Shown piece after piece: positions 1 to 64,000 of a stretch of 64,000 bases of DNA (position 1 is the stretch's first letter; each line of letters begins with the position of its first letter). Both the position numbers and the translations under genes were made by a program. The stretch comes from Domibacillus indicus (lineage in GTDB: Bacteria; Bacillota; Bacilli; Bacillales; Domibacillaceae). The stretch spans positions 124,001 through 188,000 of the forward strand of contig NZ_JAMBOO010000004.1 of assembly GCF_023715895.1 (NCBI RefSeq). The letters are read 5' to 3'. The notes beneath the pieces were generated by a model, which was not told the DNA's origin, did not search any database, and worked only from the letters and a program-made list of their open reading frames with translations.

Positions 1-1
1 A

Positions 2-481
2 TGGGCCATGGGGGAAACAGATATACCTGTTTTTCGGACATTTTGGCGTACGTATAAGGAATTGTTTTGGCGGTCCAACCGACTTGGCCTTACGCTGACG
101 CTGCCCGCTGTTTTATTTGGTGCGAACTTTATGATCTTTGAGCAATATGGAGCGCCGCTTCCATTTATGCCGTTTCTGTTAACAAGCTTTTTTTTGTTGT
201 ATAGTGTGGTTGCATTATTTGTTTTTCCGGTGTATGTTCACTATAACGTTCCGCTCAAACAAACGGTCAAGTATTCACTTTTGATCGGGCTGCTGCGCCC
301 TGTTCATACCGTGCTGATGATTGCGAGTCTGATCGGAATGGCATATGTTATGATGCAGCATATTACGTTTGTGTTGTTCTTTAGTGGAAGCGCTTTCGGG
401 TTTGTGCTTATGTGGTTTGCGATGAAGGCATTTCATAAGGTAGCGGAAAAGCAGGAAGAAGCCTCTCTGCAGCAAACGTAA
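2..481 (+). CDS. yesL: YesL-like DUF624 membrane protein (5' partial)
   Basis: The frame is open from base 2, so the N-terminus lies outside the window; about 157 residues remain from the first internal Met. The remainder has four to five hydrophobic segments (for example residues 27-46 and 55-75) after an FRTFWRTYKELF stretch typical of DUF624/YesL proteins, which are usually about 210 residues. Biochemical function is unknown. In B. subtilis yesL precedes yesM and yesN in the rhamnogalacturonan cluster, and the same order holds here, with 28 bp to the kinase gene. Family call is good; any role beyond co-regulation with the pectin genes is inference. Confidence 0.7.
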   Translation, partial: WAMGETDIPVFRTFWRTYKELFWRSNRLGLTLTLPAVLFGANFMIFEQYGAPLPFMPFLLTSFFLLYSVVALFVFPVYVHYNVPLKQTVKYSLLIGLLRPVHTVLMIASLIGMAYVMMQHITFVLFFSGSAFGFVLMWFAMKAFHKVAEKQEEASLQQT

Positions 482-509
482 AAAATGCGCCGGAGGAGGA
501 TGCGTGTGA

Positions 510-2300
510 TTGAAGGCGTTATGGGAATACCTTGTTATCACATTTGAAAATTTAAAAATTAAGTATAAGTTTATTGTGTTTGTTTCCGCCATTATGTGTG
601 TTTTTTTACTTTTTACCATTGCCGGCCTGCAGTATGCCTTTACAACGTATGATCAGCAAATTTATCGAAAATCCTCTCAGGTACTCAGCATGTCATCTGA
701 CAGTGTAGAAAATGAACTGCAGCGTATTCAGGATATTTCATTTGAAATTGTCACCGACCCTTCTCTTATTCAGCAGACAGCCCATACAAAGAAAGCGGCA
801 AACCGATATGAACAGTATGGCATTCAAACAGCCATCAGCAACCGGTTAAGCGACTACATCAGCTCTGAAAAATATATTCATTCCATTTACTTGATTGATA
901 CAAATGGCAAAATGTATTCAGCAGGCAATTCGCTCGCCCCGGCAGCGGAAGAAGAAAAAGCGATGCTGATTGAACGGGCAGAGCAGGCGCACGGATCGAA
1001 TGTATGGGTAACGGCAGACGGCATGAACCGGTTCCTAACCGCTGCCCGTCAGATCCGTTCCTATGAGAATTTAAGTATGGAGAATCTGGGCACGATTGTT
1101 ATTCGTGTGGATTTAGCCAAAATCGTCGCGTCACTGCCTGAAGAATGGGAAGACACGCAGGGCAACACGATGATTTCAAATGGAGATCACGTGTTTTTTT
1201 CGGAGGAAGATATACGTCCGTTTCGCTCTTTTGATTTTTCCGAGCAGACAGCGCAAGGGTACACGGTCAAGGAAATCAATGGCAGCCGGTATTTTGTCAC
1301 CTACGTAAAAACATCGTTTGCAGACTGGACATATTGGCACTTTATTCCGTTTGACGCGGTATTTTCAAACATCACCAAAGTGAAGTATTCGATTATTGCC
1401 GCTTTTGTTGTTTTACTGCTTATTGTCATTATGACAGTGGTTCATTTCACACGAAAAATTACTACACCGATTGAAGAACTGGTCCAAACGATGCACCACA
1501 TACAGAAAGGGGATTTTGCAATCGCGGAAACGATGCCGCCGCCTCCTCGTCATCAGGATGAGATTGGGATGCTCCACCGCGATTTTACATTTATGGTTCA
1601 GCGCATTAATGAACTTATCAAAGAAAACTATGAAAAACAGCTGCTCTTAAAAGAAACGGAATTTAAAGCGCTGCAAGCACAGATGAATCCGCACTTTTTG
1701 TATAACACGCTTGAATCCGTCAACTGGCTGGCGAAGGCAAACAAGCAGACGCAGATTTCTAAAATGGTAGAGTCCCTTGCTTATTTGCTGCGGAACTCCG
1801 TTAATTTAAAAGAAGATATCGTTACGATTGAGCAGGAAGTCGATTTAGTCAGCCATTATGTGACCATTCAAAAATATCGCTTTGAAGACCGGCTTGATTT
1901 TCACCTTGAAGTGGAGCCGGAAGTACTGGAATGCCGTATTCCAAAGCTGACCATTCAGCCGCTGATTGAAAACGCGATTCATTATGCGCTTGAGAAAATG
2001 ATTGATCCGTGTACGATCACGATCAGGGCGCACAAAAAGCGCGATGCTGTTTTTGTGAGAGTCGAAGATAATGGACCTGGCATGGATGCACAGTTTCTGG
2101 AAAAGCTGTACAAAGGGGAGGTTAAAACACGTGGGACAGGCATTGGCCTGAAAAATATTGATGAACGGACGAAGCTGTTTTTTGGGGAGAAATACGGAAT
2201 TACCATTCACAGTGCATCTGGAAGAGGAACGGCTGTGACGGTTTTTTTACCTTTTGAAACGGGGGATGAAAATCATGTACAAAGTGTTGCTGGCGGATGA
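510..2300 (+). CDS. yesM: YesM-type sensor histidine kinase
   Basis: 596 residues. TM1 lies near residues 18-40, a roughly 250-residue extracellular sensor follows, and TM2 near 292-313 leads into a HAMP linker. The LytS/YesM-type kinase core has phospho-acceptor His395 in NPHFLYNTLE, an N box (LIENAIHYAL), and glycine boxes DNGPGMD and GTGIGL. It should autophosphorylate and pass phosphate to the overlapping response regulator. Start is TTG at 510, chosen because CGGAGGAGGA at 491-500 is well spaced and no ATG fits. Position beside an oligogalacturonide importer suggests that it senses pectin fragments; the ligand is not evident from sequence. Confidence 0.85.
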   Translation: MKALWEYLVITFENLKIKYKFIVFVSAIMCVFLLFTIAGLQYAFTTYDQQIYRKSSQVLSMSSDSVENELQRIQDISFEIVTDPSLIQQTAHTKKAANRYEQYGIQTAISNRLSDYISSEKYIHSIYLIDTNGKMYSAGNSLAPAAEEEKAMLIERAEQAHGSNVWVTADGMNRFLTAARQIRSYENLSMENLGTIVIRVDLAKIVASLPEEWEDTQGNTMISNGDHVFFSEEDIRPFRSFDFSEQTAQGYTVKEINGSRYFVTYVKTSFADWTYWHFIPFDAVFSNITKVKYSIIAAFVVLLLIVIMTVVHFTRKITTPIEELVQTMHHIQKGDFAIAETMPPPPRHQDEIGMLHRDFTFMVQRINELIKENYEKQLLLKETEFKALQAQMNPHFLYNTLESVNWLAKANKQTQISKMVESLAYLLRNSVNLKEDIVTIEQEVDLVSHYVTIQKYRFEDRLDFHLEVEPEVLECRIPKLTIQPLIENAIHYALEKMIDPCTITIRAHKKRDAVFVRVEDNGPGMDAQFLEKLYKGEVKTRGTGIGLKNIDERTKLFFGEKYGITIHSASGRGTAVTVFLPFETGDENHVQSVAGG

Positions 2301-3057
2301 TGAACGCATCATTTTGGAAGGGATTTCAAACGTGATTGACTGGCAGTCGCTTGATACGGAACTGGTTGCAACCGCACGAAATGGAATTGAAGCCTACGAA
2401 AAAATTGCCGAGCATCACCCGCACATTGTGATCAGCGATATTAAAATGCCGGGTATGGATGGCCTTGAGCTTGCCGGCAAAGTGCGGGCTGATTTTCCTG
2501 ATATTCAATTTATTGTTCTGTCTGGCTTCAGTGAGTTTGAATATGCCCGGTGCGCCATGCAGCACGGGGTAAAAAACTATTTGCTCAAGCCGTGCAATGA
2601 AGCTGATATTATCGAAACGGTCACGGACGCGGTGAAAAACATTAAGCAGAAGGAACAGCAGCGGCAGCAGTTTGAAGAAATGCAGCCGAAGCAGCCAGCA
2701 GCTGAAACACGGCAGCCGTGCCGGGAGTATTCGCCGGTGATTAACGAAGTAGTCGACATTATTTACGCTCATTTCAGCGACAAGCATTTGTCCTTAAAGT
2801 GGGTAGCCGGTCAAATGCTTTATATGAACGCCGACTATCTTGGAAAGCTGTTTAAGCAGGAAACAAATGAGCGCTTTTCCGTTTATTTAACGAAAGTCCG
2901 CATTGAAGAAGCGATCAAGCAAATTGGACAGACAGAGGACGTGCGAGTCGCTGACTTGGCGGAGCGGACCGGCTTTGGGGACAATCCCCAGTATTTCAGC
3001 CAGGTATTTAAAAAGTATACGGGTGTTACACCGACGGAATACCGTAAAGCCATATGA
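2275..3057 (+). CDS. yesN: YesN-type response regulator, AraC output domain
   Basis: 260 residues from ATG 2275, preceded by GGGGGA at 2261. The receiver domain has acidic pair D8-D9, phosphorylation site D55 (ISDIKMPG) and the conserved Lys in YLLKPCN. A Gln-rich linker near 130-150 is followed by an AraC-type double helix-turn-helix over the last 100 residues, ending in GVTPTEYR. It overlaps the kinase gene by 26 bp, so translation is probably coupled. It presumably activates the downstream importer and glycosidase genes. A hairpin terminator follows the gene, so the importer operon starts from its own promoter. Confidence 0.87.
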   Translation: MYKVLLADDERIILEGISNVIDWQSLDTELVATARNGIEAYEKIAEHHPHIVISDIKMPGMDGLELAGKVRADFPDIQFIVLSGFSEFEYARCAMQHGVKNYLLKPCNEADIIETVTDAVKNIKQKEQQRQQFEEMQPKQPAAETRQPCREYSPVINEVVDIIYAHFSDKHLSLKWVAGQMLYMNADYLGKLFKQETNERFSVYLTKVRIEEAIKQIGQTEDVRVADLAERTGFGDNPQYFSQVFKKYTGVTPTEYRKAI

Positions 3058-3064
3058 ACAGATG

Positions 3065-3093
3065 GATCCTGACTGAAGTCGGGGTCTTTTTTT
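3065..3093 (+). terminator. intrinsic terminator after yesN
   Basis: A 9-bp stem (GATCCTGAC / GTCGGGGTC with two G-U pairs) around a TGAA loop is followed by seven T residues. It ends the yesLMN unit. Confidence 0.75.
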
Positions 3094-3175
3094 GACTTTT
3101 CATCGATCACTGTTTTTTAAACATTGTTATCGGGTTTTTCCATTTAAATAATTTGAAAAATCCATAAAATAAGGA

Positions 3176-4525
<1,350 letters not shown>

Positions 4526-4532
4526 TGACAGG

Positions 4533-4570
4533 GCAGGAGTATGACAGACAGAGCGTGCTCCTGCTTTTCT
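4533..4570 (+). terminator. intra-operon hairpin between yesO and yesP
   Basis: GCAGGAG (4533-4539) pairs with CTCCTGC (4558-4564), followed by TTTTCT. It is a leaky terminator or 3' stabiliser, of the kind often seen after binding-protein genes. The rest of the 70-bp gap holds only the yesP ribosome binding site. Confidence 0.6.
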
Positions 4571-4595
4571 AAAATAAGAAAGGACGTGACCCCAA

Positions 4596-5495
4596 ATGAA
4601 ACTACGCCCGGCAGGAGATAATCTCGCAGGCTATGCTTTTATCTCTCCATTCATTATTGGATTTCTTGCCTTCACCATTATCCCGATGATTGTTTCACTT
4701 TACTTGTCTTTTACAAGCTATGACTTGTTTTCCGCTCCTCAGTGGGTTGGGCTTGCCAACTACGTTGAAATGTTTACCGGAGATGAAAAATACTGGACAA
4801 CAATTAAAGTTACCTTTACCTACGTACTGGCCGGTGTGCCGCTTCGCTTAACCTTTGCTCTGATTGTTGCGATGCTGTTAAACCGTGCTTCCCGTATGGT
4901 AGGTGTATACCGGACACTGTTTTACCTGCCGTCCATCATTGGCGGAAGTGTTGCGGTAGCAATTATGTGGCGCAACATTTTCGGGAATGAAGGGACCATT
5001 AACCAGATCTTGTTCTTTATGGGGATTGACCAAAAAATCTACTGGTATCAGGAACCAACATCGGCGCTTTGGACATTGATTCTGCTGTCTGTGTGGCAGT
5101 TCGGCTCTTCCATGCTTATTTTCCTGGCCGGCTTAAAAAATATTTCGCCGGAATATTACGAGGCAGCGAGTGTAGATGGGGCTAACCCGTTCCAGAAGTT
5201 TTTCAAAATTACGCTGCCGCTTCTCAGCCCTATTATTTTCTTTAACCTGGTCATGCAGACGATTTCCGCATTTATGACGTTTACGCCGGCTTACATCATT
5301 TCCAAAGGAGAAGGCGGGCCGCTTGATGGAACACTTCTTTACTCGCTTTATTTATTCCAAAAAGCATTCAACTTCTTCCAGATGGGCTATGCATCCGCAA
5401 TGGCATGGGTGATGCTCTTGATCGTTGGTCTTTTAACACTGATTTTATTTAAAACATCCAAGTATTGGGTGCATTACGAATCGAAGGAGGGATAA
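4596..5495 (+). CDS. yesP: ABC sugar permease, YesP/LplB type
   Basis: 299 residues with six predicted membrane helices (first near residues 15-36). The EAA loop near residue 190 reads YYEAASVDGANPFQKFFKITLP, the coupling-helix signature of MalF/UgpA-like carbohydrate permeases. It pairs with the permease 3 bp downstream to form the membrane channel for the YesO-like receptor. RBS AGAAAGGACG lies before the ATG. Substrate is inferred to be rhamnogalacturonan-derived oligosaccharide. Confidence 0.83.
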   Translation: MKLRPAGDNLAGYAFISPFIIGFLAFTIIPMIVSLYLSFTSYDLFSAPQWVGLANYVEMFTGDEKYWTTIKVTFTYVLAGVPLRLTFALIVAMLLNRASRMVGVYRTLFYLPSIIGGSVAVAIMWRNIFGNEGTINQILFFMGIDQKIYWYQEPTSALWTLILLSVWQFGSSMLIFLAGLKNISPEYYEAASVDGANPFQKFFKITLPLLSPIIFFNLVMQTISAFMTFTPAYIISKGEGGPLDGTLLYSLYLFQKAFNFFQMGYASAMAWVMLLIVGLLTLILFKTSKYWVHYESKEG

Positions 5496-5498
5496 GGA

Positions 5499-6389
5499 AT
5501 GAAAGCACTACAAGAAACACCGCAGGCAGAACCGCGCCAGCTGCGTATCGATAAACCGAAATTCAACTGGAAAAAGTGGCTTTATCATCTTGTGACCGGC
5601 ACATTTGCCCTGCTGATGCTTTACCCGATTCTCTGGCTGCTGATGAGCTCGTTTAAAGAAAGTTCGCAAGTGTTTGTTACGGCGCATTCCCTGATTCCGG
5701 ACCCATTCATTATCAGCAACTATGCGCAGGGATGGGAAGGCATCGCCGGCCAGTCGTTTGGCACCTTTATTAAAAACTCGCTTATCATCGTCGGTTTTTC
5801 CACAATCGGCGCCGTTATTTCTTCGTCCTTAATCGCGTACGGATTTGCCCGCATTTCATTTAAAGGAAAAGCATTCTGGTTCGCCTGCATGATGGTATCG
5901 ATGATGCTTCCACACGAAGTCGTTATGATTCCACAGTACATCATTTTCGCGAAAATCGGCTGGCTGAACTCGTTTTTGCCGATTATTGTCCCGCAGTTTT
6001 TCGGCCATGCGTTTTTCATTTTCCTGATGGTGCAATTTATCCGCAACATTCCAATTGAGCTTGATGAAGCAGCACGAATTGATGGCTGCGGCCGTTTCGG
6101 CATTTTCTACAAAGTGATTTTGCCGCTGATCGTGCCGGCTATGGCAACAGCTGCGATCTTCTCGTTTTACTGGAAGTGGGAGGACTTAATCAACCCGGTG
6201 CTGTACTTAAACAGCCCGGAAAAATATCCGGTTTCACTGGCATTGAAGCTTTTCCTTGATTCTGAGACGGCTTCTAACTGGGGAGCGATGTTCGCCATGT
6301 CGGTTGTTTCACTTCTACCGGTTGTCTTAATTTTCTTCTTATTCCAGAGATATATCGTAGAAGGAATCAGCACAAGCGGACTGAAATAA
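5499..6389 (+). CDS. yesQ: ABC sugar permease, YesQ/LplC type
   Basis: 296 residues, the length I recall for B. subtilis YesQ. A cytoplasmic N-terminal tail of about 30 residues precedes six predicted helices. The MalG-type coupling loop is [20 protein letters not shown] near residue 188. It starts 3 bp after yesP under AAGGAGGGATAAGG and completes the heterodimeric channel. No ATP-binding subunit is encoded nearby. Function as the second permease is well supported; substrate is inferred from the catabolic genes that follow. Confidence 0.83.
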
Positions 6390-6410
6390 GAAACGAAAAG
6401 GAGCGGCTCT

Positions 6411-7100
6411 ATGGGAAAGAAACTGTGTTTGTTTATTGCCGGTGATTCTACTGCAGCGAACTGTCCCCCTCATGAAGCTCCCATGATGGGATGGGGACAG
6501 GTGGCCGCTGAGTGTTTCACCGATAAGGTAAAAGTCGTAAACGCCGCTAAAGGCGGGCGAAGCTCAAACAGCTTCATTGAGGAAGGACTGCTGGATGGCA
6601 TATGGGACAGCATTTCGCGGGGTGATTACTTGTTTATTCAGTTTGGCCACAACGATCAAAAAGATTTTGGCACAAAGCCGTGGACCACATACCCTCAGTA
6701 TTTGGGCCAGTACATTGATGGAGCCCGGGAACGGGGAGCTCTGCCTGTTCTTCTCACTTCGGTTCAGCGCCGTACATTTGGAGAAGATGGCACGATCCAA
6801 AACTCGCTTGGTGACTATCCGGCTTCTATGAGAGAGCTGGCAGATAAAAAAGATGTGCCGCTTATTGATATGTGGGCGAAAACAAAATGGCTTTATGAGT
6901 CATACGGGCCGGAGCGTTCCACAGAGCTGTTTACCTGGTTTGCCCCTGGAGAAAACAACAATTACCCCGAAGGCATCCAGGATAATACCCATTTTTGCGA
7001 AACCGGCGCCCGCAAAGTCGCCGCGCTCGTTGCAGAAGGCATTCAGGAATTAAATCTGCCGCTCAAGGCGTATATAAAGGAGGCCATTCGCAATGGCTGA
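6411..7100 (+). CDS. rhgT: rhamnogalacturonan acetylesterase, SGNH family
   Basis: 229 residues, CE12-like SGNH hydrolase. Block I IAGDSTAANC carries the nucleophile Ser12, block II is KGGRSSNSF, block III is FGHNDQK, and block V is DNTHFCETGA with the Asp/His pair. It removes acetyl groups from rhamnogalacturonan fragments so that glycosidases can act. There is no signal peptide, so it should work on imported oligosaccharides in the cytoplasm, as proposed for B. subtilis YesT. Length matches that enzyme. The stop codon overlaps the next gene by 8 bp. Confidence 0.85.
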   Translation: MGKKLCLFIAGDSTAANCPPHEAPMMGWGQVAAECFTDKVKVVNAAKGGRSSNSFIEEGLLDGIWDSISRGDYLFIQFGHNDQKDFGTKPWTTYPQYLGQYIDGARERGALPVLLTSVQRRTFGEDGTIQNSLGDYPASMRELADKKDVPLIDMWAKTKWLYESYGPERSTELFTWFAPGENNNYPEGIQDNTHFCETGARKVAALVAEGIQELNLPLKAYIKEAIRNG

Positions 7101-9099
7101 CAAGCTTTACCACGGCGCTTGTTTTTATCCGGAGCTGTGGGATGACAAAACAATCGCCAAAGACATTGATCGAATGAAAGAAACTGGCATTAACGTTGTG
7201 CGTATAGGGGAATTTGCCTGGTCGAAAATGGAGCCGGAAGAAGGAAAGATTGATGTAAGCTTTTTTACAAATATCATTAATCGTCTGTATGAAAACGGTA
7301 TTGATACGGTTCTTTGTACACCGACCCCAACGCCGCCGATCTGGTTTTCACACGGGCACCCGGAAAGAATGCATGTGGATCAGGCCGGCCGCACGATGAC
7401 TCATGGGTCCAGACAGCATGCCTGTACGAACAATGCACACTTCCGCAAGAAAGCGGCCATCATTACAGAAGCACTCGCTAAAGAAGCTGGCCGGCTGCCG
7501 GGTGTAATTGCCTGGCAGCTTGATAATGAATTTAAATGCCACATCGCCGAGTGTATGTGCGCTTCGTGTAAAAGTCAGTGGCACCAATGGCTCGAAGCAC
7601 GATACGGCACAATTGAGCAGCTGAATGAGGATTGGGGCACTCACATTTGGAGTGAATATTACCAGTCATTCGAGCAAATTCCCCAGCCGGCCGCTACCCC
7701 GTTTCTTCATCATTCATCGCTGCAGACGATGTACCGGCTGTTTGAATCAGAAAAAATTGCCGAGTTTGCGGATGAACAGGCGTCTATTATCCGCCGGTAT
7801 TCCGAAGCACCCATTACCCATAACAGCACACTCTTTTTTTCGGTTGATAATGAACGTCTGTTTAAACATCTTGATTTTGCTTCCTTTGATACGTATGCCC
7901 CGCAGGAAAAAATGGGGTCTTACTTGTTAAACTGCGACGTATGGAGAGGGTTAAAGAAACACACACCTTTTTGGGTAATGGAAACGAGTAATTCCTATGC
8001 TGCATCACTTGAAAGCTATGCAAATCCGCACCAAAACGGTTATTTAAGATCAGAGGCCGTTGCCGCTTATGCGCTCGGGGGCCAAGGCTTTTGCTACTGG
8101 CTCTGGCGCCAGCAGCGCACCGGGTCTGAACTGCCGCACAGCGCTGTGATCAGTGCGTGGGGCGAGCCATCTGTCGGGTATGAAAATGTGCTGCAGGTTG
8201 AAGAAGCACGCAAAAAAATAGAATCGGCCATGCTTGCGACCAAGCCGGTTCAAGCGGATATTGCGATAACATATTCGGATCGGGCGCGCATGTTTCATTT
8301 GACGGAACCGCACAACGGCATTCATTACAAAGATCTCATGACCGACTTATACAACATCATTGTACAGGAAGGGTTTCACCGCGATGTGCTGCCTGAAGGA
8401 GGCGATCTTATAGGGTATAAACTGCTGTTTACACCGCTGCTTCCATACGTATCGGATGAGTATTTGGAACAAGCGAAGGCTTTTTTGGAAGCGGGAGGCA
8501 TTTGGATTGCCGGGCCGATGACAGGCGGCCGTACAAAGAACCACACCATTCATACAGACCGCGCATTGGGCCGGCTGGAGGAATGGGCAGGGGTCAGAAC
8601 CCTTTTTACCTTCCCGATGGATGAGCACACATCAGCTGGAGAAGCATTTGGTTGTGAAGCGCCGCTTGGACTATGGAGTGCTGTATTTGAACCGGCCGGT
8701 GCCCGCGTGGTTGGAACCGTTACAAAAGGAATTACACCGAACAAAGCGTTTTTAACCGAGCATCATGTTGGCAAAGGAAAAGTTGTGATGCTTGGCTCTA
8801 TGCCGTCTGGAGCGGCAGGAAAGAAACTGATCGCAGAAATCTTTCAGCATTATGCAAAAGAAGCCGGCGCAGCAGTACAAACAGATGTGACGCCTGGTAC
8901 GATTGTCGTGCCGCGCGAAACGGAGGATGGGCGTGCGATGTGGGTGATTGTCAATATGGATGGTCACGGCGGCACGGTAACCCTGCCAGCAGGCGGGCAG
9001 GACGAGTTGAAGGCGGAGCCGGTAGAAGCAGGAAAACTTACGATACAGCCATACGAATATAGAATTATCCAATTTAGAAAAGAAGGTGCTTCTTTATGA
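7093..9099 (+). CDS. yesZ: GH42 beta-galactosidase, YesZ type
   Basis: 668 residues, full length for GH42. The acid/base Glu lies in WQLDNEFKCH near residue 150, followed by the zinc-site cysteines of the A-type subfamily (CHIAECMCASC). The nucleophile Glu is in VMETSNSYA near residue 297. C-terminal trimerisation and beta domains follow. No secretion signal, so it probably removes beta-linked galactose from imported pectin side-chain fragments. It overlaps the esterase gene by 8 bp and the next gene by 4 bp, and RBS AAAGGAGG lies inside the esterase gene. Galactose release is well supported; galactan versus other linkages cannot be told. Confidence 0.88.
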   Translation: MADKLYHGACFYPELWDDKTIAKDIDRMKETGINVVRIGEFAWSKMEPEEGKIDVSFFTNIINRLYENGIDTVLCTPTPTPPIWFSHGHPERMHVDQAGRTMTHGSRQHACTNNAHFRKKAAIITEALAKEAGRLPGVIAWQLDNEFKCHIAECMCASCKSQWHQWLEARYGTIEQLNEDWGTHIWSEYYQSFEQIPQPAATPFLHHSSLQTMYRLFESEKIAEFADEQASIIRRYSEAPITHNSTLFFSVDNERLFKHLDFASFDTYAPQEKMGSYLLNCDVWRGLKKHTPFWVMETSNSYAASLESYANPHQNGYLRSEAVAAYALGGQGFCYWLWRQQRTGSELPHSAVISAWGEPSVGYENVLQVEEARKKIESAMLATKPVQADIAITYSDRARMFHLTEPHNGIHYKDLMTDLYNIIVQEGFHRDVLPEGGDLIGYKLLFTPLLPYVSDEYLEQAKAFLEAGGIWIAGPMTGGRTKNHTIHTDRALGRLEEWAGVRTLFTFPMDEHTSAGEAFGCEAPLGLWSAVFEPAGARVVGTVTKGITPNKAFLTEHHVGKGKVVMLGSMPSGAAGKKLIAEIFQHYAKEAGAAVQTDVTPGTIVVPRETEDGRAMWVIVNMDGHGGTVTLPAGGQDELKAEPVEAGKLTIQPYEYRIIQFRKEGASL

Positions 9100-10502
9100 A
9101 TCGGAAAGTAGAAAATGTGAAAATTGCCTACATTGGCGGCGGATCTCAAGGCTGGGCCAAACGGCTGATGAATGACCTTGCGCTTGAGCCAAGAATCAGC
9201 GGGACCGTTTCGCTTTATGATATTTATCCGGAAGCCGCCCGGCAAAATGCTGTCATTGGCAACAGTGTGTCTGCGCGCGAGGAAGCAGTCGGCAAGTGGG
9301 TATACGAAGCAACCGGAGATATAAAGGAAGCCTTGACGAATGCTGATTTTGTGATTATTTCTATCCTGCCGGGATCGTTTGATGAAATGGCATCTGACGT
9401 CCATACGCCGGAGAAATACGGGATTTATCAATCTGTTGGCGATACAGTCGGACCGGGCGGTATCATTCGCAGTCTGCGGACTATTCCAATTTACAAAGAA
9501 ATTGCGGAGAACATTAAAGCGTACGCACCCGATGCATGGGTCATTAATTACACAAACCCGATGACTCTTTGCACGCGCACGCTGTATGAAGTATTTCCAG
9601 AAGTAAAAGCGTTCGGCTGCTGCCATGAAGTGTTTGAAGTGCAGCACCTTCTGGCCGACATGGTGGAAGAAATGACCGGCACAGCAGTCGAGCAGCGCCA
9701 GGATATACAGGTTAATGTAATCGGCATTAACCATTTTACGTGGATTGACCGGGCAAGCTATCAACAGATGGACTTGCTGCCGATGTACAAGGAGTTTGTC
9801 GAGAAGCATGCCGAATCAGGCTACGAGAAAAATCTGGGAGACTGGGAGAAAAGCGTTTTTTCATCTGCGAACCGGGTGAAGTTTGACCTGTTTCGCCGGT
9901 ACGGCCTCATCGCCGCAGCAGGCGACCGCCATTTAGCAGAATTTATGCCGCCGGTTTATCTGGAGAGCCCGGAAACAGTGGCAAAATGGAAGTTTCACTT
10001 AACACCGGTTGATTTCCGGAAAAAAGACCATAAAAGCAAAATAGAGCAAAATCAAAAAGTGGCCGCCGGCGAAGCAGATTTTGAACTCGCACCGTCTGGA
10101 GAAGAAGGAGTAGCCATCATTGCCGCCCTTCTTGGACTCGAGGAGCTTGTGACAAACGTGAATATGCCGAACGGGGGCCAGATTGCTAACCTGCCGTACG
10201 GAGCTGTTGTAGAAACAAATGCCGTTTTACGCCGTGACAGCGTGCAGCCGGTTTTAGCCGGAAGCCTGCCGGCTGATTTGCTTGGCATTATTGGACGGCA
10301 TGCCGCCAATCAAGAAGCGGTACTGCAGGCAGCGTTAACTGAAAACAGAGAGCTTGCGCTTAACGCGTTTATCAACGACCCGCTTGTAGCGCCGCTCGGT
10401 TTTGAGCAGGCCGAAGCACTATTTGATGAAATGATTCAAAACACAAAATCACATGTTGGAGGAGGTTTTGTTCGTGATCGCAACGCGTATGCATCGTCAT
10501 GA
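9096..10502 (+). CDS. lplD: GH4 alpha-galacturonidase, LplD type
   Basis: 468 residues. The N-terminal Rossmann motif IGGGSQGWAK binds the NAD+ that GH4 enzymes use in redox-assisted hydrolysis. INYTNPM is the GH4 Asn/substrate motif. The diagnostic tetrapeptide is CHEV (in FGCCHEVFEV, about residue 177), described for alpha-galacturonidases such as B. subtilis LplD; glucosidases and galactosidases of the family carry other variants. The metal-ligand His lies in INHFTW. It should free galacturonic acid, which feeds the uxa genes 2 kb away. Coupled by 4 bp to the GH42 gene. Confidence 0.85.
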   Translation: MNRKVENVKIAYIGGGSQGWAKRLMNDLALEPRISGTVSLYDIYPEAARQNAVIGNSVSAREEAVGKWVYEATGDIKEALTNADFVIISILPGSFDEMASDVHTPEKYGIYQSVGDTVGPGGIIRSLRTIPIYKEIAENIKAYAPDAWVINYTNPMTLCTRTLYEVFPEVKAFGCCHEVFEVQHLLADMVEEMTGTAVEQRQDIQVNVIGINHFTWIDRASYQQMDLLPMYKEFVEKHAESGYEKNLGDWEKSVFSSANRVKFDLFRRYGLIAAAGDRHLAEFMPPVYLESPETVAKWKFHLTPVDFRKKDHKSKIEQNQKVAAGEADFELAPSGEEGVAIIAALLGLEELVTNVNMPNGGQIANLPYGAVVETNAVLRRDSVQPVLAGSLPADLLGIIGRHAANQEAVLQAALTENRELALNAFINDPLVAPLGFEQAEALFDEMIQNTKSHVGGGFVRDRNAYASS

Positions 10503-11574
10503 TATTGAACAAACCATTGATTTATTAATTGATAATCTTGTGAACTTAAGCGACCCGGACGGAACGTATGCAATTCCGCTTGCGGACGGACGGAAGATCG
10601 ACAATAAAAGCTTTAATTACTGGGAATGGACAGCGGGCGTCGGCTTGTACGGCATGATGAAATATTACAAGCTGACGAAAAAGCAGGCCGTTCTCGATAT
10701 TATTGTGAAATGGTTTGAAGACCAGTTTAAAGAGCAGCCCGTTGAGAAAAACGTTAATACGATGGTGCAGATGTTAACGATGGCTTATTTGTACGAAGAA
10801 ACAGGCAACCCAACGTATTTGCCATACCTGGAGTCATGGGGAGACTGGCTGTATCACGATATGCCGCGTACGAAAGACGGCGGCATCCAGCACGTTGTAT
10901 TCGGCTCAGAGAACCATCAGCAGCTTTGGGATGACACGCTGATGATGAGCGTGCTGCCGCTGGCGAAAATCGGGCTGCTTTTAGGCAAGCCGGAATATGT
11001 AGAAGAAGCCAAAAAACAATTCCTTGTACACATTAAGTATTTATTTGATAAAAAAACCGGCCTTTGGTTCCACGGCTGGACATTTGAGGGCAATCATAAC
11101 TTTGCGGAAGCATTGTGGGGACGCGGCAACTCCTGGATTACGATTGCGATTCCGGAATTTTTGGACCTGGTGGAACTGCCGGCAGACGACCCGGTCCGCC
11201 AGGTGCTGATCGACACGTTAGACCGCCAGCTTGAAGCGCTGCAGGCGTGCCAGAATGAAAATGGGCTTTGGCATACACTGCTTTTAGACCCGTCTTCTTA
11301 CGTGGAAGCCTCCTGTACGGCAGGCTTTGGCTTTGGTACATTAAAAGCTGTGCGCAAGCGCTACGTTGGAAAAAAGTACAAAGAAATGGGCTTGAAGGCA
11401 GTAGAAGCAGTAATCGAAAACATTGATGAAACAGGCGGACTAAAGCATGTATCCGCCGGGACGGCCATGGGAGAAACACTTGATTTTTACAAGCAGATTC
11501 CCGTCACAGCCATGCCGTATGGCCAATCGATGGCGATCTTATGCTTAGTTGAATATTTATATGTAAAATTGTAA
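10474..11574 (+). CDS. GH105 unsaturated galacturonyl hydrolase (YteR/YesR type)
   Basis: About 366 residues, (alpha/alpha)6-barrel GH105 enzyme. The motif QLWDDTLMMSVLPLAK holds the catalytic Asp that hydrates the C4=C5 double bond of unsaturated galacturonyl residues left by pectate or rhamnogalacturonan lyases. WGRGNSW and GFGFGTLKAV are further family blocks. Start GTG 10474 is chosen because GGAGGAGG at 10458-10465 is 8 bp upstream; an ATG at 10453 would precede that RBS. It overlaps lplD by 29 bp. The unsaturated uronate product needs KduI/KduD-type enzymes not present here. YteR or YesR orthology cannot be decided by eye. Confidence 0.83.
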   Translation: MIATRMHRHDIEQTIDLLIDNLVNLSDPDGTYAIPLADGRKIDNKSFNYWEWTAGVGLYGMMKYYKLTKKQAVLDIIVKWFEDQFKEQPVEKNVNTMVQMLTMAYLYEETGNPTYLPYLESWGDWLYHDMPRTKDGGIQHVVFGSENHQQLWDDTLMMSVLPLAKIGLLLGKPEYVEEAKKQFLVHIKYLFDKKTGLWFHGWTFEGNHNFAEALWGRGNSWITIAIPEFLDLVELPADDPVRQVLIDTLDRQLEALQACQNENGLWHTLLLDPSSYVEASCTAGFGFGTLKAVRKRYVGKKYKEMGLKAVEAVIENIDETGGLKHVSAGTAMGETLDFYKQIPVTAMPYGQSMAILCLVEYLYVKL

Positions 11575-11575
11575 A

Positions 11576-11601
11576 AGAGGCGCTCTACGCGCCTCTTTTT
11601 T
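11576..11601 (+). terminator. intrinsic terminator of the pectin operon
   Basis: AGAGGCGC, loop TCTAC, GCGCCTCT, then a T run. Ends the yesO-GH105 transcription unit just before the six-motif repeat. Confidence 0.88.
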
Positions 11602-11609
11602 ATTGGCTG

Positions 11610-11716
11610 GGCCGGAATTGTTAAATTTGGGCCGGATTCTAAAGCTGTTCGGCCGGATTTTATTCTATTCCGGCCCGGCAGCGGGAAAAACCGGCTCTAT
11701 TTTTCTTTTTCCGGCC
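11610..11716. repeat. six-motif GGCCGGA/TCCGGCC element, copy A
   Basis: GGCCGGA begins at 11610, 11630 and 11651; the inverse motif begins at 11669 (TCCGGCC), 11690 (ACCGGCT, degenerate) and 11710 (TCCGGCC). Start-to-start spacing is 20, 21, 18, 21, 20. The DNA between motifs is A/T-rich and not conserved with copy B at 39981-40087, which has exactly the same spacing. It fills the gap between two convergent genes. Function unknown. Confidence 0.8.
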
Positions 11717-11728
11717 CAGAAAAGAAGG

Positions 11729-12718
11729 TTACCGTCCGTTTACGCGGGCGCACGAATGCCGCTCGATTAAAACAGAGTTCATCGTGCGGGTGAGCTGCTC
11801 TGTTGACCCGGTTTCCAGCTGTTCAAAAAGAAGCGACGTCATTTGCTCGGCAACAGCTTGAACGGGAACACCGACACTGGTCAGCGGCACTTCAAGTGTA
11901 GCCATCTGAGGAATGTTGTCATAGCCGATAATCGACATATCTTTCGGAATCACAAGACTCGTTTCGCGTATAGCCCGCACAATGCCCGCGCTAATATCAT
12001 AGCTCGCACCAATCACAGCAGAAGGAAGAGAAGAAGATCGCAGCATTCTTTTGGTTGCCTGATAGCCATCATACCATTCAAGGCCGGCTGAATTAATAAA
12101 CGACTGTTTATGAACCGGCAGGTTAAAATGCTGCATCGCCCGTTCAAAGCCGCGGTACTTTTCCTGCTGGCGCAAATTAAGGGGAGAAAAATCGCCGATA
12201 AAAGAAATATCCCGGTGGCCGAGCTCTTTTAAATATTCGACTGCCTGAAACATCGCTTCTTGATAATGAAGGTCCACAAAGGAAAAAGAATTTTGCGGCC
12301 CGGCTCCGTACGAAACAACGGGAAACGGAGCGGTAACATCAGAAGAAAGATTGTTTTCTTCATCGAAAATCAGCACCCCATCTACATGAAACCGTTTGAA
12401 TAAATCAAGAGAAGCCTGGACAGGATTAACGGATAAAATCATCGAAAATCCCCTTCTTTGAATTTCGGTGTTCAGCTCGGTCACAAGAGTGGAATGAGCT
12501 GCACGATCCAGCGTCGGCCAAATCAAGCCAATGGTTTTGGACTGCTTGGTGACCAGCTGCTTTGCCGCAAAGTTAGGCTCATACCCCATTTCGCGTGCCA
12601 CCTGATGAATCTTTTCTTTTGTTTTCGGCTGAACAAGCGGGCTGTCATTTAATGCTTTTGAGACCGTTGAATAGCTGACACCAGCCGCTTTTGCAATATC
12701 TTTTATTGTAATGGCCAT
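11729..12718 (-). CDS. LacI-family regulator of galacturonate genes (ExuR/KdgR-like)
   Basis: 329 residues from ATG 12718, placed 5 bp after AGGTGA. The N-terminal HTH reads TIKDIAKAAGVSYSTVSKAL with the LacI hinge helix around residue 50, followed by a periplasmic-binding-protein-like effector domain. It is divergent from uxaC. The shared 130-bp region holds a 22-bp perfect palindrome over the uxaC promoter and a half-site inside its own promoter, so it most likely represses the uxa operon and itself. The effector is probably a uronate intermediate; that is inference. Which named Bacillus regulator is orthologous is uncertain. Confidence 0.83.
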   Translation of the reverse strand: MAITIKDIAKAAGVSYSTVSKALNDSPLVQPKTKEKIHQVAREMGYEPNFAAKQLVTKQSKTIGLIWPTLDRAAHSTLVTELNTEIQRRGFSMILSVNPVQASLDLFKRFHVDGVLIFDEENNLSSDVTAPFPVVSYGAGPQNSFSFVDLHYQEAMFQAVEYLKELGHRDISFIGDFSPLNLRQQEKYRGFERAMQHFNLPVHKQSFINSAGLEWYDGYQATKRMLRSSSLPSAVIGASYDISAGIVRAIRETSLVIPKDMSIIGYDNIPQMATLEVPLTSVGVPVQAVAEQMTSLLFEQLETGSTEQLTRTMNSVLIERHSCARVNGR

Positions 12719-12744
12719 ATCGATCACCTGAGTTGTTTTTCTTC

Positions 12745-12773
12745 ATGTTACTCTAAAAAAACGTTGTTATCAA
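12745..12773 (-). promoter_or_regulatory. promoter of the LacI-type regulator with half operator
   Basis: On the minus strand, TTGATA (12773-12768) and TAACAT (12750-12745) are 17 bp apart. The spacer contains ATAACAACGT (12770-12761), one arm of the uxaC operator, which suggests autoregulation. Confidence 0.5.
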
Positions 12774-12780
12774 TAAAGGA

Positions 12781-12829
12781 TTGCATGAAATAAAACAATG
12801 CAGTATGATAATAACAACGTTGTTATTAT
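12781..12829 (+). promoter_or_regulatory. uxaC promoter with overlapping 22-bp palindromic operator
   Basis: TTGCAT (12781-12786) and TATGAT (12804-12809) are 17 bp apart. A perfect 22-bp palindrome at 12808-12829 with core AACAACGTTGTT overlaps the -10 and the expected start site, the position for LacI-type repression. Confidence 0.75.
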
Positions 12830-12848
12830 GAAAAGGGAGATGGGAAAC

Positions 12849-14306
12849 GTGAAAGCATTTATGGATGATCAATTTTTATTGACCAATAAGATAGCGGTTA
12901 CATTGTATGAGGATTACGCTAAAGGAATGCCGATTATCGATTATCACTGCCATTTAAGCCCAAAAGAAATTTATGAAAACAAGCAGTTTGCTAATATAAC
13001 GGAAGCATGGCTGTATGGGGATCATTACAAATGGAGGCTTATGCGGGCAAATGGGGTAGAGGAGTCACATATTACGGGAGACGCTGATGACTACGATAAG
13101 TTTCTTGCCTGGGCAAAGACGGTTCCCATGACAATCGGCAACCCGCTTTACAACTGGACACACCTTGAACTGCAGCGGTTCTTTGGCATTCACGAGCTAT
13201 TAAATGAAAAAAGCGCACCGGCCATTTGGGAAAAGGTAAACGAGCAGCTGGCAAGTGGGCGCATGGGTGCGCGTGACTTGATCCGGAACTCCAACGTAAA
13301 AGTCGTTTGTACAACGGATGATCCGGCTGATTCGCTCGAGTACCACCAAAAGCTGTTAGAAGAAGGTGATTTTGATGTAAAGGTCGTGCCGGGATTCCGT
13401 CCGGATAAAGGCCTTGAACTTAACCGTGACAGTTTTAAGGATTGGACGGCGGCACTTTCAGAATCAGCAGGTATACACATCGACAGCTACGACGCATTTT
13501 TAAAAGCGCTCGAAGCCAGAATTGACTTTTTCCACCAAACGGGCGGACGAGTATCCGACCACGCACTCGACCAGGTGATGTTCGCTGAGACTACGCAGGA
13601 AGAAGCCGGTGCCATTTTCAAAAAAGCGTTAAATGGCGAAAAGGTATCCGTTGAAGAAGAAGCAAAGTACAAAACATACACGCTGACATTCCTTGGTGAG
13701 CAGTACGCCAAACGAGGCTGGGTGATGCAGTATCATATGCATGCCCACCGCAATAACAATGAGCGCATGTTCGGACGCCTCGGCCCTGATACGGGCTATG
13801 ACAGCATGAATGATGAGCCGCTCGCAAAGCCGCTTGTCGGGCTGCTGGACGCTCTTGAGAGGAAGGGCAGCCTGCCAAAAACAGTGCTGTATTCTTTAAA
13901 TCCGAAAGACAACTATACAATTGCCAGTGTAACAGGCAGCTTCCAGGGAGGCGGCGTACCAGGCAAAATTCAGTTTGGGACGGCCTGGTGGTTTAATGAC
14001 CAGAAGGACGGAATGCTTGATCAAATGAAGGCGCTGGCCAATCTTGGCTTGTTCAGCCAGTTTATCGGCATGCTGACGGATTCACGCAGCTTTTTGTCCT
14101 ACACACGCCATGAATACTTCCGTCGTCTTGTCTGTGATTTAATCGGTACGTGGGCCGAGCAGGGGGAAGTCCCGAATGATATGGACCTTCTTGGCGGAAT
14201 TGTTAAAGGGATTTGCTTTGAAAACGCGGCCGCTTATTTTGACTTCGGCTTAGATGAAAAAGGGGGCGGACTTCTTGCAGCGTCTAACCAAAACAGCGCA
14301 CGGTAA
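12849..14306 (+). CDS. uxaC: glucuronate/galacturonate isomerase UxaC
   Basis: 485 residues from GTG 12849, placed 8 bp after AAAGGGAGA. An upstream ATG at 12798 would make the operator part of the coding sequence and lacks an RBS. The N-terminus has the uronate isomerase signature PIIDYHCHLSPKEIYEN with the metal-site histidines, then YNWTHLELQRFFGI and the C-terminal SRSFLSYTRHEYFRR. It converts D-galacturonate to D-tagaturonate in the cytoplasm. It is first in the uxaC-uxaB-uxaA operon and receives galacturonate from the GH4 enzyme. Full length for the family. Confidence 0.93.
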   Translation: MKAFMDDQFLLTNKIAVTLYEDYAKGMPIIDYHCHLSPKEIYENKQFANITEAWLYGDHYKWRLMRANGVEESHITGDADDYDKFLAWAKTVPMTIGNPLYNWTHLELQRFFGIHELLNEKSAPAIWEKVNEQLASGRMGARDLIRNSNVKVVCTTDDPADSLEYHQKLLEEGDFDVKVVPGFRPDKGLELNRDSFKDWTAALSESAGIHIDSYDAFLKALEARIDFFHQTGGRVSDHALDQVMFAETTQEEAGAIFKKALNGEKVSVEEEAKYKTYTLTFLGEQYAKRGWVMQYHMHAHRNNNERMFGRLGPDTGYDSMNDEPLAKPLVGLLDALERKGSLPKTVLYSLNPKDNYTIASVTGSFQGGGVPGKIQFGTAWWFNDQKDGMLDQMKALANLGLFSQFIGMLTDSRSFLSYTRHEYFRRLVCDLIGTWAEQGEVPNDMDLLGGIVKGICFENAAAYFDFGLDEKGGGLLAASNQNSAR

Positions 14307-15738
14307 AACAGAATATCCAGAACGGGTGCTTCAATTTGGCACAGGCAATTTTTTAAGAGCATTTACCGACTGGATGATTCACCGTATGAATAAAGAAACA
14401 GATTTTAACGGCAGTGTGGTAGTTGTCCAATCCACTAAACGTGGTGCCGCTGATGTGATCAATGAGCAGGACGGGCTGTACAGCCTTTTTCTCCAGGGAA
14501 TGCTGGACGGCAGAGCCGTGCGCCGGAATGAAGTAATCGAATCGATCAGCCGGGCGCTGAATGTACACGACCAATACGACGAGTATATGGCGCTGGCAAA
14601 GAGCCCGGATCTCCGGTTTGTCGTCTCTAACACAACCGAAGCCGGCATCGCGTTTGACGAGGAAGACGAGCTGGAGAGCCGCCCGCAAAACAGTTTTCCA
14701 GGTAAATTAACAGCGTTGTTATGGAAACGGTTTACCCATTTTAATGGAGATTCCGACAAAGGGCTCGTGATCATTCCGTGTGAACTGATTGACCGAAATG
14801 GTGCAGTGTTAAAAGAAATGGTGCTGCGTTACGCAAAAGCATGGCAGCTCGGCGAAATCTTCGCGGAATGGGTGGAGACAGCGAATACATTTTGCAACAG
14901 CTTGGTCGACCGGATTGTGCCGGGCTATCCAAAAGAGGATGGAGAAGAGCTGGAAAGGGAGCTTGGCTTTGAAGACCAGTTGATGACTGTCGGTGAGCAT
15001 TATCACTTATGGGCGATCGAAGGACCTGGCTGGCTGGAGGAAGAGTTTCCAGCTCATGCGGCCGGATTGAATGTAAAAGTGGTGGAGGACCTGGCTCCGT
15101 ACCGGTTAAGCAAAGTGTTTATCTTGAACGGAGCACACACTGCGTTAACGCCGATTGCGCTGCTTTCAGGAATCGAAACGGTAAAAGAAACCGTGACGAA
15201 CAGCGATACAAATGCTTTTGTTGAAGAGCTTATTTTCGAGGAAATTATCCCGGCGATTGGGCTGCCGGAGAAAGAAACAACCGCCTTTGCACATGAAGTA
15301 TTGAGCCGGTTTGCCAATCCGTTTGTTCAACATTATGTGAAAAGCATTGCTTTGAATGCGATACCGAAATTTAAAACGAGAAATGTGCCGGTACTGATCA
15401 AGTATGCAGAAGCATTTGGTGAAGTGCCTCAGCGGATGGCGCTTGCCCTTGCTGCCTGGATTCATGTATACAAAAAAAGTGAAACGGATGAAGCATATAT
15501 CGTCGATTTTTTCCGCGATCAATGGCGTGCATGTAATGGTACAGATGAAGCCATTGAAGAGCTTGTGCGAAATGTGATCGGATATGAAGCGCTGTGGGGC
15601 CAGGATTTAAACCGTATCTCCGGCCTGGCAGACCAAACAGCCCGTTTTGCGATTCACATTGAACGCAGCGGCGTCATCGATACGTTAAAGAAAGCAGGTG
15701 CACACGGTGAAAGATACGCTGATCATCAACGGTCGTGA
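14275..15738 (+). CDS. uxaB: tagaturonate reductase (altronate oxidoreductase) UxaB
   Basis: 487 residues from TTG 14275, placed after AAGGGGGCGGA at 14259-14269; an ATG at 14254 lacks an RBS. The Rossmann motif near the start is VLQFGTGNFLRAF, typical of the polyol-dehydrogenase/UxaB family. Further family blocks are SNTTEAGIAF, PCELIDRNG and the catalytic-lysine region YRLSKVFILNGAHTAL. It reduces tagaturonate to altronate with NADH. It overlaps uxaC and uxaA by 32 bp each. A copy of the operator core with one mismatch lies inside the gene at 14708-14721. Confidence 0.92.
   Translation: MQRLTKTAHGKTEYPERVLQFGTGNFLRAFTDWMIHRMNKETDFNGSVVVVQSTKRGAADVINEQDGLYSLFLQGMLDGRAVRRNEVIESISRALNVHDQYDEYMALAKSPDLRFVVSNTTEAGIAFDEEDELESRPQNSFPGKLTALLWKRFTHFNGDSDKGLVIIPCELIDRNGAVLKEMVLRYAKAWQLGEIFAEWVETANTFCNSLVDRIVPGYPKEDGEELERELGFEDQLMTVGEHYHLWAIEGPGWLEEEFPAHAAGLNVKVVEDLAPYRLSKVFILNGAHTALTPIALLSGIETVKETVTNSDTNAFVEELIFEEIIPAIGLPEKETTAFAHEVLSRFANPFVQHYVKSIALNAIPKFKTRNVPVLIKYAEAFGEVPQRMALALAAWIHVYKKSETDEAYIVDFFRDQWRACNGTDEAIEELVRNVIGYEALWGQDLNRISGLADQTARFAIHIERSGVIDTLKKAGAHGERYADHQRS
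14708..14721. promoter_or_regulatory. operator-like palindrome inside uxaB
   Basis: TAACAGCGTTGTTA differs at one base from TAACAACGTTGTTA, the core of the uxaC operator. It lies 1.9 kb downstream of that operator inside coding sequence. It may be an auxiliary site or coincidence. Confidence 0.35.
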
Positions 15739-17191
15739 TAGTGTCGCTGTAGCGCTTCGGGATTTGCCAAAAGGGACACGCATCGAATCAGGTGTAGAGC
15801 TCTTAGAGGACGCAGCCCGAGGACATAAAATTGCGCTGCAGGATATCGAAGAAAATAACAACGTTGTTAAATACGGTTTTCCGATTGGGCATGCCACAAA
15901 ACCCATTAAAAGGGGGAGCATTATTCATACGCATAATGTGAAAACCAATTTAAACGATATTCAGACCTATACCTTTACACAAAAATTAAACGATAATCCA
16001 TTTAAACGATCAACAGCGGTTTTTAAAGGCTACAAGCGTGCCAATGGAAGTGTCGGTATTCGTAACGAGCTCTGGATTGTCCCAACGGTCGGCTGTGTAA
16101 ACGGTATTGCCGACCTGATCATTGAGCAGTTTAAGCAGGAACGGGGCGGAGATATTACACCTTTTGAAAATGTGCTCGTTTTAAAACATAATTACGGGTG
16201 CTCTCAGCTTGGGGATGACCATGCCCAGACAAAACAAATATTAGCAGACGCCATTGTCCATCCAAATGCAGGTGGAGTGCTGGTGCTTGGGCTTGGCTGC
16301 GAAAACAACAATATTAATGAGCTGCGCGATTCACTCGGTGAGTATGATGGAGGCCGTGTTCAATTTCTCCTTTCACAGGACGTAGAAAATGAAGTGGAGG
16401 CAGGGGTGAAATGCCTGCACGCTATCTGGGAAGCCGCAAAGCGCGATCACCGGGAGGAAGTACCGCTTTCTGAGCTTAAAATTGGCTTAAAGTGCGGAGG
16501 GTCAGACGGGTTTTCCGGTATTACCGCCAACCCGCTCCTGGGCCGGTTTTCTGACTTTCTCACTGCCCAGGGCGGCACGACCGTGCTAACAGAAGTGCCA
16601 GAAATGTTCGGAGCTGAAACAATTCTGATGGAGCGTGCCGAAAATGAGGAAGTGTTCAAGAAGATTGTCGGGCTGATCAACGATTTTAAGCAGTATTTTA
16701 TCGATCACAACCAGCCAGTATATGAAAATCCATCGCCAGGCAATAAAGCAGGCGGCATCACAACACTTGAAGATAAGTCACTCGGCTGCACGCAAAAAGC
16801 CGGCACATCGACAATCGTGGATGTGCTTCCGTATGGAGGCCGCTTGAAAAAGCAGGGGCTGAATTTATTAAGCGCTCCTGGAAATGACTTGGTGGCGTCT
16901 TCCGCTTTAGCGGCATCCGGCTGTCAGATGGTTCTTTTTACAACAGGGCGCGGTACCCCATTTGGCTCATTTGTGCCGACGGTAAAAATCGCTACAAACA
17001 CACCGCTTTACGAGAAAAAGCGTCATTGGATTGACTACAATGCCGGAGCGCTGATTGAAGACGTATCAGCAGACCTGGTCCTTGAGGATTTTATTCAATA
17101 TATTATCCGGGTAGCAAGCGGTGAATGGGTGAATAATGAAAGGAATAATTTCCGCGAGCTCGCTATTTTTAAAACAGGCGTAACGCTGTAA
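15707..17191 (+). CDS. uxaA: altronate dehydratase UxaA
   Basis: About 494 residues. GTG 15707 is preferred, with AGGTG 6 bp upstream; an in-frame GTG at 15698 overlaps that RBS. The N-terminal SAF domain binds the uronate (NNNVVKYGFPIGHATKPI), and the C-terminal UxaA/GarD domain carries conserved Cys blocks VPTVGCVNG, KHNYGCSQLG and LGLGCENNN. It dehydrates altronate to 2-keto-3-deoxygluconate using iron. The KDG kinase and aldolase needed next are not in the window. The codons for ENNNVVK contain an exact copy of the operator core. Confidence 0.92.
   Translation: MKDTLIINGRDSVAVALRDLPKGTRIESGVELLEDAARGHKIALQDIEENNNVVKYGFPIGHATKPIKRGSIIHTHNVKTNLNDIQTYTFTQKLNDNPFKRSTAVFKGYKRANGSVGIRNELWIVPTVGCVNGIADLIIEQFKQERGGDITPFENVLVLKHNYGCSQLGDDHAQTKQILADAIVHPNAGGVLVLGLGCENNNINELRDSLGEYDGGRVQFLLSQDVENEVEAGVKCLHAIWEAAKRDHREEVPLSELKIGLKCGGSDGFSGITANPLLGRFSDFLTAQGGTTVLTEVPEMFGAETILMERAENEEVFKKIVGLINDFKQYFIDHNQPVYENPSPGNKAGGITTLEDKSLGCTQKAGTSTIVDVLPYGGRLKKQGLNLLSAPGNDLVASSALAASGCQMVLFTTGRGTPFGSFVPTVKIATNTPLYEKKRHWIDYNAGALIEDVSADLVLEDFIQYIIRVASGEWVNNERNNFRELAIFKTGVTL
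15856..15869. promoter_or_regulatory. exact operator-core palindrome inside uxaA
   Basis: TAACAACGTTGTTA, a perfect 14-bp palindrome, matches the centre of the uxaC operator; identity extends to 16 bp (15854-15869). It lies about 150 bp into uxaA and 3 kb from the main operator. Confidence 0.45.
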
Positions 17192-17224
17192 GGGACAGTC
17201 CCGAACTTTCTGAATAGGATGGCT

Positions 17225-17280
17225 TCCACTTCAAAATACTAGTCGTGTGCAGACAAGCACACACTATCTACTTTGATGGA
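17225..17280 (+). other. imperfect hairpin over the leader of the DUF3231 gene
   Basis: TCCA (17225), TCAAA (17231), TAGT (17240) and GTGTGC (17245) pair in order with GCACAC (17257), ACTA (17263), TTTGA (17272) and TGGA (17277). The last arm overlaps the GGAGGG ribosome binding site. The rest of the 97-bp gap shows no clear promoter. Confidence 0.4.
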
Positions 17281-17288
17281 GGGATACG

Positions 17289-17798
17289 ATGGGTATTTTA
17301 AGTGGAAATCCAAAAGACGAGCCGCTGCATTACGGTGAAGTAGCTGCTGTCTGGGCAGGCTCCCTGGCCGCTAAAAGCGCAGCCGCTTTTTACAGCACGA
17401 TGTTAAACCATGCCGGTGATGGCGATTTAAAGAGAGTGATTGAGGAAGGCTTAACATTGGCACGCGCGGAAATGGCAGGCCTGGATGAAATTTTAAGAGA
17501 AAACGGCGTAGCGATCCCGCCGGAGCCTCCTGAACGTCCGCATGCGGATCTTGAAAGCATTCCGCCGGGGGCGCGTATTCAAGATCCGGAAATTGCGTCG
17601 ATGATCGGAAAGGATATCGGCATGGGCTTAACATCGCACAGCCAGGCAATGGCGCAGTGTATTCGTGAGGACATTGCGATGATGTTCGGAGAGTTTCACA
17701 CAGCCAAAGCGAAACTTGGCCAGACCAACTTACGGCTTTTAAAAGAAAAAGGCTGGCTTGTCGTGCCGCCCCTTCATATGAGCCACGTAAATGCATAG
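17289..17798 (+). CDS. DUF3231 family protein
   Basis: 169 residues. It opens with GILSGNPKDEPLHYGEV and contains a four-helix, ferritin-like arrangement with ALNHAGD-type and HSQAMAQCIREDIAMMF helices, as in DUF3231 proteins of Bacillus, some of which are linked to spores. Biochemical role is unknown. It follows uxaA by 97 bp and precedes a strong terminator, so it may be the last gene of the uxa unit or have its own transcript. No metal-ligand set can be assigned with confidence. Confidence 0.72.
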   Translation: MGILSGNPKDEPLHYGEVAAVWAGSLAAKSAAAFYSTMLNHAGDGDLKRVIEEGLTLARAEMAGLDEILRENGVAIPPEPPERPHADLESIPPGARIQDPEIASMIGKDIGMGLTSHSQAMAQCIREDIAMMFGEFHTAKAKLGQTNLRLLKEKGWLVVPPLHMSHVNA

Positions 17799-17800
17799 TG

Positions 17801-17839
17801 AAAAAGCAGGACTGTTATCCAGACAGTCCTGCTTTTTTT
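17801..17839 (+). terminator. intrinsic terminator after the DUF3231 gene
   Basis: AGCAGGACTG pairs with CAGTCCTGCT across a short loop and is followed by seven T residues. It closes the galacturonate region. Confidence 0.9.
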
Positions 17840-17927
17840 CTGAAAATAGAACCAATTGTGCCAGCACCAATTGACGCTTTTTAAGCCTGTCCGATAAGAT
17901 AAGGACAACACATTCAGGAGGGGCCGA

Positions 17928-18782
17928 ATGAGCGGAACATCGATGCTGGAAAAAATAAAACTTCAAAGCAGTGAAATGAGTACAGCAGAACAAAAAGTAG
18001 CGTCCTTTATTTTAAGCAATGCCCACCTTGTACCGAACATGACGACAGGGGAGTTATCGAAAAGGGCGGAAGTCAGTGAAGCAACGGTCATCCGGTTCTG
18101 CAAAACGATTGGGGTTGGAAGCTACAAAACGTTTAAATTAACACTCGTCAAAGAATTGTCGAATACATCCATGAGTGTTAATGACTTTTCATTGCTGCAG
18201 TCTAAAGATTCGCCCTATGAGCTGTTTAACAAAGTCACCCACGTGAACCGGGGTGCGCTTGACGCCGCCCTTTCAGCATTGGATAAGCGGGAGCTGCCTA
18301 AAGCTGTCCAGGCATTGCTTCAATCGAAAATGATCCTATTTTATGGAGTAGGCGGTTCTGCTGCTGCGGCCGTTGACGGACACTATAAATTTGCGAAGCT
18401 TGGCTTCCATGCGGTCATGACGCCAGATTTTCATTTTTCACTTTCGATGGCTGCCCATATGCAGGAGGGAGATGTGTTGATCGCAATCAGCACATCGGGC
18501 AAAACAAAAGACGTTATTGAGCTCGCCCGTTTTGCTCAATCAAGAGGCGCGACCGTCGTCGCTATTACCACTGTTGGTAAATCGGTTTTGTACAAAGAAG
18601 CGGATATTGTCCTTGGAACGCCAATGGTGGAGCATGAAAAGCGGATTGGGAGCATTGCTTCCAGAACCGTTCAGATGAATATGATTGATGCTCTTTATGT
18701 AGCGGTTTTTCATCAAATTGGTTCTTATGTAGAGGAGCCATATGCAAAAGCATCTGAAGCTGTTTCAAAATTAAAAAAATAA
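17928..18782 (+). CDS. RpiR/MurR-family transcriptional regulator with SIS domain
   Basis: 284 residues from ATG 17928 under AGGAGGGG. An N-terminal RpiR helix-turn-helix (residues 1-80, SEATVIRFCKTIGVGSYKTF) is followed by a SIS domain with LFYGVGGSAAAAVD and AISTSGKTKDVIELA, which binds phosphosugars. It is one of two RpiR regulators in the region; the second is fused to the mur operon. The next gene is a MurQ-like SIS protein, so this pair may respond to amino-sugar phosphates. Its targets are not evident, and a separate promoter follows it. Confidence 0.82.
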   Translation: MSGTSMLEKIKLQSSEMSTAEQKVASFILSNAHLVPNMTTGELSKRAEVSEATVIRFCKTIGVGSYKTFKLTLVKELSNTSMSVNDFSLLQSKDSPYELFNKVTHVNRGALDAALSALDKRELPKAVQALLQSKMILFYGVGGSAAAAVDGHYKFAKLGFHAVMTPDFHFSLSMAAHMQEGDVLIAISTSGKTKDVIELARFAQSRGATVVAITTVGKSVLYKEADIVLGTPMVEHEKRIGSIASRTVQMNMIDALYVAVFHQIGSYVEEPYAKASEAVSKLKK

Positions 18783-18817
18783 TAAAAAATAAAATTTCAC
18801 AAAATGTGCTGAAAAAA

Positions 18818-18845
18818 TTGTATTTTTATTTCTCCGGCGTATAAT
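18818..18845 (+). promoter_or_regulatory. sigma-A promoter of the MurQ-like gene
   Basis: TTGTAT (18818-18823) and a consensus TATAAT (18840-18845) are 16 bp apart in an A/T-rich gap, 25 bp before the start codon. Confidence 0.6.
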
Positions 18846-18869
18846 AGAATTTGGGACGCTTCAAGAGAA

Positions 18870-19505
18870 ATGAGTGATAAAATGCAAACCGTACAAGATG
18901 TTAAGCAAGTGGCAGATGAAGACACATTTGACTGTTTCCGTCACATCAACGAACTGTTACACTCAGGTCAAATAAACGATTCCATCATGTTCAAAAGCAT
19001 AAAAGAAGAAATGAGTTCGATTCACAAATTGGTGATCGCGGCCATTCAAACGATTCAAAAAAACGGACGATTAATTTATCTGACTCCTCGAGCAAGTGAG
19101 CGTATTCATATAACCGATTTAAACGGACCATTGAGACTGCAAAATTATAGTGTTGGAAAAAAATACTGCCCAAAATCGGGCAAAAATGAGCTTTTAGCAC
19201 GAATGGATTTAAACGAGCTTCAGGCTGGACCTCGTGATATGGTCATTTGCTTTGCGGCAGAGGCACCCTCTTATACGGAGAGCAGCTTAAGATACGCACG
19301 AAAAAGCGGTGCGATGACAGCAAGTATTCTGCTTGGCCAAGAACCAGAGGAGAAAATACCGGCCAATATCAATATAAAGCTGGATTTGGATCAACATTCA
19401 ACCGCCTTCCAGCGGGCATGGCTGCAAAACCTGTTTATCCGTCTTGTGTCACAGGCAGCGTCAACGTATATTCTCCAATACGAGTTAAAAGAAATTTCCT
19501 TTTAA
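18870..19505 (+). CDS. degenerate MurQ-like SIS-domain protein
   Basis: 211 residues. It aligns with the MurQ encoded 2.2 kb downstream: QKNGRLIYLTPRASERIHI matches Mur[20 protein letters not shown], and LARMDLNELQAGPRDMVICF matches the Mur[20 protein letters not shown]. The phosphosugar loop GAGTSGR is replaced by TPRASER, the catalytic Glu of VECPPTF is lost, the segment with the second Glu is gone, and the C-terminal helical domain is missing. It is therefore unlikely to be an etherase; a sensing or regulatory role is possible. The frame is intact with its own promoter. ATG 18882 is an alternative start. Confidence 0.65.
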   Translation: MSDKMQTVQDVKQVADEDTFDCFRHINELLHSGQINDSIMFKSIKEEMSSIHKLVIAAIQTIQKNGRLIYLTPRASERIHITDLNGPLRLQNYSVGKKYCPKSGKNELLARMDLNELQAGPRDMVICFAAEAPSYTESSLRYARKSGAMTASILLGQEPEEKIPANINIKLDLDQHSTAFQRAWLQNLFIRLVSQAASTYILQYELKEISF

Positions 19506-19508
19506 TTC

Positions 19509-19555
19509 TCTGTTTTTTTCAATGAGACAAGAAAAAGCAGGGATTTTTGTTTTAC
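19509..19555 (+). terminator. weak terminator after the MurQ-like gene
   Basis: CTCTGTTTTTTTC can pair with GAAAAAGCAGGG, followed by TTTTTGTTTT. Imperfect stem. Confidence 0.4.
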
Positions 19556-19601
19556 GCTAAAATGCGACAGCACTTTAGTGGTATTTGTGTGCAGTTTATT
19601 T

Positions 19602-19607
19602 TATAAT
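19602..19607 (+). promoter_or_regulatory. -10 box upstream of ptsH
   Basis: TATAAT lies 42 bp before the ptsH start; the only -35 at 17 bp is a weak TGGTAT (19579-19584). It indicates that ptsH is transcribed separately. Confidence 0.4.
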
Positions 19608-19649
19608 AGAAAAAGCGTACAATTTTAACGACAAAGGAGTTTTCTTAAC

Positions 19650-19916
19650 ATGGCACAAAAAACATTTACAATTACAGATGAAACAGGTATCCACGCTCGT
19701 CCGGCTACAGTACTTGTTCAAACAGCTTCAAAATTCAGCTCAGATGTAAACCTTGAGTACAACGGCAAAACAGTAAACCTAAAATCAATCATGGGCGTTA
19801 TGTCTCTTGGTATTCCAAAAGGCGCGTCTATCACAGTAACAGCTGCTGGTGCTGACGAAGATCAAGCAATCGAAGCTGTAGGCGAAACAATTAAAACTCA
19901 AGGTCTTGGCGAATAA
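19650..19916 (+). CDS. ptsH: phosphocarrier protein HPr
   Basis: 88 residues, very close to Bacillus HPr. His15 in [16 protein letters not shown] accepts phosphate from enzyme I. Ser46 in [15 protein letters not shown] is the HPr-kinase site that makes the CcpA co-regulator. Because residue 15 is His rather than Gln, it is HPr and not Crh. It can energise the MurP transporter encoded 3 kb downstream. The gene stands alone, with its own promoter and terminator and no ptsI next to it, unlike the usual ptsHI order. Codon use looks biased as in highly expressed genes. Confidence 0.95.
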
Positions 19917-19937
19917 TTTTTGCCCAAGTCTTCTCTT

Positions 19938-19972
19938 AAAACGGAAAGAAGAGTCCCTTCTTTCCGTTTTTT
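19938..19972 (+). terminator. intrinsic terminator of ptsH
   Basis: A 14-bp perfect stem (AAAACGGAAAGAAG and its complement) with a 5-base loop and a T tail. Confidence 0.92.
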
Positions 19973-20005
19973 CATACATAAAAATCGAAATGTGGAGGAA
20001 ATGAA

Positions 20006-20860
20006 ATGGCTTACTCACTGATTGCGATTGATTTGGATGGGACACTTTTAAATGAAGAAAAAGAAATTGATCAGCGATCAATCCGTGCGATCCGTTCCTT
20101 TGAAGAGCGAGGCGGCCAGGTCGTCATTTGCAGCGGACGGACGCCGCTGGCCACGCGCTGGGTTGGTGAGACGCTCGGTCTGAAAACACCTATTATTTCA
20201 TTGAATGGTGCAGTGCTTCACGATGAAAAAGGCGAATTGCTCAGTCAAAAAACCTTCTCTTATGCAGGTTTAAAGCAATTTGTCTCATTTTGCGAAGAGG
20301 AAAACATATGCGTTCATTTATATGAAGGAAACGACTTGATTGTACCAGAGAAGAACCGCTGGAATGAGAAATGGGCAGACCAAAATATTCTTCCGCTCGT
20401 TCAAACAGGCGGCTTGCAGGAACGGCGAAACGCATATTTAGAGGAATGCCGGGTGCGAGTGACACCGGACATTAGTCAGTGGCTCGAAAACCATCCGGAT
20501 GTTTCGAAAATGGCCATTTTTAGTGAAACGGGCAATTTTCGGGAGATTGAACAAAAAATTAAAACAAGCCTGCCGGATGTGGAAGCAGCCAGCAGCTCCA
20601 ATTATATGAATTTAGAAATTTCGCCTCGCGGTGCAACGAAAGGCAGTGCTTTAAAGGATCTTGCCCTGCGGCTTGGCGTACCGCTTTCCCAAACAGCCGC
20701 CATTGGTGATAATTTTAATGATATCTCGATGTTTCAATGTGCGGGGATCGGTATTGCCGTGGGCAACGCGCCGGCAGCCGTTAGGGCCGCGGCACAGCAC
20801 GTAACCGCCTCAAATGATGAAAACGGCATTGGAGAAGCGATCGATTTTTTAATGCAATAA
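20006..20860 (+). CDS. Cof-type HAD-IIB phosphatase
   Basis: 284 residues. HAD motif I is IAIDLDGTLL, motif II VICSGRT, motif III the Lys in ATKGSAL, and motif IV IGDNFNDISMF. A C2-type cap domain lies between motifs II and III, as in Bacillus YxeH/YwpJ proteins. These soluble enzymes dephosphorylate sugar phosphates or flavin-type substrates; specificity cannot be read from sequence. RBS TGTGGAGG precedes the ATG. It is flanked by terminators and its position among amino-sugar genes may be accidental. Confidence 0.85.
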   Translation: MAYSLIAIDLDGTLLNEEKEIDQRSIRAIRSFEERGGQVVICSGRTPLATRWVGETLGLKTPIISLNGAVLHDEKGELLSQKTFSYAGLKQFVSFCEEENICVHLYEGNDLIVPEKNRWNEKWADQNILPLVQTGGLQERRNAYLEECRVRVTPDISQWLENHPDVSKMAIFSETGNFREIEQKIKTSLPDVEAASSSNYMNLEISPRGATKGSALKDLALRLGVPLSQTAAIGDNFNDISMFQCAGIGIAVGNAPAAVRAAAQHVTASNDENGIGEAIDFLMQ

Positions 20861-20875
20861 AGGTTCAAGCTGGAG

Positions 20876-20935
20876 AGCCGATAAGCCGGCAGACTTTTCT
20901 ATGGGGCAGGCGCTAAATCCGCCTGGCTATCTTCA
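20876..20935. repeat. relic of the terminator-associated repeat family
   Basis: CCGATAAG (20879) followed by ATGGGGCAGGCGCT (20901-20914) and CCGCCTGGC match the GC-rich block of the elements at 53925-54363 and 61163-61530. Only about 60 bp survive. It lies just before a strong terminator. The rest of the 232-bp gap shows nothing except the terminator and the murQ leader. Confidence 0.55.
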
Positions 20936-20953
20936 CCAGCGAAAGCTATTGTC

Positions 20954-21004
20954 AAAAAGACATAAAACCTTTGTGGATATTCTCAAAGGTTTTATGTCTT
21001 TTTT
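20954..21004 (+). terminator. long intrinsic terminator before murQ
   Basis: AAAAAGACATAAAACCTTTG (20954-20973) pairs with its complement at 20984-21003 across a 10-base loop, with a T tail. Confidence 0.93.
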
Positions 21005-21092
21005 AAAATATTATTTCATAATTATTAAAAAATATTGAAATATAAAATCAAAGCGGTTACAATGGTGGCATTATTCAGGAGGAGGGATTTGG

Positions 21093-22019
21093 TTGGAAGA
21101 AAAGCTAATGCAGCTGACGACCGAGTCAAGAAACAGCCGTACCATGCAGATAGACACAGCAGATACAAAAACGATCTTAACCATGATGAACGAGGAAGAC
21201 CATGGCGTGGCAGAAGCTGTCAAGGAAGTGCTTCCCGACATCGAGCAGGTTGTTGGCTTTGTGCTTCAATCGTTTCAGAAAGGAGGCCGTCTTTTTTATA
21301 TGGGCGCTGGAACGAGCGGCCGTCTCGGTGTGCTCGATGCGGTTGAGTGCCCGCCAACGTTCAGCACACCGCCCCAAATGGTGCAGGGCCTTATCGCGGG
21401 AGGTGAACATGCCTTTGTAAAAGCGGTTGAAGGAGCAGAAGATAATGAAGCCGCCGGCCGGCAGGACCTCCAAAGCCGCGGATTAACAGAAAGGGATACA
21501 GTCGTTGGATTAGCAGCAAGCGGCAGGACCCCTTACGTAAAGGGCGGCCTCGCGTATGCCCGGGAAATCGGTGCCAAAACAGCTGCTATTTCCTGCAATA
21601 AAAACGCCCAAATCAGCGCGTATGCTGATCAGCCAATCGAGGTCGTGGTCGGACCGGAAGTGTTAACGGGATCTACACGCTTGAAAGCAGCCACAGCACA
21701 AAAAATGATTTTAAATATGATTTCGACGGCTTCCATGCTGCAAATGGGCAAAGCGTTTGAAAATTTAATGGTCGATGTACGCGTGAGCAATGTAAAGCTG
21801 AGACAAAGAGCGGTTCACACAATTGTCCGGGTAACAGGCGTTTCCAAAAAGCAGGCAGAAGAAACACTCGATGCAGCTGGAAACGAAGTGAAAACAGCGA
21901 TTGTGATGCTCGAATGCGGCGTGCCATTCGAAGAAGCTAAAGAGCTGTTAACAAAAGCGGAAGGATATGTGCGCAGAGCCGTTAAAATGGGGGGCGCACG
22001 CGGAGGAAGCAGCCGATGA
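21093..22019 (+). CDS. murQ: N-acetylmuramic acid 6-phosphate etherase
   Basis: 308 residues from TTG 21093 after AGGAGGAGG (21077-21085). The SIS domain carries [20 protein letters not shown] with the catalytic Glu, GAEDNEAAG with the second Glu, and [13 protein letters not shown]-terminal helical domain follows ([20 protein letters not shown]). It cleaves the lactyl ether of MurNAc-6-phosphate to give GlcNAc-6-phosphate and lactate. It opens the murQ-murR-murP-mupG unit and overlaps murR by 4 bp. Full length for the family. Confidence 0.95.
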
Positions 22020-22870
22020 CCACCGGGGGATTAAACAGGCTGCGGAGCATTTTGCCCCAGCTGCCTCCTTCAGAAAAAAAAGTCGCCCAGTTTATTTTGG
22101 AGCAGCCTGAAAAACTACTGCATGCTACAGCAAGCGAAATCAGCCAAATGGCTGGCTCAAGCAGCGCGGCAGTGATTCGCTTATGCAAATCAATGGGGGT
22201 TAAAGGGTTTCAGGAGTTAAAAGTCCGGGTCGCCGGTGATTTAGTGAAAGTACCGGAAACAGGATACCGGGACATTGAAAGCGGCGAAACGCTTGCGGGT
22301 ATTACACAGAAAACATTGAGCAATGGGATTCAAAGCTTAACGGATACAGCTGAATTGATGGATTACGGGCAAATGGAGGCGGCAGTCGAGGCCCTGGCGG
22401 GAGCGAAAACGGTTCACTGTTTTGGTATCGGCGCTTCGAGCTTAATTGCGATGGATGCCCAGCAAAAACTGCTGCGCATTCACAAAAACGCAACGGCTTT
22501 TACCGATACACATTTAGTTGCTTCCCTGATTGCCAATGCGGAAGCGGATGATGTGCTTTTGGGTATTTCGTTTTCAGGAGAAACGCAGGAAGTCGCACGT
22601 CTCCTGTCTCTCGCCCAAAAGCGGGGAGTCAAAACGATCAGCTTAACCAAGTATGGATCGTCTACCGCTGCGTCCCTGGCAGATATCAACTTATTTACAT
22701 CTGCATCAAGCGAAGCACCGCTTAGGAGCGCTGCCACTGCTTCACGCTTTGCTCAATTGTTTGTGATTGATGTGTTATTTATGGGTGTGGCAACAAAAGA
22801 ATTTGATCAAACGGTACAGTATATTGATCGTTCAAGAGAAGCGATCGGCTTTTTAAAGGAATCAAAATAA
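22016..22870 (+). CDS. murR: MurR/RpiR-family regulator
   Basis: 284 residues. The N-terminal RpiR HTH ([20 protein letters not shown]) is followed by a SIS domain with [19 protein letters not shown] and [18 protein letters not shown]. In B. subtilis and E. coli such proteins repress MurNAc genes and bind MurNAc-6-phosphate. The ATG overlaps the murQ stop (ATGA), so the two are co-translated. It differs clearly from the RpiR protein at 17928. The target operator was not located with confidence. Confidence 0.88.
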
Positions 22871-22915
22871 AAAGGGGAAACAAAGGGTTGAAATACGGGG
22901 AAAGGGTGAGCGGGG

Positions 22916-24280
22916 ATGACAAACGAAAATAAAATGATCGCACAGCAAATTTCCGATTGTTTAGGCGGGCCGGATAATGTCGAATCTTTTACCCACTGCA
23001 TGACGCGGCTGAGAGTAACACCAGTAGATCATGAGCGTGTAAATACAGAGGCGATTAAAAAAATTGACGGGGTTTTCGGAGTGGTCGAAGAAGAAACGAT
23101 TCAAGTGATTCTAGGACCGGGGAAAGTCAATAAAGTCGCAGAAGAGTTTAGCAAAATCATGGATGCGTCAGATGGAAAGATGCTGAGAGACCGTGCAGCT
23201 GCCGTAAAAGCAGAATTAAAAGAAAAAAACGCCACGCCGTTTAAGCTGTTTTTGCGTAAAATATCGAGTATCTTTATTCCGCTTATTCCGGCACTCGTGG
23301 CATCCGGACTGATTACAGGTATATCGAAAGCAATTATTCAAGCAGGATGGCTGGCGGCTGATTCACAAACCGCCCTTCTTTTAACAGCGATTGGCAGCGG
23401 CTTGTTTGCTTACCTTGGCATTTTAGTCGGCTTAAATGCAGCAAAAGAGTTTGGCGGATCACCTGCCCTTGGTGCGCTGGCCGGCATTTTGGTCATCAAT
23501 CCGGCGATTGAAGGCGTTACATTGTTTGGAGAAGCATTGGTGCCGGGCCGCGGCGGCTTGATTGGAATTTTGTTTGCCGCTATTTTCATCGCTTATGTAG
23601 AGCGCTGGATTCGTAAAGGGGTGCCACAGTCGCTCGATATTATCGTGACGCCAACGATTGCGCTGTTAATTACTGGTATTGTCACGTATGTGATTTTTAT
23701 GCCGATCGGCGGTTTTATTTCTGACGCGATTACAAACGGTCTGCTGGCTGTTTTAGATATAGGCGGAATTGTCGCTGGCTTTGTACTTGGCGCAACATTT
23801 CTGCCGCTCGTGGTAACCGGCCTACATCAAGGGCTGACACCGATTCACCTGGAACTGCTTAATTCCATCGGCGATGATCCGCTTCTTCCTATTTTGGCCA
23901 TGGGTGGAGCCGGCCAGGTGGGCGCTGCCTTTGCGATTTATATGAAAACAAAGAAAAAACGATTAAAGCGGGCGATAGGGGGATCTCTTCCTTCCGGCAT
24001 GCTCGGCATCGGCGAGCCGCTTATTTTCGGCGTAACGCTGCCGCTCGGAAGACCGTTTTTGACCGCCTGCCTCGGTGCAGGTATTGGCGGCGCGTTTCAA
24101 GCATACTTCAACATTGCCACGAGTGCGATCGGGGTTTCCGGCCTGCCGCTTTCGTTTATTGTTCTTCCGCATCAAATTTTATTGTATTTAGCCGGACTTG
24201 TTATCGCGTATGCGGCCGGTTTTGCGTTTACGTATTTGTTCGGCTTCAAAGATGAAATGGCCAAAGAGTTTGATGAATGA
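22916..24280 (+). CDS. murP: MurNAc-type PTS transporter, EIIBC
   Basis: 454 residues. The EIIB domain has the phosphorylated Cys28 in SFTHCMTRLRVTP. A linker near 85-105 leads to an EIIC domain of about ten membrane helices (from residue 118) with the sucrose-class loop GIGEPLIFGVTLPLGRPF. No EIIA domain is present, so a glucose-type EIIA must phosphorylate it. It imports and phosphorylates MurNAc or MurNAc-GlcNAc for MupG and MurQ. It starts 45 bp after murR without a promoter and ends at a hairpin. Confidence 0.9.
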   Translation: MTNENKMIAQQISDCLGGPDNVESFTHCMTRLRVTPVDHERVNTEAIKKIDGVFGVVEEETIQVILGPGKVNKVAEEFSKIMDASDGKMLRDRAAAVKAELKEKNATPFKLFLRKISSIFIPLIPALVASGLITGISKAIIQAGWLAADSQTALLLTAIGSGLFAYLGILVGLNAAKEFGGSPALGALAGILVINPAIEGVTLFGEALVPGRGGLIGILFAAIFIAYVERWIRKGVPQSLDIIVTPTIALLITGIVTYVIFMPIGGFISDAITNGLLAVLDIGGIVAGFVLGATFLPLVVTGLHQGLTPIHLELLNSIGDDPLLPILAMGGAGQVGAAFAIYMKTKKKRLKRAIGGSLPSGMLGIGEPLIFGVTLPLGRPFLTACLGAGIGGAFQAYFNIATSAIGVSGLPLSFIVLPHQILLYLAGLVIAYAAGFAFTYLFGFKDEMAKEFDE

Positions 24281-24287
24281 AGAAAGC

Positions 24288-24317
24288 AAAGCGCAGAGAC
24301 TCTCTTCTGCGCTTTTT
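24288..24317 (+). terminator. hairpin between murP and mupG
   Basis: AAAGCGCAGA pairs with TCTGCGCTTT, followed by TTACAT. The short T run suggests partial readthrough into mupG, whose RBS follows within 5 bp. Confidence 0.65.
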
Positions 24318-24334
24318 ACATAAGGAGGATGCGC

Positions 24335-25393
24335 ATGTTTGGAATTTCAGTTTATTTAAATGAAGACATCGGAGAAAAGCAAGAGCAGTATGTAAAGAAA
24401 GCAAAGCAGCATGGCTTTAAGTGGGTATTTACATCGCTGCATATTCCCGAAGATGATGCCTCACAGCTTTGCGGCCGGTTCCGCCAGCTTGCCAGGCTCG
24501 CCCGGGAAACAGGGATGGCGCTTTTTGCGGATGTTTCTCCCGCATCGCTTGAGAAAATTGGCTTGTCTATGGACCGGGCCGAAGAGCTGCTTGAATGGGG
24601 CGTTACCGGGCTGCGCGTAGATTATGGCATTGCCGGAAAGACGATTGCGGATCTTTCTAAAAGGATGAACATAGCACTCAATGCCAGTACGCTGACCCAG
24701 CGTGAATACGAAGATATTCTTTCGGCAGGAGCGGATATCAGCCGCATCGAAGCGTGGCATAATTTTTATCCGCGTCCGGAAACAGGACTTGGAGAAGCCT
24801 ACATAGAAGAAAAAAATAAGTGGCTCCTTTCGCTCGGTTTGAGTACCATGGCGTTTGTTCCGGGGGACCGCCATAAGCGGGGCCCGCTGTTTCAGGGACT
24901 GCCTACATTAGAGAAGCACCGGAACCGGGCGCCTTTTGGGGCGGCGCTTGAGCTGATCCGTCAGCTGCATACGCAAAAAGTATTGATTGGTGATCCGGGC
25001 TTGTCAGATGAAGCCTTCCGGCAGTTTAAGTGTTTCGAGGAGGACGAATGTATTCCGCTGCGGGCAAAACCATTTACGGATGTCACTCTTTATGCGGACG
25101 TTCAAACGAACCGGCCGGACCCGGCAAGAGATTGTATTCGTTCCGTTGAATCAAGAGGGTTTGCTCAAATCGGTGACAAAACAGTAGAGCCTTTTCAGAC
25201 GATTGAGCGGCCGAGAGGAACGGTTACCGTCGACAACAAACGGTATTTACGCTATGCCGGGGAAATGCAAATTACGCTGAATGACCTGCCGGCCGATGAA
25301 AAAGTAAATGTGATTGGCAGAATCATGGCGGAAGACCTGCCGCTGCTTTCGTTTGTAGGGCCGGGCGGGCGCTTTATCATTCACTGGGAATAA
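24335..25393 (+). CDS. mupG: 6-phospho-N-acetylmuramidase MupG (DUF871, GH170)
   Basis: 352 residues from ATG 24335, 6 bp after AAGGAGG; the ATG at 24329 abuts that RBS. N-terminal TIM-barrel blocks are GISVYLNEDIG, FTSLHIPEDD, FADVSPASLEKIG and GLRVDYGI, followed by a C-terminal cyclophilin-like domain, the DUF871 layout. S. aureus MupG, of this family, splits MurNAc-6-phosphate-GlcNAc to MurNAc-6-phosphate and GlcNAc. With MurP and MurQ it completes cytoplasmic breakdown of cell-wall disaccharide. No NagZ or AmiE genes accompany it here, unlike B. subtilis. Confidence 0.87.
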   Translation: MFGISVYLNEDIGEKQEQYVKKAKQHGFKWVFTSLHIPEDDASQLCGRFRQLARLARETGMALFADVSPASLEKIGLSMDRAEELLEWGVTGLRVDYGIAGKTIADLSKRMNIALNASTLTQREYEDILSAGADISRIEAWHNFYPRPETGLGEAYIEEKNKWLLSLGLSTMAFVPGDRHKRGPLFQGLPTLEKHRNRAPFGAALELIRQLHTQKVLIGDPGLSDEAFRQFKCFEEDECIPLRAKPFTDVTLYADVQTNRPDPARDCIRSVESRGFAQIGDKTVEPFQTIERPRGTVTVDNKRYLRYAGEMQITLNDLPADEKVNVIGRIMAEDLPLLSFVGPGGRFIIHWE

Positions 25394-25465
25394 TAAGCGG
25401 TTCTTGCCCCGCCACCGATGATTTTTTCTTTGCGTTCTGGGGAAAAGAAAAGGGAGGTGATGGAT

Positions 25466-25777
25466 ATGAATATTAATGTAAAGCCGGCCGCTGTAGCAGA
25501 ACTGAAAAAGTATGAGTTTGGAGAAAACGAAGGAGTCCGGATTGAATCGATTTTTATCGGCAGCTGTTCGATTGCATCCGAATATCATTTGCGAATCGAT
25601 CGTAAAAAAGAAGGCGATGATTTGTTTACCGTCTCAGGCATTCCGTTTCTTGTTTCAAAAGAAAGCCAGGAAAATCTCCATGACCACATTGCACTCGACT
25701 TTAACCCGGCGATGGGTTACAAGCTGACATCAGCCGAAGAAACCTACCGTTACAATTTAAAATTAGAGCGGGCATAA
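25466..25777 (+). CDS. HesB-like (YneR-type) protein
   Basis: About 103 residues from ATG 25466, 8 bp after GGAGG; an ATG at 25460 overlaps the RBS. The fold pattern is that of the HesB/IscA beta domain (VKPAAVAELKKYEF at the start, LDFNPAMGYKLT near the end). It lacks the C-terminal CGC motif of iron-sulfur carriers, with only one Cys in IFIGSCSIAS. It therefore resembles Bacillus YneR-type proteins of unknown role rather than a proven Fe-S scaffold. A terminator interrupted by a repeat element follows. Confidence 0.72.
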   Translation: MNINVKPAAVAELKKYEFGENEGVRIESIFIGSCSIASEYHLRIDRKKEGDDLFTVSGIPFLVSKESQENLHDHIALDFNPAMGYKLTSAEETYRYNLKLERA

Positions 25778-26141
25778 AAAGATCTTTCTCTGAGAAATTT
25801 TTAAGACTGTCGACAAAGTCGGCAGTCTTTCTTTATGAAAACTTCCATTGCCGAAAACGAGGCGGGGACTTTTCGGGCAATGTCGCTTCTTAAAAAGAGC
25901 CGATAGGGGAAGCCGGCCAAAACGGTATATCCATATCCACTTTTTCCGGCTTTAGTGATAGGGGCAATTGGATTTGTCAGGCTATGCAGTTTTGGCCAAT
26001 TGCACAGGCGACGCCCCACACCTTACCGGTTCTCATCCCAACCGCCCGCACTCCTTGCATGAAAAAGAAGCAAAGAGGTCCTTTGGCAACCAATTTTATT
26101 TGTCTACGGTTTGGAGTCTTTCTTTTGAAAGATCTTTTTTT
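25776..26141. repeat. MITE-like element inside a split terminator, copy 1
   Basis: AAAAAGATCTTTC (25776-25788) is complementary to GAAAGATCTTTTT (26127-26139): the arms of one terminator now 340 bp apart. Inside, GTCGACAAA (25809) and TTTGTCTAC (26099) are near-inverted ends, and a 23-nt hairpin (25805-25829) opens the element. Bases 25883-25915 are identical over 33 nt to the complement of 61417-61449. The loop sequence TCTTTCTCTGAGAAA recurs in altered form at 26117. No transposase is visible. With the leader at 26142-26363 this accounts for the 586-bp gap. Confidence 0.75.
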
Positions 26142-26157
26142 GTTACATAATCTAACA
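26141..26157 (+). promoter_or_regulatory. TnrA/GlnR box upstream of urtA
   Basis: TGTTACATAATCTAACA fits the TnrA/GlnR consensus TGTNANAWWWTMTNACA at every position. A TATGAA at 26184 would place the start site near 26196, with the box centred about 47 bp upstream, the usual position for TnrA activation. The remaining leader to 26363 is A/T-rich with no recognised riboswitch. Confidence 0.75.
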
Positions 26158-26363
26158 AAAGTTCAGACAAATAAACTGAAAAGTATGAATATATAGTTAG
26201 ATCTCACATGGAATTATATGTTTTTTATTCCTTTTTCAAACATTGATAGGAAATTCTTTTTTAGGAGGCGATAAAAGAGGTTGATTTCAAAACCATACAT
26301 AACAGATTTATCCGCTTTCCTTTTTAGATAAAAAGTTGTGACATTATTTTAAGGGGTGCTTAT

Positions 26364-27614
26364 ATGATAGGGACGAAAAGATTCTGGGGCAAACAAACCA
26401 TTATCGCAGCAGTTTCGGCAGCTGCACTTGCATTAAGCGGCTGTGCAGCTTCAAGTGCTTTAAATGAGGAAAAAGAAAAGCCTGCGGCTAATACAGAAGG
26501 GGATACGGTAAAAGTAGGTGTGCTTCATTCATTAAGCGGAACGATGGCAATCAGTGAAGTGTCACTTCGGGATGCAGAATTAATGGCTATTGAGGAAATT
26601 AACGCAAAAGGCGGTGTTCTTGGCAAGCAGATTGAGCCGGTCGTTGAAGATGGGGCTTCAGACTGGCCGACATTCGCCGAAAAAGCAAAAAAGCTTTTGC
26701 AGAAAGATGAAGTCGCAACTGTTTTCGGCGGCTGGACATCTGCGAGCCGAAAAGCGATGCTGCCTGTATTCGAACAGAATAACGGCCTGCTCTGGTATCC
26801 TGTACAGTATGAGGGAATGGAGTCTTCACCGAATATTTTTTATACAGGAGCCACAACGAATCAGCAAATTGTTCCGTCTGTGACATGGCTTCTTGAAAAC
26901 AAAGGAAAATCTTTTTTCTTAATCGGTTCTGATTACGTGTTTCCACGCACAGCAAACAAAGAAATCAAAGCACAACTTAAAGCGGAAGGCGGCACTCTAG
27001 TAGGTGAAGAATATACACCGCTTGGCCACACTGATTACAGTACACTGATCAGTAAAATCAAAGAAAAAAACCCAGAAGTCATCTATAACACGCTGAATGG
27101 AGACAGCAACGTTGCCTTTTTTAAACAGCTGAAGGATGCGGGAATTACAGCGGATGATATTACAGTTCTGTCTGTCAGTATTGCGGAGGAAGAAATTCGC
27201 GGCATTGGGACGGATATTTTAACAGGACATTATGCGGCATGGAATTATTTCCAAACAACTGATACGCCGGAAAATAAAAAGTTCGTTACGGCTTACAAGA
27301 AAGCATACGGAGATGATCGTGTAACCGGTGATCCAATTGAAGCAGCGTATAATGCCGTTTATTTATGGGCAGCTGCCGTTGAAAAAGCCGGATCCTTTGA
27401 TGTTGATGCAGTGAAAAAAGCGGCAGGCGGCATTGAATTTAAAGCGCCGGGCGGAACGGTCACCATTGATGGGGATAACCAGCATACGTACAAAACTGCC
27501 CGCATTGGTGAAATTCAAGCAGACGGCCAGTTTAAGGAAGTATGGAACTCAGGCGAGCCTGTTAAACCGGATCCGTATTTAGAAACGTATTCTTGGGCAA
27601 AAGGACTAAATTAA
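26364..27614 (+). CDS. urtA: urea ABC transporter substrate-binding protein UrtA
   Basis: 416 residues, lipoprotein with lipobox LSGC (near Cys27). The type 1 periplasmic binding fold includes [37 protein letters not shown] and [12 protein letters not shown], blocks typical of UrtA/FmdD urea- and amide-binding proteins. It captures urea outside the membrane for UrtBC. It is the first gene of urtABCDE under a TnrA/GlnR box and is followed by an internal terminator. Proximity to urease supports urea rather than short-chain amides. Confidence 0.92.
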
Positions 27615-27619
27615 TCGGT

Positions 27620-27658
27620 ACAAATAAGGGAGGAAACTTCTCCCTTATTTGTTTTTTA
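27620..27658 (+). terminator. internal terminator between urtA and urtB
   Basis: A perfect 13-bp stem (ACAAATAAGGGAG and its complement) is followed by six T residues. It should make urtA transcripts more abundant than urtBCDE. Confidence 0.88.
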
Positions 27659-27674
27659 AAAAGGAGTGAACTAC

Positions 27675-28577
27675 ATGACAGTCGTGGCTACACAGCTGTT
27701 TAACGGGATTAGTCTTGGCTCTATTTTGCTTTTAATCGCCCTTGGGCTGGCTATCACATTTGGATTAATGAACGTGATTAATATGGCGCACGGAGAGTTT
27801 ATTATGGCTGGGGCATATACAACTTATGTGGTCCAGCAGGCGTTTTCACATTATGTTCCAGCGGCACTATTTAATTATTACTATATCGCAGCGATTCCGC
27901 TCTCATTTTTAATTGGTGCTCTCCTTGGCTTTGTTCTTGAAAAAATGCTTATCCGTTTTTTATATCACAGACCGCTTGACAGCCTGCTGGCCACGTGGGG
28001 GGTCAGTTTAATTTTACAGCAGGTGGCACGGTCCATCTTCGGCGCACCAAATGTCGCAGTCACGGCACCGGCCTGGCTTGACGGCGGGTTAACAGTCGCG
28101 GGTGCTGTTTTTCCGTATAAGCGTTTATTTATCATCGCCCTTGCTGTGATTTGTATGATTGCTCTTTATTTATACCTTGATAAAACAGCAGCAGGACGGA
28201 AAATGCGTGCGGTTACAATGAATCGCAGTATGGCATCAAGCCTGGGCGTATCCACTCAAAAAGTGGACGCGACGGCATTTGCGATCGGTTCAGGACTTGC
28301 TGGAATTGCAGGATGTGCCTTAACGGTTCTGGGTCCAATTGGTTCAACAATTGGCACCTATTATATAGTCGATGCCTTTATGATTGTTATTCTAGGCGGA
28401 ATTGGAAGCTTGGTCGGCACTGTTTTTGGTGCACTTAGCATTGGTATGCTTGGCACAGTGGCTGAGTTCTGGACGGGTGCCTCCATGGCAAAGGTCATCG
28501 TGTTTGCAGCTATTATCGCCTTTTTACAATTTAAACCGGCCGGGCTGCTCTCAGCACGCACGCGGTCATTGGAATAG
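27675..28577 (+). CDS. urtB: urea ABC permease UrtB
   Basis: 300 residues from ATG 27675, 8 bp after AAGGAG; an in-frame GTG at 27666 lies on the RBS. It is a LivH-type branched-chain-like permease with about eight helices; GLMNVINMAHGEFIMAGAY is the family block, and GRKMRAVTMNRSMASSLGV is the cytoplasmic coupling loop. It forms the channel with UrtC. Order and spacing within urtABCDE are typical. Confidence 0.9.
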   Translation: MTVVATQLFNGISLGSILLLIALGLAITFGLMNVINMAHGEFIMAGAYTTYVVQQAFSHYVPAALFNYYYIAAIPLSFLIGALLGFVLEKMLIRFLYHRPLDSLLATWGVSLILQQVARSIFGAPNVAVTAPAWLDGGLTVAGAVFPYKRLFIIALAVICMIALYLYLDKTAAGRKMRAVTMNRSMASSLGVSTQKVDATAFAIGSGLAGIAGCALTVLGPIGSTIGTYYIVDAFMIVILGGIGSLVGTVFGALSIGMLGTVAEFWTGASMAKVIVFAAIIAFLQFKPAGLLSARTRSLE

Positions 28578-28588
28578 GAGGGAACAAA

Positions 28589-29656
28589 ATGGATAAGAAA
28601 AAACTGGGCTATTGGCTTTTTTTTATCGCGCTGTTTTTAGGCCCTCTTTATTTAACGGAATTTCGTCTGGCACTCTTAGGCAAGTTTTTATGTTTTGCAC
28701 TTGTCGCCCTTGGTATCTGTCTCATCTGGGGGTACACCGGTATTTTAAGCCTTGGGCATGGTGTTTATTTCGGCCTCGGCGCTTATTGCACGGCGATGTA
28801 CTTAAAGCTTGAAGCGGCGGCGGGCGGGACGCTGCCAGACTTCATGGAATGGAGCGGCGTAACGGCTCTTCCGTCATTTTGGCAGCCATTTTCAAATCCT
28901 GTTTTTGCGCTTAGTGCATCTTTGCTGATTCCGGCGCTGCTTGCGGCAATGCTTGGTTTTTTAACGTTTAAAAATCGAATTAAGGGAGTGTATTTTTCCC
29001 TAATCAGCCAGGCTGTCGTTGTGGTGTTTGTAACACTTTTTGTGGCGAAGCAGGATTGGACCGGCGGCACAAACGGGTTAACGAATTTCACTACATTTCT
29101 TGGTTTTTCATTGGCGTCCCCGCTTGTGCAGATTGCCCTTTACTTGGTGACAGTTCTGATTTTGGGTGCCTCGTTTGCTCTTGCTGCTGCCTTGACAAAA
29201 AGCCGGGCAGGGCGGGTGCTGTCTGCCGTGCGGGACGGCGAAAACAGATTGCGCTTTTTAGGATTTAACCCAACGTCCTATAAAGTGTTTGTTTACAGCG
29301 TGTCTGCGGCACTGGCAGGCCTTGCTGGCACATTATTCGTTTTACAGGTTGGTCTTATTTCCCCGGCTATGATGGGGATTATCCCGTCGATTGAAATGGT
29401 GCTGTGGGTGGCGGTAGGCGGCCGCCATTCATTGATTGGGGCTATTTTAGGGGCCATTATTGTCAACAGTGCCAAAAGCTTTTTTAGTGAGTCTTACCCT
29501 GACATATGGTCGATCTTTTTAGGTCTTCTATTTATTATTATGGTGATGTTTTTACCGAATGGTATTGTTGGCGCGGTGAATTCGTGGAATGAAAAGCGGA
29601 TCAAATCCAAGCAAAAGGGAGGAACTGCCGATGCAGCCGATTCTGTCGTGTCGTGA
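28589..29656 (+). CDS. urtC: urea ABC permease UrtC
   Basis: 355 residues, LivM-type permease with a long second periplasmic region (residues 65-115). The block GYTGILSLGHGVYFGLGAY and the loop GRVLSAVRDGENRLRFLGF identify the family; KQDWTGGTNGLTNF is typical of UrtC. It pairs with UrtB. RBS GGAGGG precedes ATG 28589. Its 3' end overlaps urtD by 26 bp. Confidence 0.9.
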   Translation: MDKKKLGYWLFFIALFLGPLYLTEFRLALLGKFLCFALVALGICLIWGYTGILSLGHGVYFGLGAYCTAMYLKLEAAAGGTLPDFMEWSGVTALPSFWQPFSNPVFALSASLLIPALLAAMLGFLTFKNRIKGVYFSLISQAVVVVFVTLFVAKQDWTGGTNGLTNFTTFLGFSLASPLVQIALYLVTVLILGASFALAAALTKSRAGRVLSAVRDGENRLRFLGFNPTSYKVFVYSVSAALAGLAGTLFVLQVGLISPAMMGIIPSIEMVLWVAVGGRHSLIGAILGAIIVNSAKSFFSESYPDIWSIFLGLLFIIMVMFLPNGIVGAVNSWNEKRIKSKQKGGTADAADSVVS

Positions 29657-30383
29657 TGTGAAAGTCTCTTTTAACGGGTTTCAGGCACTTCAAGGAGTTA
29701 ATTTAACCGTTTATCCGCAGGAAGTCCGCTTTTTAATCGGGCCAAATGGCGCTGGAAAAACGACACTGCTTGATGTGATTTGCGGAAAAACAAAAGCAAA
29801 TGATGGTGAAGTAGTATACCGGGAAACAGAAAACATTCGCAAACTGCAGGAGCATGAAATTGTACGCCTCGGTATTACCCGTAAGTTTCAGGCACCTTCC
29901 GTTTTCACCAATTTGACTGTGCTGGAAAACCTTGAGCTTTCCCTTAAACAAAAAAGAAGCCTCTGGGCAGTCATGCGAGCCAAATTAACAAGGGAAGACG
30001 AAGAAAAGATGGACGCCATGCTTCACCGTATTGGATTAACCGAACAGCGGCACCAGCCGGCCGGGATACTTGCGCATGGTCAGAAGCAGTGGCTTGAAAT
30101 TGGTATGCAGCTGATGCAGGAGCCGGAAATTTTGCTGCTGGATGAACCGATCGCCGGGATGAGTGAAACTGAGCGCCATAAAACGGGAGAACTCATTCAT
30201 GACATTTCAAAGACCTGTGCGGTTTTAATTGTAGAGCACGACATGGAGTTTGTACGAAACTTTTCGAAACAAGTGACGGTTATGCATGAAGGCCGGGTGC
30301 TTTGTGAAGGGACAATGTCTGAAATTCAGCAAAATGAACAAGTGGCAGAAGTTTACCTCGGAAGGAGAGACAGCGCGTGTTAA
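29631..30383 (+). CDS. urtD: urea ABC transporter ATPase UrtD
   Basis: 250 residues from ATG 29631 with AAAGGGAGGA upstream, inside the 3' end of urtC. Walker A is IGPNGAGKTTLL and Walker B EILLLDEPIAGM with the catalytic Glu replaced in context by EP. The ABC signature is unusual (LAHGQKQWLEIG in place of LSGGQ), as is common in UrtD/LivG proteins. The H loop is IVEHDMEF. It drives urea import together with UrtE, which overlaps it by 7 bp. Confidence 0.9.
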   Translation: MQPILSCRDVKVSFNGFQALQGVNLTVYPQEVRFLIGPNGAGKTTLLDVICGKTKANDGEVVYRETENIRKLQEHEIVRLGITRKFQAPSVFTNLTVLENLELSLKQKRSLWAVMRAKLTREDEEKMDAMLHRIGLTEQRHQPAGILAHGQKQWLEIGMQLMQEPEILLLDEPIAGMSETERHKTGELIHDISKTCAVLIVEHDMEFVRNFSKQVTVMHEGRVLCEGTMSEIQQNEQVAEVYLGRRDSAC

Positions 30384-31075
30384 AAGTAGAAGGTATCCGG
30401 GCAGGGTACGATGAAAGCATGGTGCTGAATGATGTATCTCTTCAGGCGGAAATTGGGAAAGTGACAGCAGTGCTTGGGCGTAATGGAGTTGGAAAATCTA
30501 CTCTGATTAAAACGATTGCCGGTCTGATTAAACCGGCAGGCGGTTCCATCAAGTGGATGGATGAAAGAATAGAAAAGAAAGCTCCTGAATTTCGAGCGAG
30601 AAGTGGTATTGCGTATGTACCACAAGGACGCGAAATTTTCTCAGCCTTAACGGTAGAGGAAAATTTATTATTGGGTCTTGAAGCTCTGCCAAGGAAGGAA
30701 CGAAAGGAGCTGCCAGGTGAAATATTCGAGTGGTTTCCCATTTTGAGTGAAATGATTCATAGAAAAGGCGGTGACCTGAGCGGCGGCCAGCAACAGCAGC
30801 TGGCAATTGCGAGAGCCATCGTTGGCAGGCCTAAAATGCTTCTTTTGGATGAACCAATGGAAGGAATTCAGCCATCAATCGTGCAGCTTATTCAAGAGGT
30901 GATCATCGACATTGCTTCAAAGCAAGGAATGGGTGTTATTCTAGTAGAGCACAGCCTCGACCTTGCTTTTGCCTGCGCTGATTATTATTACATTTTGGAT
31001 CACGGTAAGGTAGTAAGCGAAGGGATCACGGATACGGTGCATAAAGACCTCGTAAAACAACATTTAATTATTTAA
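30377..31075 (+). CDS. urtE: urea ABC transporter ATPase UrtE
   Basis: 232 residues from GTG 30377. Walker A is LGRNGVGKSTLIKT, the signature DLSGGQQQQLAIARA, Walker B MLLLDEPMEGIQPS and the H loop LVEHSLDLAF: a complete LivF-type ATPase. It is the last gene of urtABCDE, overlaps urtD by 7 bp and is followed by a terminator 8 bp after the stop. Confidence 0.9.
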   Translation: MLKVEGIRAGYDESMVLNDVSLQAEIGKVTAVLGRNGVGKSTLIKTIAGLIKPAGGSIKWMDERIEKKAPEFRARSGIAYVPQGREIFSALTVEENLLLGLEALPRKERKELPGEIFEWFPILSEMIHRKGGDLSGGQQQQLAIARAIVGRPKMLLLDEPMEGIQPSIVQLIQEVIIDIASKQGMGVILVEHSLDLAFACADYYYILDHGKVVSEGITDTVHKDLVKQHLII

Positions 31076-31083
31076 ATCGAAAT

Positions 31084-31108
31084 GAGGACAAATCGTCCTC
31101 TTTTTTTT
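31084..31108 (+). terminator. intrinsic terminator of urtABCDE
   Basis: GAGGAC, loop AAATC, GTCCTC and eight T residues. It separates the urea importer from urease. Confidence 0.88.
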
Positions 31109-31170
31109 ATGAATAAAATAAATTTTCTAACAGCTCTTATTCCTTTTTGTTGGAAATAAAGTTATAATTA

Positions 31171-31187
31171 TGTTAGAAAATATTACA
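31171..31187 (+). promoter_or_regulatory. TnrA/GlnR box upstream of urease
   Basis: TGTTAGAAAATATTACA matches TGTNANAWWWTMTNACA completely. A TAAAAT -10 at 31218-31223 puts the start site near 31230, so the box is centred about 51 bp upstream, with a poor -35: the layout of a TnrA-activated promoter. A second TATAAT (31163-31168) lies just upstream of the box and could be repressed by GlnR. Confidence 0.75.
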
Positions 31188-31257
31188 TGAATAACAAAAC
31201 CTTTATCTTTTAACGTGTAAAATGAAGGGTGTGCAGAAAAGGAAGAAGGGGTTTTTT

Positions 31258-31560
31258 ATGAAACTGACGGCACGCGAGCAGGAAAAGTTAATGATTGTTG
31301 TGGCAGCTGATTTGGCACGCCGCCGCAAAGACAGAGGGTTAAAGCTGAATTATCCGGAATCAATTGCGCTTATCACGTACGAAGTAATGGAAGGCGCGCG
31401 CGACGGAAAATCCGTGCCGGAGCTAATGCAGTTTGGCACAACGATTCTATCAAGAGAGGATGTAATGGAAGGCGTTCCGGAGATGATTCATGATATTCAA
31501 GTGGAAGCAACCTTTCCGGACGGCACGAAACTGGTCACTGTCCATGACCCGATACGTTGA
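31258..31560 (+). CDS. ureA: urease subunit gamma
   Basis: 100 residues, the standard length, from ATG 31258 after GGAAGAAGGGG. It starts [10 protein letters not shown] and ends with [20 protein letters not shown], hallmark blocks of the gamma chain. It assembles with UreB and UreC into the cytoplasmic nickel enzyme that splits urea to ammonia and carbon dioxide. It leads the ureABCEFGD-nickel permease operon under the TnrA/GlnR box. A longer reading from 31222 has no better RBS. Confidence 0.95.
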
Positions 31561-31572
31561 GGAGGAGCGCAC

Positions 31573-31896
31573 ATGATTCCTGGTGAATATAAGCTTCAAA
31601 GTACCGCGATTGTATGCAATGAAGGAAAAGAAGAAACGAAGGTTTTTGTGACAAACCGGGGTGACCGGCCCGTGCAGGTTGGTTCCCACTTTCACTTTGC
31701 AGAAGTGAATCAGGCACTCGAATTTGAACGCGAGAAAGCGCTTGGTAAACGGCTGAACATTCCCGCAGGCACGGCAGTCCGTTTTGAGCCGGGAGACGGC
31801 AAGCCGGTTGTGCTCGTTCCGTTTTCTGGCGAGCGGCGCGTATACGGGTTAAATAATCGGGTGAATGGCGCGCTTGATGGGGAGGAAGAGGCATGA
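31573..31896 (+). CDS. ureB: urease subunit beta
   Basis: 107 residues. IPGEYKL at the start, [11 protein letters not shown] and [17 protein letters not shown] are typical beta-chain blocks. Separate gamma, beta and alpha genes are the usual Bacillus arrangement. RBS GAGGAGG lies 12 bp after ureA. Its stop overlaps the ureC start (ATGA). Confidence 0.95.
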
Positions 31897-33602
31897 GTTT
31901 TCAAATGTCACGCCGGCAGTATGCGGATATGTTCGGGCCCACAACGGGTGACTGTATCCGTCTGGCAGATACAGATCTCTTTATCGAAATTGAAAAAGAT
32001 TACACGGTGTATGGGGATGAAGTGAAATTCGGCGGGGGGAAAGTGATCCGTGACGGGATGGGCCAGCACCCCCTTGCCACACGCGCAGAAGCCGTTGACC
32101 TTGTGCTGACCAATGCCATTATCCTTGATTACACAGGTATTTATAAAGCGGATATTGGTGTAAAGGACGGAATGATTGCTGCCATCGGCAAAGCGGGCAA
32201 TCCCCTTTTGATGGACAAAGTAGACATTGTAATCGGCGCTTCTACCGAAGTGATTGCCGCAGAAGGAAAAATTGTCACAGCCGGCGGCATCGATGCGCAC
32301 ATTCATTTTATTTGCCCGCAGCAAATTGAAACAGCGCTTGCCTCCGGTGTCACAACGATGATTGGCGGTGGAACAGGACCGGCTACCGGAACAAATGCGA
32401 CCACATGCACCCCGGGTGAGTGGAATATCTTCCGTATGCTTGAAGCGGCCGAAGCGCTTCCGATGAATATCGGCTTTCTTGGCAAAGGAAATGCGTCTGG
32501 AATCGAGCCGCTTGAAGAACAAATTCAAGCAGGCGTGATTGGCTTAAAGCTGCATGAAGACTGGGGCACAACGGCTGCCACAATTGATACGGCGTTAAGG
32601 TCAGCAGACAAGTACGATATTCAGGTTGCTATTCATACCGATACATTAAATGAAGGCGGCTTTGTGGAAGATACGATTGCAGCGATCGATGGACGGGTGA
32701 TTCATACATACCATACAGAAGGAGCAGGAGGCGGGCATGCGCCGGACATTATCAAAGCGGCCGGCTATCCAAATGTTCTTCCTTCCTCCACAAACCCAAC
32801 CCGCCCTTACACAGTCAATACATTGGACGAGCATTTGGATATGCTGATGGTCTGCCACCACCTTGATCCATCGGTTCCGGAAGATATTGCGTTTGCCGAC
32901 TCGCGCATTCGGAAAGAAACGATTGCGGCAGAAGATATTTTGCATGATTTAGGTGTATTCAGTATGATCAGCTCTGATTCCCAGGCAATGGGGCGGATTG
33001 GCGAGGTGATTTTGCGCACATGGCAGACGGCCGACAAAATGAAAAAGCAGCGAGGGAAAATGAGTGAAGAAACAGGAGAAGGCGATAATTTCCGGGCGAA
33101 AAGATATGTCGCGAAATATACGATCAATCCTGCTTTAACACATGGCATTTCCGACTATGTTGGTTCTATTGAAACAGGCAAGCTTGCAGATCTTGTTTTA
33201 TGGGAGCCCGCTTTTTTTGGTGTAAAACCAGAGCTTGTCTTAAAAGGCGGCTTGATTGCCCACAGCGTCATGGGCGATCCAAACGCGTCCATCCCAACAC
33301 CGCAGCCGGCTTTGTACCGTCCGATGTTTGCAAGCTTTGGCAGGGCACTTTTCAAAACATCGATGACCTTTATGTCTAAAGCGGCGATCGAGCGCGGCGT
33401 TCCGCAAAAACTCGGTTTAGAGAAAATGATCCGTCCTGTCGGCGGAATCCGCACTTTGCAAAAAAGCGATATGAAATACAACGGTGAAACACCCAAGATC
33501 GAAGTGGACCCACAGACATATGAAGTAAAAGTAAACGGTGATCTGATAACGTGTGAACCGGCAGAAACTGTGCCAATGGCGCAGCGCTATTTCTTATTTT
33601 AA
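31893..33602 (+). CDS. ureC: urease subunit alpha (catalytic)
   Basis: 569 residues, full length. Nickel ligands lie in [11 protein letters not shown], the carbamylated Lys in GLKLHEDWG, further His residues in [12 protein letters not shown] and [15 protein letters not shown], and the active-site flap His in MVCHHLDPS. All catalytic residues that can be checked are present, so the enzyme should be active once nickel is loaded. It is followed by ureE after 12 bp. Confidence 0.97.
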
Positions 33603-33614
33603 GGTGGGATCGAA

Positions 33615-34061
33615 GTGATTGTTGAAAAAGTAATTGGAAATGTGGAAACAGATGATATTCGTGCACCTCATACAGAACGGGTTTTCCTGTCGAGTGACGA
33701 GCTTGTTAAACGCATTCAGCGTGTAAAAACAGATCATGGACGCGAGCTCGGTATTCGGCTGCGGGAGCCGAAAGACTTGCAGAACGGGGATATCTTATAC
33801 TGCGATGATAAAAACATGATTGTCATCCAGGTACTGGCCGATGATGTTCTAACTATTATGCCGGAGTCAATCGGCCAAATGGGAGACATTGCCCACCAGC
33901 TTGGCAACCGGCATCTGCCGGCTCAGTTTGAAGGCGATGAAATGATTGTGCAGTATGACTATTTAGTCGAACAGCTTCTCGAGCAGCTCGGCATTCCTTT
34001 TCGCCGTGAAGAGCGCAAGGTGAAAAAAGCATTCCGCCATATCGGCCACAGCCATGATTAA
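33615..34061 (+). CDS. ureE: urease accessory nickel metallochaperone UreE
   Basis: 148 residues from GTG 33615 after AAGGTGGG. An N-terminal peptide-binding domain is followed by the metal-binding domain with [10 protein letters not shown]. The C-terminus ends RHIGHSHD, a short His tail compared with the long His-rich tails of enterobacterial UreE. It delivers Ni(II) to the UreG/UreF/UreD complex. It overlaps ureF by 8 bp. Confidence 0.93.
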
Positions 34062-34740
34062 TCCAATGCTGTCCTTTATGCAGCTGTGTGATTCCAATTT
34101 TCCTTCGGGTGCGTTTTCGCACTCGTTTGGACTGGAAACGTACATTTACGAAGGCAGCATTCATAATGCTGAAACATTCGAATCAGCTATGCGAATCTAT
34201 ATGGCCAATCAAATGGCTTATACGGATGCTCTCGCCTGCCGGCTTGCCTATGAGGATGTGGCAGCCTGCCGCTTTGATCATTTAACGGAGCTTGACCACA
34301 TGCTTTCCGCGCTGGCACTGCCGAAAGAAACACGGGAAGGCACTCGGAGGATTGGTGAACGAATGGCCAAGCTATGTGTGGACTTATACGAAAGCCCGTT
34401 GATCAATATGTATTACAAACAAATCCGCCAAAAGAAAGCGGTCGGCCATCCGTCTATTGTGTTTGCCCTGGCGGCCCATTATCTTCAGGCTGGTAAAAAA
34501 GATGCCATCGCTGCACACCTTTTTTCAGGTGTTCAGTCTTTGATTCAAAATGCTGTCCGGGCGATTCCGCTTGGGCAGACAGACGGCCAGCGGATCCTGC
34601 TGGCGCTGCAGCCGTTGATGAGAGAGATTGCAGACCAAACAGAAGAGATGACGGAAGAAGAACTCGGTATGAATATGCCGGGGCTTGAAATCGCACAAAT
34701 GCGCCATGAACAGCTGCCTGTTCGGCTTTTTATGTCGTGA
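34054..34740 (+). CDS. ureF: urease accessory protein UreF
   Basis: 228 residues, all-helical. [19 protein letters not shown] at the N-terminus is the family signature and [14 protein letters not shown]-like and [15 protein letters not shown] blocks follow. It gates GTP hydrolysis by UreG during nickel insertion. ATG 34054 lies in the end of ureE, giving translational coupling. Ends 22 bp before the ureG start. Confidence 0.93.
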
Positions 34741-34762
34741 AAAACAAAAGGAGTGGTGCGGA

Positions 34763-35380
34763 ATGGAACCAGTACGTATCGGTGTTGGAGGACCTGTTGG
34801 TGCCGGCAAAACAATGCTTGTAGAAAAGCTCACACGTGCGATGAACGATGAATTCAGCATGGCCGTTGTGACGAACGACATTTATACGAAAGAAGATGCC
34901 CAATTTCTTATTAAAAACGGGGTTCTGCCGGAAAACCGTATTATTGGAGTGGAAACCGGAGGCTGTCCGCACACAGCGATTCGGGAAGATGCCTCCATGA
35001 ACTTTGCAGCAATTGATGAATTAAAAGAGGCACATCCCGATTTGGATATTATTTTTGTAGAAAGCGGAGGGGACAACCTGGCTGCCACATTCAGCCCGGA
35101 GCTTGTGGATTTTTCGATTTACATTATCGATGTGGCGCAGGGTGAGAAAATTCCGCGTAAGGGCGGCCAGGGCATGATTAAATCAGATTTGTTTATTATC
35201 AATAAAACGGATCTCGCCCCCTATGTAGGAGCCGATTTGGATGTGATGGCGGAAGATACGAAAAAATCACGTGGAGCAGACAAGCCGTTTTTCTTTACGA
35301 ACTTAAAAGTGGAAACGGGACTTCAAGACGTGGTGAAATGGATTAAAGAACATGCGCTTTTGATGGGGCTGGAAGCATGA
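34763..35380 (+). CDS. ureG: urease accessory GTPase UreG
   Basis: 205 residues from ATG 34763 after AAAAGGAGTGG. The P loop is [11 protein letters not shown], the CPH nickel/dimer motif is [25 protein letters not shown] is the family block, and [10 protein letters not shown] is the guanine-specificity motif. It hydrolyses GTP to drive nickel delivery into the urease active site. Its stop overlaps the ureD start by 4 bp. Confidence 0.96.
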
Positions 35381-36192
35381 GCATGACCGGCACGCTGCGG
35401 ATGAAAGCAGTCTGCCGGGGCGATAAGACGGTGATAGCTGATACGTATTTTGACGGCGCGTTTAAAGTAGCGCGCCCGATCTATTTTAATGAAAACGAGC
35501 CAACGGTATACAGCCTTCATGTCGGTGGCGGATACGTAGGAGGCGACCGCTATCATACAGAGGTGATTCTCGAACCGGATGCGAGAATGATATTGACGAC
35601 GCAGTCTGCCGCAAAAGTGTATAAAACACCGCATGAGCCGGTTTTTCAGTCAATGAACGTATCTCTCGCGGCGGGCAGTGTGTTTATGTATATGCCGGAC
35701 CCGCTCATTGCGTATGAGCAGGCACGCTTTGAGCAGACAACCACGATCCATATGGAAAAAGGGGCAACGCTGCTTTATAGCGACAGCATAACGCCGGGCT
35801 GGTCTGAGAGCGGCCGGCCGTTTCGCTATGAGTGGATTCGGTCGAAGCTCAAAATATATGAAAATGGCCAGCTGCAGGTGTATGACCACCTTTTTTTAAA
35901 ACCGGACCAGCAGCCTTTATTTTCCCTTATGCAAATGGAGGATTATACACATGTCGGCTCTCTTTTTATCGTTTCGCCGCTGCTTGAGCCCGGCTGGCAG
36001 GAAGAACTGGAGCCGCTTCTGGCTCCGTATAACGATGGAGCGCGGATTGGGTTTTCTACGCTGAAAAATGGCGGCTGTACTGTACGGATTCTGGCTCACG
36101 CCTCTCATGTCATCGAAGAAATCATTCTGCAGTGCACCAACTGGCTGCGCCGGAAACTGGGCCAGGAGCCGCTGCAGCTCAGAAAGTATTGA
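35377..36192 (+). CDS. ureD: urease accessory scaffold UreD
   Basis: 271 residues. [19 protein letters not shown] and [12 protein letters not shown] are the conserved UreD/UreH blocks, with a beta-rich fold. It bridges apo-urease and UreF/UreG during activation. The sequence diverges more than its neighbours, as is usual for this subunit. It starts within the ureG stop and ends 15 bp before the nickel permease gene. Called ureH in some nomenclatures, but not the transporter that follows. Confidence 0.92.
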
Positions 36193-36207
36193 AAGAGGGA
36201 GCTATTT

Positions 36208-36831
36208 ATGATTCAAGGCGGACTTTTATCGATTTTATTGCTTGGATTTACATTAGGGATTAAGCATGCAACAGAACCAGATCATATTATTGCGGTTTCG
36301 ACGATTGCAAGCCGGACAAAAAAGCTGTACCGCTCGTCATTAACGGGTGTGTTTTGGGGGCTTGGGCATACGGCTACGCTGCTGATCATCGGTGTCACCG
36401 CGATCGCACTGGGCCGGCAGATTCCTGAGAATCTTGCAGCTCTGCTCGAATGCTTTGTCGGAGTCATGCTCGTTTATTTGGGTGTAAACGGAATGCGAGG
36501 AAGCTGGAGGGCGGGCGAAGCAGATTATGAGCATACCCACAAAAAATCATTTACGATTGGCGTGATCCACGGACTTGCCGGAAGTGCGGCCATGGTACTG
36601 TTAACAGCGACACAAGCTGACAGCAGCTCAGAAGCCTTTCAGTTTATTTTGATTTTCGGAGCGGGAACAGTTGTCGGCATGCTGCTTTTTACAACTCTGC
36701 TGGGCCTTCCGTTTTTAGTTACATCACATAAAACGATTCCGCTTTTTTTAATGCGGATCACGTCATTAATCAGCGTTTTGTACGGTCTCTATTACATTAT
36801 AGAGACGGGCTCAGGACTGATCACAGGATAA
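36208..36831 (+). CDS. UreH-type nickel permease
   Basis: 207 residues, about six membrane helices. The first helix carries KHATEPDHIIAVST, a variant of the HX4DH nickel/cobalt signature, and a second His block is GLGHTATLLIIG. It belongs to the small NiCoT-like (UreH/HupE) family, of which the Bacillus sp. TB-90 urease cluster has a member. Placement as the last gene of the urease operon argues for nickel uptake for urease. Terminator immediately follows. Confidence 0.82.
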   Translation: MIQGGLLSILLLGFTLGIKHATEPDHIIAVSTIASRTKKLYRSSLTGVFWGLGHTATLLIIGVTAIALGRQIPENLAALLECFVGVMLVYLGVNGMRGSWRAGEADYEHTHKKSFTIGVIHGLAGSAAMVLLTATQADSSSEAFQFILIFGAGTVVGMLLFTTLLGLPFLVTSHKTIPLFLMRITSLISVLYGLYYIIETGSGLITG

Positions 36832-36862
36832 AAAAGCAGCCGGCTTACCGGCTGCTTTTTTT
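36831..36862 (+). terminator. intrinsic terminator of the urease operon
   Basis: AAGCAGCCGG, loop, CCGGCTGCTT and a T run, starting at the stop codon. The next 200 bp up to the exporter gene hold only a possible TATACT -10 (37031-37036) and an RBS. Confidence 0.9.
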
Positions 36863-37069
36863 CTGCCTAGAGGCAATATTTCTGTAAAGATGACACCCTC
36901 AGTATAAAGAAGGGAGCGCAGCGGAACAACAAGCCGGTTAGATTATCTGACAAAGAATTTTGCCTGATGCAAGGGTTCCGCTTTCTTTGCCCAAAACCGC
37001 TTTTTAATGTTCGGCTCTGTCGTTCGTTGCTATACTAGTAATCAGGTAGAAAAAGAGAGGAAGAGTGGA

Positions 37070-38578
37070 ATGACGACGGAACAAACAAATTTACGGCTTG
37101 TCCTGGCGGGGCTGCTGCTGGCCATTTTAATGGCTGCGATGGACAACACGATTGTGGCAACAGCGCTCGGCTCCATTCTGGCTGACTTAGGCGGCGTAGA
37201 CAGCTATGTATGGATTACCTCCGCATATGCAGTAGCGGTGCTGGCCGGCATGCCGATTTTCGGAAAGCTGTCGGATATGTATGGAAGGAAACGTTTTTTT
37301 GTATTTGGACTGCTTGTATTCTTAATAGGTTCTGCCCTGTGCGGCGTTGCCCAGTCGATCCCACAGCTGGCCGTGTACCGGGCCATTCAAGGAATTGGCG
37401 GCGGTGCACTGATGCCGATTGCGTTTACGATTGTATTTGATGTGTTTCCAGCCGAACAGCGCGGAAAAATGACCGGCATGCTTGGTGCCGTGTTTGGCGC
37501 TTCGAGCGTGATTGGCCCGCTGCTCGGTGCGTTTATTACGGACGCCATCAGCTGGCACTGGGTATTTTATGTAAATGTACCGATCGGCATAGTAGTCCTG
37601 CTGCTGATTGGGCGCTTTTACAAGGAAACGCCGATGCATACAAAGCAGAAAATTGACTGGGCTGGCGCAGTTACACTGGTAACAGCCGTTGTCAGCTTAA
37701 TGTTTGCGCTGGAGCTTGGCGGAAAAGAGTTTGCCTGGACTTCATGGCAGAGCATGTTGCTGTTTGGCTTGTTTACTGTATTTATTGGACTGTTTTTATG
37801 GATCGAAACAAAAGCGGAAGAGCCGATTATTTCGTTTTGGATGTTTCGCAGCCGGCTGTTTGCGTCCTCCCAGGTACTCGCTTTTTTGTACGGGGCTACG
37901 TTTGTCGGGCTGACGATTTTTATCCCAATTTTTGTTCAGGCGGTGTACGGGGGGGCGGCAACCAATGCCGGAATTATTTTAATGCCTATGCTGCTTGGGT
38001 CCGTTGCCGGAAGTGCTTTTGCAGGAATCGCACAGGCCAAAATGCCCTACCGTCGTATTATGTGGATTTCTGTAATTGTCTACGCGGTTGGCATGGCTCT
38101 TATGGCAACTATTTCTCCGGAAACAAGCCGTATGCTGCTGACGGTTTATATGGTGACAGTTGGACTCGGCGTCGGGTTTTCGTTTTCGCTGCTGCCATCT
38201 GCGAGTGTACACAAAATGGATTACCGGCACCGCGGCTCGGCGAACTCCACCAACTCCTTTTTCCGATCACTTGGGCTGGCGCTGGGTATTACCGTTTTCG
38301 GCTCTATCCAGACGAAGCTGTTAACAAATGAGCTGGAGGATAAATTGGGTGGAGGCGGTAAAGGAACGTTTGGCATTGATAACCTTCAGACTATATTTCA
38401 GTCCGAGCAGCGCGCTCAAATTCCAGCGGATATTTTGAATGTGATCACCCATGCGATGTCTCATTCGATTGCGGCAACATTCTTGTGGTCACTCATCCCG
38501 ATTGCACTTGCATTTATGGCGGTTTACTTTATGGGAGACGAACAGCTGCAAGTAGAAGGGAAAAAACAAACAACTTAA
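37070..38578 (+). CDS. DHA2 family (EmrB/QacA-type) drug exporter
   Basis: 502 residues from ATG 37070 with GAGAGGAAG upstream; 14 predicted membrane helices. Helix 1 has the DHA2 motif MDNTIVATALGSI with the membrane Asp, motif A is GKLSDMYGRKRFF, and motif C lies in GMLGAVFGASSVIGPLLGAF. It is a proton-driven multidrug exporter, but substrates cannot be inferred. No adjacent TetR or MarR regulator is present. It stands alone after the urease terminator. Confidence 0.87.
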   Translation: MTTEQTNLRLVLAGLLLAILMAAMDNTIVATALGSILADLGGVDSYVWITSAYAVAVLAGMPIFGKLSDMYGRKRFFVFGLLVFLIGSALCGVAQSIPQLAVYRAIQGIGGGALMPIAFTIVFDVFPAEQRGKMTGMLGAVFGASSVIGPLLGAFITDAISWHWVFYVNVPIGIVVLLLIGRFYKETPMHTKQKIDWAGAVTLVTAVVSLMFALELGGKEFAWTSWQSMLLFGLFTVFIGLFLWIETKAEEPIISFWMFRSRLFASSQVLAFLYGATFVGLTIFIPIFVQAVYGGAATNAGIILMPMLLGSVAGSAFAGIAQAKMPYRRIMWISVIVYAVGMALMATISPETSRMLLTVYMVTVGLGVGFSFSLLPSASVHKMDYRHRGSANSTNSFFRSLGLALGITVFGSIQTKLLTNELEDKLGGGGKGTFGIDNLQTIFQSEQRAQIPADILNVITHAMSHSIAATFLWSLIPIALAFMAVYFMGDEQLQVEGKKQTT

Positions 38579-38790
38579 AAGAAGCGGTTCTTCTCGTTCG
38601 AAGAGCAGGTCGTGGACAGGTTTACGATTAAAGCAGAAGGAGATAATGTAAAAGGGATAGTATCAGATCGGTAAGCTTTTAGCCAGAAATAAAATAAATG
38701 AAGAAAAGCTTCATCATCACTTGGTAAGCAGCCCAAAGAATGAGCTGCTTACCAGAAAAATGACGAGAATAGTTGAAGAGGTGAATGAAT
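38579..38790. other. intergenic region upstream of mtlD with hairpin and coding-like remnant
   Basis: Bases 38580-38675 read without stop as about 31 codons ending in TIKAEGDNVKGIVSDR and a TAA, which looks protein-like but has no start or RBS; it may be the tail of a decayed gene. ATGAAG/CTTCAT form an inverted repeat at 38698-38714. TGGTAAGCAGC (38722-38732) pairs perfectly with 38744-38754, but no T tail follows, so it is more likely a leader structure than a terminator. Confidence 0.35.
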
Positions 38791-39939
38791 ATGCAAGCTG
38801 TTCATTTTGGTGCAGGAAATATTGGCCGCGGCTTTATCGGGAGTCTTTTATACCAATCAGGATATGAATTGTGCTTTATAGATGTGAATCGTGAAGTGGT
38901 CGACCTGCTGAACGAAAAAAAGGAATACCGGGTTGTGATGGCGGATGAATCACGTGAGGAGCATATGGTGAGAAATGTCCGGGCCATTAACAGCGCTGAG
39001 GAAGCAGACCGTGTGATACAAGCTGTTGCTGAGGCAGACCTCATTACAGCCGCAGTTGGCCCGGCGATTTTGCCGCACATTTCGCGGCTTGTAGCAGAAG
39101 GCCTTCGGAAACGGACATCACCTGTTAATATAATTGCATGTGAAAACATGATCGGAGGGAGTACGCTCTTAAAAGAGAAGGTACTGGAGAAAATACCAGA
39201 AGAAGAGCGCGATGCTATTTTGTCACGAACTGGATTTCCGGACGCGGCCGTTGACCGGATTGTGCCTAACCAGTCAAATGAGGATAAATTGACGGTGGTC
39301 GTTGAACCATTTTACGAATGGGTAGTGGAAGAACTCAAGCTGATTGGCGATAAGCCCGCAGTGGAAGGCATCACCTGGGTGCCGGACTTAAAGCCGTACA
39401 TTGAACGGAAGCTGTTTACGGTTAATACCGGTCATGCAGCCGCAGCTTATTTTGGCTGGCAGACCGGTGCTCAAACAATTGATGGAGCACTCGGAATGAA
39501 GCACGTTGCCAAAGTGCTCCAGGCAGTCTTGAACGAAACCGGGCGTCTTTTAGTAACGAAATACAGATTTGATCAGTCTGAACATGACCACTATATCCAA
39601 AAAATCATTGGCCGGTTTGCTAATCCGCATATTCGCGACCATATTACCCGAGTGGGCCGTGCGCCGATTCGTAAGCTCGGGGGAAATGACCGTCTCCTCA
39701 GTCCGGCCAAGCAGTACGAGCAGCTGCTTGGTGAAACGCCGGTTTACTTAGCCAAAAGTATTGCAGCGGCGCTTTTATATGACTATGCACAGGATCCGGA
39801 AGCGGTAGAAGTGCAAGGGGAAATTGAACATAGGGGGATTGAATCCGCGCTGAAAAAGTTTACGCAGCTGGATGAGTCAGACCCGCTTTTTGCTGAAGTT
39901 ATGAAGCAATACGAATTGATGCGTGAAAAAGGAATTTAA
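38791..39939 (+). CDS. mtlD: mannitol-1-phosphate 5-dehydrogenase
   Basis: 382 residues from ATG 38791, 7 bp after GAGGTG; ATG 38785 sits too close to the RBS. The NAD motif is VHFGAGNIGRGFIG, IACENMIGGS is the family block, and the catalytic Lys lies in ERKLFTVNTGHAAAAY. It oxidises mannitol-1-phosphate to fructose-6-phosphate. No mtlA, mtlF or mtlR accompanies it, so the mannitol PTS must be elsewhere, or the gene serves another source of mannitol phosphate. Followed by a strong terminator and the second six-motif repeat. Confidence 0.93.
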   Translation: MQAVHFGAGNIGRGFIGSLLYQSGYELCFIDVNREVVDLLNEKKEYRVVMADESREEHMVRNVRAINSAEEADRVIQAVAEADLITAAVGPAILPHISRLVAEGLRKRTSPVNIIACENMIGGSTLLKEKVLEKIPEEERDAILSRTGFPDAAVDRIVPNQSNEDKLTVVVEPFYEWVVEELKLIGDKPAVEGITWVPDLKPYIERKLFTVNTGHAAAAYFGWQTGAQTIDGALGMKHVAKVLQAVLNETGRLLVTKYRFDQSEHDHYIQKIIGRFANPHIRDHITRVGRAPIRKLGGNDRLLSPAKQYEQLLGETPVYLAKSIAAALLYDYAQDPEAVEVQGEIEHRGIESALKKFTQLDESDPLFAEVMKQYELMREKGI

Positions 39940-39970
39940 AAAGAAGCTGGTTCCATCAGCTTCTTTTTTT
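39939..39970 (+). terminator. intrinsic terminator of mtlD
   Basis: AAAGAAGCTG, short loop, CAGCTTCTTT with a T run. Confidence 0.9.
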
Positions 39971-39980
39971 GTATGACCAG

Positions 39981-40087
39981 GGCCGGATTTTTGGCGGCTG
40001 GGCCGGAAAATGCTTGATTTGGGCCGGATATATGAGAAATCCGGCCACAACAAAGCAGATTCCGGCTTTTTTTGTCGTTTTCCGGCC
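39981..40087. repeat. six-motif GGCCGGA/TCCGGCC element, copy B
   Basis: GGCCGGA begins at 39981, 40001 and 40022; TCCGGCC-type motifs begin at 40040, 40061 (TCCGGCT) and 40081. Spacing 20, 21, 18, 21, 20 is identical to copy A at 11610-11716, although the DNA between motifs differs. It also lies directly after a terminator. In the DNA from here to 40229 only the SulP leader is seen. Confidence 0.8.
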
Positions 40088-40229
40088 CCGGCTGCCAGTC
40101 TGGGAAAAACGAGCGTACGTTTTCAAGCGGGCTGATTTCATGATATGATAAAAGAACTTCAAACGGACAGTGACTTCCATGAGAGTTGGGGGTCAAAAAA
40201 ATAAATTACTAGAGGTGACGTGTTTTTTT

Positions 40230-41696
40230 ATGTTTACACAACTGAAAAAAGAATGGTTCGGCAATGTCCGCAGGGATATTTTGTCGGGGATTGTCGTAGC
40301 GCTTGCGCTTATTCCAGAAGCGATCGCTTTTTCGATTATTGCGGGAGTAGATCCGATGGTGGGTCTGTACGCATCATTTTCGATGGCGGTTGTGATTGCT
40401 TTTATGGGAGGACGCCCGGCGATGATTTCTGCTGCGACCGGAGCGATGGCGCTTGTGATGGTGACGCTTGTGAAAGACCATGGGCTTCAGTACTTGTTTG
40501 CGGCTACCATTTTAACCGGGGTGCTGCAGCTGATTTTTGGCTGGCTGAAAATTGCGCGCTTGATGAAATTTGTTCCGCGTTCAGTGATGGTTGGATTCGT
40601 CAATGCGCTCGCTATTTTAATTTTCACTGCCCAGCTGCCCCAATTCGCAGGCAGTTCAGTGGTTATGTATGTGTTTGTGGCGGCAACGCTTGCTATTATT
40701 TACATCCTTCCGCGCTTCGTCAAATCCGTTCCTTCTCCGCTTGTTGCGATCGTTGTCATGACAATCATTGCATTAGTGGGCGGCTTCGATTTACGGACAG
40801 TCGGTGATCTTGGAAACATTACTCAGTCTTTGCCATCATTTCTGATTCCAGATGTACCGTTGAATATGGAGACGTTGTCGATTATTTTCCCGACGGCTTT
40901 AGCACTTTCGATGGTCGGCCTTTTAGAGTCACTGCTTACCGCATCCATTGTGGATGATATGACGGATACGACAAGCGATAAAAACCGGGAAGCACGCGGA
41001 CAGGGAATTGCAAACATTGTAACCGGCTTTTTTGGCGGCATGGCGGGCTGTGCTATGATTGGCCAATCGGTTATTAATGTGAAATCCGGCGGCCGCGGAC
41101 GGTTGTCTACCTTTGTGGCAGGAGCGTTTCTGCTGTTTTTAATTATGGTGCTCGGCGATGTAGTCGTAAAAATTCCGATGGCGGCATTGGTTGGTGTCAT
41201 GATTATGGTCTCAATTGGCACATTTGACTGGTCGTCTCTTAAAGCCGTCACGAAAATTCCGATCACAGACAGCATCGTCATGGTCGTGACGGTCATAACC
41301 GTCGTGCTCACACATGACCTCTCAAAAGGAGTGTTCGCCGGCATTCTGCTCAGTGCGATTTTCTTTACAGCGAAAATTTCAAAGGTGACTGTATCGACTT
41401 TCCACAAGGGGGATACGCTTCATTACAAAGTAGCAGGACAAATCTTTTTCGCATCCGTTACGGATTTTGTAAATGAATTCGACTATCAGCCGGAAGGAAT
41501 TAAGAATGTGCATATTGATTTTTCTGAGGCGCACATTTGGGATGATTCTGGCGTGGCGGCAGTGGATAAAATTGTGTTGAAATACCGTGATAATGGCATT
41601 AAAGCCGTCCTGACAGGCTTAAATGAAGCAAGTTCATCCATGGTGAAACGGATGGCTGTTCACGATAAGCAGGATGCCAAGCTGTCTGGACATTAA
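40230..41696 (+). CDS. SulP-family anion transporter with STAS domain
   Basis: 488 residues from ATG 40230, with AGAGGTGA upstream. The membrane domain of 12-14 helices begins with [20 protein letters not shown], the SulP signature, and [26 protein letters not shown] is the conserved later block. A C-terminal STAS domain spans about residues 390-485 ([20 protein letters not shown]). It is a sulfate, bicarbonate or dicarboxylate transporter; substrate is not evident. A universal stress protein gene follows, a common SulP-Usp pairing. Confidence 0.87.
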
Positions 41697-41704
41697 CATG
41701 TAAA

Positions 41705-41739
41705 TGAGCGCATTGTGTAAAAGCAGTGCGCTTTTTTTA
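41705..41739 (+). terminator. hairpin between SulP and UspA genes
   Basis: AGCGCATTG pairs with CAGTGCGCT (one G-U) and is followed by seven T residues, so most transcripts should end before the Usp gene. Confidence 0.78.
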
Positions 41740-41756
41740 AACAAAGGGGGATGTTG

Positions 41757-42173
41757 ATGAACGGTCGTATTTTACTGGCATCAGACGGATCAAGCCACGC
41801 GCTTCGGGCAGCGGAGGAAGCAATTAAGCTGGCCAAAGTGCTGAACAAAGACATTGTAATTGTATTCGTCGTTGATTTTGATCAATCCAAAAAAGACGTC
41901 TTGCATAGTGCAGGCGCTATTGATCTGGAACAAAAGCGAAAAAAACAGCTTCAAAGCACAGAACAGAAAATAAGAGAAGCAGGCGTCTCATATTCGATTC
42001 AACTGCTTCACGGCGTGCCGGGACCGGCGATTGTAGAATACGCGAACAAGGAAGCTGTTTCCTATGTAGTGCTCGGCAGCCGCGGCCTGAACAGTCTGCA
42101 GGAAATGGTGCTTGGCAGCGTTAGCCATAAAGTGGCGAAGCGTGTAAACTGCCCTGTATTAATTGTAAAATAA
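41757..42173 (+). CDS. universal stress protein UspA family
   Basis: 138 residues from ATG 41757, 6 bp after AAAGGGGG; upstream in-frame ATG and TTG codons crowd the RBS. The fold starts with RILLASDGSSHALRAAEEA and ends with the ATP-binding motif VLGSRGLNSLQEMVLGSVSHKV (G2XG9GS type), so it is an ATP-binding Usp. Its neighbour is a SulP transporter, which it may modulate; that link is inference. Confidence 0.87.
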   Translation: MNGRILLASDGSSHALRAAEEAIKLAKVLNKDIVIVFVVDFDQSKKDVLHSAGAIDLEQKRKKQLQSTEQKIREAGVSYSIQLLHGVPGPAIVEYANKEAVSYVVLGSRGLNSLQEMVLGSVSHKVAKRVNCPVLIVK

Positions 42174-42176
42174 TCC

Positions 42177-42211
42177 AAGTCATTCTCTTTTTGAGAATGA
42201 CTTTTCTTTAT
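42177..42211 (+). terminator. intrinsic terminator after the Usp gene
   Basis: AAGTCATTCTC pairs with GAGAATGACTT, T-rich tail. Confidence 0.88.
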
Positions 42212-42234
42212 AATAAAGAAAAGGGGGCTTGAAC

Positions 42235-42945
42235 ATGACGTATGAAGAAGTAATGGAAAAGCTTGAGCAGTTCGGTTCAGATCAAACGAAAAAAACACTT
42301 GCCCGTCATGGAGCCAAAGAGCCGTTTTTTGGTGTCAAAGTCGGCGATTTAAAAAAACATTTTGTAAAGGAAGTAAAAAAAGATCAGCAGCTCGTCTACG
42401 ACTTGTACGCATCCGGCAATAGCGATGCTATGTATTTAGCGGGTTTGACAGTGAAGCCGAAAGAAATAACGAAAGAACGACTGAACGAATGGGCACGGGG
42501 CGCTTATTGGTATATGATCAGTGAATATACAGTCGCACAAGTTGCAGCGGAATCTCTTTTTGCACTTGAGCTTGCGCGAGAGTGGATGCAGTCGGATGAA
42601 GAAATGATTATGGCTGCCGGATGGAGTACCTACAGCAACTACCTGTCGGTTGCTCTAGATGACGAGGTAGACAGGGAAGAAATCGATAAACTGTTGAACA
42701 GAGTGGAAAAAAACATTCATACGGAGCAAAACCGCGTTCGGTACGTGATGAATCAGTTTGTGATTTGCGTGGGTGCTTATTATAAGCCGCTTTCAGAGCG
42801 GGCGAAGGAAGTGGCAGCCCGCATAGGGAGTGTACGCGTCGATGTTGGGGATACGGCCTGCAAAGTTCCGCTTGCCACAGCGTACATTCAAAAAATAGAA
42901 GACCGAAATGCAGTCGGTAAAAAGAGAAAAACGTGTATTTGTTAG
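42235..42945 (+). CDS. AlkD-like DNA alkylation repair family protein
   Basis: 236 residues from ATG 42235 with AAGGGGG 8 bp upstream; a TTG at 42229 is closer to the RBS. All-helical HEAT-like repeats with FFGVKVGDLKKHFVKEVKK near residue 30 and WARGAYWYMISEY, as in the AlkD/COG4912 family. Members remove alkylated bases or are uncharacterised. The aromatic/Asp set typical of AlkD base excision cannot be checked by eye, so glycosylase activity is not claimed. The C-terminus ends in a Lys/Cys-rich tail. Confidence 0.72.
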   Translation: MTYEEVMEKLEQFGSDQTKKTLARHGAKEPFFGVKVGDLKKHFVKEVKKDQQLVYDLYASGNSDAMYLAGLTVKPKEITKERLNEWARGAYWYMISEYTVAQVAAESLFALELAREWMQSDEEMIMAAGWSTYSNYLSVALDDEVDREEIDKLLNRVEKNIHTEQNRVRYVMNQFVICVGAYYKPLSERAKEVAARIGSVRVDVGDTACKVPLATAYIQKIEDRNAVGKKRKTCIC

Positions 42946-43036
42946 ATAGAAATTTTTTGTAAGATAATATAACAGTGAAAAAGATTTTTTAAAAAGTTCA
43001 TGGTAAGATTTTTATACGTAATTGAACACCTAAACT

Positions 43037-43090
43037 AAAAAGCGCTTTGCAAAGACTGGACCCCTGCCAGTACTATTGCAGAGCGTTTTT
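43037..43090 (+). terminator. compound hairpin, terminator or small structured RNA
   Basis: An outer stem joins AAAGCGCTTTGCAA (from 43038) with TTGCAGAGCGTTTTT (43076-43090), with one bulge and one mismatch; inside, ACTGG (43055) pairs with CCAGT (43067). The T run acts as a terminator for the upstream gene. The nested fold is more elaborate than other terminators here. The remainder of the 272-bp gap shows only A/T-rich DNA. Confidence 0.5.
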
Positions 43091-43141
43091 ACATGAGGTG
43101 TTAACCGGGGATGCTTCATTGCTTATACAAATGGAGCAAAC

Positions 43142-43178
43142 AAAAACAAGTCTCTCGTGTAGGAGAGACTTGTTTTAT
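43142..43178 (-). terminator. bidirectional terminator after the BASS gene
   Basis: AAAACAAGTCTCT pairs with AGAGACTTGTTTT around CGTGTAGG. T runs occur on both strands, so it serves the minus-strand transporter and any plus-strand readthrough. Confidence 0.88.
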
Positions 43179-43217
43179 TTGGCGGGCAAAGCATTCATCT
43201 AATAAAAAATACGATTT

Positions 43218-44168
43218 CTATGCTGCTTTTCGGTCCGCTTTCCGGTCTGCTTTTCGCGCCCAGTAGGTGGCTAAAAGCGGTCCGGAAATATTGTGCCAGA
43301 AGCTAAAAATGGCACTTGGCACAGCAGCAAGAGGACTGAAATGAGCGGCTGCAAGAGCAGCGCCGAGTCCGGAGTTTTGCATGCCGACTTCAATCGCCAT
43401 GGCTTTTCGGTCTTCATATGGCATCTTGAAGAGTTTTCCCGCTAAGTATCCGAGCAAATAACCAAGACCATTATGTAAGATCACAATACCGAAAATAAGC
43501 AATCCAGATTCTACAATTTTTTCTTTGCTATTTGACACTACAGCCGCGACGATCAGCACAATCGCTATAACGGAAATGAGCGGCAAAATGTCTACGCTTT
43601 TTTGCACCTGCTTTTTAAAGAACCGTTGTACGATCAAGCCAAGGATAATTGGCAGGAGCACGACCTGTACCACTGACATAAACATGGCAGAAGCGGATAC
43701 TTCAAGCCATTCGCTCGCTAAAAGATATATAAGCGCCGGCGTTAAAATCGGTGCGAGCAGTGTAGATACTGATGTAATGGCCACGGATAGAGCGGTGTTT
43801 CCTTTTGCCAAAAACGTCATGACGTTAGAAGCAGTACCACCCGGGCAGCAGCCTACTAAAATTACACCAATCGCAATTTCCGGCTCCAGCCGAAGCCCTT
43901 TTGCGAGAGCAAAAGCCAAAGATGGCATCACAATAAACTGGGCTAAAACCCCGATGATCACTTTTATGGGATGCCGGCCGACTTCTTTAAAGTCTTCTCC
44001 TGAAATGGTCATCCCCATCCCGAACATAATCACACCAAGTAAAATAGAAATATAGGGCGCAATCCATGTGAACTGTGCGGGAAGAAAAAATGCGAATGCC
44101 GCAAACACAAGCACCCAAATAGCGAATGTTTTGCCGGCAAATTGACTAACTTTTACGAACGTATTCAA
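43218..44168 (-). CDS. bile acid:sodium symporter family transporter (YocS-like)
   Basis: 316 residues from TTG 44168, 7 bp after GGAGGTGA on the minus strand. About nine or ten helices with the BASS blocks [24 protein letters not shown] and [19 protein letters not shown], both sodium-site regions. It is a sodium-coupled uptake or exchange carrier; Bacillus relatives are of unknown substrate and bacterial BASS proteins move organic anions or pantoate-like compounds. Single gene between terminators. Confidence 0.85.
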
Positions 44169-44261
44169 TTCGTATTCACCTCCGTTATAGTAGAATAGCA
44201 TAAAACAAGTCGAAATAGGTCGTATTTTCTGATTTTTTTAAGTTGATTAATTTTTCCAAAT

Positions 44262-44290
44262 AAAAAAGAACAGCCGTAAAGACTGTTCTT
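44262..44290 (-). terminator. intrinsic terminator of cydABDC
   Basis: On the minus strand AAGAACAG, loop TCTTTACGG, CTGTTCTT and a T run; the first stem overlaps the cydC stop codon. Confidence 0.88.
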
Positions 44291-45980
44291 ACTTCATCCC
44301 CATATCCAGCTCGTAAAGCCTCTTGTAGCGTTGTTCCTGCTGAAACAGCTCTTCGTGTGTGCCATTCATTTGAATCTGTCCGTCGTCTAAAAAGACAATC
44401 CGGTCCATTTTTTCCATACCCGCCAAGTGGTGGGTAATCCAGATAACGGTTTTTCCGTCCAGCACTTCAAATACGGTATCAATCAGCTGCCGTTCTGTTA
44501 CGGGATCAAGCCCAATGGTCGGTTCATCCAATATCACGATAGGAGTCTGCTGCAGCAAAATACGGGCCAGGGCAATCCGCTGACGCTCTCCGCCGGAAAA
44601 GCGGGCTCCGGTTTCCTGCATCACCGTTCCATATCCGTTTGGAAGAGATTCAATATAGTCATGCATATGCACCCGTTTGGCCGCTTCGATGACTTCTTCG
44701 TCTGTTGCCTGCGGGCTGCCGAGCCGAATATTATTCATGACCGTTGTGTTAAACAAGTATGGCTGCTGATTCAGCACGGCTATTTCCCGGGAAATGTATT
44801 CATCCGGTTCATTTCCGTTCACCAATACTATGCCGGCCTGCGGAGAAATGAATCCTTCTGCCAGCTGCATTATTGTTGATTTCCCTGCGCCGCTCGGACC
44901 GAGAATCGCCACTTTTTCCCCTGCCGGCACAGAGAATTGGAAATGCTTCAATACCGGTTCTTTTTCGCTGTAAGAAAAAGATACATCTTCAAAAGAAAGT
45001 GCCGGCACTCCTTTTACGAAAACCGGCTGAATAATGTTCGGTTCCGTTTTTCCTTCTTCGACTTTTTCAAGACGGCCGAGAGACTGGGCGTAGCCGGTCC
45101 ACTCCTGTGCTGCTGAAGAGAGGGTAAGGAAAGCTTCCGTAATCGGAAACAGCACTAGTGTAAAAGCAGCAATTAAGATCGGTGCCATTTCACCGTTAAC
45201 GCTTTGGCCGCCTGCCCATACCATCATGGTGACAACCGCCGCTCCAACAAGCAGCTGCAGACCGAAGTCGCGGCTGCGGGCAAAAGCCCGTTTAGCCGAC
45301 TCAAGCTCTGTCCATTTTTGTTCAGCACGCTCAAAGTCATCCACAAACGCTTGCCGGCGTCCGCTGAACAGCCAGTCGCCCATGCCCATTACTGCATCGG
45401 TTAACCGGCCATACTGCGCAGCACGCTGTTCTTTTTGCTTCGCTTGCTGTGCTTTCATAACCAGCAGCGAAACAAGCGGAACAAGCACAGTAAAAATGAA
45501 AAAGTACAGCGCCATCACAAGAGCAAATGGGGTAGAGAAAAAGCCAAGCGCCACAACAGCAGCGACATACAAAAGCAGGGCGCTCAGCCATGGAAAAATC
45601 AATTTAATATATACATCCTGCAGATGCTCAATGTCATCCGCAAACAAGCTAAGCGCGTCACCGGTTTTAAAACGTGCCATTTGCGGGCGGAGTGTTTCAT
45701 AAAGCCGGACGCGCATGCGGGAGACGATTTTTAAAATAAAGCTATGGCTTACCAGCCGCTCTACATAACGAGAAACGGACCGCATAATGCCGAAGGTGCG
45801 TACCAATACGATCGGTACGTAAATCATCAGCAGATTTTCGGGGCGTGAAGCGGCTTTTGAAATCAGATAGCCGGATACAAACAGCAGCGCACTGGCTGCA
45901 AAAATGGTCAGTCCGCCAAGCAGGACAACCAGGATGAGCAATCGTTTATGTTCTTTCAGATAAGGAATCAGCCACCCCAT
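44289..45980 (-). CDS. cydC: cysteine/glutathione ABC exporter subunit CydC
   Basis: 563 residues from ATG 45980 after GAGGTG. Six-helix exporter domain (SALLFVSGYLISKAASRPEN, RTFGIMRSVSRYVERLVSH typical of CydC) joined to an ATPase with Walker A LGPSGAGKSTIMQLAE, signature ARFSGGERQRIALARI and Walker B IVILDEPTIGLD. It pairs with CydD to export reductant needed to assemble cytochrome bd. In B. subtilis nomenclature this position is called cydD. It overlaps the upstream gene by 35 bp. Confidence 0.9.
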   Translation of the reverse strand: MGWLIPYLKEHKRLLILVVLLGGLTIFAASALLFVSGYLISKAASRPENLLMIYVPIVLVRTFGIMRSVSRYVERLVSHSFILKIVSRMRVRLYETLRPQMARFKTGDALSLFADDIEHLQDVYIKLIFPWLSALLLYVAAVVALGFFSTPFALVMALYFFIFTVLVPLVSLLVMKAQQAKQKEQRAAQYGRLTDAVMGMGDWLFSGRRQAFVDDFERAEQKWTELESAKRAFARSRDFGLQLLVGAAVVTMMVWAGGQSVNGEMAPILIAAFTLVLFPITEAFLTLSSAAQEWTGYAQSLGRLEKVEEGKTEPNIIQPVFVKGVPALSFEDVSFSYSEKEPVLKHFQFSVPAGEKVAILGPSGAGKSTIMQLAEGFISPQAGIVLVNGNEPDEYISREIAVLNQQPYLFNTTVMNNIRLGSPQATDEEVIEAAKRVHMHDYIESLPNGYGTVMQETGARFSGGERQRIALARILLQQTPIVILDEPTIGLDPVTERQLIDTVFEVLDGKTVIWITHHLAGMEKMDRIVFLDDGQIQMNGTHEELFQQEQRYKRLYELDMGMK

Positions 45981-47664
45981 GTGTATCACCTCGTGCGGCT
46001 TGTACGAGGGAGGCGTACACGCCGTTTTTCTTCATTAATTCATCATGTGTTCCTGTTTCGGCAATTTGTCCTCGTTCCATCACGATAATCCAGTCCATTT
46101 CCCGCATCCAGTGAAGCCGGTGCGTGGCCAGCAGTACAAGCTTTTGATCGAAAAGAGGAAGCATCGTTTCTTTTAAAGCCGCTTCGGTTTCGATATCCAG
46201 ATGCGCAGTCGGTTCATCAAGCAGTACAACCGGCCGATTGCTGAGATAAGCCCGAGCCGCTGCTACACGCTGCATCTGCCCGCCGCTCAGGCGGCGTCCG
46301 CCTTCGCCGATCATTGTATGCAGCAGCTCCTCAAGCGAAGACAGACCCGCTTTTTTGGCTGCTTCGATGACTTCTTCGTCTGATGCATCCGGTTCGTAAA
46401 AGCGGATATTATCTGCCAGTGTTCCGCTGAAAATATACGGATGCTGCGGAATATAAGTCAGCTGGTTCTGCCAGGCCGGCTGCTGAAGATGGGAAACAGT
46501 CTGGCTGTTCACCGAAATGGTTCCAGCATCAGCCCCTAAAAAACCGCCCAGTACGTCGATTAAAGTAGATTTACCCGCGCCGCTTGCTCCGATAATGCCA
46601 ACTTTTGCCCGCCCTTTAATAGAAAGAGAGATGTTTTGCAGGGAAGCGGCATTCACGCCTGACAGCGTCAGTTCATCATGATCTGACCACGATGAAAGGG
46701 AAAAATCATCGGCCTCTGTGTAAGCAGGTGCATCCAAAATGTCCTGCATGGCGCGGCCGGCTTCTTGTCCATTTAAAGTGGCGTGATAGTCGGTGCCGAG
46801 CTCCCGAACCGGAAGAAAGTATTCAGGCGCCAAAATAAGCACCGTGAGCGCCGGCAGAAGTGTCATTTTTCCATCTACAAGCCCAAGACCGAGAAACACC
46901 GCAACGGTTGCGACAGACAGCATCGCGAAAAAGTCGAGCGCAAACGAAGAAAGAAACGCAACTTTTAAAGTGCTCATCGTTGATTTTCGGTACTGTTCGC
47001 TTACATGCTCGATCTGTTTGCGGTGTGAGCGCGCGCGCCCTAAAAACGTCAATGTTTCCAGCCCTCGAAGCGAGTCTGTGAAGTGGCCAGCGAGCCGCTG
47101 GTAGCCCTCCCACTGGCTGTCTGCTTTTTTTCGGGCTGCAAGTCCTAATAGCACCATGAAAACGAGTAAAACAGGGAGTGTGATGGCCAATACGATGCCG
47201 GATGTCCGATCGGTCCACAGAACAAACAGCCAAATCGCCAATGGAAGAATCATCATGTTAATCATTTTCGGTAAAAACAAATCCAAATACGTACGAAACT
47301 GGTTTGTTCCTTCTATAATCAATGTGACAAGCCGCCCGGTTCCTTCCTGTTTTGAATAGCGGGGGCCGAGTGCAAACAGTTTTGACAGTACATCACGGCG
47401 AAGTGCCGTGCTCGTTTTTTCCGAATAGTGCTCAACGACTTTTTGTTTTAAAAAGCCAATAAAGTAGCGGCCGGCCAGCGCGCCGAAAAACAGCATCATC
47501 ATTGGAAACACTGCATTGGGTGTTTCACCGTTGAAAAGCCGGGTAAGGGCGCCTGCAAGCCATTTTGCCTGAAGAATGATCAGCACTGCCTGGATAATAG
47601 TGAAAAAGGTGAGTCCGGCAAGCACCGGAACTACACCTTTATAGTGAAATAGATCTTTTCCCAT
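45946..47664 (-). CDS. cydD: cysteine/glutathione ABC exporter subunit CydD
   Basis: 572 residues. Exporter membrane domain (LIILQAKWLAGALTRLF near the start; FLPKMINMMILPLAIW) plus ATPase with Walker A IGASGAGKSTLIDVLGG, signature RRLSGGQMQRVAAARA and Walker B VVLLDEPTAHLD. Partner of CydC. The ATG overlaps the cydB stop (TAATG), which indicates coupled translation. B. subtilis calls this gene cydC. Confidence 0.9.
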   Translation of the reverse strand: MGKDLFHYKGVVPVLAGLTFFTIIQAVLIILQAKWLAGALTRLFNGETPNAVFPMMMLFFGALAGRYFIGFLKQKVVEHYSEKTSTALRRDVLSKLFALGPRYSKQEGTGRLVTLIIEGTNQFRTYLDLFLPKMINMMILPLAIWLFVLWTDRTSGIVLAITLPVLLVFMVLLGLAARKKADSQWEGYQRLAGHFTDSLRGLETLTFLGRARSHRKQIEHVSEQYRKSTMSTLKVAFLSSFALDFFAMLSVATVAVFLGLGLVDGKMTLLPALTVLILAPEYFLPVRELGTDYHATLNGQEAGRAMQDILDAPAYTEADDFSLSSWSDHDELTLSGVNAASLQNISLSIKGRAKVGIIGASGAGKSTLIDVLGGFLGADAGTISVNSQTVSHLQQPAWQNQLTYIPQHPYIFSGTLADNIRFYEPDASDEEVIEAAKKAGLSSLEELLHTMIGEGGRRLSGGQMQRVAAARAYLSNRPVVLLDEPTAHLDIETEAALKETMLPLFDQKLVLLATHRLHWMREMDWIIVMERGQIAETGTHDELMKKNGVYASLVQAARGDTHGVADSLSERT

Positions 47665-48674
47665 TAGTACGTCAAATCCTTACCGTCGACTCGTTTCCGG
47701 AACACGTAATAGCTCCACACTTGATAGCCGATTACAAATGGAAGCAGGGACACCGCCACGATCGTCATGACTTTAAGTGAGTAAGGGCCGGATGCTGCGT
47801 TGTATACCGTCAAGTTATAAGCGGCAGACATAGAGCTGATCATCACCCGCGGGAACAGCGAAGCGAAAATGAGCGCAACGGTTAAAACAATACCGGCGCC
47901 GCTTGAAACAAAAGCAAGGCCATCCCGTTTTTTCATGAGGAATACGGCTGCCAGCACGTAAGCCAGTACAATCGCACCGATCATCGGGATGGTTACAGCT
48001 GCCCGAACCGTAAAAACATCTGTGTAGATATAAGACAATCCAACAAACAGAGCGAGTGCGGCGACTGCCAGCCAGACCACTCGTTTCGCCAGTGAGCGGG
48101 CACGGTTTTGCAGATCACCAACCGTTTTCAGTGTTAAAAAGGATAAGCCATGCAGGAAGCAAAGAATCGTGACAGTAACCCCGCCTGTTACAGAGTAGAT
48201 GTTCACGAAATCGCTAAAGCCTGCATACATGTTCATGTCCGCATCAATCGGCATACCACGAAGGATGCTTGTGAACAAGACACCGAACAGAAATGGCGGC
48301 AGGATGCTGCCGAAAAACACAACATAATCCCATGTTTTGGTCCACTTTTCACTGTGGACTTTACCTCGGAATTCAAACGCTACGCCGCGGCCGATCAACG
48401 CAAGCAGAACGAAGACGAACGGAACATAGTAGCCGCTGAACATCGTCGCATACCAGTGAGGGAAAGCGGCGAAAATAGCGCCGCCCCCTGTTAAAAGCCA
48501 CACTTCATTCGCATCCCAGAACGGGCCGATTGTGTTGATCATAATACGGCGCTCCAAGTCGTTTTTCGCCAGAAAGCGCGTCGACATGCCCACGCCGAAA
48601 TCGAAGCCTTCAAGAAAGAAAAAGCCGATAAAGAGGACCGCGATCAATAAAAACCATAGCTCATTCAAGCCCAT
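47664..48674 (-). CDS. cydB: cytochrome bd ubiquinol oxidase subunit II
   Basis: 336 residues, eight to nine helices. The N-terminus LWFLLIAVLFIGFFFLEGFDFGVGM is the CydB signature, and GPFWDANEVWLLTGGGAIFAAFPHWYA follows. It forms the membrane oxidase with CydA and reduces oxygen at low tension. The start codon overlaps the cydA stop, with AGGAGGTG upstream. Confidence 0.94.
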   Translation of the reverse strand: MGLNELWFLLIAVLFIGFFFLEGFDFGVGMSTRFLAKNDLERRIMINTIGPFWDANEVWLLTGGGAIFAAFPHWYATMFSGYYVPFVFVLLALIGRGVAFEFRGKVHSEKWTKTWDYVVFFGSILPPFLFGVLFTSILRGMPIDADMNMYAGFSDFVNIYSVTGGVTVTILCFLHGLSFLTLKTVGDLQNRARSLAKRVVWLAVAALALFVGLSYIYTDVFTVRAAVTIPMIGAIVLAYVLAAVFLMKKRDGLAFVSSGAGIVLTVALIFASLFPRVMISSMSAAYNLTVYNAASGPYSLKVMTIVAVSLLPFVIGYQVWSYYVFRKRVDGKDLTY

Positions 48675-50068
48675 TACATGTACACCTCCTGATCAAACGG
48701 ATCAATCGTTTGCGTTTCTGGCGCCGCCTCGTGATGCTCAACGCCTTTTTTAATTTCGCGGACAAACAAGTAAACGAGAACAATCGCTAAAATCGTATAA
48801 GCAAGAGAAAAAGCAATAAGTGACAGAAGCAGGCTCTGGGCGCTGACGTTTGGTGAAACAGATGCCGATGTTGTCATCAGGCCAAACACCGTCCACGGCT
48901 GACGGCCGATTTCCGTCATAATCCAGCCGGCGGAGTTTGCGATGAATGGGAACGAGATAAGCGCCACCATGCCGCGCAGGAACCATTTTTTCTGGACAAG
49001 TGTTTCCCGATAGCTGAAATAAAGGCCCAGCACCGATGCAAGAATCATAACCATACCGGCACCCACCATAATCCGGAAGCTCCAGAAAGTTGTTTTAACC
49101 GGCGGAATATAGTTGCCTTCTCCGTATTTTGCTTCATATTCTGCCTGTAGAGTTTTCATCCCCGGCACGTCCCCCTGGAATTTTTCATATGCCAGGTAGC
49201 TGAGCGCAAACGGAATGTTAATTTCAAATGAGTTCTCTTGATTTTTAGAGTCAATGAATGCAAATGCTGTCCATGAAGCCGGATCACCGCTGTCTTCCCA
49301 AAGCGCTTCGCTGGCCGCCATTTTCATAGGCTGTGATTCCATTAAGTGCTTCGCCTGAGCGTGGCCGGTAAATGCAATGGCAAGCCCTGAGATCAAGGCG
49401 ACGGTCATAGCAAGGTTAAAGGACCGTTTAAACAAGTCTACTTCATAGCCTTTAATGATTTTATAAGCACTGATGCCTCCAATGAAAAAAGCACCTGTAG
49501 CAAGCGCACCGAAAATCACGTGCGGAAATTCTACCGCGAGCTGCGGATTGGTTAACAGAGCAAAGAAGTCATTCATTTCTGCCCGGCCGTTTTTGATAGC
49601 AAAGCCGACCGGCTCCTGCATAAACGAGTTGGCTGCTAAAATCCAAAGCGCGGACATCATCGTTCCCAGCGATACGAGCCAAATGCAGGCAAGGTGTACT
49701 TTTTTGGATAGGCGGTCCCAGCCAAAAATCCACAAACCAATAAAAGTAGATTCCATAAAAAAGGCAAGCAGTGCTTCAATAGCAAGCGGAGCACCAAACA
49801 CGTCTCCGACAAACCGGGAATACTCTGACCAGTTCATCCCAAATTGAAATTCCTGAATAATTCCCGTCACAACGCCGACTGCAAAGTTAATTAAAAACAA
49901 ATGCCCCCAAAACTTAGCCAGTTTTTTGTAGCGTTCGTCGCCTTTTAAAACATAATGTGTTTCAAACAATGCGACTAAAAACACAAGACCGATTGAAAGC
50001 GGCACAAACAAAAAGTGAAAAATGGTGGTAGACCCGAACTGAAGCCGGGCTAAAAATAGTTCATCCAT
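48674..50068 (-). CDS. cydA: cytochrome bd ubiquinol oxidase subunit I
   Basis: 464 residues from ATG 50068 (AAAGGGGA upstream). Heme b595 ligand His is in FGSTTIFHFLFVPLSIG, b558 ligands His and Met lie in EFPHVIFGALATGAF and nearby, and GRQPW is the conserved loop block. The Q loop is short, as in Firmicutes, rather than the long E. coli form. First gene of cydABDC, with a Rex box between its -35 and -10. Confidence 0.95.
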   Translation of the reverse strand: MDELFLARLQFGSTTIFHFLFVPLSIGLVFLVALFETHYVLKGDERYKKLAKFWGHLFLINFAVGVVTGIIQEFQFGMNWSEYSRFVGDVFGAPLAIEALLAFFMESTFIGLWIFGWDRLSKKVHLACIWLVSLGTMMSALWILAANSFMQEPVGFAIKNGRAEMNDFFALLTNPQLAVEFPHVIFGALATGAFFIGGISAYKIIKGYEVDLFKRSFNLAMTVALISGLAIAFTGHAQAKHLMESQPMKMAASEALWEDSGDPASWTAFAFIDSKNQENSFEINIPFALSYLAYEKFQGDVPGMKTLQAEYEAKYGEGNYIPPVKTTFWSFRIMVGAGMVMILASVLGLYFSYRETLVQKKWFLRGMVALISFPFIANSAGWIMTEIGRQPWTVFGLMTTSASVSPNVSAQSLLLSLIAFSLAYTILAIVLVYLFVREIKKGVEHHEAAPETQTIDPFDQEVYM

Positions 50069-50108
50069 CCCGTAAATCCCCTTTCTCCTATTTACACAGT
50101 AATAATAT

Positions 50109-50137
50109 ATTATATTGTGAATTAGTTCACATTCTCT
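50109..50137 (-). promoter_or_regulatory. cydA promoter with Rex operator in the spacer
   Basis: On the minus strand AGAGAA (50137-50132) and TATAAT (50114-50109) are 17 bp apart. The spacer is filled by ATGTGAACTAATTCACAA (50132-50115), which matches the Rex site TTGTGAAN4TTCACAA except at the first base. Binding of Rex at high NAD+ would block RNA polymerase directly. Confidence 0.78.
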
Positions 50138-50148
50138 ATCTGCTTTAT

Positions 50149-50256
50149 AATTTACTCTCTTTTGCTGCCAAAAGATATAGGATTTCAGCGTAGAAATTGA
50201 ATGATTTGTGACATTTTTCACAAACCATTTTTTCCACTGTGAAAAGAGAGTAAATT
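50149..50256. repeat. perfect 15-bp inverted repeat in the cydA/GNAT divergent region
   Basis: AATTTACTCTCTTTT (50149-50163) is the exact complement of AAAAGAGAGTAAATT (50242-50256), 78 bp apart, one arm upstream of each divergent promoter and flanking the second Rex box. The plus-strand -10 is TATAAT at 50280-50285. Confidence 0.7.
50206..50223. promoter_or_regulatory. second Rex operator upstream of cydA
   Basis: TTGTGACATTTTTCACAA differs from the Rex consensus TTGTGAAN4TTCACAA at one base. It lies 91 bp from the first site and about 60 bp upstream of the plus-strand -10, so it could affect both directions. Confidence 0.7.
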
Positions 50257-50320
50257 CTGAAATAAAAGGGAAAAGCGTGTATAATCAGGGATAAAAGAAC
50301 GATGAAAGGGGTTTACGGGG

Positions 50321-50776
50321 ATGATTGAGCGGCTGCATCATGGGGAAGAAGCAACAGCAGCGGAAATTCTGGCACTGCAAATACCTGCTTATAAAGTGGA
50401 AGCGTCATTAATTGGGTATGACGGCATTCCGCATTTAAATGAAACGGTAGAGATGATTAAAAACAGTGATGAAATTTTTATCGGATTTTTAACAGAAGGG
50501 GAGCTGTGCGGCTTTCTTTCTTATAAAGACGAAGACGGATCGGCCTTTATTCAACGGCTGGTTGTTCATCCGGGACACTTTCATGAAGGGGTTGCTTCAA
50601 AGCTCCTGACATATTTTCTGCAGGAAGAATCAGCGGGGCGGACCGTTCTTGTTACAACCGGCGCGAAAAATGAGCCTGCCCGCAATTTATATAAGAAATT
50701 TGGATTTGAAGAGCTGGACACACTGCTGCCGGAGCCGGGGGTAGAACTAGTGCTGCTCGAAAAAAAACATCAGTAA
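50321..50776 (+). CDS. GNAT family N-acetyltransferase
   Basis: 151 residues. The acetyl-CoA motif A is IQRLVVHPGHFHEGVASKLL (residues 85-105), with ALRF-like strand NEPARNLYKKFGFEEL near 130. Substrate unknown. It is divergent from cydA and shares its control region with two Rex boxes, but a role in redox response is only suggested by that position. RBS AAAGGGG upstream. Confidence 0.82.
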   Translation: MIERLHHGEEATAAEILALQIPAYKVEASLIGYDGIPHLNETVEMIKNSDEIFIGFLTEGELCGFLSYKDEDGSAFIQRLVVHPGHFHEGVASKLLTYFLQEESAGRTVLVTTGAKNEPARNLYKKFGFEELDTLLPEPGVELVLLEKKHQ

Positions 50777-50861
50777 ACATTTATTGCTCGTATTTTCACA
50801 AGAAAATAGTGTAGAATAAGTGCTGTATAAAATTTTTAAGATCAGAAAGGCTGGAAGATAG

Positions 50862-51446
50862 ATGTCATTAACAAACCATGGAACGATTCCTGTAGCGGTT
50901 TCTGCCCGCCACATCCACTTATCACAGGAGCACCTTGAAATTTTATTCGGAAAAGGCCACGAGCTTACAAAGCGTGCGGACTTATCGCAGCCAGGACAAT
51001 TCGCGGCAGAAGAAACGGTAACGATTGCTGGTAAGAAAAGTGAAATTGCACGCGTTCGTGTTCTTGGCCCATGCCGTCCTGCTACACAAGTGGAAGTAAG
51101 CTGGACAGATGCTATGAAGCTTGGCGTACGTCCGCCGCTTCGTGAGTCAGGCGATATTAAAGGATCTGAAGCTGTGACGATCACAGGTCCTGCAGGTACA
51201 GTGGAGCTTGAAGAAGGCTTAATCATTGCCCAGGCGCACGTTCATATGACACCAGCAGATGCAGAAAAATACAACGTAGAAAACGGCCAGATCGTGACTG
51301 TAGAAATCGGCGGCGACCGTCCAATCGCGTTCCGCAACGTCGTGATCCGCGTATCTGAAAGCTATGCGCTTGAAATGCATATCGATACAGACGAGGCGAA
51401 TGCCGGTTTTATCTCTCAAGGCGCTACAGGCGACATTTGGGCGTAA
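50862..51446 (+). CDS. pduL: PduL-type phosphate acyltransferase
   Basis: 194 residues. IPVAVSARHIHLSQEHLE and AQAHVHMTPADAEKYNV hold the zinc-binding His residues of PduL, and VRPPLRESGDIKGSEAV is a further family block. PduL transfers acetyl or propionyl groups between CoA and phosphate. No shell proteins or encapsulation peptide are present, so it is a free cytoplasmic enzyme, probably a phosphotransacetylase for overflow acetate. Good AGAAAGGCTGG RBS; strong terminator follows. Confidence 0.88.
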   Translation: MSLTNHGTIPVAVSARHIHLSQEHLEILFGKGHELTKRADLSQPGQFAAEETVTIAGKKSEIARVRVLGPCRPATQVEVSWTDAMKLGVRPPLRESGDIKGSEAVTITGPAGTVELEEGLIIAQAHVHMTPADAEKYNVENGQIVTVEIGGDRPIAFRNVVIRVSESYALEMHIDTDEANAGFISQGATGDIWA

Positions 51447-51454
51447 GTTTACAT

Positions 51455-51493
51455 AAAAAAGGTTTGATCCTCTCCGGGATCAAACCTTTTTTT
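51455..51493 (+). terminator. intrinsic terminator of pduL
   Basis: AAAAAAGGTTTGATCC and its complement around a short loop, T tail; A runs on the other side let it serve the converging minus-strand gene too. Confidence 0.92.
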
Positions 51494-51506
51494 GTTCGGG
51501 CAGTGG

Positions 51507-52865
51507 TTACACTGCCTTTTTATGTACCGGCGGTGCCGTTTTGTAACGCCGTCCCGTCCGGGCTACTTTGTTCCAGCCGGTCCGGTTAAAGAAGTAAGCG
51601 ATAGTGCCGTACATCACGTAAAATAGATTTAAGAAACGAAAAATCGTCACGTCAAACAGGATGCCTGTAAAGAGCCGCCCTCTTTCGCCTTTGTTAAAGC
51701 AGACACCATAAGGATGAGAGCGGGTGATGGCGACTATATCACAAAACGAGCCGAACATCATGGTTACAGCAGCATAAAGAGCAAGATGCTCTATCATAGA
51801 CATTGAGCCGAGCGTAAGCTGCTGAATCAGCATCGCCGTCATCACATACGCGGTAACGGTGCCGCCAATAAACGTTTCAAACACACAAAAAAACGAAACA
51901 GGCTTTCGCAAAAGAGTGCGAGTGAAAAAAGGGGCAAAATGAATGATGCAGTCAACGAACGCTTTTTGCCAGCGGACCCGCTGCTTAAAAACATCCCGGT
52001 TGTTTTCCGGCAGCTCGGTATAGCAGACAGCCTCCGGCAGAAACACAATGCGTTTGGCCGGGTGATCTGAAATGTACCGCTGGATCCGCAGGGTAATATC
52101 AATATCTTCTCCCAGCGTGGTGCGGTAGCCGCCGACTTCGAGCAGAACCCGCTTATCGAAAATACCGAACGCCCCTGAGATAATCGACAGAGCGCGAAAC
52201 CGGGCTAAAGACACTTTTGTAATGTAAAAGCCTTTCATTAAATCGAGCATTTGCGCTCGAATCAGCCAGTTGGCACTTTTTAAAGACAAGCGCCCGAAAT
52301 GGCCGCCGGCTTTTGTTTGCAGCACATGCACCATGCCGCCGGCAGCAATCACATCTGGCGTTTGAAACGCTTCATTTGCCAGAGGCAGGGCATCATCACT
52401 TAAAATGCTGTCCGCATCCAGCGTCACCACAATATCATAAGAAGCATATTCAATACCGGCATTGAGCGAATCGGCCTTGCCGCCATTTTCTTTGTTGATG
52501 ACAAATACATGCGGCAGGAAGCCGGATTGATACACACCGTGGATCGGTTGATGGGCCAGCTGGCCGAGCGCTTGTTTTTGACATTCAACGAGACCCAACT
52601 TTTCCTTCAAAAGCGCAAAGGTTTCATCGCTCGAACCATCATTAATATAAATGACTTCGCAGGATGGATAAGAAAGAGATTGTATGTGATCAATCGACGT
52701 TTGAATAATCGCCGCTTCATTAAAACAAGGAATTAACACGCTAATGCCTTTGGAGGCAGGAGGCTTTTGACCGGGCAGCCCGCGCTGGGACGGAGTACTG
52801 CAGAACACATGTAAAACGGGAAACAAAATGCTGAGACAAAACAATGTGAAAACCAATAGATTCAT
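51507..52865 (-). CDS. processive family 2 glycosyltransferase (YdaM-like)
   Basis: 452 residues from ATG 52865 after GAGGGAG. One N-terminal helix, then a GT2 domain with IYINDGSSDET, VVTLDADSIL, the acceptor Asp in TLGEDIDITLRIQRY and QRVRWQKAF: the full D,D,D,QxxRW set of processive synthases such as cellulose, hyaluronan or poly-GlcNAc synthase. Two to four C-terminal helices form the channel. It resembles YdaM of the Bacillus yda exopolysaccharide genes. No partner genes are adjacent, so the polymer is unknown. Confidence 0.82.
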   Translation of the reverse strand: MNLLVFTLFCLSILFPVLHVFCSTPSQRGLPGQKPPASKGISVLIPCFNEAAIIQTSIDHIQSLSYPSCEVIYINDGSSDETFALLKEKLGLVECQKQALGQLAHQPIHGVYQSGFLPHVFVINKENGGKADSLNAGIEYASYDIVVTLDADSILSDDALPLANEAFQTPDVIAAGGMVHVLQTKAGGHFGRLSLKSANWLIRAQMLDLMKGFYITKVSLARFRALSIISGAFGIFDKRVLLEVGGYRTTLGEDIDITLRIQRYISDHPAKRIVFLPEAVCYTELPENNRDVFKQRVRWQKAFVDCIIHFAPFFTRTLLRKPVSFFCVFETFIGGTVTAYVMTAMLIQQLTLGSMSMIEHLALYAAVTMMFGSFCDIVAITRSHPYGVCFNKGERGRLFTGILFDVTIFRFLNLFYVMYGTIAYFFNRTGWNKVARTGRRYKTAPPVHKKAV

Positions 52866-53098
52866 AGAACAGCTCCCTCTCGACAATTGCTGTACTTATT
52901 ATAGTGAGAGAAAGAAAGGATAAAAGAGTTGTTACGGAAATGAAAAGAAAAATAAGGGTTATGCCCCAGTTTGTTATCAAATTGTTATAAAAGGGGAGGT
53001 AAAAGTTCATACTGTTTTTCCAATACAATGGGGCGGGTACGCTTAAGTGGGCTTACTTCTGCACAGAAACGGGAAAAATAAAAAAAGGAGGTGGATAG

Positions 53099-53899
53099 AT
53101 GAATACTGCTCAGAGGATCTTGAGCCGCTTTTTTGCTGAGCGCTTTTATGATCAGGCGGCGCAAACGGCTTACTACCTGCTGCTGTCTGCGATTCCATTT
53201 ATCATTTTTATGCTTTCATTAATTCGTTTTTTTCCAGTGGATCAGCAGGCTATTCTCGATTTTATCCGTCCGTATGCGCCGGGGGAATCGTTCACCTTAA
53301 TTGAAGAAAACGTCGCGGCCGTACTCTCTGCTGAACAAGGGCAGGTGCTGTCACTCAGCCTAGTTTCTACGTTTTGGCTGTCTTCGATGGCGGTCCAGTC
53401 ATTGGGCCGTTCTCTAAATGACGCCTACAAAATTGAACGGGACCTTCCTTTCTGGAAAGGACTTCTGCGCGATTTTGGCGTTACATTGATTTTTATGATC
53501 ATCGTGCCGCTGTCGTTTGTGATTCCTTTGCTGGAAAGAGTGCTGCACTGGCTTGTATCGCAATCGGGCACGCTTGAGCAGCTATCAAGGCTTTTAGATA
53601 TATGGCCGGCAGCCCAATGGGGGATTGGAACCCTGTTTTTGGTAGTGTTTTTTATCGCTTTTTATAAAATTATTCCAAATGATCAAGTACCTATTTTATA
53701 TGTTCTGCCGGGTGCGCTGTTCGCGGCACTCGGCTGGCAGATCGTGTCTTTTCTGTTTGAAAGCTATGCAGCGGCGGTCAGCTATACGCGCTTGTACGGG
53801 CAGCTGTCGGGGATCATCGTGCTTGTCCTCTGGTTTTATTTAACGGCCGTTGTGATTTTGCTTGGCGGCCTTTTTAATGCGGAAAAAGAACAACAATAA
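53099..53899 (+). CDS. YihY/BrkB family inner membrane protein
   Basis: 266 residues, six predicted helices. AAQTAYYLLLSAIPFIIFMLSL at residues 18-40 is the YihY/virulence factor BrkB family block, and SYTRLYGQLSGIIVLVLWFYLT is the conserved C-terminal one. Formerly called RNase BN by mistake; these are membrane proteins of unsettled function. RBS AAAAGGAGG. Its terminator is interrupted by a repeat element. Confidence 0.87.
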   Translation: MNTAQRILSRFFAERFYDQAAQTAYYLLLSAIPFIIFMLSLIRFFPVDQQAILDFIRPYAPGESFTLIEENVAAVLSAEQGQVLSLSLVSTFWLSSMAVQSLGRSLNDAYKIERDLPFWKGLLRDFGVTLIFMIIVPLSFVIPLLERVLHWLVSQSGTLEQLSRLLDIWPAAQWGIGTLFLVVFFIAFYKIIPNDQVPILYVLPGALFAALGWQIVSFLFESYAAAVSYTRLYGQLSGIIVLVLWFYLTAVVILLGGLFNAEKEQQ

Positions 53900-53902
53900 A
53901 AG

Positions 53903-54385
53903 GGAGCTCTTTGGGTAGAGCTCCTCAGATTGTAGACAAATGATATGGATGACCGTGCACATAAATGGGATGGATCGGCGGCGTCCAGGCAGCTCCGCTT
54001 GCCATGGGGCAGACGCTGAGCCCGACTCCGCCTGGCGGCTCCACCGGTCTCAGCTGCCCACTCGTCCCATAGGAGTCTGCGCCGCCCTCCCGCCGCCAAG
54101 TGGCTTGCGACAAGATTGTATAAAGTGAATAAGGCCATATCTTTCCGTTTAAAAGAGAAAATGTCTATTCAATCTGTGCTTATTGATGTTCAATAACACT
54201 TAGTGAAGACTGCCGGACGAAGACTCCTGCGGGAAGTACAGTGAGTCGGGAGACCCCGCAGGAGCAGCCGAGGAGGCTCCCGCACTGCCCGCGGAAAGCG
54301 CAGTCCGGCAGGTTTCACGTATCGGCTTTTTTTTAAGGGCGAAAGACTTTGTCTACACACTGAGGAGCTCTTTGGGCTGAGCTCC
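53903..54385. repeat. MITE-like element between duplicated terminator hairpins, copy 2
   Basis: A 22-bp hairpin with stem GAGCTC/GAGCTC occurs at 53903-53924 and again at 54364-54385 (20 of 22 identical); only the second has a T tail. Between them, CTCAGATTGTAGACAAA (53924-53940) and TTTGTCTACACACTGAG (54348-54364) are inverted ends with 15 of 17 matches. Inside lies the GC-rich block shared with copy 3: CTCGTCCCATAGGAGTCT at 54061-54078. A second repeat is nested within. No gene is visible in the gap. Confidence 0.78.
54210..54311. repeat. nested Bacillales-type palindromic repeat
   Basis: CTGCCGGAC (54210-54218) and GTCCGGCAG (54303-54311) bound a 102-bp unit with GAAGACTCCTGCGGGA, GACCCCGCAGGAGCAGCCGA and GCCCGCGGAAAGCG. 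I recognise the wording as a dispersed repeat seen in many Bacillales genomes. It sits inside the larger copy 2 element, so it arrived later or was carried with it. Confidence 0.7.
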
Positions 54386-54390
54386 TTTTT

Positions 54391-54948
54391 TTATGTGTTA
54401 TCGCTTTGAAAAGACAAACAGGTTAAATAGTGGCCGTTCAAGTATTGCTGCCGGGTTAAATCCTTTGTTTCAGAAAAACCGTCCTCCAGCAGCTCTTGAA
54501 ATGCCTGGTCTGTTTCAAACCAATGAACAAGCAGGGCCTCGTTTTCTCCGAGCGGCAGCGCGATGCCGATGATATACTCCCCACATCCAGTTCTTATGTT
54601 CCATTTGATGCCGTCTGCCCAGTGCTCGTATCTGTCATTTGGAAGCCGGGAGCCTGCAAACGCAAATGGCTTCTTCCATCTTTCCAATATGTGTTGAATA
54701 ATGGGTTTTGCTGTAAGCGCCTGCTTTTCTTCGATATAATGAAGCCATAAGAAATCGTTTTCGATCATGGCGTACCATTCATCAAGGGCAGATTCAACTG
54801 CATCGTGCGTGACGTATGTGCTGAGAAGCGGAATCCATGTATGATGCAGCCGTTCAAGCTGTTCGGGGTCCGCATGCTCCTCGACATAATCAGTAAAGCC
54901 GTTTAAAACCGTCAGCAGTTCGCGTTCGTAAAGAGAGGTCACCGTCAA
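54391..54948 (-). CDS. uncharacterised protein
   Basis: About 185 residues from TTG 54948, chosen because AAAGGGGA lies 7 bp upstream; a longer reading to 55101 would run into the divergent gene. No family is recognised. The sequence is soluble, rich in acidic and aromatic residues (FLWLHYIEEKQAL, GIKWNIRTGCGEYIIGIAL), with a helical N-terminal half that recalls plant-type four-helix folds. It is divergent from a DHFR-like gene, with 46 bp between starts. Terminates at the copy 2 element. Confidence 0.6.
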   Translation of the reverse strand: MTVTSLYERELLTVLNGFTDYVEEHADPEQLERLHHTWIPLLSTYVTHDAVESALDEWYAMIENDFLWLHYIEEKQALTAKPIIQHILERWKKPFAFAGSRLPNDRYEHWADGIKWNIRTGCGEYIIGIALPLGENEALLVHWFETDQAFQELLEDGFSETKDLTRQQYLNGHYLTCLSFQSDNT

Positions 54949-54994
54949 TGTAAAATCCCCTTTTTGATTTTTATTATAAAGGAGAGATGGAGAA

Positions 54995-55504
54995 ATGGGC
55001 AGAAGTGTGTTGTACATTGCCGTAAGTCTTGACGGCTTTATTGCAAGAGAGGACGGGTCAGTGGATTGGCTCGATGACGTAAAGGGAGACGGAGGAGACA
55101 ATGGCTACCTGGCTTTTTATAAAACGGTTGACACGCTTCTCATGGGACGCGGCACGTACGAGAAAGTGCTCCAGCTGACGGATGATTTTCCATATGCGGG
55201 CAAGAAATGCTGCGTGCTGTCAAGAACGATGAAAGGAAAAACAAATCATGTTGTTTTTACAGACGAGCCGCTGACGGAGGTGCTGGCACGGGAAGAAGGG
55301 ACTGTTTGGGTGGTTGGCGGTGGACAAGTTGTGAAGGAATGCCTTGCTCATGATTTGTTTGATGAGCTGTTTATCGCTGTGATACCGAAAGTGCTGGGTG
55401 GTGGCATTCCACTGTTTCCACCCGGCACAGAAGCTTCGTTTTCACTTGCTGGTGTAGAAAAGCTGGGAGACATCGTATCGATTCACTACAAGCGAAAGGA
55501 ATGA
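54995..55504 (+). CDS. dihydrofolate reductase family (RibD C-terminal-like) protein
   Basis: 169 residues. YIAVSLDGFIAREDGSVDWL at the N-terminus, DTLLMGRGTYEKVL and WVVGGGQVVKECL are the conserved blocks of the RibD_C/YyaP-YwjB group, which share the DHFR fold and bind NADPH. Substrate is not known; it is not a canonical FolA. RBS AAAGGAGAG. The sugar dehydrogenase gene starts 4 bp after the stop, so the two are co-transcribed. Confidence 0.83.
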   Translation: MGRSVLYIAVSLDGFIAREDGSVDWLDDVKGDGGDNGYLAFYKTVDTLLMGRGTYEKVLQLTDDFPYAGKKCCVLSRTMKGKTNHVVFTDEPLTEVLAREEGTVWVVGGGQVVKECLAHDLFDELFIAVIPKVLGGGIPLFPPGTEASFSLAGVEKLGDIVSIHYKRKE

Positions 55505-55508
55505 TTCG

Positions 55509-56528
55509 ATGGCGAAAAAATGGCTGGCAGGCGTGTTGTTAGCAGCAGGCTGCGGCATGCAGGAAGCAGAGCAGACGGAGCCGGCAGATGACGCGGAGCG
55601 TAAAGAACTGGAGGTAGAAGCAGAAAATTTGGATGTTCCGTGGTCGATTACCGAAAGTAAAGGCGTGTTTTATATTTCCGAGCGAAACGGCACCATTGCC
55701 AAAGTGGAAGATGGTGATGTAGAGCATCAGCCGGTCGAGCTGGAGGCACCGCTTTCGGACGCGGCGGAAGCCGGTTTGCTCGGTTTCGTGCTGGCGCCGG
55801 ACTTCGCCGAGTCAAAAGAAGCCTATGCTTATTACACGTATGACAAGGAAGGAAAGCCCTATAACCGGATTGTGATTGTTAAACAGCATGATTCCCGCTG
55901 GAGCGAAGCGGATACGCTCCTAGATGGCATTCCATCCGGCAGCTTTCATCATGGCGGCCGGCTTGAAATCGGACCGGATGGTGCTCTTTACGCGACGATT
56001 GGAGATGCGTCCAATCCAGAAACCGCTCAAAATCCTGATTCATGGAACGGAAAAATTATCCGGATTAATGAATCAGGCGAGGCGGAGGTATACAGCATGG
56101 GCCACCGCAATCCACAGGGCCTTGCCTGGGATGAAAGCGGGACGATGTATGCCTCTGAACACGGACAGTCTGCAAACGATGAAATAAACCTCATCCAAAA
56201 AGGAAGAAATTACGGCTGGCCGGACATTGAAGGAACGGAAGAAGCCGAGGGACTTCAAGCACCTCTTGCTGTGTCCGGCACAGATGAAACATGGGCTCCT
56301 TCAGGGATGGCCTGGCGTAAAGGAGTGCTTTACGCGGCTTCACTCCGTGGTGAAGCGGTGCTGAAAATCGATCCCAAAACAGGAAAGGTGTCAAAAGAGA
56401 TTGAAGGCTACGGCCGTATTCGAGATGTGTTTTCTGACGGGGATGATCTTTATTTTGTGACGAACAATACAGACGGGCGCGGAAATCCGGCAGCTGGCGA
56501 CGATAAACTGTACCGCATGGAATATTAA
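55509..56528 (+). CDS. PQQ-type soluble aldose dehydrogenase family lipoprotein
   Basis: 339 residues. Short signal peptide with lipobox LAAGC (Cys15), then an acidic linker and a six-bladed beta propeller of the glucose/sorbosone dehydrogenase family: NLDVPWSI, SFHHGGRLEIGPDGALYATIGD, YSMGHRNPQGLAWDE, ASEHGQSANDEIN, GKNYGWP-like GRNYGWPDIEG. Catalytic His is in FHHGGRL. It would be a surface sugar dehydrogenase if PQQ is available; no PQQ synthesis genes are seen, so activity is uncertain. Confidence 0.82.
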   Translation: MAKKWLAGVLLAAGCGMQEAEQTEPADDAERKELEVEAENLDVPWSITESKGVFYISERNGTIAKVEDGDVEHQPVELEAPLSDAAEAGLLGFVLAPDFAESKEAYAYYTYDKEGKPYNRIVIVKQHDSRWSEADTLLDGIPSGSFHHGGRLEIGPDGALYATIGDASNPETAQNPDSWNGKIIRINESGEAEVYSMGHRNPQGLAWDESGTMYASEHGQSANDEINLIQKGRNYGWPDIEGTEEAEGLQAPLAVSGTDETWAPSGMAWRKGVLYAASLRGEAVLKIDPKTGKVSKEIEGYGRIRDVFSDGDDLYFVTNNTDGRGNPAAGDDKLYRMEY

Positions 56529-56619
56529 AGGTGAATATCCACTCTACCCCTCTATTGCAGGCAGAATAGTTGCGGCTTCTTCTTTTTCCTCCTACTCTAA
56601 AGAAAAGGAGTGGAGAAAG

Positions 56620-57318
56620 ATGAAAGTAGAAATTTGGTCTGATTTCGCCTGCCCGTTTTGCTATATCGGCAAACGCCGGTTTGAGGAAGCGGCGGCACAA
56701 TTTGACGGCAACATAGAGATAGAGTTCCGCAGCTATGAGCTTGACCCGCATGCACCGGTTAAGTCAGAGGAAAGTGTGCACAGCGCATTGGCGAAAAAGT
56801 ACGATATGACAGTGGAAAGTGCCAAAGCAATGAATGACCGAATGACTGAGCAGGCAAAGGAAGCCGGCCTCGTTTATAATATGGATACCATCGTTTTAGC
56901 AAACACGCATGATGCACACCGCCTGTCCCATTTTGCCAAAGAAAAAGGAAAAATGAATGAATTTACAGAGCGGGTATTAAGGGCTTACTTTACTGAATCT
57001 GAACATATTGCAGATGCAGACTTGCTGGCTGGATGGGCAGAAGAGGCAGGTCTGGACCGAGCTGAAGCAAAAGAAGTACTGCAAAGCGGCAAATATAGCG
57101 ACCGTGTCCGCGCTGATCAAGAAGAAGCGCGCGACATTGGCATCGAAGGCGTTCCATTTTTTATTTTCAATGATAAATATGCTGTTTCCGGCGCGCAGTC
57201 TGTTGAGGCGTTTAAGCAGGTGCTTGACCAGGTAGCGGCTGATGAAGAAGTAACAGCAGGCAAAACCGAATGGTGCCAGGATGATGACTGCACGGATGGG
57301 GAAAGCAGCCAGGATTGA
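56620..57318 (+). CDS. DsbA-family oxidoreductase, FrnE/YwbO type
   Basis: 232 residues. The thioredoxin-like active site is Cys11-Pro-Phe-Cys14 in WSDFACPFCYIGKRRFE. A helical insert follows, and cis-Pro block EGVPFFIFNDKYAVSGAQ near 180 identifies the FrnE subfamily. It is cytoplasmic and lacks a signal peptide. The C-terminus is extended by a short acidic tail with a further Cys pair region (WCQDDDC). Role is likely thiol-disulfide exchange under oxidative stress; substrate unknown. Confidence 0.86.
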   Translation: MKVEIWSDFACPFCYIGKRRFEEAAAQFDGNIEIEFRSYELDPHAPVKSEESVHSALAKKYDMTVESAKAMNDRMTEQAKEAGLVYNMDTIVLANTHDAHRLSHFAKEKGKMNEFTERVLRAYFTESEHIADADLLAGWAEEAGLDRAEAKEVLQSGKYSDRVRADQEEARDIGIEGVPFFIFNDKYAVSGAQSVEAFKQVLDQVAADEEVTAGKTEWCQDDDCTDGESSQD

Positions 57319-57392
57319 ATGCCTGAAAACTAGACATCTATAACAGAAGAGAATAAGAAAGCGTCGCTCAGCCATTTGTGAGACGAAGGGAG

Positions 57393-57423
57393 AGGCCAAA
57401 GCCGCTAACGGCTTTGGCCCTTT
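57393..57423 (+). terminator. terminator after the FrnE-like gene
   Basis: GGCCAAAGCCG, loop CTAA, CGGCTTTGGCC followed by CTTTAT; also faces the minus-strand pseudogene. Confidence 0.8.
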
Positions 57424-57447
57424 ATAGGATAACGGCAGGCTTAAAGC

Positions 57448-58734
57448 TCAAACAAGCCGGGCGCAATGAATACCGCTCGCGGTGGCGCCGATTGTGCCGC
57501 CGCCTGGAAAAATCGAATCGCCGCACAGCCATAGATTCGGCAGACCGGAGCGGTGAGACAGCGAGCCAAACAGCGCGTGCTCAGTGGTTTGCGGAAATTC
57601 GGGTACACGGATCCGATCATCGCCAGCATTTTCTCGGTCAGCTTTTCTTTGTACGCATCATATTCCTGCTTCGTCTGCCAATGATCCGGGGAGGAATGAG
57701 TGGAAACGGTCATCGTTCGTTTGCCTTCCGGTGCCCACAGGCGGTCGTATTTAGCAGAAAGAGACATAAACAGGTGGCTGCCTTCACTCCTTGAATCCGA
57801 GGAAATCTGCCTAAACGGCGGAAATGAATCCGGGATCAGCGCCCCGTCCAGTAGTAAATAGAGGGTATGCGTAATCCAGGTTGGCCTGCCGGGAAGCTTT
57901 CGGTGCCGGCCCGAAAGACCGTTTACGAGGGAGGGCAGCTGCTGGATGGAGCCGCTAAAGATAATATGCTTGGCGTGGTATTCGTTGCCGCGCTCGTCAA
58001 CAGTGGTCCATCCGCTGTTTTTTTCATGGATACAATCCATCGTTTTTTCTTCAGGACACCTCCGTTTTCACGAATCGAATCGGCCAATGTTTCAGCGACA
58101 CGGTACAAGCCGCCTTCGTGATAAATATTAAGTGCCGTCGCTGCCATCAAATAGGAAACATATTTTGAGGTTGTCTGCATACTGTCGATTAACTGGCCGT
58201 CAAGCAAATGAATAAATGCACCTTCTTTGCCGAGGCCATGCTTGTGCAGCCGGTTTTCAAGCGTGGCGCGCGCAAAGGGCGCAAGCTTTGCATGCCAGGG
58301 CAGGAGAGACAAAAGCAAATACGCCCATTCGCCGGCTGTTTGAGGCGGAAGAGCAGGAAGGGGTTTCATGATCTAGCGAACGGCCGCCGCTGTTTCCCAT
58401 AATTCTTTGTAAAAAGAGCGGATCCGGCTGGCCGCATGTGGAAAATGGGCACAAATAGCTTCAAGATACTGTGCACGGTCCCGGTAATAAGGAATAGACT
58501 GTTTGGGAAATGAAGCGTCATAACCGTATCAAGCAGGCGCAGCACCCGCTTGTGAAAGTCTCCTCTTTCAAAACCCATGCCAAGCGTTGCACCTACTGGA
58601 AAAAGAGCATGCCGCTGCTGGAATTTTCCGGCGCATCCACTCCATTCAGAGGAAGCTTCGAGCACCGTTACGTCATGCCCGGTTCGGGCTAAAATGGCTG
58701 CTGCTGTTAATCCGCTGATAATAAGTGTATGCAC
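57448..58734 (-). pseudogene. decayed phytoene-desaturase-like FAD oxidoreductase
   Basis: A former gene of about 430 codons on the minus strand. It starts GTG 58734 after AGAGGTAA with HTLIISGLTAAAILARTGHDV, where the GxGxxG of the FAD motif is missing. The frame shifts near 58505 (IPYYRDRAQYLEAICAHFPH continues in a second frame), meets an in-frame TAG near 58374, shifts again near the A run at 58040, and once more near 57600, after which LWLCGDSIFPGGGTIGATAS gives the conserved C-terminus. Four lesions plus the motif loss make it non-functional. Family: CrtI/COG1233 amine-oxidase-like; original substrate unknown. Confidence 0.85.
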
Positions 58735-58813
58735 AAAATTACCTCTTTTCTTTAGTGTGAAGAAGGAAAAGAAACCTTGCAATGTTAAACTCGTTCGGAA
58801 AGGAAGATAGAAC

Positions 58814-59389
58814 ATGAGATATGCACTTCTGGGCGACCTGCACTCAAGTGTAGAGGATACAGAAGCAGTGCTGAAGCATATTGAATACTGTGCACCAGAC
58901 GCAGAAATTATGGGACTTGGTGATTTATATGAATGCAGCATCCGCAGGCGAAAAGCAGCGACAACAAGAGGTATTTCAATGGAAAAAGCGGCGCAGATGC
59001 CGGAAAAGTTTGCATCGCTTCTCACTTTTCCATCTGTGCGTGGAAACCAGGAAGAGCGGATTATGCTTGTGACCGGCTGTCATGATTTTGCTCATCTGCC
59101 GGAGGAATTAACAATCGACGGCGCCGTGTTAATGCATGGACATCAATGGAAATGGGCAAAAGGCTGGCTGCCGGTCCTGCCCAAAACTGATCCGCCGCTC
59201 ATTTTTTTCGGGCACAGCCATACAGCCGGACTGTACAGGAAAGGAAAACCGCTGCCATTCGAATATGGAAAGCCCATCTTTTTAAAGAAAAAGCGGTATG
59301 GGATTAACGCCGGCGCCGTCTGGCAGTCCCGTGAATGGGTGCTGTACGATTCCTCGGCGCGGACCGTTACCTTTATGAAAGCTTTGTAA
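58814..59389 (+). CDS. calcineurin-like metallophosphoesterase
   Basis: 191 residues. Metal-site blocks in order: LLGDLHSSVEDTEAVL (residues 5-20), GLGDLYECS, VRGNQEERIM, MHGHQWKW and FGHSHTAGLY. The fold matches YfcE/MJ0936-type phosphodiesterases, although GNQEE replaces the common GNCD. Probably a soluble manganese-dependent phosphodiesterase of unknown substrate. RBS GGAAAGGAAG, terminator after the stop. Divergent from the decayed gene. Confidence 0.83.
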   Translation: MRYALLGDLHSSVEDTEAVLKHIEYCAPDAEIMGLGDLYECSIRRRKAATTRGISMEKAAQMPEKFASLLTFPSVRGNQEERIMLVTGCHDFAHLPEELTIDGAVLMHGHQWKWAKGWLPVLPKTDPPLIFFGHSHTAGLYRKGKPLPFEYGKPIFLKKKRYGINAGAVWQSREWVLYDSSARTVTFMKAL

Positions 59390-59392
59390 ATA

Positions 59393-59424
59393 AAAAACAC
59401 GACAATGGGCTTGTCGTGTTTTTT
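59393..59424. terminator. bidirectional terminator between convergent genes
   Basis: AAAAACACGACAA, loop TGGGC, TTGTCGTGTTTTT. Serves the phosphoesterase (+) and the permease (-). Confidence 0.9.
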
Positions 59425-59428
59425 CTGT

Positions 59429-60859
59429 TTAAAGCAGCATTCTTTTATTTGAATTCAGCTGTATTTCCTGCTTTTCCAGCTCCATCAGCTTTGTTTTCTT
59501 GATTTTCAAATGATAAACCGTGTAGCACAGCAGAATAAAGGGAATGCCGCAATAAAGAGCCATACGCTGCTCGGCATTAAATGCCATACTGATTAAAACG
59601 GTACAGTTCAGGAGGAGGCCAAGCATCGGCAAAAACGGATAAAGCGGCGCCTTGAATTTTAAATCCTCTACTTTTCCGCCTTCACGAAGATATTTTCTCC
59701 GGAAAGCAAGCTGTGACGCGCTAATGGCAATCCAGCCGACCTGCGCCCCAAGTCCTGCGATCGAAAGCAGCCATACAAACACGGTTTCTTCCGCGAAAAA
59801 GCCAGATAAAAGCGACAGCAGGGCGATCCCGAGCGTTAAAAGCAATGAATTCATCGGGACGCCTTTTTTGTTTACTTTCGCAAGTGCCGGCGTGGCCATG
59901 CCTTCTTTTGAAAGAGCGTACAGCATCCGGGACGCCGCGTATAAGCCCGAATTTCCAACGGACAGCAGAGCGGTTAAAATAACAAAGTTCATGATATCAG
60001 CTGCATAAGGAATGCCGATGCGGTCAAACACAACAACAAATGGGCTTTCAAGCACGCCCGCCTGATCAGACGGAATCATGCCGGCCAAAACAAAAATCGA
60101 TAAAACAAAAAACAGAAGCGTACGCCAGACAGACTGCTTAATTGAGCGGGGAATCGTTTTTTCTGGATGTTCACTTTCCCCTGCCGCAATCCCGATCAGC
60201 TCGGTGCCTTGAAACGAGAAATTCACCGCAATCATCGTAATGATAAGAGCAGAAAGACCATTCGGCAGCAGGCCGTCCTCAATATAATGAGAGAAATACG
60301 GTGCCTCCTGGCCGCCTTTCATATCGATCAAGCCAAACATCGCGGCGCCGCCTAAAATAATGAATAACACGATCGCCATAATTTTGATGCTCGAAAACCA
60401 AAACTCTGCTTCTCCGAACGCTTTTGCAGACAAGGCGTTTAAAATAAAAAGTATACCGGCAAACACGGCAGACCATATCCATGTGGGCACATCCGGGAAC
60501 CACCTGCCCATCAGCTGACCGGCTGATAGAAATTCCAGCGCCACTGTGACAGCCCATCCGAGCCAGTAAATCCATCCGAGTGTGAAGCCGGTTGCCGGTC
60601 CGATAAATTTAGTGGTATACGTTTGAAAAGAACCTGATACCGGCATAGCTACCGCCAATTCCCCGAGGCAGGCCATCGTTAAATACATCACAAAGCCGCC
60701 GACTAAAAAAGATAATATGGCTCCGCCGGCTCCGGCCTGGCTGATTGTATAGCCTGATCCAAGAAAAAGGCCGGTTCCAATTACACCCCCAAGCGAAATC
60801 ATAAATAAATGCCGTGTTTTCATCGTGCGCTGAAGCTCCTGGCTGCCAGGCTGCTGCAT
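59429..60859 (-). CDS. RocE/RocC-like amino acid permease
   Basis: 476 residues, 12 predicted helices, APC superfamily. The N-terminus ELQRTMKTRHLFMISLGGVI, then FQGTELIGIAAGESEHPEKT and the C-terminal FRRKYLREGGKVEDLKFK closely follow what I recall of B. subtilis RocE, an arginine/ornithine permease of the Roc arginine pathway. Start ATG 60859 after AAGGAGGAG. A perfect palindromic cre site lies 25 bp upstream and a RocR-like palindrome 160 bp upstream. No rocA, D or F genes are adjacent, so substrate remains inferred. Confidence 0.82.
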   Translation of the reverse strand: MQQPGSQELQRTMKTRHLFMISLGGVIGTGLFLGSGYTISQAGAGGAILSFLVGGFVMYLTMACLGELAVAMPVSGSFQTYTTKFIGPATGFTLGWIYWLGWAVTVALEFLSAGQLMGRWFPDVPTWIWSAVFAGILFILNALSAKAFGEAEFWFSSIKIMAIVLFIILGGAAMFGLIDMKGGQEAPYFSHYIEDGLLPNGLSALIITMIAVNFSFQGTELIGIAAGESEHPEKTIPRSIKQSVWRTLLFFVLSIFVLAGMIPSDQAGVLESPFVVVFDRIGIPYAADIMNFVILTALLSVGNSGLYAASRMLYALSKEGMATPALAKVNKKGVPMNSLLLTLGIALLSLLSGFFAEETVFVWLLSIAGLGAQVGWIAISASQLAFRRKYLREGGKVEDLKFKAPLYPFLPMLGLLLNCTVLISMAFNAEQRMALYCGIPFILLCYTVYHLKIKKTKLMELEKQEIQLNSNKRMLL

Positions 60860-60883
60860 ACGATCTCCTCCTTACATCTTTAC

Positions 60884-60899
60884 TTGGAAACGTTTCCAA
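60884..60899 (-). promoter_or_regulatory. palindromic cre site upstream of the permease
   Basis: TTGGAAACGTTTCCAA is a perfect 16-bp palindrome of the TGNAAACGTTTNCA cre type, 25 bp before the start codon. Suggests CcpA repression of amino acid uptake. Confidence 0.72.
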
Positions 60900-61021
60900 A
60901 TGGTTCTTCTTATGGCTGTGTGCAAATTTAGTACTACATCTATTTTTCCGAAAACCGTTAAAAGAAAAAGAATGCTAATGTGCCATTCGATTGATTGAAA
61001 GACAATCTTTTTTGCGTTTGG

Positions 61022-61037
61022 CTGCAAAATTTTGCAG
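61022..61037. promoter_or_regulatory. RocR-like palindrome upstream of the permease
   Basis: CTGCAAAATTTTGCAG is a perfect 16-bp palindrome whose arms TGCAAAA/TTTTGCA resemble RocR activator sites as I recall them from B. subtilis. No sigma-54 promoter with correct spacing is seen between it and the gene. The remaining DNA from 60900 to 61129 holds no gene. Confidence 0.4.
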
Positions 61038-61129
61038 GGGGTAAAGAACAGCCGACTTCTATTAAACACATAAAAAGGGGAATCGGTCAATCCATCTGAG
61101 GAACAGAGTTCATTCCAAAAAACGATTGA

Positions 61130-61563
61130 ACTGGAAAGAACCCTCTTTCTATAAGAAGAGGGCCGATAAGGCGACAGGCGCACGGCTTCGCTTTCCATGG
61201 GGCAGGCGCTGAGCCCGTCTTTGCAGCACAGCTGCCCAGCCGGTCTCAGCCGGCCCGCTCGTCCCATAGGAGTCTTCGCCGCTCGCCCGTCGCCTATGCG
61301 GTTGGACAAAAATGAACAGCCTGAAAGATACACTTTCCGCTATCATCAAAGCGGTAAAAAGCAAATGTGAATATGCCTTCTTTGCTGCTTTTAAGAAAAA
61401 AATGGGGAAGTCTGGTCGGCTTCCCCTATCGGCTCTTTTTAAGAAGCGATGTTTCTCGAAAAGAAACCTGCTCTTTTTAATAGTGAAAGCTTTTGTGAAA
61501 AAAGACTGACGGCTTTGTCGACAGTCTCAAAACCCTCTTTCTATAGAAAGAGGGTTCTTTCAG
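61130..61563. repeat. MITE-like element inside a split terminator, copy 3
   Basis: AACCCTCTTTCTATA (61139) begins a 24-nt hairpin unit that recurs at 61531 (22 of 24 identical). Outer arms ACTGGAAAGAACCC and GGGTTCTTTCAGT remain complementary across the element. The inside, read on the minus strand, has GTCGACAAAG, the 33-nt stretch identical to 25883-25915, an A/T-rich 100-bp part, and the GC-rich block with CTCGTCCCATAGGAGTCT at 61258-61275. It follows the stop of the AEC gene. No transposase is visible. Confidence 0.78.
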
Positions 61564-62469
61564 TTAACCGCCAAGAAAAAACAGGACAATCGGAATAGTG
61601 AGAATACTCAACAGCGTTGTGATCAATGTTGTGAAGGAAACGAGGTCGGGTTCTGTACCGAATTGAATCGCAAACATGGTTGTATTCGCTGCAGCGGGCA
61701 TGGCTGCCAGAAGAATCATCACGTCCTTTAATAAATCATTGGCCGGTATAAAAGAGACGATGGCGGCAGCGAGAAGCGGTGATACAATCATACGGATCAC
61801 AGAGACCGCGTTGACGTATTTGTATTCGACCCGCTTTGTCGCAATCACTGCCAGCTGCATGCCCAGCACAATCATCACGGTTGGAATCGAAGCATCTGCC
61901 ACTAAGCTGATCGCGTCCATAAACGATGGCGGAATCGAAACATGCAGCAGCTGAAGCAAGACACCGAGAAAGGCTCCATACAAAACAGGCATCCGCACAA
62001 CCCGCTGAAGCGACTGCTTTAAGGTCGTTTCTTCTTCGCCGCCAAGAGACGCCGCAAACAAGCCGATTGTATTCATTAGAAATGATTGAAAGACCATAAT
62101 AATAACCGCGTATTCGAAGCCTACAGCGCCAAAAGCAAACAGCACAACGGGTGCTCCGTAATTGCCGCTGTTCATAAAAACACCGCCCAATACCATCGCC
62201 GCCATTTTTTGGCGGCCGGCTTTCATAAAAAAGCCGGTAATAAGTACGACGACAATGAGGACAAGCGATAAAACGAGGCAGAAAACCGTAATGTACACGT
62301 ATTCCATCGTTAATTTGTTGGCATAAAAGGTTCGAAAGGCAAGAAAAGGCGACATTAAATACAGTGCAGCCATCGAAATCGAGCGAATTTCAAATCCGAT
62401 CCATTTTTGGCCGAGATAGCCGGTTAAAAAAATCAGGAATGCTGGCAGCACAATCATAAATAATTCCAA
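61564..62469 (-). CDS. AEC family transporter (auxin/malate efflux carrier type)
   Basis: About 301 residues if started at TTG 62469, with GGAG 11 bp upstream; ATG 62457 is an alternative and a longer reading to 62547 lacks an RBS. Ten predicted helices in two halves; VFMNSGNYGAPVVLFAFG and LLAAMPAAANTTMFAIQFG are the crossover-region blocks of the AEC family. Substrate is unknown; bacterial members carry malate, malonate or are uncharacterised. Its terminator is split by the copy 3 element. Confidence 0.8.
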   Translation of the reverse strand: MELFMIVLPAFLIFLTGYLGQKWIGFEIRSISMAALYLMSPFLAFRTFYANKLTMEYVYITVFCLVLSLVLIVVVLITGFFMKAGRQKMAAMVLGGVFMNSGNYGAPVVLFAFGAVGFEYAVIIMVFQSFLMNTIGLFAASLGGEEETTLKQSLQRVVRMPVLYGAFLGVLLQLLHVSIPPSFMDAISLVADASIPTVMIVLGMQLAVIATKRVEYKYVNAVSVIRMIVSPLLAAAIVSFIPANDLLKDVMILLAAMPAAANTTMFAIQFGTEPDLVSFTTLITTLLSILTIPIVLFFLGG

Positions 62470-62628
62470 AACGAGGTCATCTCCGTCCCATTTCAACTCT
62501 TTCTTTATCATACCAAAATTTTTTGTCGAAAACAGGCGAATTTCCATTCCTTGCTATAGGCGAGCGAGGCTGATTCGTGTACAATACAAGATGTTGTTTT
62601 TCAGAAGTAGAGAGAAATTATCTGAAAA

Positions 62629-62644
62629 AACCGACTAGTCGGTT
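62629..62644 (+). promoter_or_regulatory. palindromic TetR-type operator upstream of the acetate transporter
   Basis: AACCGACTAGTCGGTT is a perfect 16-bp palindrome 22 bp before the start codon. Its ACCGAC/GTCGGT arms are typical of TetR-family operators. No TetR gene is in the window. Confidence 0.5.
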
Positions 62645-62666
62645 AAAATATATGTTGGAGGAAAGT

Positions 62667-63281
62667 ATGAACGAAACAAAACAAGTAAAAATTGTAACAG
62701 CTGATCCGTCAGCAATTGGCTTGTTCGGACTGGCCATTGTCACACTTGTGGCCTCATCTCAAAAGCTGGGCTGGACAGATGGATTGTCTCTAGTGATTCC
62801 ATGGGCCATTTTTCTCGGCGGTATTGCGCAGTTTTACGCATCTATTTTAGACGCAAAGCATAATAACACATTTGGTGCCTCTGCTTTTGCAGCATACGGC
62901 CTGTTTTGGATGGGAGTCAGCTTATCATGGCTGATGAATCTAGGTGTATTTGGCCAGATCCTGCAGGAAAATGCGGATATGCACCAGCTTGGTTTTGCAT
63001 TTATCGGTTATCTTATTTTTACGGTCTTTATGACGATTGGCGCACTGGAAACAAATAAAGTGCTGTTTATCATTTTCTTTTTAATTGATTTCTTATTTAT
63101 TGGGCTGTCCCTTAGCTCATTTGGCATTATGGAGCATGCATCGCATCAGCTCGCTGCCTACTCAGAGCTGCTTATTTCACTGTTCTCGTTTTACGGAGCA
63201 GGCGCGGCTGTGCTGAACACGCATTTCGGACGCGAATTTCTTCCGGTTGGCAAGCCGTTTGGCATCATTAAAAAAGGGTAA
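62667..63281 (+). CDS. acetate/succinate transporter, GPR1/FUN34/YaaH family
   Basis: 204 residues from ATG 62667 after GGAGGA. Six helices; ADPSAIGLFGLAIVTL is the variant of the NPAPLGL family motif at the start of TM1, and FASILDAKHNNTFG-like FYASILDAKHNNTFGASAF and the C-terminal hydrophobic blocks fit. It moves acetate or succinate across the membrane. A perfect TetR-type palindrome sits in its leader. Terminator follows. Confidence 0.87.
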   Translation: MNETKQVKIVTADPSAIGLFGLAIVTLVASSQKLGWTDGLSLVIPWAIFLGGIAQFYASILDAKHNNTFGASAFAAYGLFWMGVSLSWLMNLGVFGQILQENADMHQLGFAFIGYLIFTVFMTIGALETNKVLFIIFFLIDFLFIGLSLSSFGIMEHASHQLAAYSELLISLFSFYGAGAAVLNTHFGREFLPVGKPFGIIKKG

Positions 63282-63288
63282 AGGATGT

Positions 63289-63321
63289 TCCGTCGGCTAT
63301 TTAGCTGGCGGGCTTTTTTTT
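63289..63321 (+). terminator. terminator of the acetate transporter gene
   Basis: CCGTCGGCT pairs with AGCTGGCGG (two G-U pairs) around ATTT, then eight T residues. Confidence 0.8.
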
Positions 63322-63373
63322 ATGAAGTGAAAGGGCTATAATGGGGGCATTGAACACGATTGGGGTGATTCAG

Positions 63374-64000
63374 TTGGACGCCTTGCTTGAGAAACAATAT
63401 GACATCATGGACGTCAGCCTGCTGGCGGGAAAAATTATGCTGGAAAACGGCGCCGAGACGTACCGGGTAGAGGATACAATGATGCGGATTGCCCTGTCAT
63501 ACGGTATTGAAGAATCACACAGCTTTGTAACGCCGACAGGCATCATGTTTTCGATTGAAACAGATGAACCGACAAAAACAAAATTAATGCGGATTTCAAA
63601 ACGAACGACGGATTTATATAAAGTAAGCGCGGTGAATGCCATTTCCCGGCGGATCAGTGCGGGGGAGCTGACCGTTTCCGAAGCATACAAGGAGTTGAAA
63701 GCCATTCAGAGAGCGCCCATGTTTTTTTCTTTTTTGGTACAGATTGCAGCGGCGGCTTCAACGAGCGGCTGTTTTGTGATTTTATTGAAAGGGTCATGGG
63801 ACAATATGATTCCGGCGATGCTGTCTGGAGCACTTGCTTATTTTCTTCTATTAAAAGTAGCCGATATCGTCCCGACGATGTTTTTCTCCGAATTTATTGC
63901 GGCTCTTGCCGGCGGCGCGGCTGCATACGTGTTTTTCCGGCTCGGGCTGGGCAGTGATCTTGATCGAATTATTGTGGGTACACTGATTCCGCTTGTTCCC
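63374..64000 (+). CDS. threonine/serine exporter ThrE family, N-terminal domain (3' partial)
   Basis: 209 codons open to the window edge from TTG 63374, with GGGGTGATT upstream. The soluble part holds GKIMLENGAETYRVEDTM and SFVTPTGIMFS, the signature of the DUF1212/ThrE-N domain (PF06738), and from residue 113 membrane helices begin. The last visible residues, IIVGTLIPLVP, are the conserved ThrE motif. In Firmicutes this protein works with a small partner, ThrE-C, normally encoded just downstream, outside this window. Probable export of threonine, serine or peptides. Confidence 0.82.
   Translation, partial: MDALLEKQYDIMDVSLLAGKIMLENGAETYRVEDTMMRIALSYGIEESHSFVTPTGIMFSIETDEPTKTKLMRISKRTTDLYKVSAVNAISRRISAGELTVSEAYKELKAIQRAPMFFSFLVQIAAAASTSGCFVILLKGSWDNMIPAMLSGALAYFLLLKVADIVPTMFFSEFIAALAGGAAAYVFFRLGLGSDLDRIIVGTLIPLVP

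Follow-up and report, generated by a model that had tools for sequence, protein, structure and literature searches.

Mirror-symmetric six-site arrays in intergenic DNA of Domibacillus: constant geometry, changing motif and a putative role near the origin

Copies A and B, two six-motif elements found in the window (the whole stretch of DNA that was analysed, 64 kb of the 5.08 Mb, 180-contig genome of Domibacillus indicus, here G000), are two of a genuine family of intergenic Domibacillus arrays in which six sites stand in mirror symmetry. Members of the family keep their geometry and intergenic place, occupy loci common to several species at which the motif has been replaced, and in this lineage cluster on the origin side of the chromosome. 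The arrays may quite possibly, if short of probably, be cooperative sites for a putative DNA-binding protein that would organise the origin region, a reading drawn from the sequences. Against it stand the weaker clustering elsewhere, the coexistence of different motif words, the loss of copies from a second D. indicus genome (G061), the similarity of the two arms and the failure to find a known binder.

Copies A and B and the anatomy of the arrays

The forward GGCCGGA motifs start at 11610, 11630 and 11651 in copy A and at 39981, 40001 and 40022 in copy B, and the inverse motifs at 11669, 11690 and 11710 and at 40040, 40061 and 40081, respectively (table 1). The preliminary description of three GGCCGGA and three inverse motifs per copy is correct as to the layout, but only 10 of the 12 motifs are exact, the fifth reading ACCGGCT in A (two changes) and TCCGGCT in B (one change). 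Start-to-start distances are indeed the same in both copies, and the spacers of A and B are unlike, as had been stated. The window contains 20 exact motifs, ten of them within A and B, compared with a mean of 7.7 in shuffles, and a motif-free scan returned A and B as the sole arrays scoring at least 33 of 42; with the same type of scan, two of three Markov controls gave nothing at 32 or above and the third gave two at exactly 32.

Table 1. Copies A and B and their neighbouring features (positions in the window).
Feature	Position	Strand	Remarks
GH88 (glycosyl hydrolase family 88) gene	10453..11574	+	ends before copy A
Terminator-like hairpin with T-run	11573..11602	+	directly upstream of copy A, after the GH88 gene; read from sequence
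Copy A, dyad array of six motifs	11610..11716	.	20-21-18-21-20; 40/42 motif bases
LacI-type regulator gene	11729..12727	-	convergent with the GH88 gene; flanks copy A
Mannitol dehydrogenase family gene	38785..39939	+	ends before copy B
Symmetric terminator-like hairpin	39938..39968	.	just upstream of copy B; terminator scan listed the - strand
Copy B, dyad array of six motifs	39981..40087	.	20-21-18-21-20; 41/42 motif bases

The genes flanking A and B are functionally unrelated, being metabolic or, in one case, a LacI-type regulator. Terminator scans listed neither array, though the arrays fold; at copy A the consensus scan also missed the adjacent upstream hairpin, while that upstream of copy B reads as a hairpin followed by a T-run on the + strand too. 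At the gathering score Rfam gave no match to the arrays. Its single match in the window (5_ureB_sRNA, 32048-32334, - strand, 126 bits) lies elsewhere, on the strand opposite the 5' part of the gene for urease alpha, and may be conserved coding sequence instead of an RNA. Of the earlier view that the element is neither coding nor a terminator, the first part stands.

Across loci, arrays were scored in a frame set beforehand, with a centre of 17 or 18 followed by 21 and 20 on each side. In this imposed frame (20-21-17/18-21-20) a score of 36 or more of the 42 motif bases is attained by 36 of the 60 distinct places, with the distances in the matched arm being partly imposed because the loci were fetched with the half-array pattern. 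The remaining places are degenerate, shortened or built with another word; other words score low because scoring used GGCCGGA or GACCGGA. The central distance is 17 in 42 of the 48 distinct arrays fitting the 17-or-18 frame and 18 in six, including A and B, and arms may exceed three motifs, some running to five or six. The two bases right after the motif are A/T in 95/96 and 96/96 spacers, with the rest of the spacer varying. The dyad first described for A and B is confirmed, but a centre of 17 is commoner than 18 and three motifs are not the upper limit of an arm; the motif, with its following A/T, A/T, gives way to other words in other species and loci.

It may be asked whether the arrays act as folded strands, that is, as RNA or single-stranded DNA whose three nested stems would terminate transcripts or insulate them, or as a DNA cruciform. 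Distances are symmetric on both arms, and the computed RNA folds are strong (z −6.6 and −6.9), as those of any such palindrome would be. Furthermore, the 14-base spacers of the two arms are alike (0.40 versus 0.32 for cross-array controls, 0/1000 shuffles, 42 distinct arrays), with similarity peaking at the first base on the outer side of the inner motif (0.69 versus 0.30, z 5.6). The likeness of the arms at this point speaks for pairing or an inverted duplication, and it may reflect a hairpin at the centre, a half-site longer than the motif or an origin by inverted duplication. However, mirror identity is absent overall from the 13-base spacers (the observed value is reached in 448 of 1000 shuffles), and changes on both sides were found in 11 mirror pairs, with 7.1 expected under independence and 7 to 15 in five non-mirror pairings (48 distinct arrays), so that covariation specific to the mirror pairs is lacking. 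Unequal arms retain motifs that have no partner, the tandem arrays of other genera have no partner strand at all, and both A and B come after terminator-like hairpins. By taking these points together, folding into nested stems is regarded as improbable, and of the two possibilities initially proposed, binding array or nested three-stem structure, the binding array is the best reading.

Copies in the genome, controls and place on the chromosome

The half-pattern GGCCGGA-N13-GGCCGGA-N14-GGCCGGA was searched along with the same pattern reversed as the control. In G000 it gave six exact matches and, with up to three mismatches, 22 matches (overlapping registers counted), the reversed control giving 0 in both searches; these values and the Markov controls led us to reject a chance origin in this genome. 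Ten array places, some degenerate, lie on contigs C107 and C126, and degenerate ones are also found on C93 and C180; a match on C91 sits in a coding frame. G000 carries ten to twelve array places, which answers the initial question of further copies, and the spacing, thought from the outset to be strict, is so both in G000 and in the relatives.

A same-species genome assembled in two contigs (G061; C1 and C2) allowed the arrays to be placed. In 800 kb around its origin 32 of 35 neighbouring exact-motif pairs (up to 60 bp apart) were found at array distances with no distance imposed, 24 of them at 17, 18, 20 or 21 and eight at distances that skip at least one site; the remaining three are at 3 (two pairs) and 46. 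A motif-free scan of the same 800 kb (central distances 13 to 30, at least three G/C in the word) yielded nine dyad hits, all of the GGCCGGA type and eight of nine in frame, with none in the Markov control; two tandem-frame hits both fell on arrays already among the dyad hits. In these scans, with one Markov control for each, no control hit was observed at 35. A stricter scan of the origin region also gave one A-rich hit, which was set aside.

The origin side is marked in G061 by dnaA (83.7-85.0 kb of the 3.39 Mb contig C2) and by the GC skew, which is negative at 60-80 kb, has become positive by 100-120 kb and reverts between 1.72 and 1.87 Mb. By taking C2 as circular, the whole-genome search places arrays at +108, +121, +177, +186, +325, +351, +393, +396 and −212 kb of dnaA, and a tenth, degenerate one near +1.03 Mb; for that at +396 kb the distances 21-21-16-21-21 fit better than the common frame. 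Thus, 9/10 places lie between −212 and +396 kb, a spread of approximately 608 kb (P ~2e-5 for 9/10 within 400 kb, a limit chosen after the data were seen), which settles the location relative to the origin that had initially been in question. A further degenerate array at −172.6 kb came from a region-restricted scan only and is outside the 9/10 count, and a place at 2978.6 kb was dropped from it as lying inside a coding frame, which we take to encode an alanine racemase. A single hit, with the word TTCCATC, was returned by the motif-free scan of 320 kb sampled away from the origin. The whole-genome search gave no array match on C1, the second large contig (approx. 1.7 Mb by difference), which is possibly a megaplasmid or second replicon.

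Among the Domibacillus genomes, half-array matches with at most one mismatch are present in 6/13 and with at most three in 10/12 besides G000, the controls being unclean in four of them. These are the array-rich relatives D. antri (G006; 53 matches versus 33 in the control), D. epiphyticus (G011; 23 versus 6), Domibacillus sp. PGB-M46 (G008; 15 versus 2) and D. robiginosus (G010; 16 versus 2), perhaps because the reversed word AGGCCGG has six letters in common with A-GGCCGG. Single control matches were seen in G006, G011 and G013. A degenerate pattern searched without mismatches was found in 8/24 genomes of the family, all of them Domibacillus, and in a class-wide draw the exact triple with 13-14 base gaps occurred in 4/398 genomes (G000, G013, G428 and G302). 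A plasmid collection searched for the pattern gave no match, and nothing relevant to motif or layout was found in the open-licence literature. The preliminary description had compared the element with those of Bacillus; the genus is in fact Domibacillus.

Outside the genus, tandem arrays with a 20-21 bp step were found in Peribacillus sp. SI8-4, G428 and G013; one of G013, of approximately 1 kb (C33:24149-25155), has some 50 GGCCGGA-type units at a 20-bp step. In Bacillus sp. PAMC26568, where dnaA lies at 10.8-12.1 kb and the skew switches between 2.42 and 2.6 Mb, seven places bear tandem arrays (407, 511, 988, 2957, 3328, 3831 and 3844 kb), all within 1 Mb of dnaA (P ~0.009, the limit again having been chosen after the data were seen), and a sampled stretch contained one more, with the word AGCGGTC, near 817 kb. 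A search of named genomes for the exact half-array gave 33 stretches: 11 in Domibacillus, two in PAMC26568 and Peribacillus, and 20 in other genomes, including several Streptomyces and Chloroflexi (8/20 with a chain of at least four motifs; set aside).

Loci common to Domibacillus species and turnover of the motif

Neighbouring frames of arrays in other genomes were mapped with tblastn onto the region from −285 to +515 kb of G061. There map 5/9 places of G002 (the other four without homologue in that region), 3/7 tested loci of D. epiphyticus (four without homologue), 2/6 tested loci, out of many, of D. antri (plus one weak; three none), and the single locus of G005 and of G001; none of the three loci of G003 maps clearly (two none, one weak hit). 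The C180 place of G000 corresponds to −172 kb, and the loci near −210, +108, +325 and +393 kb carry arrays in other Domibacillus as well. Clustering at the origin is weaker in other species; in Domibacillus sp. PGB-M46 arrays are present on the contig with dnaA.

At common loci the word may differ. At its counterparts of the +108 and +393 kb loci, as well as near −210 kb, G002 has GACCGGA in place of the GGCCGGA of G061. The clearest series was obtained at gnd, which is present in 12 Domibacillus genomes with identity of at least 87 per cent and is followed by a six-motif array in eight: the word is GGCCGGA in G000, D. antri and D. epiphyticus, GGGCGGW in G001 and G003, CGCCGGW in G005, GCYGRTA in G002 and GGCGCAA, with steps of 21-21 and a longer centre, in D. 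robiginosus. Reduced arrays or remnants are found at this locus in G008 and G061, and G004 and G009 have no array there and no half-array at three mismatches, which counts against the binding reading. A second array approximately 1.1 kb beyond the gnd array bears the same changed word in G001, G002, G003 and D. robiginosus, and G002 combines two classes of word (GACCGGA and GCYGRTA), as does D. robiginosus (GGCCGGA and GGCGCAA). From these same-word pairs and mixed words it follows that the word depends on species and locus, not on species alone; for classes to coexist, either a second binder or a mechanism independent of any fixed word would be needed.

Several word classes would also be expected of an extragenic repeat of the REP/BIME type, namely a GC-rich palindrome spread by a transposase or by copying, tolerated at gene 3' ends and perhaps relieving supercoils between convergent genes. 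REPs are described as intergenic, at 3' ends and in unidirectional or convergent gaps, and as forming several sequence classes (PMC3733652). The ten origin-region arrays of G061 (that at −172.6 kb included) share the preference, six lying in convergent, four in codirectional and none in divergent gaps, against 41, 138 and 86, respectively, of the 265 gaps of at least 110 bp used as background, a count based on crude ORF calls in which the array gaps are part of the background and some arrays overlap ORF ends by a few bases. In D. antri, moreover, a terminator-like hairpin (GTCTCA...TGAGAC) lies directly upstream of arrays with similar spacers (e.g. L129, L134, L137 and L232) in roughly 20/27 distinct array loci as counted by eye, and some loci have a common downstream end of the CACTTATGGGACAG type; a composite repeat, perhaps a miniature transposon, has therefore spread in that species. 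Nevertheless, A and B with 10 bp flanks contain no GTAG or CGTC, and, unlike REPs, the arrays have a fixed two-turn spacing, few copies in this genome and loci common to species, with clustering on the origin side in this lineage. Two G000 copies missing from G061 align as deletions with remnants and not as empty target sites, which rules out insertion of a mobile element at these places and means that single copies are dispensable; and the same changed word has been adopted in place by both gnd-locus arrays of four genomes. A repeat of this kind is considered unlikely.

The putative binding protein and its relation to known systems

If the arrays are binding sites, each would offer dyad-symmetric sites for one sequence-specific protein, the protomers of which would bind along a single DNA face at intervals of approximately two helical turns and make contact over the dyad, with the AT-rich spacers probably bent or wrapped. 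Such arrays would work as DNA and not as operators of the flanking genes, marking the chromosome on its origin side so that this region can be organised, anchored or segregated, and a drift in the specificity of the binder would replace the motifs while geometry and place are kept.

Known proteins were considered as binders. Noc and ParB were excluded by the occurrence of their usual sites as separate sequences: a canonical parS lies at 116.8 kb of G061, and the window contains at 44782-44795 one exact ATTTCCCGGGAAAT, the Noc-type site. The arrays resemble parS and Noc sites in being chromosomal binding sites, with parS also near the origin, but are distinct from both. The gene beside the arrays at 346 kb, which we assume to be NERD-like, was rejected since its 5' part is lost in G061 and the second array remains.

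The arrays could themselves be the sporulation centromere of RacA, i.e. ram sites. In B. subtilis these form 25 regions over 612 kb, each site a 14-bp GC-rich inverted repeat. The origin-side spread of the arrays in G061 (on the assumption that C2 is circular) is alike, and the ram sites of B. subtilis lie densely around the origin (PMC6593407). Yet a single 14-bp inverted repeat is unlike the layout of the arrays, other species show less clustering at the origin, and a comparison of the domain of PDB 5i41 with 18 genomes, 13 of them Domibacillus (one 77 per cent complete), revealed no clear ortholog of RacA. The DNA-binding domain gave only weak hits in 12/13 Domibacillus (E 1.7e-4 to 5e-3) and none in D. 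antri; nearly all hits are MerR-type frames of 283-312 residues, besides frames of 197 residues in G003 and 98 in G004. RacA was consequently rejected as the binder, and the ram reading is regarded as scarcely credible. Two frames of G061 with MerR-like regions, paralogous to each other, are 375 and 355 residues long (C2:1784776 and C1:483390).

Together with ram, the RefZ-binding RBMs of B. subtilis have in common with the arrays the presence of multiple origin-side sites, and RBM positions are conserved (PMC6657595); RBMs are single near-palindromes, in contrast to six or more short motifs with a changing word. The ParR/parC plasmid centromeres come close in another respect: they consist of direct repeats, of 20 bp in pSK41, the word and spacing of which vary by family and set specificity, the DNA being wrapped into a segrosome (PMC9426499). 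The Domibacillus arrays differ in being chromosomal, dispersed over approximately ten loci and inverted about a dyad, with A and B having metabolic or LacI-type neighbours.

It is conceivable, though on the doubtful side, that the arrays are a centromere-like or origin-domain system that Domibacillus uses in RacA's stead, with position and two-turn geometry under selection and the word turning over between species and even between loci. If so, the turnover of the word would resemble that in centromeres whose DNA and adaptor protein co-evolve rapidly, and the system would count the tandem arrays of Peribacillus and other Bacillaceae among its relatives.

In the usual case the binding word is kept and its places move, whereas here place and spacing are kept and the word changes, at loci common to several species. 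Scans with a fixed word miss such elements, and the gnd arrays with other words were found only through the comparison of loci across species combined with a spacing scan. Conserved places with a changing word would let word and binder be paired by comparison, and may offer a route to the putative chromosome-organising protein in relatives of Bacillus in which no clear RacA was found.
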